A stretch of 35,882 bases of DNA. It comes from a virus. The DNA lies in the IMG/VR virus record IMGVR_UViG_3300013126_000110, positions 1-35,882 of that record. One strand, written 5' to 3'. Below the pieces are notes generated by a model. It was not told the origin of the DNA, ran no database searches, and was given only the letters and a program-made list of their open reading frames with translations. The position numbers were made by a program, and so were the translations under genes. Positions 1-35,882 of the stretch are shown here, one piece after another. The stretch's first letter is position 1; the number at the start of each line of letters is the position of its first letter.

Positions 1-7
1 AAAAAGA

Positions 8-39
8 TTTGGATAAGTGAAATATTATCCTTATCTTTG
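8..39 (+). promoter_or_regulatory. Host-type promoter with inverted-repeat spacer
   Basis: TTTG at 8-11 and TATCTTTG at 32-39, 20 bp apart, match the Bacteroidota -33/-7 promoter. The spacer is the inverted repeat GGATAA...TTATCC (11-30), nearly identical to that at 5904-5923. It drives the gene at 66. Confidence 0.85.
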
Positions 40-65
40 ACCTATAATCATTAAAACAAAAAACA

Positions 66-365
66 ATGGCAAGTAAAACATTTAAAATCGGAGAGTATTG
101 CAAAGGTGGTATAATTACAGCAGTTGCAACAAAAACTAAAATTACTATCATCGGTAAAGAGTGGGATTTTAGTAAAGGTAGTAACAAAGGTAGCGACCAA
201 TCAAACGCAAAAGAATGGATACGCAAAGAATTTACTACAAAGTTTGGCAACCCATATAGAGATATGTATAATTTTTTGAGTGATTTAACTACTCATTATT
301 ATGCAGAACAAATTTTGGAATGGTGCGAAAGCAAGTCCGATATGAATAAACAATTATTTTGGTAA
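66..365 (+). CDS. Hypothetical early phage protein, 99 aa
   Basis: I do not recognise this protein. It is a small soluble protein with no membrane segment or signal peptide. It starts with MASKTFKIGEYCKGG, and the second half is rich in aromatic and acidic residues. The ATG at 66 follows an A-rich leader 26 nt after a strong host-type -7 box, without a Shine-Dalgarno sequence. It is transcribed on its own, since the next gene has a promoter too. Confidence 0.8.
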   Translation: MASKTFKIGEYCKGGIITAVATKTKITIIGKEWDFSKGSNKGSDQSNAKEWIRKEFTTKFGNPYRDMYNFLSDLTTHYYAEQILEWCESKSDMNKQLFW

Positions 366-381
366 AATAATTTAAAATAAA

Positions 382-413
382 TTTGGAATTGTAAAAAAGA
401 AGTATTATCTTTG
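382..413 (+). promoter_or_regulatory. Host-type promoter
   Basis: TTTG at 382-385 and TATCTTTG at 406-413, 20 bp apart. The left half of the spacer (GGAATTGTAAAA) matches the palindromic promoters at 5547 and 7323, but the right half is degenerate. Confidence 0.85.
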
Positions 414-444
414 ACTTATATTAATCAATTAAATAAATAAAACA

Positions 445-1107
445 ATGGGGCAGTATTACAAAGCAGTATTTTTGGCAGAGAACAAAAAACCAATTGCAAG
501 TGTATCATCTTACGATTTTGGGAGTGGGGCAAAATTAATGGAACACTCTTGGGCGAAAAACCCTTTTGTGAGGTTTGTTGAAAGACAATTAATGGTAGCA
601 CCACAAAAAGTTGTTTGGGCTGGAGACTATGCAGACCACGAAGACCCTACAACAATTACGGAACGTGAAATCAAATTGTTGGCTGATGAAGAAAGCGAGT
701 ATTGGAACGCTGAAAAGTTAAGAAAAGAGGGGGTTAACTTATATAGTTTAGCAGATACAATCGGTAAACTTATACACGATGAACGTGTTGAAAACAAATA
801 CGAACACGATTACAAAGGGGTTGCACCTTTGACGGCAAAGTATTTGGTTAACCACGACAAAAAACAATTTGTTAATAAAACCAAAGTACCAAAAGACGGT
901 GACGGTTGGAAAATACACCCTTTACCATTATTGACTTGTGAGGGCAACGGACGAGGTGGTGGTGACTTTTATATTAACACCGAAAAGAAACAAGGGAATG
1001 TTAAGTTGATTGGAACTTGGGCGAGAGATACGATTAGTGTTGTATCAACAAAAGCAGAGATACCAAAAGAATATACGGAGTTGGTATTTGATTTAGTAGA
1101 AAGATAA
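445..1107 (+). CDS. Hypothetical phage protein, 220 aa (MGQYYKAV type)
   Basis: A soluble protein that begins MGQYYKAVFL, with central motifs VVWAGDYADHED (about residues 57-68) and a glycine-rich GNGRGGGDFY segment near residue 172. It looks like a family of unknown function seen in large phages, but I cannot assign a role. It has its own promoter at 382 and a strong terminator right after its stop (1115-1142), so it is a single-gene transcription unit. Confidence 0.82.
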   Translation: MGQYYKAVFLAENKKPIASVSSYDFGSGAKLMEHSWAKNPFVRFVERQLMVAPQKVVWAGDYADHEDPTTITEREIKLLADEESEYWNAEKLRKEGVNLYSLADTIGKLIHDERVENKYEHDYKGVAPLTAKYLVNHDKKQFVNKTKVPKDGDGWKIHPLPLLTCEGNGRGGGDFYINTEKKQGNVKLIGTWARDTISVVSTKAEIPKEYTELVFDLVER

Positions 1108-1114
1108 AATAAAG

Positions 1115-1142
1115 TGAGGGTAAATTTACCCTCATTTTTTTC
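1115..1142 (+). terminator. Rho-independent terminator
   Basis: Perfect hairpin TGAGGGTAAA/TTTACCCTCA at 1115-1134 followed by a T run, just after the stop at 1107. Confidence 0.9.
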
Positions 1143-1150
1143 ATAAAATA

Positions 1151-1182
1151 TTTGGTAGATTGAAATAAATTACTTATCTTTG
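1151..1182 (+). promoter_or_regulatory. Host-type promoter (TTTGGTAG class), near-leaderless
   Basis: TTTG at 1151-1154 and TATCTTTG at 1175-1182. The start codon at 1187 is only 4 nt beyond the -7 box, so the mRNA is probably leaderless. Confidence 0.82.
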
Positions 1183-1186
1183 ATGT

Positions 1187-1417
1187 ATGGAAAATTTATA
1201 TAAAATAACAGAAACTTTGGGTGGGTATCCTATTAAAGATTTGAGATATAATCAAAGAGATAATGTATTTGTTGGTAGAGTACAAGACCCTATTTGTGGA
1301 AGACCAACTTTACACGAGGGTTATGTTGTTGTTGTGTGGAGAAAGAATGGTAAAGTAGAACCACGTTATGGTAAAGATAGAACTGATTTAGAAATTGATA
1401 TAAAACTATTAAGATGA
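1187..1417 (+). CDS. Hypothetical protein, 76 aa
   Basis: A small protein rich in beta-prone residues (YVVVVWRKNGKVEPRYG near residues 46-62), with no family recognised. The start codon lies 4 nt after the promoter -7 box, so translation is probably leaderless. Its TGA overlaps the ATG of the next gene (ATGA), which suggests coupled translation of a two-gene operon. Confidence 0.75.
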   Translation: MENLYKITETLGGYPIKDLRYNQRDNVFVGRVQDPICGRPTLHEGYVVVVWRKNGKVEPRYGKDRTDLEIDIKLLR

Positions 1418-1752
1418 AACTAATACAATTTATTTATAAAGATACAATACTTGCACAACAAAGTGCTGAGATGTTTTTGAATCAGATTGATGAGCTTAAA
1501 TGGTTATTGGCAGAAGCTTATGAATGTTATCCCGATGACATTGAAACAAGATATGTTACATTTGAAGTTAATCCAAGTTTATCAAACTACGATTTAAGTA
1601 AAAAAGGTATTATTACTTTTAATGGTGGGTATCCCGAAATGGCAAAAGGAATCGTGATGACAATTGACGAAACAAGTGATGAGTTTTTAGATGCAATGGT
1701 AGGAAAAAATGTTGAAACTTTTATTGAAAAACATTTGCATTTTAAATTTTAA
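1414..1752 (+). CDS. Hypothetical protein, 112 aa
   Basis: A soluble acidic protein, unrecognised. It is the second gene of the 1187-1752 operon, starting on the ATGA overlap. It has a helical N-terminal half and a predicted beta-rich second half. No catalytic motif is visible. Confidence 0.78.
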   Translation: MKLIQFIYKDTILAQQSAEMFLNQIDELKWLLAEAYECYPDDIETRYVTFEVNPSLSNYDLSKKGIITFNGGYPEMAKGIVMTIDETSDEFLDAMVGKNVETFIEKHLHFKF

Positions 1753-1765
1753 ATACTTATATTTG
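1734..1765 (+). promoter_or_regulatory. Host-type promoter inside the end of the previous gene
   Basis: TTTG at 1734-1737 and TATATTTG at 1758-1765. The -33 box lies within the last codons of the 1414-1752 gene. It drives 1794. Confidence 0.75.
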
Positions 1766-1793
1766 TACTATAAATCAATAAAAACAAAACAAT

Positions 1794-2108
1794 ATGCAAA
1801 AGAGAACTATTATCAAAAGAATTAAAACTATCATTGAGAACTATGGCTCATTTGATGTAGCAGAAGTACAAGCTGATTGCAGTCCATGTGTAACCGCACC
1901 AGGTAACCATACTCATTTAGCAGAGGGTTTTAACCTTAATGGTGTTACTGTTAATGTATATGCCCCAAATGGTTTTAGTGGCGACCCGATTGATGATTAT
2001 GAGTTAAATTACGAAGAATTATCAAAGGACATATTGGAAGAGATTTTGTTTTTGGCTGACTTATTTGAAACAGACCAAGAAAAAACTATAAAAAGATGTG
2101 CAAATTAA
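1794..2108 (+). CDS. Hypothetical protein, 104 aa
   Basis: An unrecognised acidic protein with a short basic N-terminus (MQKRTIIKRIKTII) and two close cysteines in ADCSPCVTAPGNHTH (about residues 28-42). With the nearby histidines these could bind a metal, but that is a guess. Its stop lies inside a palindromic terminator that also contains the next promoter's -33 box. Confidence 0.78.
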   Translation: MQKRTIIKRIKTIIENYGSFDVAEVQADCSPCVTAPGNHTHLAEGFNLNGVTVNVYAPNGFSGDPIDDYELNYEELSKDILEEILFLADLFETDQEKTIKRCAN

Positions 2109-2116
2109 TTTGCACA
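2097..2116 (+). terminator. Palindromic terminator overlapping next promoter
   Basis: Perfect 20-bp palindrome TGTGCAAATT/AATTTGCACA followed by TTT. The -33 TTTG (2109-2112) of the next promoter is inside its 3' arm. Confidence 0.6.
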
Positions 2117-2140
2117 TTTAAAAAAAAATTACTACATTTG
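2109..2140 (+). promoter_or_regulatory. Host-type promoter, near-leaderless
   Basis: TTTG at 2109-2112 and TACATTTG at 2133-2140. The start at 2145 is 4 nt downstream. Confidence 0.78.
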
Positions 2141-2144
2141 TATT

Positions 2145-2423
2145 ATGGAATTAATATTTGTAAAACAAGATAGCACTGAATGGGAATATATATGGGACTT
2201 CGTTGCTAAACACCCTATCAATGAGGGGTTGGAAGAACCTAAAATAGCATTGAATGAGGGTGAAGCCTGGCAGTATATGGGAAGTTTTAAAAATAAAAAT
2301 AGACTAATACATGAGTTTAGACATAGGTATCACCCAAATACACAGAATGTATATAATCTTACATTTAATGGTAGTGATAGTTTTACTGATGAACAAATAG
2401 ATAAAACAATAAAAATAAAATGA
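2145..2423 (+). CDS. Hypothetical protein, 92 aa
   Basis: Unrecognised small acidic protein with several tryptophans (WEYIWDF near residue 12, WQYMG near residue 42). It is probably translated from a leaderless mRNA. Its TGA overlaps the ATG of the next gene, so the two form an operon. Confidence 0.76.
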   Translation: MELIFVKQDSTEWEYIWDFVAKHPINEGLEEPKIALNEGEAWQYMGSFKNKNRLIHEFRHRYHPNTQNVYNLTFNGSDSFTDEQIDKTIKIK

Positions 2424-2695
2424 TACAACAAGACCAACTAAACATTAAAAAGGTGAATGATAAATATAGGATAATGCTACGAGAGTCGTTTCTATTATTC
2501 TTTGATAAGTGGGTTGAGGTAACGTGGAAAGGTGAAGACCAAAAAGAAGTTCCGATTGAATTTAATTCTTTCAATGAAGCAAAAGAGTTTATCGTAATGG
2601 TGACACCAATGACTATACACAAAGGTGTACATGGGGTGCCGAGGGTCGGTGAAAATAAAAAAAGTTTAAGAATTATTTGGAAGATTGAAAAATAA
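2420..2695 (+). CDS. Hypothetical protein, 91 aa
   Basis: Unrecognised. It is the second gene of the 2145-2695 operon with an ATGA overlap. It has a central WVEVTWKGEDQKEV strand pair and a basic C-terminus. The end of the gene contains the -33 box (2676-2679) of the promoter for the downstream non-coding RNA. Confidence 0.76.
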   Translation: MIQQDQLNIKKVNDKYRIMLRESFLLFFDKWVEVTWKGEDQKEVPIEFNSFNEAKEFIVMVTPMTIHKGVHGVPRVGENKKSLRIIWKIEK

Positions 2696-2707
2696 TTCGT
2701 ACATTTA
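2676..2707 (+). promoter_or_regulatory. Host-type promoter for the 2.7-2.96 kb RNA
   Basis: TTTG at 2676-2679 and TACATTTA at 2700-2707, with the standard 20-bp gap. The last base of the -7 box departs from TTTG. No open reading frame follows, so the product is an RNA. Confidence 0.65.
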
Positions 2708-2715
2708 TAAAAAAA

Positions 2716-2960
2716 TTGTTGTGAGGGCATCTTGGGTATGCTACCTAATTAATTGGAGAACCAACATAGTTTAGGAGAAGATAGGTTCGATTCCTATGAC
2801 AACAACAGAGGGTACAAAGTACAAAACTCCTACTGACTATTAACTTAGAAGTAGAAGTATATTAGAAGGCGAGTAAAGTTCTCGAATGTACCCACTAATT
2901 TTGTTTGTTTGTTTTGATTGATTACAGCAGATGGGTATCCGTAATGGATACCCATTTGTC
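2716..2960 (+). ncRNA. Structured RNA with a 5' tRNA-like domain
   Basis: A promoter ends at 2707 and a strong terminator hairpin lies at 2931-2955, with no open frame between. The 5' part folds like a tRNA: acceptor 2717-2723/2798-2804, D stem 2726-2729/2739-2742 with a GG-bearing loop, anticodon stem CCTAA 2744-2748/TTAGG 2771-2775, a 5-nt variable loop, and a classic T arm ATAGG-TTCGATT-CCTAT (2781-2797). The anticodon loop is 22 nt instead of 7 and contains the hairpin TTGG-AGAA-CCAA (2753-2764). No CCA is encoded at the 3' side. The 3' part forms a three-way junction: GGGTACA 2810-2816/TGTACCC 2887-2893, enclosing CTACT 2830-2834/AGTAG 2850-2854 and CGAG 2870-2873/CTCG 2881-2884. Function unknown. 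Confidence 0.7.
2931..2960 (+). terminator. Rho-independent terminator of the structured RNA
   Basis: Perfect 10-bp stem ATGGGTATCC/GGATACCCAT with loop GTAAT, followed by TTGTCATTT. Confidence 0.85.
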
Positions 2961-2985
2961 ATTTATAGAAACAAAGAAAAGGGGG

Positions 2986-3228
2986 TTATTTCAACCCCAC
3001 CATTTGTTTTAATTCCTTTTTAATTTCCTTTGCTTTTTCACCTCGCCATGTACCAGCATTTGATAAAAAGTAAAGTATAAGTGTTTTAGCATTGTCACTA
3101 CCATAACCATCGGTTACATTTGCCACACAGTGCATTGCATCCAAATAAGGTTTAGCACCATAATTTACTTTTGTTCCCCAATCTTTGCTGATTTCTCTTG
3201 CGATTTGATAAATAGGTCTGTTTGTCAT
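2986..3228 (-). CDS. Hypothetical protein, 80 aa
   Basis: A small soluble protein starting MTNRPIYQIAREISKDWGTKV, with a central SDNAKTLILYFLSNAGTW segment. The pattern resembles small conserved phage proteins of unknown function. It is the only minus-strand gene in the first 8.5 kb and has its own host-type promoter (3257-3287). Confidence 0.82.
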   Translation of the reverse strand: MTNRPIYQIAREISKDWGTKVNYGAKPYLDAMHCVANVTDGYGSDNAKTLILYFLSNAGTWRGEKAKEIKKELKQMVGLK

Positions 3229-3256
3229 ATTATATTTGTTTAATTGTTTAACGATA

Positions 3257-3287
3257 CAAAGATAAACAAATATTTTTAATTTCCAAA
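3257..3287 (-). promoter_or_regulatory. Host-type promoter, minus strand
   Basis: Reading the minus strand: TTTG (CAAA at 3284-3287), 19 bp, then TATCTTTG (CAAAGATA at 3257-3264), followed by the A-rich leader of the gene starting at 3228. Confidence 0.82.
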
Positions 3288-3342
3288 TAAAATAATGAAA
3301 AAAATAAAAAATAATTTTTTTTTAAAAAAAGTTGCAAAAAAA

Positions 3343-3373
3343 TTTGCAGATTAAAAAATAAACTCTATCTTTG
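3343..3373 (+). promoter_or_regulatory. Host-type promoter
   Basis: TTTG 3343-3346, 19 bp, TATCTTTG 3366-3373, then the typical leader GTCGTAATCATTAAAC before the ATG at 3400. Confidence 0.83.
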
Positions 3374-3399
3374 TGTCGTAATCATTAAACAAACACAAA

Positions 3400-4239
3400 A
3401 TGGAAACTTTAAATTTAACAGAAGTAATTTTAGCAAATGTAGAAAAAAGCAATAAAGAGATTGCTGAAATGTTAAACATCAGTACACCAAGAGTGTCTTG
3501 CACACGAAATTGGCTTGTTAGAAAGGGTTTAGTTGAAAATACGACTAAGACTACCACAAAGTCAAAGAAAGAGCGTCTAAGCAACGCTATGAGCAAATTA
3601 GGTAAAACTACAAATACATACGTTAACCACAAAGGAGAGAACAAAGAAGTAGCACGTGTTAAAATGACAAACCACGTTGTTAATAGTGGGGTTGTTGGTT
3701 TAGTACCTACATTACCAAATACTGGTTGGGTTATCGAACAAAAAATTGCAAGTCAATTACCACAAATGGCTTTTATAGGTGCAGAAATTGATAAGTTGAC
3801 TTATAAATATATGAGAAACAATCTTAAAAATACCGATTTAATTGCTACAACACATTTTGGTAAGATAGGTGAATTAATCTATGGTAAAACAGAAAATAGT
3901 TATGCACATTTGATTTTAGATTATTGCGGTCACTTGTCAACTTTTAGCAAAGAAATTGAGTATGCTATTAACAATGATATTGTAAAAGTTGGTGGTATTA
4001 TGGCAATTACTTTTGGAAAGCCTTTGAGAGGTTTAGATAGTCAAACAACTAAAATCAAAGGTTTAGCACCTATAAACAATGGTGATACACGTTGTATGTC
4101 TGATAGAGGTATTGAGAACTACTTTGCAAAAATTACGGGTTGGAACTACGAAGTAAAAGAAATTTTTTATTATAGTGATAAAAAAGAAAATGGCAAAGGT
4201 TATCCAATGACTTTGGTTATAATACAAAGAATAAAATAA
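3400..4239 (+). CDS. HTH protein with methyltransferase-like C-terminal domain, 279 aa
   Basis: Residues about 5-48 look like a winged-helix or HTH domain (SNKEIAEMLNISTPRVSCTRNWLVRKGLV). After a basic linker, residues about 110-279 look like a class I SAM-methyltransferase-type Rossmann fold: MAFIGAEIDKLTYKYM resembles the acidic motif II region, and HLILDYCG lies where a motif IV strand would be. A classic GxGxG loop is not evident, so activity is uncertain. A DNA-bound modification enzyme or a regulator built on a dead methyltransferase are both possible. It has its own promoter and a terminator that doubles as the next promoter. Confidence 0.55.
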   Translation: METLNLTEVILANVEKSNKEIAEMLNISTPRVSCTRNWLVRKGLVENTTKTTTKSKKERLSNAMSKLGKTTNTYVNHKGENKEVARVKMTNHVVNSGVVGLVPTLPNTGWVIEQKIASQLPQMAFIGAEIDKLTYKYMRNNLKNTDLIATTHFGKIGELIYGKTENSYAHLILDYCGHLSTFSKEIEYAINNDIVKVGGIMAITFGKPLRGLDSQTTKIKGLAPINNGDTRCMSDRGIENYFAKITGWNYEVKEIFYYSDKKENGKGYPMTLVIIQRIK

Positions 4240-4246
4240 TTTTAAA

Positions 4247-4283
4247 AAAAATCGTAATTATGTTTGGTAGTTACGATTTTTTT
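4247..4283 (+). terminator. Terminator with next promoter in its loop
   Basis: AAAAATCGTAA (4247-4257) pairs with TTACGATTTTT (4271-4281). The loop contains the -33 TTTG (4263-4266) of the promoter for the 4319 gene. Confidence 0.7.
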
Positions 4284-4293
4284 CTTATCTTTG
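4263..4293 (+). promoter_or_regulatory. Host-type promoter (TTTGGTAG class)
   Basis: TTTG 4263-4266, 19 bp, TATCTTTG 4286-4293. Overlaps the terminator of the upstream gene. Confidence 0.82.
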
Positions 4294-4318
4294 TAAGGTA
4301 ATCAAAACACAAAGAAAC

Positions 4319-4579
4319 ATGAAAGTATTATCTGAAACAAAAGTAAACGAATTAAGAAACCATTACAAAGGTTTAGTTGGTAAACAAGTTACATTAATGG
4401 TAACGGGTGAACGTGTAAATGGAACGGTATTAGAATTTATCGAAAGAGAGTTTAGTTTTAATTTAAAAGTCGAACACGAACCCGTAAGGTGGGGTAATGA
4501 TATTTTTACAAACGCTGAACCATTTGCAAGAAAATGTGATAATTGGGGGAGTTTAAATAATTTAAAAGTGGTTGAATAA
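4319..4579 (+). CDS. Hypothetical protein, 86 aa
   Basis: Unrecognised small protein. The middle (GKQVTLMVTGERVNGTVLEFIEREFSFNLKVEH) suggests a small beta-barrel such as an SH3-like or OB-like domain, but that is only an impression from the alternating hydrophobic pattern. Its last codons form the left arm of a terminator. Confidence 0.78.
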   Translation: MKVLSETKVNELRNHYKGLVGKQVTLMVTGERVNGTVLEFIEREFSFNLKVEHEPVRWGNDIFTNAEPFARKCDNWGSLNNLKVVE

Positions 4580-4590
4580 ACCACTTTTTT
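4565..4590. terminator. Bidirectional terminator
   Basis: AAAGTGGTT (4565-4573) / AACCACTTT (4579-4587) with a T run on the plus strand and an A run on the other side. It ends the 4319 gene and probably also the minus-strand RNA that starts near 4675. Confidence 0.85.
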
Positions 4591-4675
4591 TTATTTTGTT
4601 TATTTTTTTATATAGGTAGGTTGGAGTCTACTCTCTCATCTTATTAGGACGACCCGTTTCGCTCTCGCATCAACA
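4588..4675 (-). ncRNA. Structured small RNA, copy 1 of a three-copy family
   Basis: Transcribed on the minus strand from the promoter at 4679-4710. The conserved core occupies 4674-4623: GTTGAT...CGAGA...GGGTCG, then a variable hairpin (CGTC/GATG), then the identical 14-mer AGAGAGTAGACTCC. The same layout occurs at 8375-8423 and 9303-9352. The hairpin sequence changes but pairing is kept. Copy 1 has an extra GCGAAAC insertion relative to the other two. No open frame is present. The 3' end is probably the terminator at 4565-4587. Confidence 0.68.
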
Positions 4676-4678
4676 ATA

Positions 4679-4710
4679 CAAATATAGGGAATAAAAATGA
4701 AACTACCAAA
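4679..4710 (-). promoter_or_regulatory. Host-type promoter for RNA copy 1, minus strand
   Basis: On the minus strand, TTTGGTAG (CAAA at 4707-4710), 20 bp, TATATTTG (CAAATATA at 4679-4686). The RNA core begins 4 nt downstream. Confidence 0.8.
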
Positions 4711-4749
4711 CTTTTTACCAGGTTTTTTTATTTTTTTTTTCATTAAAAT

Positions 4750-4780
4750 TTTGCATATATCAAAAAAAGTATTATCTTTG
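4750..4780 (+). promoter_or_regulatory. Host-type promoter
   Basis: TTTG 4750-4753, 19 bp, TATCTTTG 4773-4780; start codon at 4806. Confidence 0.82.
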
Positions 4781-4805
4781 TATCAACAAACAAACAATAA
4801 TACCA

Positions 4806-5264
4806 ATGAAAAAGAAACAAGTTTTAGCAAAATATGACAATATTATTAATGATATTGAAAAAAGAGTTAATCGTGTGAATAGTGGTGGTTGTGGTTTGTA
4901 TGCAAAAATGTTAGGTGATATTTTATCAAAAAATAAAATCAAGTTTGAATATGTTATTTTATTTAGACAAAAAGTTACACGTGATAAAGACTTAAAAAAC
5001 TATATTGAAAACAATGATGTTAAAATGGTGAATAATTGGTATCATTGGTCACACGTAATGGTTAAGATAGGTAAAAATTATGTGGACGCAGTTGGTGTGT
5101 TTAATAGTCCTATGTTTAATGGTAGTATATTAGAAACTAAAAAAGTTAGTGATAAATTTTTGAATGATTTGTTAGAACAAAAACATTTTTGGAATCCAAC
5201 TTTTAATAGAAAGACAGAAAAAACAAAAATACAAAGAATTTTGAAAAAACATTTGGTAGATTAA
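4806..5264 (+). CDS. Possible papain-like/transglutaminase-like Cys-His-Asp protein, 152 aa
   Basis: Three conserved-looking sites fit a cysteine hydrolase fold in the right order: Cys29 at the head of a helix (NSGGCGLYAKMLGDIL), His83 in a strand (WSHVMVKIG), and Asp94 in the next strand (NYVDAVGVF). Strand residues 46-54 (KFEYVILFR) lie between helix and His. This order is typical of the transglutaminase/papain-like superfamily, but the family is not recognised and catalysis is inferred. The C-terminus is strongly basic. It has its own promoter. Confidence 0.5.
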   Translation: MKKKQVLAKYDNIINDIEKRVNRVNSGGCGLYAKMLGDILSKNKIKFEYVILFRQKVTRDKDLKNYIENNDVKMVNNWYHWSHVMVKIGKNYVDAVGVFNSPMFNGSILETKKVSDKFLNDLLEQKHFWNPTFNRKTEKTKIQRILKKHLVD

Positions 5265-5283
5265 AATAAATTACTTATATTTG
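5252..5283 (+). promoter_or_regulatory. Host-type promoter (TTTGGTAG class)
   Basis: TTTG 5252-5255, 20 bp, TATATTTG 5276-5283. The -33 box overlaps the last codons of the previous gene. Confidence 0.83.
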
Positions 5284-5307
5284 TATCGTAATCAAAAACA
5301 CAAAACA

Positions 5308-5532
5308 ATGGCAAAAATAAATTTAGACAAACACATTTGGGAGGGTTGGACTGTTGGAGCCTTTATCCAAGACCTTGAACCAATGTTTAACATGATAATG
5401 AGAGGTCAATCATGGCAGAAACCTTTTAAAACAAAAGATGAGGTAAAAAAATGGTGCATGGATAACCAATCGTACTATAAAAAATACATACCAGACGTTG
5501 TTAATTATTTTGTTGAAAAATTACCAAAATAA
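5308..5532 (+). CDS. Hypothetical protein, 74 aa
   Basis: Begins MAKINLDKHIWEGWTVGAFI and is rich in W, K and aromatic residues; unrecognised. An in-frame ATG lies upstream within the promoter, at 5281, but the -7 box is there. The ATG at 5308, after the ACACAAAACA leader, is therefore the real start. Confidence 0.8.
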   Translation: MAKINLDKHIWEGWTVGAFIQDLEPMFNMIMRGQSWQKPFKTKDEVKKWCMDNQSYYKKYIPDVVNYFVEKLPK

Positions 5533-5543
5533 TTTTAAAAAGA

Positions 5544-5575
5544 TTTGGAATTGTAAAAACAATTCCTTATCTTTG
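5544..5575 (+). promoter_or_regulatory. Host-type promoter with perfect palindromic operator
   Basis: TTTG 5544-5547 and TATCTTTG 5568-5575. The spacer is the perfect inverted repeat GGAATTGTAAAAACAATTCC (5547-5566). Confidence 0.87.
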
Positions 5576-5598
5576 TTTCAACAATAAAATAAAACAAT

Positions 5599-5889
5599 AT
5601 GCAAGTATTAACACACACCGATAGATTAAATAAATTAAGAATTGATTTAGAAAATAAAATACGTAGACGTGTTGCAAAACAAACTAGATTTAGTAAACAT
5701 CAAAATTGTAAAGCATATTTGATTAAACGATGTAATTTTAATTTAGATGGTGGTCGATGGTTGGAAGAGATAACAAAAACTAATCTAATAGATAATAATG
5801 GTTATTGTTACGACTTTAATGTTTTAACACTTGAACAACTATGTGAAATTGGTGACGAACTATTTTATCCAAATTTAAGTAAAAAATAA
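5599..5889 (+). CDS. Hypothetical basic protein, 96 aa
   Basis: Unrecognised. The N-terminal half is basic and helical (LRIDLENKIRRRVAKQTRFSKHQNC), which could fit nucleic acid binding. The C-terminal half is acidic and has several cysteines. It has its own promoter with a palindromic operator, shared in form with the genes at 7374, 5960 and 66. Confidence 0.78.
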   Translation: MQVLTHTDRLNKLRIDLENKIRRRVAKQTRFSKHQNCKAYLIKRCNFNLDGGRWLEEITKTNLIDNNGYCYDFNVLTLEQLCEIGDELFYPNLSKK

Positions 5890-5900
5890 TTGTAAAAAGA

Positions 5901-5932
5901 TTTGGATAATTGAAATATTATCCTTATCTTTG
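5901..5932 (+). promoter_or_regulatory. Host-type promoter with inverted-repeat spacer
   Basis: TTTG 5901-5904 and TATCTTTG 5925-5932. The spacer holds GGATAAT...ATTATCC (5904-5923), matching the promoter at 8-39 at nearly every base. Confidence 0.85.
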
Positions 5933-5959
5933 TTTCATAATCAATAAAACAAAAACAAA

Positions 5960-6148
5960 ATGAAAATCAGTCAGTACAATTGGAGTTGGTGGTTTGTATC
6001 AACAATCATCATTTTAACTATCGGTTTAATGATAGGAATGGTTGCAAAACAAGAAAATGAAATGATAGTTGCAAATACTATGATGATAGTAGGGTTAATA
6101 TCATTGATACCTTGTCTTTATGTAGGTTGCAAACCTACTGAAAATTAA
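5960..6148 (+). CDS. Small membrane protein, 62 aa
   Basis: Two predicted transmembrane helices: about residues 9-28 (WFVSTIIILTIGLMIGMVA) and 38-55 (NTMMIVGLISLIPCLYVG). They are joined by a short polar loop. A tiny two-span inner-membrane protein, function unknown. The next gene encodes a protein of similar size and topology. Confidence 0.8.
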   Translation: MKISQYNWSWWFVSTIIILTIGLMIGMVAKQENEMIVANTMMIVGLISLIPCLYVGCKPTEN

Positions 6149-6160
6149 TTGTAAAAAAAA

Positions 6161-6192
6161 TTTGGTAGATTAAAAAAGATTTATTATATTTG
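6161..6192 (+). promoter_or_regulatory. Host-type promoter (TTTGGTAG class)
   Basis: TTTG 6161-6164, 20 bp, TATATTTG 6185-6192. Confidence 0.83.
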
Positions 6193-6219
6193 TATCGTAA
6201 TCAATAAAACATAATCAAA

Positions 6220-6420
6220 ATGAAAAAAGAACTTTTAGTATTAGCAATCGTAGGAATTATCGGACAAGTTACAATGTTGTACACTTTGTTATGTGTGGCA
6301 CACAACAATGACCAAATTATCTTATCAACGTATCTGTTTATATTGTTTGGTATCATTGGAACTGCAAGTATTTTGATTAATGACAAAATACAAAAAAATG
6401 AAGAAAAAACTACCGAATAA
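6220..6420 (+). CDS. Small membrane protein, 66 aa
   Basis: Two predicted transmembrane helices (about residues 4-26 and 33-54) and a short charged C-terminal tail (KIQKNEEKTTE). Function unknown. It is adjacent to a second two-span protein at 5960 and to a one-span protein at 6559. Together these form a cluster of tiny membrane proteins that could act at the host envelope, which is an inference from context. Confidence 0.8.
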   Translation: MKKELLVLAIVGIIGQVTMLYTLLCVAHNNDQIILSTYLFILFGIIGTASILINDKIQKNEEKTTE

Positions 6421-6431
6421 TTTGGTAGTTT
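6407..6431 (+). terminator. Terminator overlapping next promoter
   Basis: AAACTACC (6407-6414) pairs with GGTAGTTT (6424-6431). The right arm is part of the TTTGGTAGTTT -33 region of the promoter at 6421-6452, and the stop codon TAA is in the loop. Confidence 0.6.
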
Positions 6432-6452
6432 CAAATAAAATACTTATATTTG
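6421..6452 (+). promoter_or_regulatory. Host-type promoter (TTTGGTAG class)
   Basis: TTTG 6421-6424, 20 bp, TATATTTG 6445-6452. Starts directly after the preceding stop codon. Confidence 0.83.
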
Positions 6453-6479
6453 TATCGTTAATCAATTAAATAAAACAAT

Positions 6480-6554
6480 ATGTACGAAAAAGAAGTTATG
6501 TTAATGGAAATTTATTTTGGACTTGAAACAATTAACGAAAACACTAAAAAGTAA
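6480..6554 (+). CDS. Very small protein, 24 aa
   Basis: MYEKEVMLMEIYFGLETINENTKK, read from an ATG 27 nt after a strong promoter with the usual A-rich leader (AATAAAACAAT). It ends 4 nt before the next start (6559), so it is likely translated and coupled to it. It could instead be a short leader peptide. Function unknown. Confidence 0.55.
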   Translation: MYEKEVMLMEIYFGLETINENTKK

Positions 6555-6558
6555 TAAG

Positions 6559-6684
6559 ATGAAAGTATTGGCAATGATTGAGAGATTTGATAAGACTATG
6601 GATAAGTTGTGTTTACCTTTAACAATTATTTGTGGTGGGTTTTTGATTACGAGAGTTTTGGTATCTTTTGTGTTTGGTATCTAA
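6559..6684 (+). CDS. Single-span membrane protein, 41 aa
   Basis: An amphipathic N-terminal helix (MKVLAMIERFDKTMDK) is followed by one hydrophobic span (about residues 18-40, CLPLTIICGGFLITRVLVSFV). A rho-independent terminator follows at once. This is the second gene of the 6480-6684 operon. Function unknown. Confidence 0.68.
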   Translation: MKVLAMIERFDKTMDKLCLPLTIICGGFLITRVLVSFVFGI

Positions 6685-6691
6685 AACGAAG

Positions 6692-6718
6692 AAAGTGGGA
6701 GTTGTGTCCCACTTTTTT
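6692..6718 (+). terminator. Rho-independent terminator
   Basis: AAAGTGGGA (6692-6700) / TCCCACTTT (6707-6715), loop GTTGTG, then T residues. Confidence 0.9.
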
Positions 6719-6760
6719 AATGTTGTAATAGTGGTATTGAACATAGTAATTTTATGAAAT

Positions 6761-6937
6761 ATGGAAAATAATTTAAAAAAGATTTGGAATTGTCATTGGT
6801 GCGATAACAAAGCAACAAAAATTGATTATAGAACAATAGACAGAATAACAAGTAAAATAATTAGTTGTGATGTTTGTTTTAATATATCAACAAAAAAATT
6901 ATTAAATAATTTAAATAAAAATTTGCATAAGTCCTAA
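6761..6937 (+). CDS. Small zinc-ribbon-like protein, 58 aa
   Basis: Two CxxC pairs, CHWC at residues 11-14 and CDVC at 36-39, spaced as in a small zinc ribbon. The rest is basic (KKLLNNLNKNLHKS). No clear promoter box precedes it; a TTTG-containing stretch within the gene start is the only candidate. A DNA- or RNA-binding micro-protein is likely but not proven. Confidence 0.62.
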   Translation: MENNLKKIWNCHWCDNKATKIDYRTIDRITSKIISCDVCFNISTKKLLNNLNKNLHKS

Positions 6938-6953
6938 AAATTATTTATCTTTG
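6922..6953 (+). promoter_or_regulatory. Host-type promoter
   Basis: TTTG 6922-6925, 20 bp, TATCTTTG 6946-6953. It overlaps the end of the preceding small gene and drives 6981. Confidence 0.82.
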
Positions 6954-6980
6954 ACCTATAATAATTAAAACAAATAAATT

Positions 6981-7304
6981 ATGTCAAGCAAAAACTTTAA
7001 CAACGATTTAGATTTATTAGAAACACAAGTATCTCACTATTTTAGTGAACTATTAAAAACCAATGATGAGATTGTTATCTTTGATGAGGTTGATTTGGAA
7101 CACGAAACACCCGATGATTACCTTGAAATGAGAAACGATATGAGTGGTAATGTGTTTGACGTACACCCACTTAAAGTAACAAAAGAGGGTATTTTAGTTG
7201 TAGAGGCAGACGGAAGTTTTGTAAGGCATTTGATTACATTACAAGATTTAGGTAGCATACAAGATAGAATTAACCTTGTAGAATTAATGGAAAAAAGTTT
7301 GTAA
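6981..7304 (+). CDS. Hypothetical acidic protein, 107 aa
   Basis: An unrecognised acidic soluble protein (NNDLDLLETQVSHYFSELL at the start; EVDLEHETPDDYLEMRND in the middle). Likely small alpha/beta fold. It has its own promoter. The strong acidity would suit a DNA mimic or protein binder, but nothing proves it. Confidence 0.8.
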   Translation: MSSKNFNNDLDLLETQVSHYFSELLKTNDEIVIFDEVDLEHETPDDYLEMRNDMSGNVFDVHPLKVTKEGILVVEADGSFVRHLITLQDLGSIQDRINLVELMEKSL

Positions 7305-7319
7305 AAAACTATATAAAGA

Positions 7320-7351
7320 TTTGGAATTGTGAAAACAATTCCTTATCTTTG
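7320..7351 (+). promoter_or_regulatory. Host-type promoter with perfect palindromic operator
   Basis: TTTG 7320-7323 and TATCTTTG 7344-7351. The spacer is the perfect inverted repeat GGAATTGTGAAAACAATTCC (7323-7342), differing from 5547-5566 only in the loop. Confidence 0.87.
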
Positions 7352-7373
7352 TTCAAACAAAACAATATAAGTT

Positions 7374-7616
7374 ATGAGTAGAATAGTAATTGAATACAAT
7401 CCACCATTAACAAAGATAGTGGAAAAAATCATACGTAATGAAGTTACACCTAGTATGGTAAGCAACGATGAAACAAGTTGTCAGTACGATATATCAATGG
7501 TTGTAGAATGTTTACTTGAAGTGTTTGAACAAGGATTAGAAGAGGTTGATGTTGAAAATGATTTAAAATTAATCAATCAACTAATCGAAGAAGGAGTACA
7601 CTATATAGAATTTTAA
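7374..7616 (+). CDS. Hypothetical acidic protein, 80 aa
   Basis: Unrecognised, acidic and mostly helical (VVECLLEVFEQGLEEVDVENDLKLINQLIEEG). It is driven by a palindrome-bearing promoter, so it is probably co-regulated with the gene at 5599. Confidence 0.8.
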   Translation: MSRIVIEYNPPLTKIVEKIIRNEVTPSMVSNDETSCQYDISMVVECLLEVFEQGLEEVDVENDLKLINQLIEEGVHYIEF

Positions 7617-7646
7617 GTTATGATAACAAAAAAAATTAAAAATAAT

Positions 7647-7667
7647 CACCAATAAATTTGGTGGTTT
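7647..7667 (+). terminator. Terminator overlapping next promoter
   Basis: CACCAA pairs with TTGGTG across a short A/T loop and is followed by TTTC. The 3' arm contains the -33 TTTG (7657-7660) of the next promoter. Confidence 0.55.
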
Positions 7668-7688
7668 CAAATAAAAGTATTATATTTG
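7657..7688 (+). promoter_or_regulatory. Host-type promoter (TTTGGTGG class)
   Basis: TTTG 7657-7660, 20 bp, TATATTTG 7681-7688. Confidence 0.82.
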
Positions 7689-7715
7689 TAAGGTAATCAA
7701 TAAACAACAAACAAA

Positions 7716-7877
7716 ATGAACAGAGAAGAATTTTTTAATCGAGTTGCAAAAGAAATTGAAAAGCAATTAAGAGCAAGAGCAGAAATGATGAAGAGAACTC
7801 TTAATGCTGAAAAAAAACAAAAATCATTTGAAATCTTATCAAATGATAGATTTGAAATGAGAGTTTGTGTGAATTAA
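7716..7877 (+). CDS. Small helical protein, 53 aa
   Basis: MNREEFFNRVAKEIEKQLRA onward, a basic and probably single- or double-helix protein. It is preceded by a strong promoter and the usual leader, and followed by a terminator at 7882-7901. Unrecognised. Confidence 0.7.
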   Translation: MNREEFFNRVAKEIEKQLRARAEMMKRTLNAEKKQKSFEILSNDRFEMRVCVN

Positions 7878-7881
7878 AAAT

Positions 7882-7903
7882 AACCACCTAAAAAGGTGGT
7901 TTC
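7882..7903 (+). terminator. Rho-independent terminator
   Basis: AACCACCT (7882-7889) / AGGTGGTT (7894-7901) with an AAAA loop, followed by TTC. Confidence 0.75.
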
Positions 7904-7923
7904 AAAAAAAAGTTAAGAAAAAA

Positions 7924-7955
7924 TTTGGTAGTTACAAAAATTATTCTTACCTTTG
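7924..7955 (+). promoter_or_regulatory. Host-type promoter with no gene behind it
   Basis: TTTG 7924-7927, 20 bp, TACCTTTG 7948-7955. The next 100 nt hold no convincing open frame, and the following gene (8115) has a separate promoter. Confidence 0.78.
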
Positions 7956-7959
7956 TTAA

Positions 7960-8045
7960 AGTTCTTTGAGTAAGAGATTTTTTTTGGTAGGCATATGGTG
8001 TAGTGGATTAAGTTTCCGAGCATAACTAAAAAAAATAAAAAAACT
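7960..8045 (+). ncRNA. Candidate small RNA with tRNA-5'-half-like segment
   Basis: It lies downstream of the promoter at 7924-7955. Positions 7990-8035 look like the 5' half of a tRNA: an acceptor-like strand GGCATAT, then a D-loop-like GTGTAGTGGATTAAG. They end in CCGAGCAT, a string also found in the 8.4-kb RNA at 8490-8497. No 3' half is seen. The span ends in A-rich sequence without a clear terminator. Its function and boundaries are unknown. Confidence 0.35.
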
Positions 8046-8055
8046 TTAAAAAAGA

Positions 8056-8087
8056 TTTGGAAATTAAATTTATTATTCTTATCTTTA
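8056..8087 (+). promoter_or_regulatory. Host-type promoter
   Basis: TTTG 8056-8059, 20 bp, TATCTTTA 8080-8087 (last base off consensus). Confidence 0.75.
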
Positions 8088-8114
8088 CACAGAAACAAAT
8101 AAACAATAAGACAA

Positions 8115-8315
8115 ATGAAAGTATTAAGAGAAGTAAACGGATTTAAATTAAACCAAGGAAACTTAATGGCAGAAGGTTTATTTAATATCTCTGATGAGAA
8201 TAATAACGTATCTTTTTGGTTTGATGAAGAAACAGCACAAGATATGTTAAACATGACTGATGAAGAATTTATCAACGATGCTAATGCACTAATACAACAC
8301 GCAGAATTAATTTAA
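8115..8315 (+). CDS. Hypothetical acidic protein, 66 aa
   Basis: Starts MKVLREVNGFKLNQGNLMAEG. The string NGFKLNQ is also near the N-terminus of the HExxH protein at 10275. The rest is acidic and helical (DEETAQDMLNMTDEEFINDAN). Function unknown. Confidence 0.78.
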   Translation: MKVLREVNGFKLNQGNLMAEGLFNISDENNNVSFWFDEETAQDMLNMTDEEFINDANALIQHAELI

Positions 8316-8322
8316 AAATAAT

Positions 8323-8343
8323 CACCAATTTATTTGGTGGTTT
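8323..8343 (+). terminator. Terminator overlapping next promoter
   Basis: CACCAA pairs with TTGGTG across TTTAT, followed by TTTC. The 3' arm contains the -33 box (8333-8336) of the promoter of RNA copy 2. Confidence 0.55.
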
Positions 8344-8364
8344 CATTTTTTATTACTATCTTTG
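8333..8364 (+). promoter_or_regulatory. Host-type promoter for RNA copy 2
   Basis: TTTG 8333-8336, 20 bp, TATCTTTG 8357-8364. The RNA core begins 10 nt downstream, the same distance as at copy 3. Confidence 0.83.
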
Positions 8365-8369
8365 ATTCA

Positions 8370-8550
8370 TCAATGGTTGATAACCGAGATGGGTCGAAGT
8401 AACACTTTGAGAGAGTAGACTCCGTTGTGCAACGTCCTCTGCGTTGCTAGACTCCAACGTGGACACATTTGTGTACATCTATAAGATGTCCGAGCATCAC
8501 TGATGCGAGATGCACATACAAAAAAAAAACCTATCATTCGATAGGTTCTA
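8370..8550 (+). ncRNA. Structured small RNA, copy 2 (long form)
   Basis: The shared core is at 8375-8423: hairpin GGTT-GAT-AACC, CGAGAT, GGGTCG, hairpin CGAAGT/ACTTTG, then AGAGAGTAGACTCC. A chain of further hairpins follows: CGTTG 8423-8427/CAACG 8455-8459 enclosing GCAACG/CGTTGC (8429-8434/8442-8447); ACAC/GTGT (8463-8466/8471-8474); ACATCT-ATA-AGATGT (8475-8489); GCATC-ACT-GATGC (8494-8506). The terminator is AACCTATC/GATAGGTT (8528-8547). TAGACTCC occurs twice (8416-8423 and 8448-8455). No open frame is present, and the region is far richer in G+C than its surroundings. Confidence 0.72.
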
Positions 8551-8553
8551 ATT
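8528..8553. terminator. Bidirectional terminator
   Basis: AACCTATC (8528-8535) / GATAGGTT (8540-8547), flanked by A10 on the left and CTAATTTTT on the right. It ends RNA copy 2 on the plus strand. On the minus strand it covers the stop codon of the 8534-8677 gene. Confidence 0.8.
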
Positions 8554-8677
8554 TTTCTGTGGGTATTACTCTATATTTTTTATCTCGACTCTTAACGATT
8601 GCTTTTCCGTCTTTCTCGATAACAATGATTAATCTCTCGTTTAATTCGTTGCAAAATACTAACGTTCCTCTTTTCAT
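8534..8677 (-). CDS. Small basic protein, 47 aa
   Basis: MKRGTLVFCNELNERLIIVIEK at the start, with a predicted beta-rich fold. The gene follows the 8679-8933 gene by 1 nt on the same strand, so the two form an operon. The stop lies inside the bidirectional terminator. Unrecognised. Confidence 0.68.
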   Translation of the reverse strand: MKRGTLVFCNELNERLIIVIEKDGKAIVKSRDKKYRVIPTEKLEPIE

Positions 8678-8678
8678 C

Positions 8679-8933
8679 TTATTGTTCAAATTCACCGATT
8701 AATAACTTACCATTCTCAAACGATGGCTCATATTCTTTGTGGTCAGCCATCATATCATCTAAATCAAAAAAATCGGTAGCACAAGCCAATTTTAATTCGT
8801 GACACACAGCGATTACTGGATACTCATCACCTCTTGTCGGGTGTTCAACAAAGATAATCTCTTGACCTTTGCTATTTGTCATTCTGTCATACTCTGTCGG
8901 ATTATACGACATCAATTTCTCATAGTTTAACAT
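8679..8933 (-). CDS. Hypothetical protein, 84 aa
   Basis: Starts MLNYEKLMSYNPTEYDRMTN at 8933, after an A-rich leader. An upstream in-frame ATG at 8987 lies in the promoter and is rejected. The middle (EIIFVEHPTRGDEYPVIAVCHEL) and acidic C-terminus (DFFDLDDMMADHKEYEPSFENG) look like a small alpha/beta protein. Function unknown. Confidence 0.8.
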   Translation of the reverse strand: MLNYEKLMSYNPTEYDRMTNSKGQEIIFVEHPTRGDEYPVIAVCHELKLACATDFFDLDDMMADHKEYEPSFENGKLLIGEFEQ

Positions 8934-8957
8934 AGTGTTTGTTTTTTGATTACGATA

Positions 8958-8988
8958 CAAAGATAATAAAATTTTTTGAAATAACAAA
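8958..8988 (-). promoter_or_regulatory. Host-type promoter, minus strand
   Basis: On the minus strand TTTG (8985-8988), 19 bp, TATCTTTG (CAAAGATA at 8958-8965). Drives 8679-8933 and 8534-8677. Confidence 0.83.
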
Positions 8989-8993
8989 CTTTT

Positions 8994-9161
8994 TTAATAA
9001 AAGTTTGCTATTTTTTTACTTTCTTGTCTATTGTACGCTTTTTTAGATTTGTGTACTTTGTGGTGGTTCATTCTCATTCCGTTCTCTATCTCAATAGTAC
9101 GACTAATAGCACGTTCCATTTTTAACATTTGCTCTTTTGTTATTTTTGTTTTTGCTTTCAT
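8994..9161 (-). CDS. Small basic protein, 55 aa
   Basis: MKAKTKITKEQMLKMERAIS then a basic C-terminal half with His and Lys clusters (NHHKVHKSKKAYNRQESKK). It likely binds nucleic acid or is partly disordered. Own promoter at 9190-9220 and typical A-rich leader. Unrecognised. Confidence 0.72.
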   Translation of the reverse strand: MKAKTKITKEQMLKMERAISRTIEIENGMRMNHHKVHKSKKAYNRQESKKIANFY

Positions 9162-9189
9162 TGTGTTTTTGTTTAATTGTTTAACGATA

Positions 9190-9220
9190 CAAATATAAGA
9201 AACTTTTTTAAATTACCAAA
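9190..9220 (-). promoter_or_regulatory. Host-type promoter, minus strand
   Basis: On the minus strand TTTG (9217-9220), 19 bp, TATATTTG (CAAATATA at 9190-9197). Confidence 0.82.
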
Positions 9221-9260
9221 AAAAATACGAAAAAAAAAATAAAATTATTTTCATTAAAAA

Positions 9261-9292
9261 TTTGGTAGATTGAAAAATAATTCCTATCTTTG
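9261..9292 (+). promoter_or_regulatory. Host-type promoter for RNA copy 3
   Basis: TTTGGTAG with TTTG at 9261-9264, 20 bp, TATCTTTG 9285-9292. No gene follows for 250 nt. Confidence 0.83.
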
Positions 9293-9297
9293 TTTTG

Positions 9298-9357
9298 TCA
9301 ATGGTTGATAACCGAGATAGGTCGCTTTTTTCAAAGTGAGAGAGTAGACTCCGACAC
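9298..9357 (+). ncRNA. Structured small RNA, copy 3
   Basis: The core at 9303-9352 is nearly identical to 8375-8423 (GGTTGATAACCGAGAT, GGTCG, AGAGAGTAGACTCC). The inner hairpin, however, is CGCTTT/AAAGTG instead of CGAAGT/ACTTTG: every paired position differs in sequence or keeps pairing, which supports structure. No clear terminator is next to it; an A/T hairpin near 9426-9456 (AAAAAGTT/AACTTTTT) is a possible end, giving an RNA of about 150 nt. The rest of 9358-9500 is A/T-rich without other signals. Confidence 0.68.
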
Positions 9358-9479
9358 GAATAATAAAAAATAAAATAATTTGCAAAGGTACGAAAAAAAT
9401 CAATACAAATTAGAAAAAAATAAAAAAGTTATTAACATTCTATTGTTGAAAAACTTTTTTGAAAATAATTCATTTTTTT

Positions 9480-9510
9480 CTTGCAGATATGAATTTTATT
9501 CTTACCTTTG
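9480..9510 (+). promoter_or_regulatory. Host-type promoter, weak -33
   Basis: CTTG at 9480-9483, 19 bp, TACCTTTG 9503-9510, then the standard TATCGTAATCATT leader. Confidence 0.68.
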
Positions 9511-9544
9511 TATCGTAATCATTAACAAACAAAAAATAAACACT

Positions 9545-10147
9545 ATGAAAAATTTAGCACAAAACATCGAATTATTTGCAACTGTAAGCAAAATCAAAGG
9601 TACTACTTATTGTGGTATTAGAAACTACAAAAGCAAAACAAGTGGCGATATCGCTAACTACTTATTAACTATCGGTTATAGTAACGAAAACGCTAAAAAA
9701 CACGACTATCAAAAGTTAGTTGAAAAACAAAATGAAATCTTTGAAACCCTTGAAAAAGAATTTAGTGTAGAAGTAATTACATTAGCATACAACGAAATGT
9801 TAAATAGTTTAGAAATTAGACTATCTGACGATGAAACAAAAGAAAAAGCAAGGAAAGAAGGCAACACAACTTTAAAGCGTAGTGATGCCCAAATTGATGC
9901 CTATATCGAAATCTGTAATGGTATCAAAATAAATAAAGAAACAAACCAAGTGCATATCTTTGGTTTAGAAAATAGAAAAACTATCGTAGAGAAAAACCCT
10001 ATCGAAAAGAAACCTACTAAATCAAATGAAAAAACGATAGTGAAAAGAAAGATTGAAAAGATATGTAGTTTTAGACAAGGTAAGATTAGAAATTTTATCT
10101 TAGACAATACTCAAATTAACTTGAAAAACTTATCTATTAAGTTTTAA
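9545..10147 (+). CDS. Hypothetical phage protein, 200 aa
   Basis: Starts MKNLAQNIELFATVSKIKGT at 9545, directly after the usual leader. An in-frame extension upstream to 9380 crosses the promoter and is rejected. The sequence GTTYCGIRNYKSKTSGDIANYLLTI-like segment (about residues 17-42) suggests a conserved beta-rich N-terminal domain. A long acidic helical region follows, then a basic C-terminus. It looks like a conserved protein of Bacteroidota phages, but I know no function. A terminator follows. Confidence 0.8.
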   Translation: MKNLAQNIELFATVSKIKGTTYCGIRNYKSKTSGDIANYLLTIGYSNENAKKHDYQKLVEKQNEIFETLEKEFSVEVITLAYNEMLNSLEIRLSDDETKEKARKEGNTTLKRSDAQIDAYIEICNGIKINKETNQVHIFGLENRKTIVEKNPIEKKPTKSNEKTIVKRKIEKICSFRQGKIRNFILDNTQINLKNLSIKF

Positions 10148-10152
10148 AAATG

Positions 10153-10176
10153 AAGTCCCTTTCGGGACTTTTCTTA
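10153..10176 (+). terminator. Rho-independent terminator
   Basis: AAGTCCC (10153-10159) / GGGACTT (10164-10170), loop TTTC, followed by TTCTTATTT. Confidence 0.88.
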
Positions 10177-10219
10177 TTTAGAAATAATATAAATAACAAT
10201 TATTTTTATCACTTTGTAA

Positions 10220-10246
10220 TTTGTATTGATATTATTACTATATTTG
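10220..10246 (+). promoter_or_regulatory. Host-type promoter, imperfect -33
   Basis: TATATTTG at 10239-10246. TTTG motifs at 10213-10216 and 10220-10223 both miss the usual 20-bp spacing. Confidence 0.6.
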
Positions 10247-10274
10247 TATCACAAACAAACAAAATAAAAACACT

Positions 10275-10673
10275 ATGAAAACACAATTGATGAAAAACAA
10301 AGCGGCAAATGGTTTTAAGTTAAACCAAATGAATAACGAAACTTATGCTTTGAGACGTAAAGTAATGGGTATTATTTATACGGCAAAAAACAAAGGTTTT
10401 AAACTACCTCGAATTGAAGTTAGGATAGTAAATACTGAAGTTAGGAATAACGCTTGTGGTTACGCTTATTTGAATACTAATGTAGTCCACATAAACGAAT
10501 CGTGGTTAAATGTAAATAACGAATGTTTAACCTTTATAGTGTTACACGAAATAGTCCACGCTGTAACTGGGTTTGAACACGATAATAATTGTTATCTTAT
10601 GCAACCTTGCTTACCAAGTCGCAACCCGAATATGGAATTAGTATGGAATAGATTTGCTCACTACATTAGGTAG
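10275..10673 (+). CDS. HExxH zinc metallopeptidase-like protein, 132 aa
   Basis: The HEIVHAVTGFEHD motif (residues 91-103) gives zinc ligands His91 and His95 and catalytic Glu92. His102 is a possible third ligand, one residue off the metzincin spacing. A preceding VVHINESWL segment is typical of small SprT-like or phage HExxH proteins, whose usual role is proteolysis. The N-terminus carries NGFKLNQ, shared with the gene at 8115. It is the last gene before the C-rich, repeat-bearing boundary. Confidence 0.68.
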   Translation: MKTQLMKNKAANGFKLNQMNNETYALRRKVMGIIYTAKNKGFKLPRIEVRIVNTEVRNNACGYAYLNTNVVHINESWLNVNNECLTFIVLHEIVHAVTGFEHDNNCYLMQPCLPSRNPNMELVWNRFAHYIR

Positions 10674-10757
10674 TGAGTTTTCTATTTTAAAGCCATCTGA
10701 CGAACTTTAATAATTAAATGGTATATAGATATACCTAATATAATAAAAGTCGTTCAG

Positions 10758-10846
10758 ACACCCCCTATACCACCCCTCCCCCCGTAACCCCCTCCCCCGT
10801 TACCCCCCCGTATATACCCCCCCGTATGGTCGCTATATGGGGGCAT
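10758..10846. repeat. C-tract cluster (G-quadruplex-prone on minus strand)
   Basis: At least seven runs of 4-7 C on the plus strand, separated by short spacers such as GTAA, GTTA and GTATATA, ending near GGGGG at 10839-10843. The two longest runs are both CCCCCCCGTAT. The minus strand has G runs with 1-7 nt loops, as needed for a G-quadruplex. This is starkly unlike the surrounding low-G+C sequence. It lies between converging genes. Confidence 0.8.
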
Positions 10847-10854
10847 GATGATTT

Positions 10855-11046
10855 ACGCAAAATTTTTTTCAGAAATTTTTTAAGACCTTTTTTTAGAGGG
10901 GGTATTTACGAAAAATTTTTCTGGGAAATTTTTTACTTAAAAAAAGAGACACCCTATTTTCAAAAAATTTTTTTCTGGGAATTTTTGGTAAAAAAAAAGA
11001 GGCACCCCTCTTTTTAAAAAATTTTTTTCAGAATTTTTTGGTCAAA
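10855..11046. repeat. About four ~50-bp imperfect tandem repeats
   Basis: Units begin near 10855, 10911, 10962 and 11015. Each has an A run, then ATTTTTTTC, (T/A)GGGAA or AGAA, TTTTTT, a second A run and a GAG(A/G)CACCC-like segment. The unit at 10962-11014 contains a perfect terminator hairpin, AAAAAGAGG-CACC-CCTCTTTTT (about 10992-11015). The last unit overlaps the 3' end of the minus-strand gene at 11047. Confidence 0.68.
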
Positions 11047-11601
11047 TTATTTAGGCATCCCCACAACCACTTTTTTATGTGGGTGTCCAGCGATAGTTCT
11101 TTCGTATTCTCCGTTGCCTATATAGTTAATATCTTTATTAAGTACGGTTCTAATTTTTTGTTCATCTTCTACTGGGGATAGGTTTAATTTTTGTGCTAGG
11201 TCCAAATCCATTTCGATATAGAAACCTTTTGTATTCATAAGGTCAATAAGTTTAAGGACGCTATCTTTTTTGGCTTCACGAGAACCATCTTGTCCCATTG
11301 CTGTAAGTTTAACTCCGTGTTGTGTTTGTTTGCCACCGAAAGTTATATCGGCATCTGGGTCATCATCGATATCTTTTGCCATCCAGAATTTAAGGTCACT
11401 GGATAGGATATCGTTTCCAGATTGTATTTCAAAGTTACCCCCTTTATCAGCGTATGCATTTCTAATTAGTTCTGCAAATTTATCTGCGAATATATTCATA
11501 TCAGATTGTGGTACTTCCACGTATTTTTCTTTTCCGTATTTATCGGCAAATGTTGTATATTCCAATAATCTTGTTCTAAGTATATTTTTTATTGATTTCA
11601 T
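11047..11601 (-). CDS. Putative virion-associated protein with N-terminal targeting motif, 184 aa
   Basis: It begins MKSIKNILRTRLLEY. This resembles the IKxxLRxxLxE tag found on other proteins in this window and the T4 capsid-targeting sequence cut after (L/I)xE by the prohead protease. Cleavage here would follow Glu14. The rest is a soluble, unrecognised alpha/beta domain. A palindromic ATATTTATAAATAT element (11614-11629) lies 12 nt before its start and also faces the 11640 gene. Confidence 0.72.
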   Translation of the reverse strand: MKSIKNILRTRLLEYTTFADKYGKEKYVEVPQSDMNIFADKFAELIRNAYADKGGNFEIQSGNDILSSDLKFWMAKDIDDDPDADITFGGKQTQHGVKLTAMGQDGSREAKKDSVLKLIDLMNTKGFYIEMDLDLAQKLNLSPVEDEQKIRTVLNKDINYIGNGEYERTIAGHPHKKVVVGMPK

Positions 11602-11613
11602 GATGTATTAAAT

Positions 11614-11629
11614 TATATTTATAAATATA
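11614..11629. promoter_or_regulatory. Divergent ATATTTATAAATA element
   Basis: Perfect 16-bp palindrome TATATTTATAAATATA lying 12 nt from the minus start (11601) and 10 nt from the plus start (11640). Likely a two-way phage promoter. Confidence 0.62.
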
Positions 11630-11639
11630 CGGAAAAATT

Positions 11640-12113
11640 ATGTTGGAGAAGAAGGGGATTATATTAAGGGAATTGGTTGTATTTTTGGCTATGTTGCAGC
11701 CAATAATAATTGTTTGTGTGTTTGGGGTTGATTTTCCTTCCATATCATCCACATGGGAGACGATGCTTCAGCCGTTGTTTATAATAACGAATGCTGTTAC
11801 AAGTTTTTTCTTTTTCAGCATGAAGAGGTGGAAGATTCCATCATTTTTCTTATTGATGTTGACAGCGTTCTCTGTTGATTTCAGTCCTATGTTTCATAAT
11901 ATATTGGCAACGTTATTTTTCTTAACGTGTGTATATCCATTGATTTATATAAAAAGGTTTTCTTATTATGTTTTTATATATGTGTTTGGACTTTTTGTTT
12001 GGTGGTTATTTGGGTTATTTTGGTTTGAGGTGTTCAATGTTTATGTATTATGTGCTTATCATTTGCATTTGATGTTATATGGAAGACGATTAAAGAACAG
12101 ACATAAGGTTTAG
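11640..12113 (+). CDS. Integral membrane protein, 157 aa
   Basis: About five hydrophobic segments (near residues 9-27, 38-58, 63-83, 85-105 and 108-140), very rich in F and W, with a basic C-terminus (GRRLKNRHKV). It is a predicted inner-membrane protein of unknown function. The gene is transcribed divergently from 11601 and converges on 12114. Confidence 0.75.
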   Translation: MLEKKGIILRELVVFLAMLQPIIIVCVFGVDFPSISSTWETMLQPLFIITNAVTSFFFFSMKRWKIPSFFLLMLTAFSVDFSPMFHNILATLFFLTCVYPLIYIKRFSYYVFIYVFGLFVWWLFGLFWFEVFNVYVLCAYHLHLMLYGRRLKNRHKV

Positions 12114-12722
12114 TTATTCAATTATTTTTCCGTTAAATTCATATACATTAAGATTGCATTTTATTTTATCTGAGCTGTTGTTTTTTCTATGAGTAAAATG
12201 TATATGAGAATCTACTGTTGCGTGTGACCTATTTTCATTAATTTTCCATTTTTCATGTCTTATGACTTGTATGATATCAAAAGCTATTCTGCAACTATCA
12301 TCAGCATTTTCGTTATGTATTCCCCATGATGCATGTTGTGATAATTCCATATCATTCATGAGTCTATTTCTTGGGTATACAAGTGCTGCGTCTACAATAT
12401 CTCTAACGTCATGGTATTTTGAATAATCTGTGGAATGTTTTATATTTTCCACGTCAGTCCATTTTTTTATTTCTTCACCGTTTCCCCAACTTCCTTTTGT
12501 TTTAATCCATTTCTTTTTTGGGTGTATTTCCACTATGGTACCACGTTGAGTTCTATCACCTACTTCTAGTTCTTTTTTGGGTGCGAACTCATTGTATAGG
12601 TGTTCTTGGAAAGTTGGGTGGTCTTTTATGACATTGAATTGACCAATACCTATTCTGGAATAGAAGTCTAGTGCTTCTTGGATGATATGTAGTTGTTCAT
12701 CAGTAACTGTTAGGGTATTCAT
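12114..12722 (-). CDS. Hypothetical protein, 202 aa
   Basis: A soluble protein, MNTLTVTDEQLHIIQEALDFYSRIGIGQ at the start. A helical N-terminus resembles small phage proteins that begin with a DEQLxxIxxALDFYSR pattern. The central part is beta-rich with KKKWIKTKGSWGNGEE, a possible small barrel. The C-terminal half has many His residues. It is 1 nt downstream of the 12724-12972 gene on the same strand, hence an operon. Confidence 0.75.
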   Translation of the reverse strand: MNTLTVTDEQLHIIQEALDFYSRIGIGQFNVIKDHPTFQEHLYNEFAPKKELEVGDRTQRGTIVEIHPKKKWIKTKGSWGNGEEIKKWTDVENIKHSTDYSKYHDVRDIVDAALVYPRNRLMNDMELSQHASWGIHNENADDSCRIAFDIIQVIRHEKWKINENRSHATVDSHIHFTHRKNNSSDKIKCNLNVYEFNGKIIE

Positions 12723-12723
12723 A

Positions 12724-12972
12724 TTAATCGTTTAAAGTTAGACCACATTGAGATATGATATCTCTAAGCATTTCTCTATATTTTTCTGCTATTTCGTATT
12801 CTATGTCTGATGCTTCTTCATCTGGGTTAACAACTGAGTTTCCGTATTTGGTTGTTTTTCTAAGTTCTTGGTCCAAGTCCCACATTGCGGCTTTCCATTT
12901 ATGACCGTTTATTGCTGAGAGCATTTCAGTTTGTTCTTCAATTGAATCGAATTCTAATATAACTTTTGGCAT
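12724..12972 (-). CDS. Hypothetical protein, 82 aa
   Basis: Starts MPKVILEFDSIEEQTEMLSAINGHKWKAAMWDLDQELRK. A small ferredoxin-like or helical protein rich in E and W, likely a conserved phage family (FDSxEEQxEMLxAIxGxKWKxAMWDLDxELR), function unknown. First gene of a two-gene minus-strand operon with 12114-12722. Confidence 0.78.
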   Translation of the reverse strand: MPKVILEFDSIEEQTEMLSAINGHKWKAAMWDLDQELRKTTKYGNSVVNPDEEASDIEYEIAEKYREMLRDIISQCGLTLND

Positions 12973-13021
12973 GGTAATAATTTTTTAACAAATATACTTA
13001 TATTTTAGAATAATTTCAATA

Positions 13022-13052
13022 TTGCACAATAAAAAAAATGTTAGTAGATTTG
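13022..13052 (+). promoter_or_regulatory. Host-type promoter, weak -33
   Basis: ATTG near 13021-13024, 20 bp, TAGATTTG 13045-13052. Confidence 0.6.
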
Positions 13053-13064
13053 TAATAAAAAGTT

Positions 13065-13727
13065 ATGGTAGAATTTAAAATTAAGGAATACGATTTAAGA
13101 TTTATCATTGATAAGGCCATTCCATTAACACATGGTACTCATGTATCTTTATCACCAGAACCACCAATAATTAAAGAAGATTTCTTTTGGGTGGATGAAA
13201 TAAAATATAACCCGTTGGGGTTCATGTATTATTTATATGGTGTTGAAGGTGGTTATCATAACGGTGGGTTATATCCGTTATTGCCAGTTATTGTATCTTC
13301 TGAATTTTTGAATATTCATGACTTATTTTATAGCAACGGAACCATATATGAGGTAAGCGGTTTGTTTATAGATGAGGAAGACAGATGGAAAGTGATTGAT
13401 GAATTTGCAAACATACATTACGAATCTGACGTTTACAAAGTAATCGCAACTCCAGAGCAAATTGGTTATGTGTATAATGAGGGACCACCTCATGACCATA
13501 ATTATAATTGGGTGGATTCTAGGTATTTGGAGATTATGCACCCAAAAACCATTATTAATTGCGTAAAGAATGATTTTAAAATAACCATTGCTGTCGAAGA
13601 GAAGTGTGTTACTGGTGGCGAAGAATGTAGGGGTGAATTGATTTTGGTACCATATATGCACGAAAACAAAGTTATTATTGATAGTTACAAACTCCTTAAA
13701 AACTCAAGTTCAACGATTATTTATTAA
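13065..13727 (+). CDS. Hypothetical protein, 220 aa
   Basis: A soluble protein rich in H, Y, P and W, with no motif I recognise. The pattern of short strands suggests a beta-rich fold (LYPLLPVIVSSEF, YKVIATPEQIGYV). The start at 13065 follows a host-type -7 box by 12 nt. Confidence 0.75.
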   Translation: MVEFKIKEYDLRFIIDKAIPLTHGTHVSLSPEPPIIKEDFFWVDEIKYNPLGFMYYLYGVEGGYHNGGLYPLLPVIVSSEFLNIHDLFYSNGTIYEVSGLFIDEEDRWKVIDEFANIHYESDVYKVIATPEQIGYVYNEGPPHDHNYNWVDSRYLEIMHPKTIINCVKNDFKITIAVEEKCVTGGEECRGELILVPYMHENKVIIDSYKLLKNSSSTIIY

Positions 13728-13746
13728 CTTATTTATAACCTTTGTG

Positions 13747-13755
13747 ATATTTATA
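13747..13755 (+). promoter_or_regulatory. ATATTTATA element
   Basis: ATATTTATAG, 13 nt before the start codon at 13769. Confidence 0.58.
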
Positions 13756-13768
13756 GTAAAGGTTATAT

Positions 13769-14212
13769 ATGTCTTGTAAGTTTCAAAAATCAATAAAAGT
13801 TTTAATACAATATGCTGAAGAACAAGGTTTTAAGGTTATTATGAATTATGATAACACATCACAAGTTGATTGGATTGAGTTAAACAAACCGAACACAATA
13901 AAGATAGAGGACAAGGCGTTTGATTTTCAAGTGTATGAGTTTTTGCGTGAATTGGGTCATCATGAGTTAAGGAAAGATTGGTCTGAATACAAGAAGGTTT
14001 TGCCAACGGTTGCTTATGCTGAATCGGTGAAACCAAACAAGTATAGAAGAAGGATTGGGTATTATGTATCATCGATAGAAGAGGAATACAAGGCATGGGA
14101 AAGGGGTTTGGAATTGGCTAAATTGCTGGGTATAAAAATCAACAAAAAGAGATGGAATGTTTTAAAAAATAGGTGTTTAATGACTTATATTAGACATTTT
14201 GGGAAAAAATAA
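13769..14212 (+). CDS. Hypothetical protein with ELGHHE motif, 147 aa
   Basis: Residues about 55-65 read LRELGHHELRK, recalling the HELGH zinc motif of ImmA/IrrE-type proteins but without a proper HExxH, so activity is doubtful. A helical C-terminal half (EEYKAWERGLELAKLLGIKI) and a basic tail follow. This layout resembles a protein family seen in large phages, function unknown. Confidence 0.68.
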   Translation: MSCKFQKSIKVLIQYAEEQGFKVIMNYDNTSQVDWIELNKPNTIKIEDKAFDFQVYEFLRELGHHELRKDWSEYKKVLPTVAYAESVKPNKYRRRIGYYVSSIEEEYKAWERGLELAKLLGIKINKKRWNVLKNRCLMTYIRHFGKK

Positions 14213-14221
14213 TGAAAATTA

Positions 14222-14253
14222 TTTGGTTATTCCGAAAAATAGTTTTAATTTTG
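14222..14253 (+). promoter_or_regulatory. Host-type promoter
   Basis: TTTG 14222-14225, 20 bp, TAATTTTG 14246-14253. Drives the PcfJ-like gene. Confidence 0.75.
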
Positions 14254-14269
14254 TAAAAAATTTAATTAC

Positions 14270-15478
14270 ATGAAACAAAAAGATGAAAACAAACGGACCG
14301 ATTTTGTAAGTATTAAATTGGCCGAATCTAAAAGCAGCAAAAGAGAAAAGTTAATTGAAATCTACAAAAAGGACAGAAACAAAGCTAGAGTTATCTTTGA
14401 AAATGAATCTAGCGGTTTGTTCGTTGAATCTAGTATTTATGTTTATGAATACGACAACAAAGATTTTAGGGTAGTTCATTTTACTAACAATCTTTCTTTT
14501 TCAAAGAATAATATAATTTATAGGCGTGATAAGACTGATTATATTATAATTTACAAGCATGCTACCAAATCTTTTTATTTAAAAATAAATGGTCATTTCA
14601 AACCTTTAACTGTTCTTACCTTTAAGAACTATTGTTATCACAGTGACGTTCAAAAATATTTGTTATCCAAATTTGGTTGGATAAGAAACGCTCTTGAACT
14701 GGATTTGACTCATCATATAACATTAACCACTATTTTAAAGAAAAAATTATTTAACAGAGAAAAGTTGATTAAACACATATTTGGTGTTAACCATAATGTT
14801 GCAAAAGTTTTAACTGAAGTAAGTGTTGAAGCGCATCATATTAGATATCTTTGGAAGAAATACAATCATTTATTTTATAATTTAGATAAGTTAACACCAG
14901 AATTTTTAAGAAACCATTTATTACAAGATACATGTAAATTTGCTCAATCATTTAATGAAAAAATTAATTGTGCGTGGGGTGAGAAACGATTTAAGCAGTT
15001 CCATGATGAGTTGTATAAAAAACACATTGATGTTATTCTGGAATTTGAACCATTGTCTTTGTTGAATGTCGCTGAGGTTTATTTAGATTTTGCAAAATAC
15101 AGTGGGTATAAGATTTTGATATCAAACCATGATTTGATAGCTGAGGGTAAAAAGCAAAGTCATTGTGTTGGTACATATAGTCCACAAGTAAACAGTGGTA
15201 CTTGTGCTATTTTTTCTATTGGTGCTTATACGTTGGATTTAAGATTTAGCATTCCATGGGACCGAAATAAAGAATTAAAAGATAAAATATTGCACATAGC
15301 TCAATTTAGGGGTTATAGCAATTGTGATGCCCCAAAAGAATTATATGCTGAAGTACAAGAGTATATTGATGAGTTCAACAAAGATGTGAAAAAATATGAG
15401 TTAATGTCACACAGATTTATTAGTGTACCAAACAATTTGGACTTGTTTATAGCCGAACAAGGTGATTTACCATTCTAA
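14270..15478 (+). CDS. PcfJ-like protein, 402 aa
   Basis: Residues 292-320 carry the PcfJ signature, an EGKKQSHCVGTY segment followed by a V-x2-G-x3-I pattern (His298, Cys299, Gly301). The N-terminal ~280 residues are helical and basic, as in other PcfJ-like proteins. PcfJ is named from a conjugative plasmid gene; its biochemical role is not established. It is driven by a host-type promoter, unlike many neighbours, and ends at a bidirectional terminator shared with the converging 562-aa gene. Confidence 0.72.
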   Translation: MKQKDENKRTDFVSIKLAESKSSKREKLIEIYKKDRNKARVIFENESSGLFVESSIYVYEYDNKDFRVVHFTNNLSFSKNNIIYRRDKTDYIIIYKHATKSFYLKINGHFKPLTVLTFKNYCYHSDVQKYLLSKFGWIRNALELDLTHHITLTTILKKKLFNREKLIKHIFGVNHNVAKVLTEVSVEAHHIRYLWKKYNHLFYNLDKLTPEFLRNHLLQDTCKFAQSFNEKINCAWGEKRFKQFHDELYKKHIDVILEFEPLSLLNVAEVYLDFAKYSGYKILISNHDLIAEGKKQSHCVGTYSPQVNSGTCAIFSIGAYTLDLRFSIPWDRNKELKDKILHIAQFRGYSNCDAPKELYAEVQEYIDEFNKDVKKYELMSHRFISVPNNLDLFIAEQGDLPF

Positions 15479-15481
15479 AAT

Positions 15482-15509
15482 AAAAAAGGGGTTTTAAAAC
15501 CCCTTTTTT
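15482..15509. terminator. Bidirectional terminator
   Basis: AAAAAAGGGGTTTT (15482-15495) / AAAACCCCTTTTTT (15496-15509), between converging genes. Confidence 0.92.
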
Positions 15510-17197
15510 TATATTCCTCTTCTAGCTTTTGCTTTGTTAATTCTATCCAACGCAGCTTGTCTTTCTTTTTCTCTTCTGGCAAGTTCTTCTGGGTCATATA
15601 GACTTTTGGTTCCACCTTTTTCTGGTAGGTTACCAGTTTCAATATATTTTTGAATTTCTGCTTCTAATGGTCTTCTACCCAAGTGTTGTTGTAGGGCCAT
15701 GATTGCATCTTTTCTTTGTTTGTGTTTTTCTAGTTTAGGGTCACCAGCCATTTTTTCTTTTGATAAATCAGCAGCATCACCGTGAGCTGTATAAGCGTCA
15801 TAATCTGGTAAATTCTTTTTAACGAAATCGATTATTTCTTGACCATAAATTATGTATGCTTTTATTTCAGTATCTGAGGCTGGAGAGCCTGGTGCTGGTA
15901 GTGTAAAATCGATAAAGCTTTCACCAGTTGAAGAAACGATACCAGCTGGTAATTCCATTCTAAATCTTCTTTCTGACCTTTGTGCTACACCACCTCTAGT
16001 TTTAGCATCACCAGTTTTTGGTGAATAAGTATCTGGATGTTCTATACCTCTATTAGCATGTAGTTTAAATTCTTTATAAAAAGCTGACTCACCTCTACCA
16101 CCTAAATCCATTGCTCTAACATCGCCAGCGGCATGTTTATAGCTAGTAATTCTAACATGACCATGCATGTTTACCACTGCTGCACCAACCCATTGTCCTT
16201 CGTTTGGATTGTTGAAGTATGGGTCACCACCATATAGTTCGTTAGCTTTTGCCACTTTAAACATTGTTCTGTATAAATCGTCTTTTGTAGAGTTTTTAGC
16301 TTCGGTGATTGTTCTAAGTGATTCTTTTATTGATTGTTTGAATTCGTAGTTTTCTTTTACTGACATTAGTTTGTCATAAGCTTTTGCTTTGTAGCTATCT
16401 AGCACATCCATAAATGGTGTTCTTCTAAGTGTTTTGAAAACTAAATTTTCGATAGAGTATTCCCCACCATCTTCTAAACCGCTAGTTCTATATTTTTTGA
16501 TTTTGTCTTTAAGCGTTTTAACTTTATCAACTACTGATTCTAGGTTTCCTTCTTGGTAATCTTTTCTTATATCTTTAAGTCTATCGATAAATCTATCAGC
16601 TTTTTGTTTGATTACCTTTTTGTTAACTTTAAATTCTTCTCTTTTTGGTTCCAACACCCATTTGTCTTTTTTAACTGAGTAGATAGCAGTTGCTACTAGT
16701 TTAGCTGTTCTATCTTGTGCGTATAATTCAACTGGGTATTCATAAACTGTGATGTCGTGTGCTTGATTCCAAAGTGATTTTTGAGCATGGAAGAAATCTT
16801 CTTTGAATTGTTGGTCACCGTTTATTGTGTCAAAATCTAATACGATATGTAAATCGATATCTGAGAATTTGGACCAATTATAATTTGCAAGACTACCAGT
16901 AAAGATAATGTCTACCATTTTAACATTTTCTGGTAAGTTAAGTTCTTTGAAGAAATCGTTAGCTATTTTAATTAGTTTTGTTCTAACTACCGATTTAAGT
17001 TTGTTACCTTCCCAAATTTTTGGGTTAAGTTCAGATTTAATAGCGAAACTATTAAGCACATCTGATGGTATTTTAACTTCTTTTGATATGTTATCAGAAA
17101 TACTATTTGAAATATCATCTATCTCATCTATTGCTTGTTTTGTAGATGGAACTGAATAATTTTCTATATTTTGATTTTCGGTTAAGAATATTATCAT
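15509..17197 (-). CDS. Large protein with Pol-beta-type nucleotidyltransferase domain, 562 aa
   Basis: Residues 99-121 hold the nucleotidyltransferase signature, with GSLANYNW followed by SDIDLHIVLD. Catalytic acids are Asp113 and Asp115, with Asp148 (HDITVYEY) as a possible third. A helical domain follows. At residues 289-300 there is SIKESLRTITEA, the same IKxxLRxxLxE-type tag that starts other proteins here, so the protein may be cut after Glu299 into two parts. The second half (about 300-562) is unrecognised, with an MHGHVRI segment and a basic helical C-terminus. An ATATTTATA element lies 13 nt before the start. A virion protein delivering an NTase into the host is possible but inferred. 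Confidence 0.65.
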   Translation of the reverse strand: MIIFLTENQNIENYSVPSTKQAIDEIDDISNSISDNISKEVKIPSDVLNSFAIKSELNPKIWEGNKLKSVVRTKLIKIANDFFKELNLPENVKMVDIIFTGSLANYNWSKFSDIDLHIVLDFDTINGDQQFKEDFFHAQKSLWNQAHDITVYEYPVELYAQDRTAKLVATAIYSVKKDKWVLEPKREEFKVNKKVIKQKADRFIDRLKDIRKDYQEGNLESVVDKVKTLKDKIKKYRTSGLEDGGEYSIENLVFKTLRRTPFMDVLDSYKAKAYDKLMSVKENYEFKQSIKESLRTITEAKNSTKDDLYRTMFKVAKANELYGGDPYFNNPNEGQWVGAAVVNMHGHVRITSYKHAAGDVRAMDLGGRGESAFYKEFKLHANRGIEHPDTYSPKTGDAKTRGGVAQRSERRFRMELPAGIVSSTGESFIDFTLPAPGSPASDTEIKAYIIYGQEIIDFVKKNLPDYDAYTAHGDAADLSKEKMAGDPKLEKHKQRKDAIMALQQHLGRRPLEAEIQKYIETGNLPEKGGTKSLYDPEELARREKERQAALDRINKAKARRGI

Positions 17198-17210
17198 AAT
17201 AATTTTTATT

Positions 17211-17219
17211 TATAAATAT
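17211..17219 (-). promoter_or_regulatory. ATATTTATA element, minus strand
   Basis: ATATTTATAAATA on the minus strand, 13 nt before the start at 17197. Confidence 0.6.
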
Positions 17220-17262
17220 CCATTTTTGTTATTAAAGGATTTAATTTCTGGAAAATAAAGCG

Positions 17263-17270
17263 TATATTTG
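17263..17270 (+). promoter_or_regulatory. Host-type -7 box
   Basis: TATATTTG 15 nt before the start at 17286; no good -33 TTTG at the expected distance. Confidence 0.45.
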
Positions 17271-17285
17271 TAAAAAATAAACATT

Positions 17286-17789
17286 ATGGATTTAAAATGC
17301 ATCTTAGATTGGGACGCTTATCATAAAAATAGAAAAACCAAACCATTAGATTTAAAATTTGATACCAAAATCAAAACTTGGGAGGATTATAAAGCAGACA
17401 TGGATTTTAGAATGAACCAAACGTTAATATTGGCGTTTTGTAAACCAGAAACTCATGAAACACATTATTTGCACTCATATGAGAAATGGCACATTGTTGA
17501 TGGTGAGCGTTATGATGATAAAGAAATAAACTTTAAAGAAAAGTGGTCTTTGCTTATGTATGCTGTTGATTGTATTGAGGATATGGGATATTTTAGTACG
17601 ATTGAGAAATTTGCCAACGGTAAAGTACATAGAATGTGGTTCAATGAATGTGGTACATGGGCTGAAGTAGCTTCTGGTGCCAGAGGTGAAACAAAGAAAG
17701 AAACCATATACGAAGCGGTGTTAGATTTTTGCAAATGGTATGTTAAAAAGAATTTAGATAAAATTATAGAGAATGGTGGAAAAATATAA
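17286..17789 (+). CDS. Hypothetical protein, 167 aa
   Basis: Unrecognised soluble protein with many W, H and acidic residues (LILAFCKPETHETHYLHSYE). The end overlaps the next gene by 17 bp, so the two are co-transcribed. Confidence 0.75.
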   Translation: MDLKCILDWDAYHKNRKTKPLDLKFDTKIKTWEDYKADMDFRMNQTLILAFCKPETHETHYLHSYEKWHIVDGERYDDKEINFKEKWSLLMYAVDCIEDMGYFSTIEKFANGKVHRMWFNECGTWAEVASGARGETKKETIYEAVLDFCKWYVKKNLDKIIENGGKI

Positions 17790-18159
17790 AATAACTGAAG
17801 AAAACGCTAGTGGCAACTGTCCAGAGTGTCGTTATTCATGGGACAAAGGTGATGCGATGGAATATTTAAAACAATCATTTCCAATGCTTAATGAAGATGA
17901 ACTACTAAAGAGAGCCTATAAATTATATAATTGGACACCAGAAAATCCTAGAAGGTTCAGTCATTTGCTTTATATTGAACCATCAGATGGTGATTATGAC
18001 TTTACTGGTCAAAACGGTTATTATCAATGCCCTAATTGCAATATTGCGTGGGATGATGTTGATGGGTCCAGAACTGAAAAATACAAAACCATGTTGGATA
18101 ACCATTCAGCTATGGAAATATTCTTAAAAGAGTTGATGGAGAAAAATAACAGAAGGTAA
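17773..18159 (+). CDS. Zinc-ribbon-like protein, 128 aa
   Basis: Two CxxC pairs, Cys16/Cys19 (NCPECRYSWDKGD) and Cys86/Cys89 (QCPNCNIAWDD). They are separated by a helical region and look like two knuckles of one zinc site. Both are followed by a W-D pattern, suggesting an internal duplication. Overlaps the 3' end of the previous gene by 17 bp. Function unknown. Confidence 0.7.
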   Translation: MVEKYKITEENASGNCPECRYSWDKGDAMEYLKQSFPMLNEDELLKRAYKLYNWTPENPRRFSHLLYIEPSDGDYDFTGQNGYYQCPNCNIAWDDVDGSRTEKYKTMLDNHSAMEIFLKELMEKNNRR

Positions 18160-18203
18160 TTTAAAGTTGACAATTATTTAACATTGTTATTAGTTATCAT
18201 AAA

Positions 18204-18212
18204 ATACTTATA
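18204..18212 (+). promoter_or_regulatory. ATATTTATA-type element (ATACTTATA)
   Basis: ATACTTATAGAT immediately before the start at 18216 (3 nt gap), the same TTATAGATATG string as at 23265. Confidence 0.45.
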
Positions 18213-18215
18213 GAT

Positions 18216-18920
18216 ATGAGTGCAATGTTATCAATTATTATACCTTGTAAGAACGAAGAAAGATATATAGGTAAGTTATTAGATTCTTTAGTTGACCAAA
18301 AATTACCTCAGAATGTGGAGATAATTGTTGCTGATGCTGAGTCAACTGACAATACAGTAAACATAATTAAATCATATTTCGATAGGTTACCTAATTTAAA
18401 AATAATAAAAGGTGGTTTACCATCTGTTGGTAGAAATTTGGGTGCTATTGAAGCCGATGGTGATGTTTTATTATTCATTGATTCTGATGTGTATTTTAAA
18501 AATCATACGCTGATATACGATTCTTTTAAATTGTTTTTAAAAAAAGATGCCGATATTTTAGGTTGTTTATTAAATATTGAGAACAACTTTAAAATAAAAA
18601 TGGTATATGGGTTATGTAATTTTATTTTTTATTTATCTAAATTGGACAAACCATTTGTTGTTGGTTCATATATGATGATAAGAAAAAATTTGTTTTTTGA
18701 AAATGGTGGTTTTGATGAAGGGTTATTACATTGTGAAGATTATTTTTTAAGTAGAAAAATTAGTAGGTCTAAGTATATAATAATTAATGACTATACATAT
18801 ACTGATGACAGACGTTTTAAAAAACTAGGCACTTTAAATATGATAAAGTATTTTACAAAAAATATTTTAAACAAAAATAATAAAGAATATTTTAAAAAAG
18901 ACGTTGGTTATTGGTCATGA
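18216..18920 (+). CDS. GT2 family glycosyltransferase, 234 aa
   Basis: Classic GT-A fold N-terminus: LSIIIPCKNEERYIGKLLDSL (about residues 5-25), IIVADAESTDNT (about 38-49), SVGRNLGAIEADGDVLLFIDSDVYF (about 70-94) with the DSD metal-binding motif, then a hydrophobic segment near residues 135-150. GT2 enzymes transfer sugars from nucleotide-sugar donors. The start of the next gene overlaps its stop (ATGA), so it is coupled with a phosphoesterase. In phages such enzymes can modify DNA or host surface glycans; which applies here is unknown. Confidence 0.86.
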   Translation: MSAMLSIIIPCKNEERYIGKLLDSLVDQKLPQNVEIIVADAESTDNTVNIIKSYFDRLPNLKIIKGGLPSVGRNLGAIEADGDVLLFIDSDVYFKNHTLIYDSFKLFLKKDADILGCLLNIENNFKIKMVYGLCNFIFYLSKLDKPFVVGSYMMIRKNLFFENGGFDEGLLHCEDYFLSRKISRSKYIIINDYTYTDDRRFKKLGTLNMIKYFTKNILNKNNKEYFKKDVGYWS

Positions 18921-19636
18921 AATATAGAACTATCATTATATCTGATTTACATTTGGGTTCAAATTACAGCAGAGCGGAAGACATATCAAAATTTTTAAGT
19001 GAAATAGAGTGTGAAACATTAATTTTAAACGGTGACATTATTGATGGCTGGGCTTTAAAAAGAGGTAATTCATGGACTGAAGAACACATGAGATGTGTTA
19101 GGAAAATAATGAAGAAGTCTTATAAAACAAAAGTTTTTTGGGTTAGAGGAAATCATGATGATTTTTTACATGATTTTATTCCTTTGACATTAGGGAACAT
19201 AAACATTGTTGAAACAATGGACTTTTATGGTTTAAATGGTAAGAAATATTTGATATTACATGGGGATATCTTTGACATTTTTGTTAATCAAATGAAATGG
19301 TTAGCAAAAATAGGTTCAGTTGGTTATGATTTGACTTTATGGATAAATAAATGGTATAACAAATACCGAGCATTTAGAGGTAAAGAATATTTTTCATTAT
19401 CTAAAAAAATTAAAGATTCAGTAAAAAGCGCAACAAACTTTATCGGTGATTTTGAAAACCATATGGTCACACATTCAAAATCTTTAAATTTTGATGGTGT
19501 TATATGTGGTCATATACATAAAGCAGAAATTAGAACGATAGATGGGATTGAGTATATGAACTCTGGTGATTGGGTTGAATCTAAAACCGCTTTAGTTGAA
19601 GATAATTTAGGTAACTGGAGTTTAATACATTATTGA
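18917..19636 (+). CDS. Calcineurin-like metallophosphoesterase, LpxH-like, 239 aa
   Basis: All five metallophosphoesterase motifs are visible: SDLHLG (residues 9-14), NGDIIDGW, RGNHDD, LHGD and GHIH. The YMNSGDWVES ending resembles UDP-2,3-diacylglucosamine hydrolase (LpxH)-type proteins found next to glycosyltransferases. The ATG at 18917 overlaps the GT stop; the longer TTG start at 18911 is less likely. The pairing suggests the two act on a lipid-linked or surface glycan precursor, an inference from neighbours. Confidence 0.84.
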   Translation: MKYRTIIISDLHLGSNYSRAEDISKFLSEIECETLILNGDIIDGWALKRGNSWTEEHMRCVRKIMKKSYKTKVFWVRGNHDDFLHDFIPLTLGNINIVETMDFYGLNGKKYLILHGDIFDIFVNQMKWLAKIGSVGYDLTLWINKWYNKYRAFRGKEYFSLSKKIKDSVKSATNFIGDFENHMVTHSKSLNFDGVICGHIHKAEIRTIDGIEYMNSGDWVESKTALVEDNLGNWSLIHY

Positions 19637-20265
19637 TTTTTTGGTGGTCTTTTTGTCCCAGTTGATTTTGGTTTAAGAACTTTGGCAATTTTTGCTTTTG
19701 GGTGTTCTTTCTTTTTATCAGTTGGTAATTTCTTTTTCTTGGGTTTTCTTTTTATCTTTTTTATCTCGAATATACGTTCTTTAAATGGTTTTAATTTTAT
19801 GTTGTAGGGTTCTTTTTCCAATAAACTAATATCTAAATCCCATTCATGTTTAGAACGTTCTTTATGGACCTCAAATGATTGAATGATATGTTTCTGTATT
19901 TGTTCCATTGACCATTTATTTACTTTGGCTAGTTGAATATAGCATACTTTTTCATTACCCATAGCTATTGCTCTACCTATGTGTTTTGTCATATGACAGT
20001 TAGGGCATAATGAAATTAGTCCAACTAGTTTTTGAATATGGTTTTCATCATCATAATCCCATATCTCGTGACACTCAACGTTATGTTTTTTACCTTGGTT
20101 TTTACCAGTATCACCACATATCTCGCATTTATTTCCAGCGGCAGCGTAAGATATTTTTCTTATTTTATCCCATTCTTCAGTTTTAACTGTTGTTCTAACG
20201 TTTGAATAGTGACATGTTGTTGGTATTAATTCGACCAATAATTTCTTTTTAGATTTTGTAGACAT
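19630..20265 (-). CDS. HNH nuclease-like protein, 211 aa
   Basis: Cys47/Cys50 (CEICG), then VECHEIWDYDD with His66, then SLCPNCHMTKH with Cys87, Cys90, His91 and His95. This matches the zinc-bearing HNH fold, with His66 as the likely catalytic base. The C-terminal ~60 residues are very Lys-rich. The 5' end overlaps the PD-(D/E)XK-like gene by 17 bp, so they form an operon. It is not inside an intron or intein, so a homing role is not indicated. Confidence 0.75.
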   Translation of the reverse strand: MSTKSKKKLLVELIPTTCHYSNVRTTVKTEEWDKIRKISYAAAGNKCEICGDTGKNQGKKHNVECHEIWDYDDENHIQKLVGLISLCPNCHMTKHIGRAIAMGNEKVCYIQLAKVNKWSMEQIQKHIIQSFEVHKERSKHEWDLDISLLEKEPYNIKLKPFKERIFEIKKIKRKPKKKKLPTDKKKEHPKAKIAKVLKPKSTGTKRPPKNQ

Positions 20266-20701
20266 GAAAATGTTCTTTGTATTGTTTCCTATTTATTAAA
20301 TATCCGTGAGTTGCGCTCCCAATATCACCAGCATCTTTAAATGTAGGGAAATTGTTATTGTTGATTAACTCTTTTAATTTACTAGATTTTATAAACCATA
20401 TTTCTTTTAAATAAAGGAAATGGGTAACAAACCAATCAGCTTCAGTAACACTAATGCCAGATGCTTTACCTCTTGATTCATATTCTATAAATATATTTCC
20501 AGTGTCAAATAGTGGTGCGCATTTAACATCTGTTTTAATTTCATATGTTGTTTTAACACCGTTTTTCAACATTTTCAAATCATATTTGTTATCGTGGTTT
20601 GAGTCGATATATTTACAACCTCGTTTACTTAGGAAATTTATGATAATATCTTCACCATCATTACCTAGTTTTAAATCTGTTTTAAAGTCTAAATTTGCCA
20701 T
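20249..20701 (-). CDS. PD-(D/E)XK-type nuclease-like protein, 150 aa
   Basis: The order Glu17 (GNDGEDIIINFL helix), Asp41 (KYDLKM), Glu54-x-Lys56 (TYEIKTD) and a following FIEYESRGKASG strand is the classic PD-(D/E)XK core used by resolvases and repair nucleases. It is small, 150 aa, as in phage Holliday-junction-like resolvases. It precedes the HNH gene in a two-gene operon. The exact role (recombination or host DNA degradation) is unknown. Confidence 0.75.
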   Translation of the reverse strand: MANLDFKTDLKLGNDGEDIIINFLSKRGCKYIDSNHDNKYDLKMLKNGVKTTYEIKTDVKCAPLFDTGNIFIEYESRGKASGISVTEADWFVTHFLYLKEIWFIKSSKLKELINNNNFPTFKDAGDIGSATHGYLINRKQYKEHFHVYKI

Positions 20702-20708
20702 GATTAAA

Positions 20709-20716
20709 TATAAATA
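20709..20716 (-). promoter_or_regulatory. TATTTATA element, minus strand
   Basis: TATTTATA on the minus strand 7 nt before the start at 20701; weaker fit than other copies. Confidence 0.35.
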
Positions 20717-20737
20717 AAAATTTTAACAAAATCAAGA

Positions 20738-20746
20738 ATATTTATA
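20738..20746 (+). promoter_or_regulatory. ATATTTATA element
   Basis: ATATTTATA, 13 nt before the start at 20760. Confidence 0.58.
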
Positions 20747-20759
20747 TTAAAAATGAATT

Positions 20760-21221
20760 ATGAAGATTAAAATAACTGAAGGTCAATTACAAAGACTTAA
20801 ACATCTTTCTGAAGGTATGGATGACACCTACAATACACAAGTGAATGTTTCATTTAGCACTGGTAATGATTTTAAATTTCCATACGAAATAAACGATATC
20901 GTACCAACAAAAATGAGAGTTAGTTTTGATATTGATGTCGAATATAAAAGCTGGGGTATAAGAGGTATATCATTATATAATATAAAAGGTCCAGAAGTGA
21001 TTGAGGCCGAAATTGAATATTATGCTGATAATGAAAATGATGAAGATATTAGAACTGAAACAATAAACATTAAATTGGATTGGGAAAATGCTATAAAAGT
21101 TGAAAATGAATCTGGTAGTGGTCTTGTAACGGTGAATGATGATATAGAGATAGTATTAGGTGGTAGTAACGAATCTGGGTTTTTTGCCAGTGAAATACAA
21201 GTAATTACGTTTACATTATAA
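20760..21221 (+). CDS. Putative virion protein with N-terminal targeting motif, 153 aa
   Basis: N-terminus MKIKITEGQLQRLKHLSEG, of the form ITxxQxxRLxxxxE, shared with the protein at 23265 (ITKTQFDRLTSITE). Cleavage after LSE (residue 18) would fit a T4-type prohead protease. The rest is an all-beta acidic domain (MRVSFDIDVEY, TINIKLDWENAI) of unknown family. Confidence 0.7.
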   Translation: MKIKITEGQLQRLKHLSEGMDDTYNTQVNVSFSTGNDFKFPYEINDIVPTKMRVSFDIDVEYKSWGIRGISLYNIKGPEVIEAEIEYYADNENDEDIRTETINIKLDWENAIKVENESGSGLVTVNDDIEIVLGGSNESGFFASEIQVITFTL

Positions 21222-21236
21222 TTTTTTTTATAAAAA

Positions 21237-21268
21237 TTTGATAATTTAGAAATTAATTATTACATTTG
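21237..21268 (+). promoter_or_regulatory. Host-type promoter
   Basis: TTTG 21237-21240, 20 bp, TACATTTG 21261-21268. Drives the lipoprotein gene. Confidence 0.8.
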
Positions 21269-21288
21269 TGATAACAAAAACAAGTAAT

Positions 21289-21873
21289 ATGAAATCAGTT
21301 ATCAACATTTTTATTTTTTTACTATTTGTATTATCCTCTTGTAAAAAAGAAAATATACAACCCAATAACGGAATCGGGACCCCACAGACACTTGATACGT
21401 TAAAAATAACACAGTGGGGTAAATTTAAAATTATTGATGCGGTTATGTTTGTTGATAACAAAGAAACTGGTCAGAAAACAATGTATCATCATTTTGACCC
21501 CACAAAAAATATCTCTAGTATGAGATGGGGTGGTAGTATGTTTGATATTGAAACTATCATTAAAGACTCAACGACTTACTCATTTTATAGACCTAGTGTA
21601 TTTCCTGGCTATGGGAAGTTTGTGTTAAATGGTGATACCACTAAACATTACGCTGTTTATTATTTTAATCAAAACAAAGCAATTGTAGAAGACCCAGTTT
21701 ATGGTATGACACAACAACTTTTGGGTGGTAGTTCTAGACCATTTAGCGGTCAAATATTAAACTATGCTGAAAAGACTATTGTTATGCAAATACAAGAAAT
21801 GTATGCTAATATAGATGGATATAATTGTAGATATTGGACACAATTAACGCTAAAGAAGATAGAAGAATGGTAA
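21289..21873 (+). CDS. Lipoprotein, 194 aa
   Basis: MKSVINIFIFLLFVLSSCKKEN is a signal peptide with lipobox LSSC and lipidated Cys18. The mature protein is soluble, about 177 aa, with tyrosine- and tryptophan-rich strands, typical of Bacteroidota surface or periplasmic lipoproteins. The ATG at 21289 is chosen because the in-frame ATG at 21268 sits on the promoter. A host-type promoter suggests expression early or in isolation from late genes. Superinfection exclusion or receptor masking is a plausible role but unproven. Confidence 0.82.
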   Translation: MKSVINIFIFLLFVLSSCKKENIQPNNGIGTPQTLDTLKITQWGKFKIIDAVMFVDNKETGQKTMYHHFDPTKNISSMRWGGSMFDIETIIKDSTTYSFYRPSVFPGYGKFVLNGDTTKHYAVYYFNQNKAIVEDPVYGMTQQLLGGSSRPFSGQILNYAEKTIVMQIQEMYANIDGYNCRYWTQLTLKKIEEW

Positions 21874-22116
21874 TTAAAGGTTTAGATACTCCTTTAAAAC
21901 AGTTCTACTGGAGTTTTCATCACAGTAGAAAACTGTTTTAAGGGTTTGAATTAGGTAGTTTCTTAAAACAATGTGTGAGTGTTCATCACTTAAAAAATAA
22001 GTACCACCATTGTCAGATACGATGGCTCTTTTAAAACGTTGTTTATCTTTTATCCTAATAACTGGATAGTTTCGTTTTAAAAAACGCATCATCATATTGT
22101 TTTCAATTTCGTTCAT
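21874..22116 (-). CDS. Hypothetical protein, 80 aa
   Basis: MNEIENNMMMRFLKRNYPVIRI at the start, and the end reads VFYCDENSSRTVLKEYLNL. It resembles in layout the protein at 22568 (a short FLxxxxP start and a helical VxxFL end), so the two may be distant paralogs. The start overlaps the stop of the 32-aa gene at 22116-22214 (TAATG). Confidence 0.72.
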   Translation of the reverse strand: MNEIENNMMMRFLKRNYPVIRIKDKQRFKRAIVSDNGGTYFLSDEHSHIVLRNYLIQTLKTVFYCDENSSRTVLKEYLNL

Positions 22117-22214
22117 TAAAAAGAAACATTATCACCTATGTGATTATCCCATTCATCAACTGTTTCTTCAGTTGTTACGATTTCATCATCGATTGTTAGT
22201 AATTGTTCATCCAT
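22116..22214 (-). CDS. Very small acidic protein, 32 aa
   Basis: MDEQLLTIDDEIVTTEETVD and onward, highly acidic. It lies directly upstream of the 21874-22116 gene, with overlapping TAATG, and downstream of a TATTTATA element on the minus strand (about 22232-22239). Probably translated as the first gene of an operon. Function unknown. Confidence 0.55.
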   Translation of the reverse strand: MDEQLLTIDDEIVTTEETVDEWDNHIGDNVSF

Positions 22215-22262
22215 AGTGTTAAAAATTTTATATAAATAAGTATTTAAAAAAGTTAAAATGTT

Positions 22263-22571
22263 ATGACAAAATTTGATAATTATGTTTATTTGACTATTTG
22301 TGAAGTTAGTTTTGAATTATTTAAGAAAACTAATTTTGCTACATATGTTAATTATTGTAGGACAATGAGTAAATCATTGGAAACACCGCCATTAGATAAA
22401 AGAGAAATGGGTGAAGTTATGATGATTGTTTTAGAGTTAGGATTGATATATAATTTTGATACGGATACATCGGTAAAATACATAAAAGAATTTTTTGCTT
22501 CTGATAGGTGTTTAGATTTTGAGAAGTGTGTTTATTTAACCAAAAAGTCTTTTCCGTTTTCGTTTAATTAA
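22263..22571 (+). CDS. Hypothetical protein, 102 aa
   Basis: A helical protein rich in F, Y and C (KFDNYVYLTICEVSFELFKK). Unrecognised. Its stop overlaps the stop of the converging gene at 22568. Confidence 0.74.
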   Translation: MTKFDNYVYLTICEVSFELFKKTNFATYVNYCRTMSKSLETPPLDKREMGEVMMIVLELGLIYNFDTDTSVKYIKEFFASDRCLDFEKCVYLTKKSFPFSFN

Positions 22572-22822
22572 TCATAATAACTTTTAACTTTGATTAGACC
22601 TTGTTTGTATAGAGTTTTCTTTTCGGATAAAAATTCTTTCACAATTTCTAACACAAAAAATTCTGACAATGGTGGACAAAAAATTTGATGGGTTAGTTTC
22701 ATTATTTTATCTATTGCAGTTTTTTCAGACCTTTTCTGCCCACACACGTAGATATAGATTGTTGGGTGGTCATCTGGAAACTCTTTCAATAAAAAATTAG
22801 TAATAATTGTTCTATCAGTCAT
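22568..22822 (-). CDS. Hypothetical protein, 84 aa
   Basis: Starts MTDRTIITNFLLKEFPDDHPTIY and ends with a helical, Lys-rich segment. Possibly a distant paralog of the 21874 protein (similar length, FL start, helical end). Converges on 22571 with overlapping stop codons. Confidence 0.72.
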   Translation of the reverse strand: MTDRTIITNFLLKEFPDDHPTIYIYVCGQKRSEKTAIDKIMKLTHQIFCPPLSEFFVLEIVKEFLSEKKTLYKQGLIKVKSYYD

Positions 22823-22844
22823 TGATTTTTTGAATACATTTTGT

Positions 22845-22853
22845 ATATTTATA
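22845..22853 (+). promoter_or_regulatory. ATATTTATA element
   Basis: ATATTTATAACTATAAC, 28 nt before the thioredoxin start. Confidence 0.5.
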
Positions 22854-22881
22854 ACTATAACAAAAAATTAAATTTAAGTAA

Positions 22882-23211
22882 ATGGCAACAGAAGTTACAA
22901 CAGAAAACTTTGAAGATGTTTTAAAAGAAAAAAGCATCACGGTATTAGATTTTTGGGCTCCATGGTGTGGTCCATGTAAAATGTTATTACCAGTTATTGA
23001 TTCGCTTTATGAAGACAATAAACAGAACAACATTACTATTGGTAAGATTAACGTAGATGAGTCTACCGATGTAGCGGTAAAATACGGTGTAAGAGGTGTT
23101 CCAACGGTCATGTTTTTCAAAGACGGGGTAGAATTGAAGGATAGGAGAATCGTGGGGTATAAAGGAAAAGAAGAATTCCAGAAAATTATAAACGAATTAC
23201 TAGAAAACTAA
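22882..23211 (+). CDS. trxA: Thioredoxin, 109 aa
   Basis: Full-length thioredoxin fold: active site WAPWCGPCKM (redox Cys pair at about residues 30 and 33), cis-proline loop RGVPTVMFF (about 71-79) and a C-terminal helix. It reduces disulfides in the cytoplasm and in phages often serves ribonucleotide reductase or a polymerase. No ribonucleotide reductase is in this window. Ends at a strong terminator. Confidence 0.95.
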   Translation: MATEVTTENFEDVLKEKSITVLDFWAPWCGPCKMLLPVIDSLYEDNKQNNITIGKINVDESTDVAVKYGVRGVPTVMFFKDGVELKDRRIVGYKGKEEFQKIINELLEN

Positions 23212-23215
23212 AAAT

Positions 23216-23241
23216 AAGGCCCCTAATAAGGGCCTTTTTTT
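23216..23241 (+). terminator. Rho-independent terminator
   Basis: AAGGCCC (23216-23222) / GGGCCTT (23230-23236), then seven T. Confidence 0.92.
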
Positions 23242-23252
23242 ATGGTATAATG

Positions 23253-23261
23253 ATATTTATA
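23253..23261 (+). promoter_or_regulatory. ATATTTATA element, 3 nt from start
   Basis: ATATTTATAGAT directly before ATG 23265; a promoter here would give a leaderless mRNA. Confidence 0.5.
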
Positions 23262-23264
23262 GAT

Positions 23265-23603
23265 ATGGGGAAAAAACTTATAATAACAAAAACACAGTTT
23301 GATAGATTGACATCTATCACTGAATCTACAGCTCATAGTAGCATGGTTAAGACTATGAAAGAGTTTTTAGATAAATCATACGAGCCAGTACAGCGTTTTG
23401 TGCGTGAAGGTGGTGAATATTTTGAAAAACCTATGGTGATGATTAAATTAGATGAGGAAATCATTTCACCAAAAGATTTATATGAATATATGAAATCCAA
23501 ATTTAATATGGGTGAAGAGTTCACTAAACAAGTGATTAGAGATTGGATGGGGAATAAAATATCTGAAGACTATCAATTAACAAAGAATGTAAGCATGCAT
23601 TAA
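23265..23603 (+). CDS. Putative virion protein with N-terminal targeting motif, 112 aa
   Basis: Starts MGKKLIITKTQFDRLTSITES, of the same ITxxQxxRLxxxxE form as the 20760 protein, with a potential (L/I)xE cut after ITE. The remainder is a helical, acidic-basic domain (VKTMKEFLDKSYEPVQRFV), unrecognised. An upstream ATG at 23250 is inside the ATATTTATA element and is not preferred. Directly followed by 23604. Confidence 0.7.
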   Translation: MGKKLIITKTQFDRLTSITESTAHSSMVKTMKEFLDKSYEPVQRFVREGGEYFEKPMVMIKLDEEIISPKDLYEYMKSKFNMGEEFTKQVIRDWMGNKISEDYQLTKNVSMH

Positions 23604-23924
23604 ATGAATTTAAAAACCAAAATAAGACGTGTGTTGAGGGAGAACTATGGGGAGTTCAACACGTTGCTTGAGCATGAATATGAAAATAAGCTCATAGAAA
23701 TTCTTATTGTTGGTGACATGAATCATAAACGAGCGTGGGTTACGTACAATCAAGTAATTTTAGAATTAAAAAATAGTCTTAAAGATATGCTTAAAGTTAA
23801 AGAACTTCAATATAAATTAACCGAAAATTTAGACCCAAATGAAGTCTGTATAGAAATCTTAGAGACCATGCAATTTAGAACCCCAGAGTTAGAAAGATTG
23901 TATAATAAAATAAGAAATTTTTAA
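23604..23924 (+). CDS. Putative virion-type protein, 106 aa
   Basis: Begins MNLKTKIRRVLRENYGE, a variant of the IKxxLRxxLxE tag lacking a clear (L/I)xE cut site. The body shares a pattern with the protein at 24076: a W-x-TYN motif, then a helix, then DPN, then a C-terminal helix, so the two look like diverged tandem copies. It is adjacent to 23265 without a gap. Confidence 0.7.
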   Translation: MNLKTKIRRVLRENYGEFNTLLEHEYENKLIEILIVGDMNHKRAWVTYNQVILELKNSLKDMLKVKELQYKLTENLDPNEVCIEILETMQFRTPELERLYNKIRNF

Positions 23925-24035
23925 CATAAAAATAACTATACTGTTTTTCAAATAATTAGCTTTAAAACCCTTATAATCAACACATTTATGTTTTAAAAAG
24001 AATTTTAATTTCTAGTGTTATTGGTGTCTTGAAGA

Positions 24036-24044
24036 TATTTATAG
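24036..24044 (+). promoter_or_regulatory. ATATTTATA element
   Basis: ATATTTATAGATA, 31 nt before the start at 24076. Confidence 0.5.
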
Positions 24045-24075
24045 ATAAATAAGATTTAATTAAAAAGTATGTATC

Positions 24076-24417
24076 ATGAACACAAAAAACATATTATTCA
24101 AATCTGGTGGTAATAGAAGAACAAATTTAGACAAAGCGTATAATAGTCACATAATAAATTTATTTAAAGGATTAGATGAAGAGAGAAAAGCCAGATGGGA
24201 AACATATAATTTAATCGTGGAAGTTTTAACTGAAAGCACAAAAAAAGATTTTATGGAAGAGATAAAATATAGAGTAACAGATGGTGAAGACCCAAACATT
24301 ATTTTGATGGATATCATAAATAGAGAGAGTGAAAATGTTGACGGTTTAATTTGGTTTTTAAAAAGGAGAGTAGAAGAATACATTGATGAGGATTTTTTCG
24401 GTAGATTTTTTCAATAA
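24076..24417 (+). CDS. Paralog of the 23604 protein, 113 aa
   Basis: Shares with 23604 the spacing KARWETYN...(A/K)ELQY/EIKYR...DPN...I and a C-terminal helix; the N-terminal tag is absent (MNTKNILFKSGGNRRTN). Unknown function. Confidence 0.68.
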   Translation: MNTKNILFKSGGNRRTNLDKAYNSHIINLFKGLDEERKARWETYNLIVEVLTESTKKDFMEEIKYRVTDGEDPNIILMDIINRESENVDGLIWFLKRRVEEYIDEDFFGRFFQ

Positions 24418-24463
24418 TCTATTGATACAATCATAAATTAATTGTATTTTTACATAAAAATTT

Positions 24464-25888
24464 ATGGAGGTGGCAAATATAAAAGATAGATTAACGTTTT
24501 TGGCTGAATTGTTTGATGTTTTTGAATGTGATGAAGAAAACAAAACAGCTGTTGAAGATAAATTAAAATCATTGGTGGAGGATGGGTACAACCCTAGATT
24601 GATTTCGTCTAACAACAATGAAGTGTTAGGTATATTGTCTGAAAAAATTAATGAAAAACAGAGAAAAATAAAAAAAGTAAGTGTTTGTTCAAGTGTTTAT
24701 TCAGATATGATTAGTGCTGACCCAACAGATAATAAAATGTATATCCAGTGGATGATGAACTTATTTGTTCGTTTGATTAAAGATACTGACGAAAAAAATA
24801 ATGGTAGTTATCAAATGGCAATACGTTTGGTAATGGAAGATTTACCACAAGCAAACAAATATTTGAGTATTTTTGAAGACAACAAAAGAAAGAGAAAGTT
24901 TAAAGAGTTGTGTAAAGGTAGTTACATTTTAAAAGATGTGACCGACCCAACTGATATCAACCAATATAAATCTTTATCTCAATTGTTTGATGCTGTCGAC
25001 CCGTTTATTGAAAAAACACCAAGTGCTTTGGAGAAAACGTTGTTAAAATTTGTGGAAATAGGACAAGCGGAAATACCAGTTAGAGATAGAAAGTTCACAC
25101 TTTTTATTCCTAAGACAACAGAAGCAAACGTAGCTTTTGATAGTTATGCAAACTGGTGTACTGCTAGAAAAGGAAATGGTATGTTTAAAAATTACACAGA
25201 GAATTATAGAAAACCTAACGGTAATTATTCTAATATCTATGTGATTGTACCAAATTCGTTCTTTGAAGGTAAAACTAGTGAATTATTTCAAATACATTTT
25301 GAAACAAATCAGTTAAAAGATAGACATAACGGACAGAACGTTAGTATATTTGAAAACGTATTGATGGAAAGTGAGGGTATATCTAATTTCTTTTATGAGG
25401 AATTGATAACGATGGCAAAAGGTTATAAAAAAGGAATCGAAAACAATAACTATTTGGATTTCTTAATTAAATTTGGGTTTGCCGAAAGTTTGTTTGAGTT
25501 GATTGATGAGGAAACACCTACGATTAGATTCATGACAAGAGAAATACCTAGACTACCAGATATTAGTAAGTTTAAAAAATTAGACCAATTAATTATATGT
25601 AACGCTAAAATGGTCGATTTACACTCGTCAATAGGTAAACTTAAAAATTTAGAAATGCTTGTATTGACGGAAAACAGAATAGCTAGTTTACCAAAAGAAA
25701 TTGGTGGGTTGACAAAACTTACCTTTTTAAATTTAATTGGAAACCCAATTACAGAGTTTCCAGAAGAGATTAAATATTTAGATAAAAGCAACGGTGGGTC
25801 TTTACATAGAATTGCCGTTAAAGAATCTGATATAGGGTCCAAAAATTATCAAAGATTAAAAGAGTTGTTACCAACAACTCTGATTTAA
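24464..25888 (+). CDS. Large phage protein with C-terminal leucine-rich repeats, 474 aa
   Basis: An N-terminal helical domain (1-150), a middle domain with NWCTARKGNG near residue 227 and an FQIHFETNQ-type strand, and C-terminal leucine-rich repeats (about residues 355-460: LDQLIICNAKMVDL, LEMLVLTENRIASLP, LTFLNLIGNPITEFP). The repeats have the LxxLxLxxN consensus and probably bind a host or virion protein. The middle domain resembles a conserved module of large phages with a WCTAR motif. Ends at a strong terminator. Role unknown. Confidence 0.72.
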   Translation: MEVANIKDRLTFLAELFDVFECDEENKTAVEDKLKSLVEDGYNPRLISSNNNEVLGILSEKINEKQRKIKKVSVCSSVYSDMISADPTDNKMYIQWMMNLFVRLIKDTDEKNNGSYQMAIRLVMEDLPQANKYLSIFEDNKRKRKFKELCKGSYILKDVTDPTDINQYKSLSQLFDAVDPFIEKTPSALEKTLLKFVEIGQAEIPVRDRKFTLFIPKTTEANVAFDSYANWCTARKGNGMFKNYTENYRKPNGNYSNIYVIVPNSFFEGKTSELFQIHFETNQLKDRHNGQNVSIFENVLMESEGISNFFYEELITMAKGYKKGIENNNYLDFLIKFGFAESLFELIDEETPTIRFMTREIPRLPDISKFKKLDQLIICNAKMVDLHSSIGKLKNLEMLVLTENRIASLPKEIGGLTKLTFLNLIGNPITEFPEEIKYLDKSNGGSLHRIAVKESDIGSKNYQRLKELLPTTLI

Positions 25889-25892
25889 AGAT

Positions 25893-25917
25893 AAGGGCCT
25901 CAGTTGAGGCCTTTTTA
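25893..25917 (+). terminator. Rho-independent terminator
   Basis: GGCCTC (25896-25901) / GAGGCC (25906-25911), loop AGTT, followed by TTTTTATT. Confidence 0.9.
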
Positions 25918-25936
25918 TTATTAAAAAAGTTGTATT

Positions 25937-26443
25937 ATGAAATGGAAAAGAAATGACAAAGTTATCGATGAACCAATATTAGAATATATGGAAAAAGTTA
26001 TTGAAGAAGAATTAGCAAAAGGTTATTCATTAAGAGTATCCATAGGTACTGATTCTCAAAAAGCTGAAAAAGGAACATATAAATTTGCTACTGTTATCCT
26101 TATCAAAACATCTGAAGATTTAGGTGGTGTTATTGTAGGTCGTGGTGGTCTAATCATATCATCAACTTATTACCATGGTTTTAAACAAACTAACAAAGAA
26201 TTAGTAAACGAAAGAATGGTTTTTGAAGTTGGTAAATCAGTAGAGGTAGCTTATGAATTAGCACCGTTGTTAGATTTATATGAAATACCATTAGAAATAC
26301 ACGCTGATATAAACCCAGACCCTAACCATGAATCAAACAAAGCTCTACAACAAGCTGTTGGTTATATTTTAGGTATGGGTTATGAGTTTAAAGTAAAACC
26401 AGACGCATTTGCTGCCAGCAATGGAGCAGATAAATTTTGCTAA
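25937..26443 (+). CDS. YkuK/DUF458-type RNase H-like protein, 168 aa
   Basis: RNase H-like N-terminus SLRVSIGTDSQ (Asp39 in the first strand), a middle of the form RMVFEVGKSVEVAYEL, and a C-terminal LEIHADINPDPNHESNKALQQAVGYILGMGYEFKVKPDAF segment. This fits the DUF458 (YkuK) family as I recall it. The reaction is not established for the family. The last 13 codons (GAC at 26402 to TAA 26441-26443) are recoded relative to a second copy of the same 3' end at 27244-27287. The gene is intact here because a GIY-YIG element replaced its 3' end. Confidence 0.8.
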   Translation: MKWKRNDKVIDEPILEYMEKVIEEELAKGYSLRVSIGTDSQKAEKGTYKFATVILIKTSEDLGGVIVGRGGLIISSTYYHGFKQTNKELVNERMVFEVGKSVEVAYELAPLLDLYEIPLEIHADINPDPNHESNKALQQAVGYILGMGYEFKVKPDAFAASNGADKFC

Positions 26444-26469
26444 GATTTATCCTTTGCAGAAGTTGCCGC

Positions 26470-26478
26470 ATATTTATA
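26470..26478 (+). promoter_or_regulatory. ATATTTATA element
   Basis: ATATTTATAAATA, 12 nt before the endonuclease start at 26491. Confidence 0.6.
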
Positions 26479-26490
26479 AATAAAAAACTT

Positions 26491-27243
26491 ATGAAATATT
26501 TTATTTATAAAACAACAAATTTAGTAAACAACAAAACCTATATAGGTATTCATCAAACTGAAAACATTGATGATGGTTATATAGGTAGTGGTTTACATTT
26601 TTTACGTGCAGTTAAAAAATATGGTAAAGACAATTTTAAAAGAGAAATATTAGAATTTTGTTCATCATATGATGAATTAATAGAAAAAGAAAAATTATTA
26701 GTTAATGAAGAATGGGTAAAAGATAAAACTAATTATAATCTTAAAACTGGAGGACAAAGTACTGGTATATTATCAGATTTATCTAAAAAGAAAATATCTG
26801 AAACGTTAAAAGAAAAATACGCTAGTGGTAAATTAGTCCCTAGGGCAACAGCACCTTATATTGCTACTGACGAACAAAAAAATAAAATTTCTCAAACATT
26901 AAAGAAAAAATACGATAGTGGTGAAATAATATCAAAAACTAAAGGTAAAGAGCCATGGAATAAAGGTAAGAAAGGTGTTCAAGTCAGTTGGAATAAAGGT
27001 GTTTCAACTGGTCCGAAAACTGATGAACAAAAAAATAAAATCTCTGAAACATTAAAAAAACATTATACAGAAAATGAACATAAAAGTAAAGGTAAAGAGC
27101 CATGGAATAAAGGTAAGAAAGGTGTTCAAGTCAGTTGGAATAAAGGTTTAAAACAACCACAAATTGAATGTCCGTATTGTAAAAAAATGGTTGACGCTGG
27201 AAACGGTAAACGTTGGCATTTTGAAAACTGTAAATTAAAATAA
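26491..27243 (+). CDS. GIY-YIG homing endonuclease, 250 aa
   Basis: N-terminal GIY-YIG domain: FIYKTTNLVNNKTYIGIH (residues 4-21), GYIGSG (about 29-34), a conserved KKYGKDNFKREILE helix (about 43-56) and LVNEEWVKDKTNYNLKTGG near residue 71-90. The middle has two NUMOD3-like PWNKGKKGVQ repeats, encoded by an exact 61-bp DNA repeat (26940-27000 and 27087-27147). The C-terminus is a zinc-finger-like CPYCKKMVDAGNGKRWHFENC. The start at 26491 is preferred over an upstream in-frame ATG at 26437, which overlaps the target gene. The likely target is the YkuK 3' end. Confidence 0.9.
   Translation: MKYFIYKTTNLVNNKTYIGIHQTENIDDGYIGSGLHFLRAVKKYGKDNFKREILEFCSSYDELIEKEKLLVNEEWVKDKTNYNLKTGGQSTGILSDLSKKKISETLKEKYASGKLVPRATAPYIATDEQKNKISQTLKKKYDSGEIISKTKGKEPWNKGKKGVQVSWNKGVSTGPKTDEQKNKISETLKKHYTENEHKSKGKEPWNKGKKGVQVSWNKGLKQPQIECPYCKKMVDAGNGKRWHFENCKLK
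26940..27147 (+). repeat. 61-bp direct repeat inside endonuclease gene
   Basis: The 61 bp at 26940-27000 recur identically at 27087-27147. They encode two copies of the WNKGKKGVQVSWNKG DNA-binding motif; exact identity points to a recent duplication. Confidence 0.9.
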
Positions 27244-27287
27244 CAGACGCTTGGGCTGCATCATCAGCTGCCGATAAAAAATGTTAA
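27244..27287 (+). pseudogene. Displaced 3' end of the YkuK gene
   Basis: CA GAC then codons for ADAWAASSAADKKC and TAA at 27285-27287. This aligns codon for codon with the active end at 26402-26443 (DAFAASNGADKFC). The first half of the gene is missing here, so it is a remnant displaced by the homing element. Its DAWAASSAADKKC looks closer to the family consensus, as expected for the original end. Confidence 0.85.
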
Positions 27288-27317
27288 GTCAACTTGATGT
27301 TTTGAAAGTTTATTTGT

Positions 27318-27326
27318 ATATTTATA
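27318..27326 (+). promoter_or_regulatory. ATATTTATA element
   Basis: ATATTTATAAATA, 14 nt before the start at 27341. Confidence 0.58.
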
Positions 27327-27340
27327 AATAAAGATTAGGT

Positions 27341-27499
27341 ATGGCAAAGAAATATGGATTAAAGGGTAAATCTGGTGAAATTATAACAACAACAGTTGCT
27401 GAAAGTTTCGAGGAAGCTGTTCAATATTTTTCTTTTAGAAAAAAATTTGACAGATATGTTTTGTTACATTTGTTTGAAGTGGTTTTATTAACAAATTAA
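27341..27499 (+). CDS. Small protein, 52 aa
   Basis: MAKKYGLKGKSGEIITTTVA at the start, then a helical FEEAVQYFSFRKKFDRY segment and a hydrophobic end (VLLHLFEVVLLTN). Reads like a small phage protein of unknown function. It is preceded by an ATATTTATA box at the usual distance. Confidence 0.65.
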   Translation: MAKKYGLKGKSGEIITTTVAESFEEAVQYFSFRKKFDRYVLLHLFEVVLLTN

Positions 27500-27532
27500 T
27501 TTTCTATTTTTGGTTTTTTTATATATTGCTAT

Positions 27533-27541
27533 ATATTTATA
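27533..27541 (+). promoter_or_regulatory. ATATTTATA element
   Basis: ATATTTATAT, 32 nt before the start at 27574. Confidence 0.45.
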
Positions 27542-27573
27542 TAGAAAATAAGATTTAATTAAACCTTAGAAAT

Positions 27574-27792
27574 ATGTCAAACGTAAAACCAGTTGCAAAA
27601 AAAACAGTTAAAATCAAAGAATCTGATTTAGTAGATTTAATTGATAACATCGTTAATGAAGCAGTTGCAGTTAAGAAACAAGAGTGGATTAACGAACAAG
27701 CTAAAAAACAAAACCAAAAAACAGCTGTTTTAGAAAGCAAAATCGCTGCTTTAGAAGCAAAATTCAAGACATTAACAGAAGGTAAAAAGTAA
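27574..27792 (+). CDS. Small coiled-coil-like protein, 72 aa
   Basis: Lys/Ala-rich helical protein (VKIKESDLVDLIDNIVNEAVAVKKQEWINEQ and AVLESKIAALEAKFKTL). The last part has heptad-like LExxIAALExK spacing, so it is likely a coiled coil or scaffold-type fragment. A strong hairpin terminator follows. Function unknown. Confidence 0.7.
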   Translation: MSNVKPVAKKTVKIKESDLVDLIDNIVNEAVAVKKQEWINEQAKKQNQKTAVLESKIAALEAKFKTLTEGKK

Positions 27793-27817
27793 TAACTTTT
27801 ACCTCAAAAAAAATACT

Positions 27818-27858
27818 ATGGCTGGAGAAATAAATTATTTCTCTAGCTATTTTATTTT
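27818..27858 (+). terminator. Rho-independent terminator
   Basis: Long stem between 27818-27832 and 27836-27850 (GGCTGGAGAAATAA / TTATTTCTCTAGCT with G-U pairs), followed by TTTTATTTT. Confidence 0.82.
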
Positions 27859-27881
27859 CATAACTTTTTATTATTTGACTA

Positions 27882-27890
27882 ATATTTATA
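27882..27890 (+). promoter_or_regulatory. ATATTTATA element
   Basis: ATATTTATAATAA, 12 nt before the start at 27903. Confidence 0.58.
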
Positions 27891-27902
27891 ATAAAAAGTT
27901 TT

Positions 27903-28592
27903 ATGAATGCAGTAATAGAAAAATTACAAAGAGAGAAAACACCATTAACATCAACAGTTGAACGAGATGAATTTATTGAAGCAAGTGAAACTGCTTTTGA
28001 TTGTAGGTTTGACGGTATTTCAACCTTTTATCCGTGGAAGCTCCCTAAGAAATTACCAAAAAATTTTAAGATAGGTGTTATCGTTGGTTCCAGTGGTTCT
28101 GGTAAATCAACATTATTAAAACATTTTGGTGTTGAAGAACAACCAGAATGGAATCCAAATAAATCAGTAATATCACATTTTGATAACCCAGAAGATGGAA
28201 TCAACCGATTAAGTTCAGTTGGGTTCAATTCTATACCTTCATGGTATAAACCCTATCATGTGTTATCCAATGGTGAAAAATTTAGAGCTGATTTAGCCCG
28301 TAAGATTAAATCAAATGCTGTGATTGATGAGTATACCTCAGTCGTTGATAGAAATGTCGCTAAAGCGGCTTCTGTGGCTTTATCTAGGTATGTTAATAAT
28401 AACAATTTAGAGAACATCGTAATATCAACGTGCCATATGGATATTGTCGATTGGCTGGAACCAGATTGGGTTATTAACACGGACACGGGAGAACTGCTGG
28501 ACGGTTTTTTTTTGTCCGACCAGAAATCAATCTCAAAATATATCGCACAACAAATGATAGTTGGGGAATGTTTAAAGACCATCATTATTTAA
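27903..28592 (+). CDS. ABC-type ATPase domain, frameshifted from its GNAT partner, 229 aa
   Basis: Walker A GSSGSGKST (62-70), signature-like LSNGEKFRAD (121-130), Walker B AVIDEYTS (139-146) and H-loop His178. This is an ABC-type ATPase without membrane segments. After residue 200 (DG), the frame enters a T9 run (28505-28513) and the tail (FFLSDQKSIS...) is unlike a natural end. In the -1 frame the sequence continues VRPEINLKIYRTTNDSWGMFKDHHYL, the expected link into the GNAT domain. So this and the next entry are probably one gene. Confidence 0.78.
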   Translation: MNAVIEKLQREKTPLTSTVERDEFIEASETAFDCRFDGISTFYPWKLPKKLPKNFKIGVIVGSSGSGKSTLLKHFGVEEQPEWNPNKSVISHFDNPEDGINRLSSVGFNSIPSWYKPYHVLSNGEKFRADLARKIKSNAVIDEYTSVVDRNVAKAASVALSRYVNNNNLENIVISTCHMDIVDWLEPDWVINTDTGELLDGFFLSDQKSISKYIAQQMIVGECLKTIII

Positions 28593-28996
28593 ATGGTAAT
28601 GTTAATAAAGCAGCTAGGTGTTATATTGGAGTTTGGGATGACCAAGTTGTATCTTTCTTCGCATCTATTACGTTACCTAGTGGAACACTTAAAAATGCAT
28701 GGAGAGGTCACCGCAATGTTGTGTTACCAGATTTTCAAGGTATGGGGATTGGTGTGAGATTCTCAACAGCGATTGCTCAACATCATATAGACCAAGGTTA
28801 TAGATATTTTTCAAGAACAGCTCACCCTAGATTGGGTAGTTTTTATGAAAATTCACCATTATGGAAACCGACAAGTAAAAACAAAAAAATAAGAAAAGAT
28901 GTTACTGATTCAAACACATATAAAAATCATGTATATGATAATAAAAGGTTATGTTTCAGTTATGAGTTTATAGGTGAAACAAAAAAGGAGGATTAA
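28514..28996 (+). CDS. GNAT acetyltransferase-like domain, second part of split gene
   Basis: Read in the frame -1 to the ATPase, from just after the T9 run. It begins VRPEINLKIYRTTNDSWGM and carries the GNAT core: MFKDHHYLNGNVNKAARCYIG, WDDQVVSFFASITL, a RNVVLPDFQGMGIGVRFSTAI acetyl-CoA-binding loop (R/Q-x-x-G-x-G/A region) and a C-terminal FSYEFIG strand. ATG 28568 lies after the first expected strand, so independent translation would give a damaged domain. Known related phage proteins fuse ABC ATPase and GNAT in one chain. Ends in a bidirectional terminator. Confidence 0.75.
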   Translation, partial: VRPEINLKIYRTTNDSWGMFKDHHYLNGNVNKAARCYIGVWDDQVVSFFASITLPSGTLKNAWRGHRNVVLPDFQGMGIGVRFSTAIAQHHIDQGYRYFSRTAHPRLGSFYENSPLWKPTSKNKKIRKDVTDSNTYKNHVYDNKRLCFSYEFIGETKKED

Positions 28997-29008
28997 TCCT
29001 CCTTTTTT
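28981..29008. terminator. Bidirectional terminator
   Basis: AAAAAAGGAGGAT / ATCCTCCTTTTTT, overlapping the stop of the GNAT gene and the end of the converging 29008 gene. Confidence 0.92.
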
Positions 29009-29772
29009 TATTTTGAATAATTAATATCTGGTGATTTTGGTGTTGGCGCATTTACTGGAACCAACGTATCGTTCATTACTTGGGTTTGTTTATAAGAGTC
29101 AGTAGCATATTTATTTGCTAACCTATCTTGTTCAGCTCTGATTTCTTCTGGTGATAATACATGGTCGTAAGGTACCAAACATGAATTTCTAACATTCTGT
29201 GCGTTATTATTTGAATATTCTATACTTCCAGCATCATCATAAACATATTTGTACATAACTTCAGTGTCGGCTTTTTGACATGATACAGCACCAGCTGCTA
29301 TTGAACAGACAACAAAAGCTTTTGCTATGATATTTTTAAACCCTTCGTTTACTTCACCGACTTTTTCTCTGCTACATGTTATTGGTTGTCCATTAAAATA
29401 AACTTGCGTATTAGTGTCTAAACCTAATCTTTGTAATTCACTTTGTACTTGTTGTTCAATATTTTGATTTTCTAAATTTTCTTTAAGTAATTTTTTGATG
29501 AATGTTTTAGATTCGTTTGTTTTTTCTTTTTTACCCCAGTATTTCTCAGCCTCTTTTTCCATTTTATGTATTCTATTGTAGTAATCTGGAAATTCAGCAA
29601 CATGGTCAGTAGCTATTTCTTTTGCTTTTTCTTTATCATCGGTATGTTCACACTCAACACATGTACCATATTCAATTTGTTTTTTAACGTCTTTTACTTT
29701 GACATCGAATTTATCAGCAATTTTTTTAGGTGTCATTTTATCACCTTTACCACCTTTTAATTTGTTTTCCAT
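29008..29772 (-). CDS. DUF5661-like protein with internal targeting motif and lipobox-like segment, 254 aa
   Basis: Residues about 5-80 (GGKGDKMTPKKIADKF through a MEHT-like CEHTDDKEKAKEIATDHVAEFPDYY segment) look like the DUF5661 family of large phages. At 91-101 there is FIKKLLKENLE, like the IKxxLRxxLxE tag that starts other proteins here. Residues 147-165 are hydrophobic and end in GAVSC, like a signal peptide with lipobox (Cys165). Three parts may therefore be processed: the tag suggests cutting after Glu101, and the second part might be secreted. It could also be an old gene fusion. Immediately followed on this strand after 30178-29774. Confidence 0.65.
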   Translation of the reverse strand: MENKLKGGKGDKMTPKKIADKFDVKVKDVKKQIEYGTCVECEHTDDKEKAKEIATDHVAEFPDYYNRIHKMEKEAEKYWGKKEKTNESKTFIKKLLKENLENQNIEQQVQSELQRLGLDTNTQVYFNGQPITCSREKVGEVNEGFKNIIAKAFVVCSIAAGAVSCQKADTEVMYKYVYDDAGSIEYSNNNAQNVRNSCLVPYDHVLSPEEIRAEQDRLANKYATDSYKQTQVMNDTLVPVNAPTPKSPDINYSK

Positions 29773-29773
29773 A

Positions 29774-30178
29774 TTAATCGTAAATTTCTGGGTGTAATCT
29801 ACCCCATTTTCTTATTATAATACCAGCAACTGCGTTTGCTTCGTTTTCAAACTCACTACCATCTGCACCTGGGTCTTCAGCACCATCAAATGCTCCAGTA
29901 ACATTTTGTTTATGATGAACTAATTCATGAGCAATTGACCTACATACGTCAACTATTGCTCTATTTTTAACATATACTTTTAAGCGTTTTTCACCATTGT
30001 TGTAATAAGCAGTAGTTCTTAAATCTGGAGTTCTTTCAAACGCTAATTCAACTTTAACATCATCATCAATACCAATAAAGTCTTTAGCGAAGTTAACAAA
30101 ATCAGCAACTTCTCTAATATCTAAATCATCTTTAGTTAAAAGTCTTTCTCTTAATAATTGTTTTATTATCGGTTTCAT
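29774..30178 (-). CDS. HExxH metallopeptidase with N-terminal targeting motif, 134 aa
   Basis: Begins MKPIIKQLLRERLLTKDD, an IKxxLRxxL tag. SIAHELVHHKQ (84-88 are the HELVH zinc motif: His84, Glu85, His88), with EFENEANA near 110-117 offering a third ligand (Glu111 or Glu113). A zinc protease packaged in the virion is a reasonable inference from the tag. The in-frame upstream Met at 30202 is in the ATATTTATA/terminator region and is rejected. The gene ends 1 nt before the 29772 start, so they form an operon. Confidence 0.75.
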   Translation of the reverse strand: MKPIIKQLLRERLLTKDDLDIREVADFVNFAKDFIGIDDDVKVELAFERTPDLRTTAYYNNGEKRLKVYVKNRAIVDVCRSIAHELVHHKQNVTGAFDGAEDPGADGSEFENEANAVAGIIIRKWGRLHPEIYD

Positions 30179-30181
30179 ACT

Positions 30182-30190
30182 TATAAATAT
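30182..30190 (-). promoter_or_regulatory. ATATTTATA element, minus strand, 3 nt from start
   Basis: ATATTTATA on the minus strand, then AGT and the start at 30178; same 3-nt gap as at 23265 and 18216. Confidence 0.5.
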
Positions 30191-30193
30191 AAA

Positions 30194-30222
30194 AAAACCC
30201 ACAAAAAATTGTGGGTTTTATT
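30194..30222. terminator. Bidirectional terminator
   Basis: AAAACCCACAA (30194-30204) / TTGTGGGTTTT (30209-30219), between clpC and the next minus-strand gene. Confidence 0.9.
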
Positions 30223-33200
30223 TTATTTTGTTTTTCTAGTTTTTGCTTGTTTGATAATCAGCTCTTCTTTTTTCTCGTCAAATGCGACCTCTATCGTTTC
30301 ACCTTCTTTGAAATTTTCATTTAAAATTTCATCAGCAACTGGGTCTTCAACATAATGTTGTATTGCTCTGGCTAACGGTCTGGCACCATATGCCTCATCA
30401 TAACCTTGTTTGCCTAAAAACTCGATTGCTTCTTTGGTTACATTTAGTTTATAACCCATTTCAATCACTCTTTCTTCTAGTTTTTCAATTTCTAAGTAAA
30501 TAATTTTATGTATATCTTCTTGTGTTAAACCTCTAAAAATAATTGCTTCATCAATACGGTTTAAGAACTCTGGTTTGAATTTTTTCTTTAGTGCTTTTTC
30601 AATAATTGAACGAGCTCTGTTTTCTTCACCAACAATTGATGCCGCTGTTTCAAACCCCATTGTTTTACCAAATGAATTAACTTCTTTAACGCCAATGTTT
30701 GATGTCATGATGATAAGTGAGTTTTTGAAATTAATTTTTCTACCTAATCCATCAGTTAAATGACCTTCATCTAATAATTGTAAAAGTATGTTGAATACGT
30801 CTTCGTGTGCTTTTTCAATTTCATCAAATAAAATAACACAATGTGGTTTTCTACGAACTTTTTCAGTCAACTGACCACCTTGGTCATAACCAACATAACC
30901 AGGAGGTGGACCAACAAGTCTTGATACTGAATGTTTCTCCATGTATTCTGACATGTCAATTCTAACAAGAGATTCTGGGTCACCATAAACTTGTTCAGCC
31001 AAAAGTTTAGCTAATAATGTCTTACCAACACCAGTTGGACCTAAGAAGATAAATGAACCAACTGGTTTATTTTTATCTTTGATTCCAATTCGGTTTCTTT
31101 TTATCGCTTTGATAACTTTTGTTACAGCATCGTCTTGTCCGATTACTTTACCCATCAATTCTTTGTCTAGGTTCATTAATCTTTTGCTTTCTTGTGTTGA
31201 TATCTTTGTTAATGGGATACCAGTCATCATAGATACTACTTCAGAGATGATTTCAATACCAACCTCTGTTACTTTTTTATCTAATTTGGCTTGCCAATCA
31301 GACATTGCTTTTTCTAAATCTTCGGTAACTTTTTTCTCTTCATCACGAAGTTTAGCTGCTTCCTCATATTTTTGTTTTAAGACAACTTCTTTTTTCTTTT
31401 CGTTTATCTCGTTTCTTTTAGCTTCTAATTCTTTAATATTGTCTGGTTTTTCAACACCAACATTTGTTGTCGCACCAGCTTCATCCAAAACATCAATGGC
31501 TTTATCTGGCATACTTCTATCCATAATGTATCTAGCGGATAGTTTAACACATTCTTCAATGGCTTCATCAGTATATTTTACTTTGTGGTGTTTTTCGTAT
31601 TTTTCTTTGATGTTGTTTAGGATGATTTTTGTTTCCTCTAATGTTGGTTCTTCAACAAGTACTTGTTGGAAACGTCTAGTCAATGCACCATCTTTCTCAA
31701 TATTCTCACGATATTCATCTAACGTTGTAGCACCTATTACTTGCAATTCACCCCTAGCCAAAGCTGGTTTGAAGATATTGGATGCGTCTAACGAACCAGA
31801 AGCGTTACCAGCACCTACAATAGTGTGTAACTCATCTATGAATAATACAACATCTGGGTTAGCTTTACATTCTTCTAATATCGCTTTCATTCTCTCTTCA
31901 AATTGACCACGGTATTTTGTACCAGCAACAATTGAAGCTAAATCCAAACTAAAAATTCTTTTATTGATAAGTGTTCTTGGTGCGTTTCCATCTTTAATAA
32001 GTTGTGCCAACCCTTCAACAATAGAAGTATTATGTGTTACAATATAATTGTCTGTAACGTATAAATGATTATCGTCTTCAATCATTATACATTTAGCCTC
32101 TTTTTTACCAATTAACTCTATATTAACAATGTTATTTTTAAGTGTTTTAGAATATTGGTAATTAGTTGGTATTTTTTCTTTTTTCCTCTCTAATAAGAAT
32201 AAATTTTTGGGTGAGTGATATCTAATAGATAAAACATAGGAAACTTGACCTAATTTTTTAACACCTTTATATGTGTAAGAGGTTTGTTTTTTACTTATAC
32301 TTGCAACACCACCAATAGACCAAATTAATTCTTGCATATCTTTAATTAACTTATAGCTAACGCTAGAATATTGTAATGTACCAGTTTTGGTAACAGTTCC
32401 ATCAGAATCCATTAACCCTTGTATTAAGGATATTTTTTGACTTAACGAGCCGTTTTTATATTTTTCTGGGATAAATTTATTATTTGATTTTGTTTCGGTT
32501 AAATGCAATAAATCAGTTTCTTCCAACAATGGGTGGATTCTATCATTTTTATAATATCTAGTTCTTTTTTCATTTAATATATCTTCAGATATATTAATTT
32601 TAAACGTGTTTGTTTTTACACCATTACCATTTATAGCTAATTTATAATCTAACCCAATTATTTCCTTAACATTTTCAACTATTTCTATATCATCGGTAGT
32701 GAGTGAAAGTTCATATTTACCAAAATGACCATCACCTAATAATAACCCCATTAAATAAGGGTCGATAATATAATCTAATTTTTCATCTTTAGTTATATTT
32801 TCAGACACCAAAGGTAATTTTAATTTATATTTGGTGTTTTCTAATTTATCCTTTATATCTAGCGTATTAATAATAGACCAAGATTTTTTTCTTTCTTTAC
32901 CTACTGGTACCCCATAAACTTTCCATAGGTGTTCACCACAAGCTTCAGTACTTCTACCGTCTTTAAAACTAATTCTATAAATATCTTTTTCACCTTGTGG
33001 ATATACACCAATTACTTTAGTTGTTTTACCTTCTGGTGTTAATACTTCATCACCAATATTTATTTCACCCATAGTTGTCCACCCATTAGGTGTTAATACC
33101 TTAGCATCTAGTGGTTGTGCTTTACCAACACCTGGTTCACCAATAAGAACTGGATTGTTTTTCTTTCTTCTAGATAAGATTTGAGAGACTCTTTTTATTT

Positions 33201-33828
33201 CAGATTCTCTACCAACAACTGGGTCAATCTCACCTCTTTCAACTGCTTTAGACACATCCCTACAGAAATTATCTAACACTGGTGTTTTACTTTTTGTGTC
33301 ACTAGGTTTTTGTTTCTTTTTAAATGATTCCATTTCATCACCATCATCATCTAACGCCCCATTTTTAATATCATCTGGTTTTTCACCTAACATAGTTTTT
33401 TTAAACTTTGGATATGTAACACCGATATTCGTCATGAAATCTACAATGGGTTGTTTTGAATTTAATATAGCCAACATGATGTGTGTTGTGTCAATCATAT
33501 TGTCATTAAGTTTTTCACACTCTTTGTCTAGTGTTTTTAAAATTGTTTTAGTTTCATCAGAAAAAGGTAAACTTCTTTTAACAGAATTATAACCTCTAGG
33601 TATTAAATCACTTTTTCTAACATAATCAGAAAGTTTATCATATAATTCTGATGTATCAACTTTTAATTTTTTTAACACTTTCGTGCATTCATTATCATCA
33701 TCCGATAAAATAGATAAGATAATATGTTCTGGTCTAACTTTTGAATCATCAAAGTTTTTAGCCTCTTTTATTGACTGATTCATGATTATCTTAACTTTTG
33801 GATAAATCTCTCTATTCATATAACCCAT
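30223..33828 (-). CDS. clpC: ClpC-type AAA+ unfoldase with intein, 1201 aa precursor
   Basis: Clp N-domain repeats (about 1-150). First AAA+ module: Walker A GEPGVGK (230-236) broken by an intein and resuming at Thr601 ([10 protein letters not shown]), Walker B VLFIDE (661-666). Coiled-coil with UVR-like [14 protein letters not shown] (about 820-833). Second AAA+ module: Walker A GPTGVGKT (930-937), Walker B ILFDE (999-1003). MGF at 1057-1059 matches the place of the ClpP-binding tripeptide of ClpC/ClpA. The spliced length is 837 aa, normal for ClpC. It would unfold proteins in the host cytoplasm, probably feeding host ClpP, as no clpP is in this window. ClpC in a phage is unusual. Confidence 0.92.
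32029..33120 (-). mobile_element. Class 3 intein with LAGLIDADG endonuclease, 364 aa
   Basis: Inserted between Lys236 and Thr601 in the first Walker A motif. Intein residue 1 is Ala ([14 protein letters not shown]), the last is Asn364 (YIVTHN), and the next extein residue is Thr. The class 3 set is visible: Trp66 in block B (EHLW), Cys344 in block F (AKCIMIEDD) and Thr362 in block G (VTHN). Class 3 inteins start splicing from the block F Cys because they lack residue-1 Cys/Ser. Two LAGLIDADG motifs (LMGLLLGDG and IQGLMDSDG) show an intact homing endonuclease. Confidence 0.88.
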
Positions 33829-33879
33829 TTTATGTACTTTTTTTTAGCAATATTACTAAAAATTATTTATTAAATCAAC

Positions 33880-33911
33880 ATTGACTTCTAACATAAATAT
33901 TAGTATATTTG
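33880..33911 (+). promoter_or_regulatory. Host-type promoter, weak -33
   Basis: ATTG 33880-33883, 20 bp, TATATTTG 33904-33911. Confidence 0.65.
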
Positions 33912-33926
33912 TATAAAAAGTAAATA

Positions 33927-34172
33927 ATGAATCCAAATATGATACCAACCTTTGAAAGGGTAGAATTATTGGTTAAAACAGTTGTTAATGACGTAGTTAT
34001 GCCATCATTATCAAAGGTAGAATTTGAAGATGCTGGAATGGTAATAACTGGTAACCACATGATTATCACCACAAAAGAGTATAACGGGGAATCGAATGAA
34101 ATCATTCAAACCTCAAAAATATTTCATTTAAATGAAATAAATTCGTATAGAACACATAACAAAAATAAATAA
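33927..34172 (+). CDS. Hypothetical protein, 81 aa
   Basis: Starts MNPNMIPTFERVELLVKTVVN, with a strand-rich second half (GMVITGNHMIITTKEY). Unrecognised. It is 11 nt before the KTSC gene, so co-transcribed. Confidence 0.75.
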   Translation: MNPNMIPTFERVELLVKTVVNDVVMPSLSKVEFEDAGMVITGNHMIITTKEYNGESNEIIQTSKIFHLNEINSYRTHNKNK

Positions 34173-34183
34173 AATAAAGAAGT

Positions 34184-34651
34184 ATGATTCTAAAAAGAAA
34201 AGAAAAAGAAGGAGTAATAAAAGCAATTTATTCTTCATCAAACATTTGCGCATCAGTATATAATACTGTAACAAACGAATTAACAATTATTTTCAGCAAC
34301 GGTGGACAATACAAATACACTGATGTTGCAAAAACTGACTACATGCGTTTTGAAACTGCTGATAGTCAAGGTTCAGTATTGAACACACACATTAAAAAAT
34401 ATACTACTAATAAATTGGATAATGTTGATACTACTGAAATCTTAAAAGAAGTTGAACAACTAAAAGACCAAGAAGAACCACAAGTTACACCAGATGTTGC
34501 TGTAAAAGAAATGTTACAAAACATGAGTGATATTATCAGTAACTATCTTAAAAATGGTAACGTTACAACAGCGTCATTGGCTGGGTTAAAAGATAAAATC
34601 TCAACATTTGAGAAAGTTAAAAATCAAAAACCAGAAATTGTTCATGAATAA
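34184..34651 (+). CDS. KTSC-domain protein, 155 aa
   Basis: Residues about 11-66 match the KTSC pattern: SSSNICASVYNTVTNELTII, FSNGGQYKYTDV, ETADSQGSVLNTHIK. The domain's function is unknown. A helical acidic C-terminal part follows (LKEVEQLKDQEEPQV). The stop (TAA 34649-34651) overlaps the ATG of the thyA remnant (34644). Confidence 0.8.
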   Translation: MILKRKEKEGVIKAIYSSSNICASVYNTVTNELTIIFSNGGQYKYTDVAKTDYMRFETADSQGSVLNTHIKKYTTNKLDNVDTTEILKEVEQLKDQEEPQVTPDVAVKEMLQNMSDIISNYLKNGNVTTASLAGLKDKISTFEKVKNQKPEIVHE

Positions 34652-34730
34652 TATTGACGTAAGATATCAAGAATTATTAAAAGACATTTTAGAAAATGGT
34701 ACTCGTAAAGGTGATAGAACTGGAACGTAA
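34644..34730 (+). pseudogene. Displaced 5' end of thyA
   Basis: Codes for MNNIDVRYQELLKDILENG and GTRKGDRTGT then TAA. It is the start of a thymidylate synthase, ending just after the DRTGT motif that holds the dUMP-phosphate Arg. Cut off by the homing element; the active start is at 35658. Overlaps the KTSC stop by 8 bp, the likely original layout. Confidence 0.88.
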
Positions 34731-34781
34731 AATAATTTATTAAAAAAACTAGATAGAACTGGGTCTTTTTAAATATTTAAA

Positions 34782-34790
34782 GTATTTATA
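34782..34790 (+). promoter_or_regulatory. ATATTTATA-type element (GTATTTATA)
   Basis: GTATTTATATATA, 13 nt before the endonuclease start at 34804. Confidence 0.55.
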
Positions 34791-34803
34791 TATAAACTGA
34801 AAT

Positions 34804-35652
34804 ATGATTATATATAAAACAACAAATTTGATTAATAAAAAAATATATGTTGGTCAAGATAGTAATAATGACCCAGATTATCTAGGTTCTGGTAAAGCAC
34901 TTAAAAGAGCTATAACAAAATACGGTAAGAACAACTTCGTTAAGGAAATCTTAGAGAATTGTAAAGATAAAGATGAATTAAATGAACGTGAAATTTATTG
35001 GATAAATGAGTTGGATAGCACTAACAGAAAAATAGGTTACAACATATCTAAAGGTGGTGCCGAGGGTGATAGAGAAGCTGGTTTTAAAATAGCTAAACAA
35101 GGTGTTTACAATTATTGGATTGAAAAATTTGGTGTTGATATCGCAAACGAAAAGTTAAAAGAACAAAAACAAAAACTTTCTAATCATAATAAACAAAACC
35201 AACCAGATTTAATTAAAAAGGGTAGATATCAAATTTGGGTTGATAAATACGGAAAAGACGTTGCTGATATTAAACAAGCTGAGTGGAAAAAAAAGATTTC
35301 AGACTACCAACAAAAGAAACTTAAAGATGGTTGGTCACATACTGATGAGGCTAAAGAAAAAATTAAAAATTCATCATTAGGTAGAACACATAGTGAGGAA
35401 TCTAAGGAAAAAATGAGAAAACCTAAACCATTAGGTTTTTCAGATAAGATTTCTAAAACAAAAAAAGGTATAAGTATTGGACCATCTAAACATAAGAAAC
35501 CAGTTAACCAATTTTCTATTGGTGGTGAGTTAATACAAGAATGGTTATCAATTAGTGAGGCCGAAAAAGAATTAAAAATATATAACATTAGTGCTGCGTG
35601 TAAAGGAAAACAAGAGACGGCTGGTGGTTTTATTTGGGGATATAAAAATTAA
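34804..35652 (+). CDS. GIY-YIG homing endonuclease, 282 aa
   Basis: GIY-YIG nuclease domain at the N-terminus: [19 protein letters not shown] (1-19), [21 protein letters not shown] (about 25-46) and [19 protein letters not shown] near residue 65-85. Then a helical, Lys-rich linker, NUMOD3-like [19 protein letters not shown] and a C-terminal NUMOD1/IENR1-like domain ([42 protein letters not shown]). It is 5 nt before the active thyA start. Homing endonucleases of this type cut cognate genes lacking the insertion. Confidence 0.9.
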
Positions 35653-35657
35653 AAATT

Positions 35658-35882
35658 ATGAATAATATAGACAAGGATTACACAAACTTATTGCAAGATA
35701 TACTTGATAACGGAGTTAAAAAAGAAACAAGGAACGGGTCAACCATTTCTGTCTTTGGGAGACAAATTAGACACAAGATGTCAGAAGGGTTTCCTCTACT
35801 CACAACAAAGAAAATGTATTTCAAAGGCATAGTAACAGAATTGTTATATTTTCTTAAAGGTAATACTAGTATTGAATACTTA
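35658..35882 (+). CDS. thyA: Thymidylate synthase, 5' part (runs off the window)
   Basis: 75 codons are visible: [38 protein letters not shown], then [26 protein letters not shown], a clear ThyA N-terminal domain (dUMP to dTMP using methylene-tetrahydrofolate). The usual DRTGTGT loop reads ETRNGST, one residue shorter; an Arg is kept nearby. The first ~26 codons were delivered by the homing element and differ from the remnant at 34644. Confidence 0.92.

Follow-up and report, generated by a model that had tools for sequence, protein, structure and literature searches.

The window analysed here spans the full 35,882 bases of a virus record from IMG/VR, and all features of the locus lie on its plus strand. 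The gene at 25937-26443 encodes a YkuK/DUF458-type RNase H-like protein (PF04308, Pfam E 2e-26). The body of this gene, comprising codons 1-155 (25937-26401), is native to the phage, as 154 of its 155 residues are the same in an insert-free sister phage. The ykuK gene in use terminates at 26443 with DAFAASNGADKFC and a stop codon, a carried replacement 3' end (26402-26443) that is in frame with the body. The left junction is marked by the seven bases CAGACGC (26400-26406), which recur identically at 27244-27250. The carried end is followed by a spacer (26444-26490) that contains a promoter-like motif, ATATTTATA, at 26470-26478, and then by the gene of a GIY-YIG homing endonuclease of 250 aa (26491-27243). 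A second ykuK end, the displaced native one, starts directly at the endonuclease stop (27244-27287); its DNA reads CAGACGCTTGGGCTGC...TGTTAA and its translation DAWAASSAADKKC followed by a stop. A frame check found no in-frame start codon for this remnant, which, judged from sequence alone, is probably untranslated. Between the carried and the remnant end, 9/13 codons differ and 9/13 residues are kept. An earlier sequence-only reading had described a second GIY-YIG element with tandem ykuK ends, and its coordinates, the remnant and the flanking CAGACGC copies are confirmed. Its statement that most residues are kept also held; its count of at least 10 of 13 differing codons failed narrowly, and the alanine that it placed before DAWAASS is not encoded, since the frame reads ...IKIT-DAW.

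The native state of the locus is provided by L001, a contig from an IMG/VR metagenome that belongs to a sister phage and carries ykuK without the insert. Over codons 1-155, the two ykuK genes differ at 35 of 465 bases and at a single residue, whereas over codons 156-169 they differ at 19 of 42 bases and 4 of 13 residues (Fisher tests of end versus body divergence, p = 1e-9 for bases and 1e-4 for residues). The 13-residue end of L001 is that of the remnant (13/13 residues the same, 5/44 nt different) and not the end used by the window gene. The DNA 3' of the remnant is collinear with L001, without gaps over the join, and includes the native downstream gene (27341-27499) that follows the uninterrupted ykuK of L001. 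Because the remnant matches L001 and its flank is collinear, the native ykuK end is the outer copy, and the end in use arrived with the insert; the earlier claim that the 3' end had been replaced therefore held. Since the L001 end is that of the remnant, the insert is a compact unit made of a replacement 3' end, a promoter-like motif and an endonuclease. It lies at the KP|DA codons near the 3' end of ykuK, where it brings a divergent, in-frame 13-codon end, the spacer and the GIY-YIG gene, with the native end pushed behind. The exact donor of the carried end was not found, the best DNA identity being 74%.

This arrangement could also be read as a group I intron whose endonuclease is intron-encoded and whose splicing joins the ykuK body to the outer end. 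In favour of this reading, the insert, like phage introns, is located within the ancestral frame and encodes an endonuclease, and codons 1-155 (465 nt) together with a 42-nt remnant give the 507-nt length of L001. However, no Rfam match was obtained in 25900-27450 up to E = 1, and the opening bases of the insert suffice to finish the ykuK reading frame, stop codon included, which all but excludes an intron. Consistently, six related loci searched for intron RNA gave no Rfam match at gathering level.

The target codons of ykuK belong to a constrained stretch of the gene end, in which the Asp of AD is invariant in 25 relatives. Homing enzymes tend to target conserved sites, and the constraint on these codons fits that preference. 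The predicted YkuK structure (mean pLDDT 81) shows an RNase H-like order of elements, and the swapped segment lies on its last helix. Because this helix has a pLDDT below 50 and RuvC and RNase H are matched only weakly in Foldseek, the structure supports no claim.

The endonuclease reading frame runs from the ATG at 26491 to the stop at 27243, and an upstream TTG at 26437 is not needed. Its assignment rests on alignment, on PHROG 314 (homing endonuclease, E 8e-43) and on the GIY-YIG catalytic domain (PF01541, E 1.5e-5, above the cut-off), so that the domain criterion for a Seg-like free-standing endonuclease is met. The alignment shows repeated KGKEPWNKGKKG-type motifs, a zinc-finger-like CPYC...H...C end at the C-terminus, and invariance of E67 and N83, along with other residues, across six relatives; no solved structure matching the protein by sequence was found. 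The promoter-like motif of the spacer precedes 13 of the 52 ORFs of the window, compared with 5 of 382 ORF-interior 70-mers, and similar spacers are present in L034, L037 and L090. The motif sits shortly 5' of start codons on both strands. A role as a T4-type late promoter was considered; ATATTTATA is an upstream motif that this phage itself uses commonly, and the class to which it belongs is undecided.

Tandem ends are not restricted to the window. In a scan of 70 ykuK loci, a second ykuK end scored above background in four only, namely the window, L008, L009 and L090 (scores of 43-54, background maximum 33). Given the match of 13/13 residues to the insert-free sister and the restriction to four of 70 loci, the tandem ends of the window are not due to chance. 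L009 and L090 each possess a replaced end, an endonuclease and a remnant. L008 and L010 form a second occupied/empty pair, in which the L008 insert cleanly separates AAAGTTAA from ACCAGATGCG, at the KP/DA codons as in the window; the insert-free alleles proposed earlier as a check were thus found in L001 for the window and in L010 for L008. All four remnants start within a few bases of one another, at the KP/DA codons, and in 4/4 cases the remnant is closer than the carried end to the nearest insert-free relative. This last result is clear for the window and L008 and narrow for L009; at 42-45 nt the remnants are short, and for L090 and L009 the comparison is less decisive than for the window and L008.

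The L008 insert consists of a replaced end and a spacer, without an endonuclease, and tblastn detected no endonuclease remains in its 165-bp filler. The sequence-only reading had named tandem ends without an endonuclease as a result that would refute it, and L008 meets this description on its face. Yet L008 keeps the replaced end and spacer at the same point, and its insert is best read, with good likelihood, as an element that lost its endonuclease and not as a refutation. In a tree of ykuK gene bodies, the labelled cases require 5 changes, at least 4 of which are forced by supported branches, and the tandem ends occur in four distinct ykuK lineages.

These data bear on a rival scenario that starts with local duplication of the ykuK 3' end in tandem; an endonuclease gene would have entered between the two copies afterwards, and the copies would have diverged by drift. 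The arrangement alone, with two ends and an insert between them, would look identical, and the carried and remnant ends do have 9/13 residues in common. However, the native-looking copy is the outer, unused one, and the divergent copy is the one in use. Had both copies drifted, the unused one should have decayed, yet its five nucleotide changes from the L001 end are all synonymous. Furthermore, four ykuK lineages acquired this layout separately, each time with an endonuclease of the same type or its scar. Duplication first is accordingly very unlikely.

The association between endonuclease and gene end extends beyond the cases with a remnant. Wherever the gene upstream of a close endonuclease can be read, it is a ykuK gene at a distance of 35-84 bp; the endonuclease of L037, which is cut at the contig end, is likewise found behind ykuK. 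In L085-L088, the YkuK protein is of a longer type, only 21-26% identical to that of the window, whereas the endonucleases are 58-63% identical, which shows that the endonuclease moved horizontally between distant ykuK genes while keeping its place. No remnant was seen in L034, L037 or L085-L088; because several family members lack it, part of the element picture rests on remnant decay. Another locus, L023 (5532-5600), has a ykuK gene without an endonuclease, whose end, ESYASSNIADKLC, differs from those of close relatives. Its spacer has TTTATCCT...GTTGC in common with that of the window and is maybe the scar of a lost element. A TATCCT spacer is common to the window, L008 and L023; it may be a scar of the element, although with only three cases this is no more than a possibility.

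The same design was looked for in 154 distinct GIY-YIG loci: the end of the gene upstream of the endonuclease was compared with the DNA that follows the endonuclease, and the start of the gene downstream with the DNA that precedes it. Beyond ykuK, replaced 3' ends were found at a phoH gene (L112, PF02562 E 2e-43), at an unnamed 175-aa gene (L242) and at a primase-like gene (L249). In L249, the primase-like gene with the GIY-YIG element at its 3' end spans 1956-4040; the remnant is fused in frame to the C-terminus of the endonuclease, which is frameshifted. As this gene has no Pfam match, the name "primase-like" rests solely on its zinc-ribbon-like start.

Replaced 5' ends were found at thyA in the window, L232 and L233 and at an RNA ligase gene in L235, L307 and L308. 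In the window, this mirrored case consists of a remnant of the native thyA 5' end (MNNIDVRYQELLKDILENGTRKGDRTGT and a stop, 34646-34730), a GIY-YIG endonuclease (34804-35652, PF01541 E 2.8e-6) and the replaced thyA 5' end (35658-35882), which runs off the contig; the full thyA in L232 matches PF00303 (E 3e-87). The thyA-element and ykuK-element endonucleases of the window share a 40% identical stretch. The thyA elements of L232 and L233/L234 are built as in the window, with an additional small ORF between remnant and endonuclease. The RNA ligase (PF09414) 5' ends are duplicated on both sides of the GIY-YIG gene in L235/L236, L307 and L308, which represent three distinct phages. For L112, L233 and L235, an identical copy was obtained from a separate sample (L114, L234 and L236, respectively), which speaks against assembly errors. 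The earlier proposal of a mirrored, 5'-end replacement at thyA therefore held and recurs in other phages, and that of a general type of mobile element is supported by further target genes showing either layout.

Several loci scored in this screen were not counted. The peptides of L099, L107, L113, L115, L125 and L111 resemble translated tRNA genes, a judgement made by eye on short ORFs beside the endonuclease, and L150 and L336 were discarded for background-level scores. The background of mismatched pairs includes a few true homologues, such as L121/L112 (phoH) and the window/L232 (thyA), so that its raw maxima are inflated. Apart from the GIY-YIG elements, the window carries a ClpB/ClpA-like gene on the minus strand (30223-33828) with an intein-like insert at about residues 225-604. 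This insert contains a LAGLIDADG_3 stretch at residues 464-523 and brings the number of homing-type elements in these 36 kb to three.

A second rival is intronless homing of the T4 Seg type, in which an endonuclease gene flanked by intact genes acts on a neighbouring target gene and the gene ends near it differ solely through co-conversion of flanking markers. The endonuclease family (PHROG 314) and the free-standing position agree with it, and donor resistance via sequence difference belongs to the known model (PMC12724721). However, co-conversion replaces the recipient copy and leaves no second gene end behind the endonuclease. Moreover, ten endonuclease loci of isolated phages, most of them T4-like, showed no duplicated gene ends (highest score 30). 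Such homing alone is thus a very improbable account.

The anatomy, the empty alleles, the recurrence and the horizontal movement of the endonuclease are shown. On this basis, and in the absence of cleavage, mobility and expression data, the insert is likely to be a free-standing element of a homing endonuclease that brings along a replacement end for the gene it targets. According to this model, during mixed infection the endonuclease would cut endonuclease-free ykuK alleles in or near the DNA for the conserved DAxA[AS]SxxAD. Repair of the break by recombination with the donor phage would then copy in the complete unit, with the ykuK body serving as the left arm and the old gene end with downstream DNA as the right arm. 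It is proposed that ykuK would stay functional because the carried end completes the reading frame, and that splitting of the site and recoding of the carried end would protect the new allele from renewed cutting. Later, the remnant may decay, or the endonuclease may be lost and the tandem ends remain. The cut position is unmapped, and GIY-YIG enzymes may cut tens of bases from the insertion point. Escape from self-cleavage by recoding, as invoked in the sequence-only reading, is an inference only: insertion alone likewise splits the site, and recoding as the cause of immunity, although possible, is inseparable from plain site disruption.

A bolder reading, towards which the evidence leans without much margin, is that phages hold a widespread and undescribed class of end-carrying homing elements, in 3' and 5' versions. 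Each endonuclease family would be specific for a single end of a single gene (ykuK 3', phoH 3', primase-like 3', thyA 5', RNA ligase 5'), and these elements would continually swap gene ends between lineages, leaving recoded ends and tandem scars even after endonuclease loss. On the likely reading given above, an endonuclease gene without intron or intein can enter a conserved coding site harmlessly by bringing the missing gene end. This would explain mosaic gene ends in phages, give a marker of past invasions, and tie intronless homing in phages to the gene-hybrid elements known from mitochondria of fungi. With occupied and empty alleles available in pairs, both cleavage and immunity are open to direct testing.

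The general idea is not new in itself, since both layouts are known from fungal mitochondria. Replaced or duplicated gene ends are unmentioned in the relevant sections of a review of T4 mobile elements (PMC2988022) and of surveys of phage homing endonucleases (PMC10448857, PMC12724721). No phage report of end-carrying elements was found in the literature searched, which was open-access only, so that an earlier report cannot be excluded. Mobile ORFs (mORFs) with a C-terminal gene end have been described in fungal mitochondria, at atp6 of Allomyces macrogynus and at atp6, atp9, cox2 and nad3 of Glomus (PMC3630166). As in the ykuK element, an endonuclease ORF and a foreign, recoded 3' end are inserted in frame, the native end is displaced behind and matches close relatives, and in the Glomus atp9 case the enzyme is also of the GIY-YIG type. 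The ykuK element fulfils three criteria of this kind: a carried gene end in frame with the native gene body, a displaced native end that follows the endonuclease and resembles relatives more than the carried end does (4/4 ykuK cases), and insert-free alleles in close relatives. In contrast, the fungal mORFs reside in mitochondrial genomes, in respiratory genes, and mostly encode LAGLIDADG enzymes, whereas the phage elements involve nucleic acid metabolism genes and Seg-type GIY-YIG enzymes. The likeness is an analogy of design only, and no descent is claimed. In Tremella mitochondria, as at thyA in the window, a mobile element brings along a 5' gene end and exchanges it; these elements are described as introns (PMC7315562), whereas the phage insert has no intron match. 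Among phage systems, the T4 seg genes are likewise free-standing GIY-YIG homing endonucleases of large phages that adjoin their target genes, but they have been described between intact genes and with a distant cleavage site, without mention of duplicated or replaced ends in the sections consulted (PMC2988022). Finally, mobE in nrdA of phage Aeh1 and other split-gene insertions also place an endonuclease within a nucleotide-metabolism coding region (PMC2988022); there, however, the gene is split into two working pieces, whereas the ykuK element restores a full-length gene.
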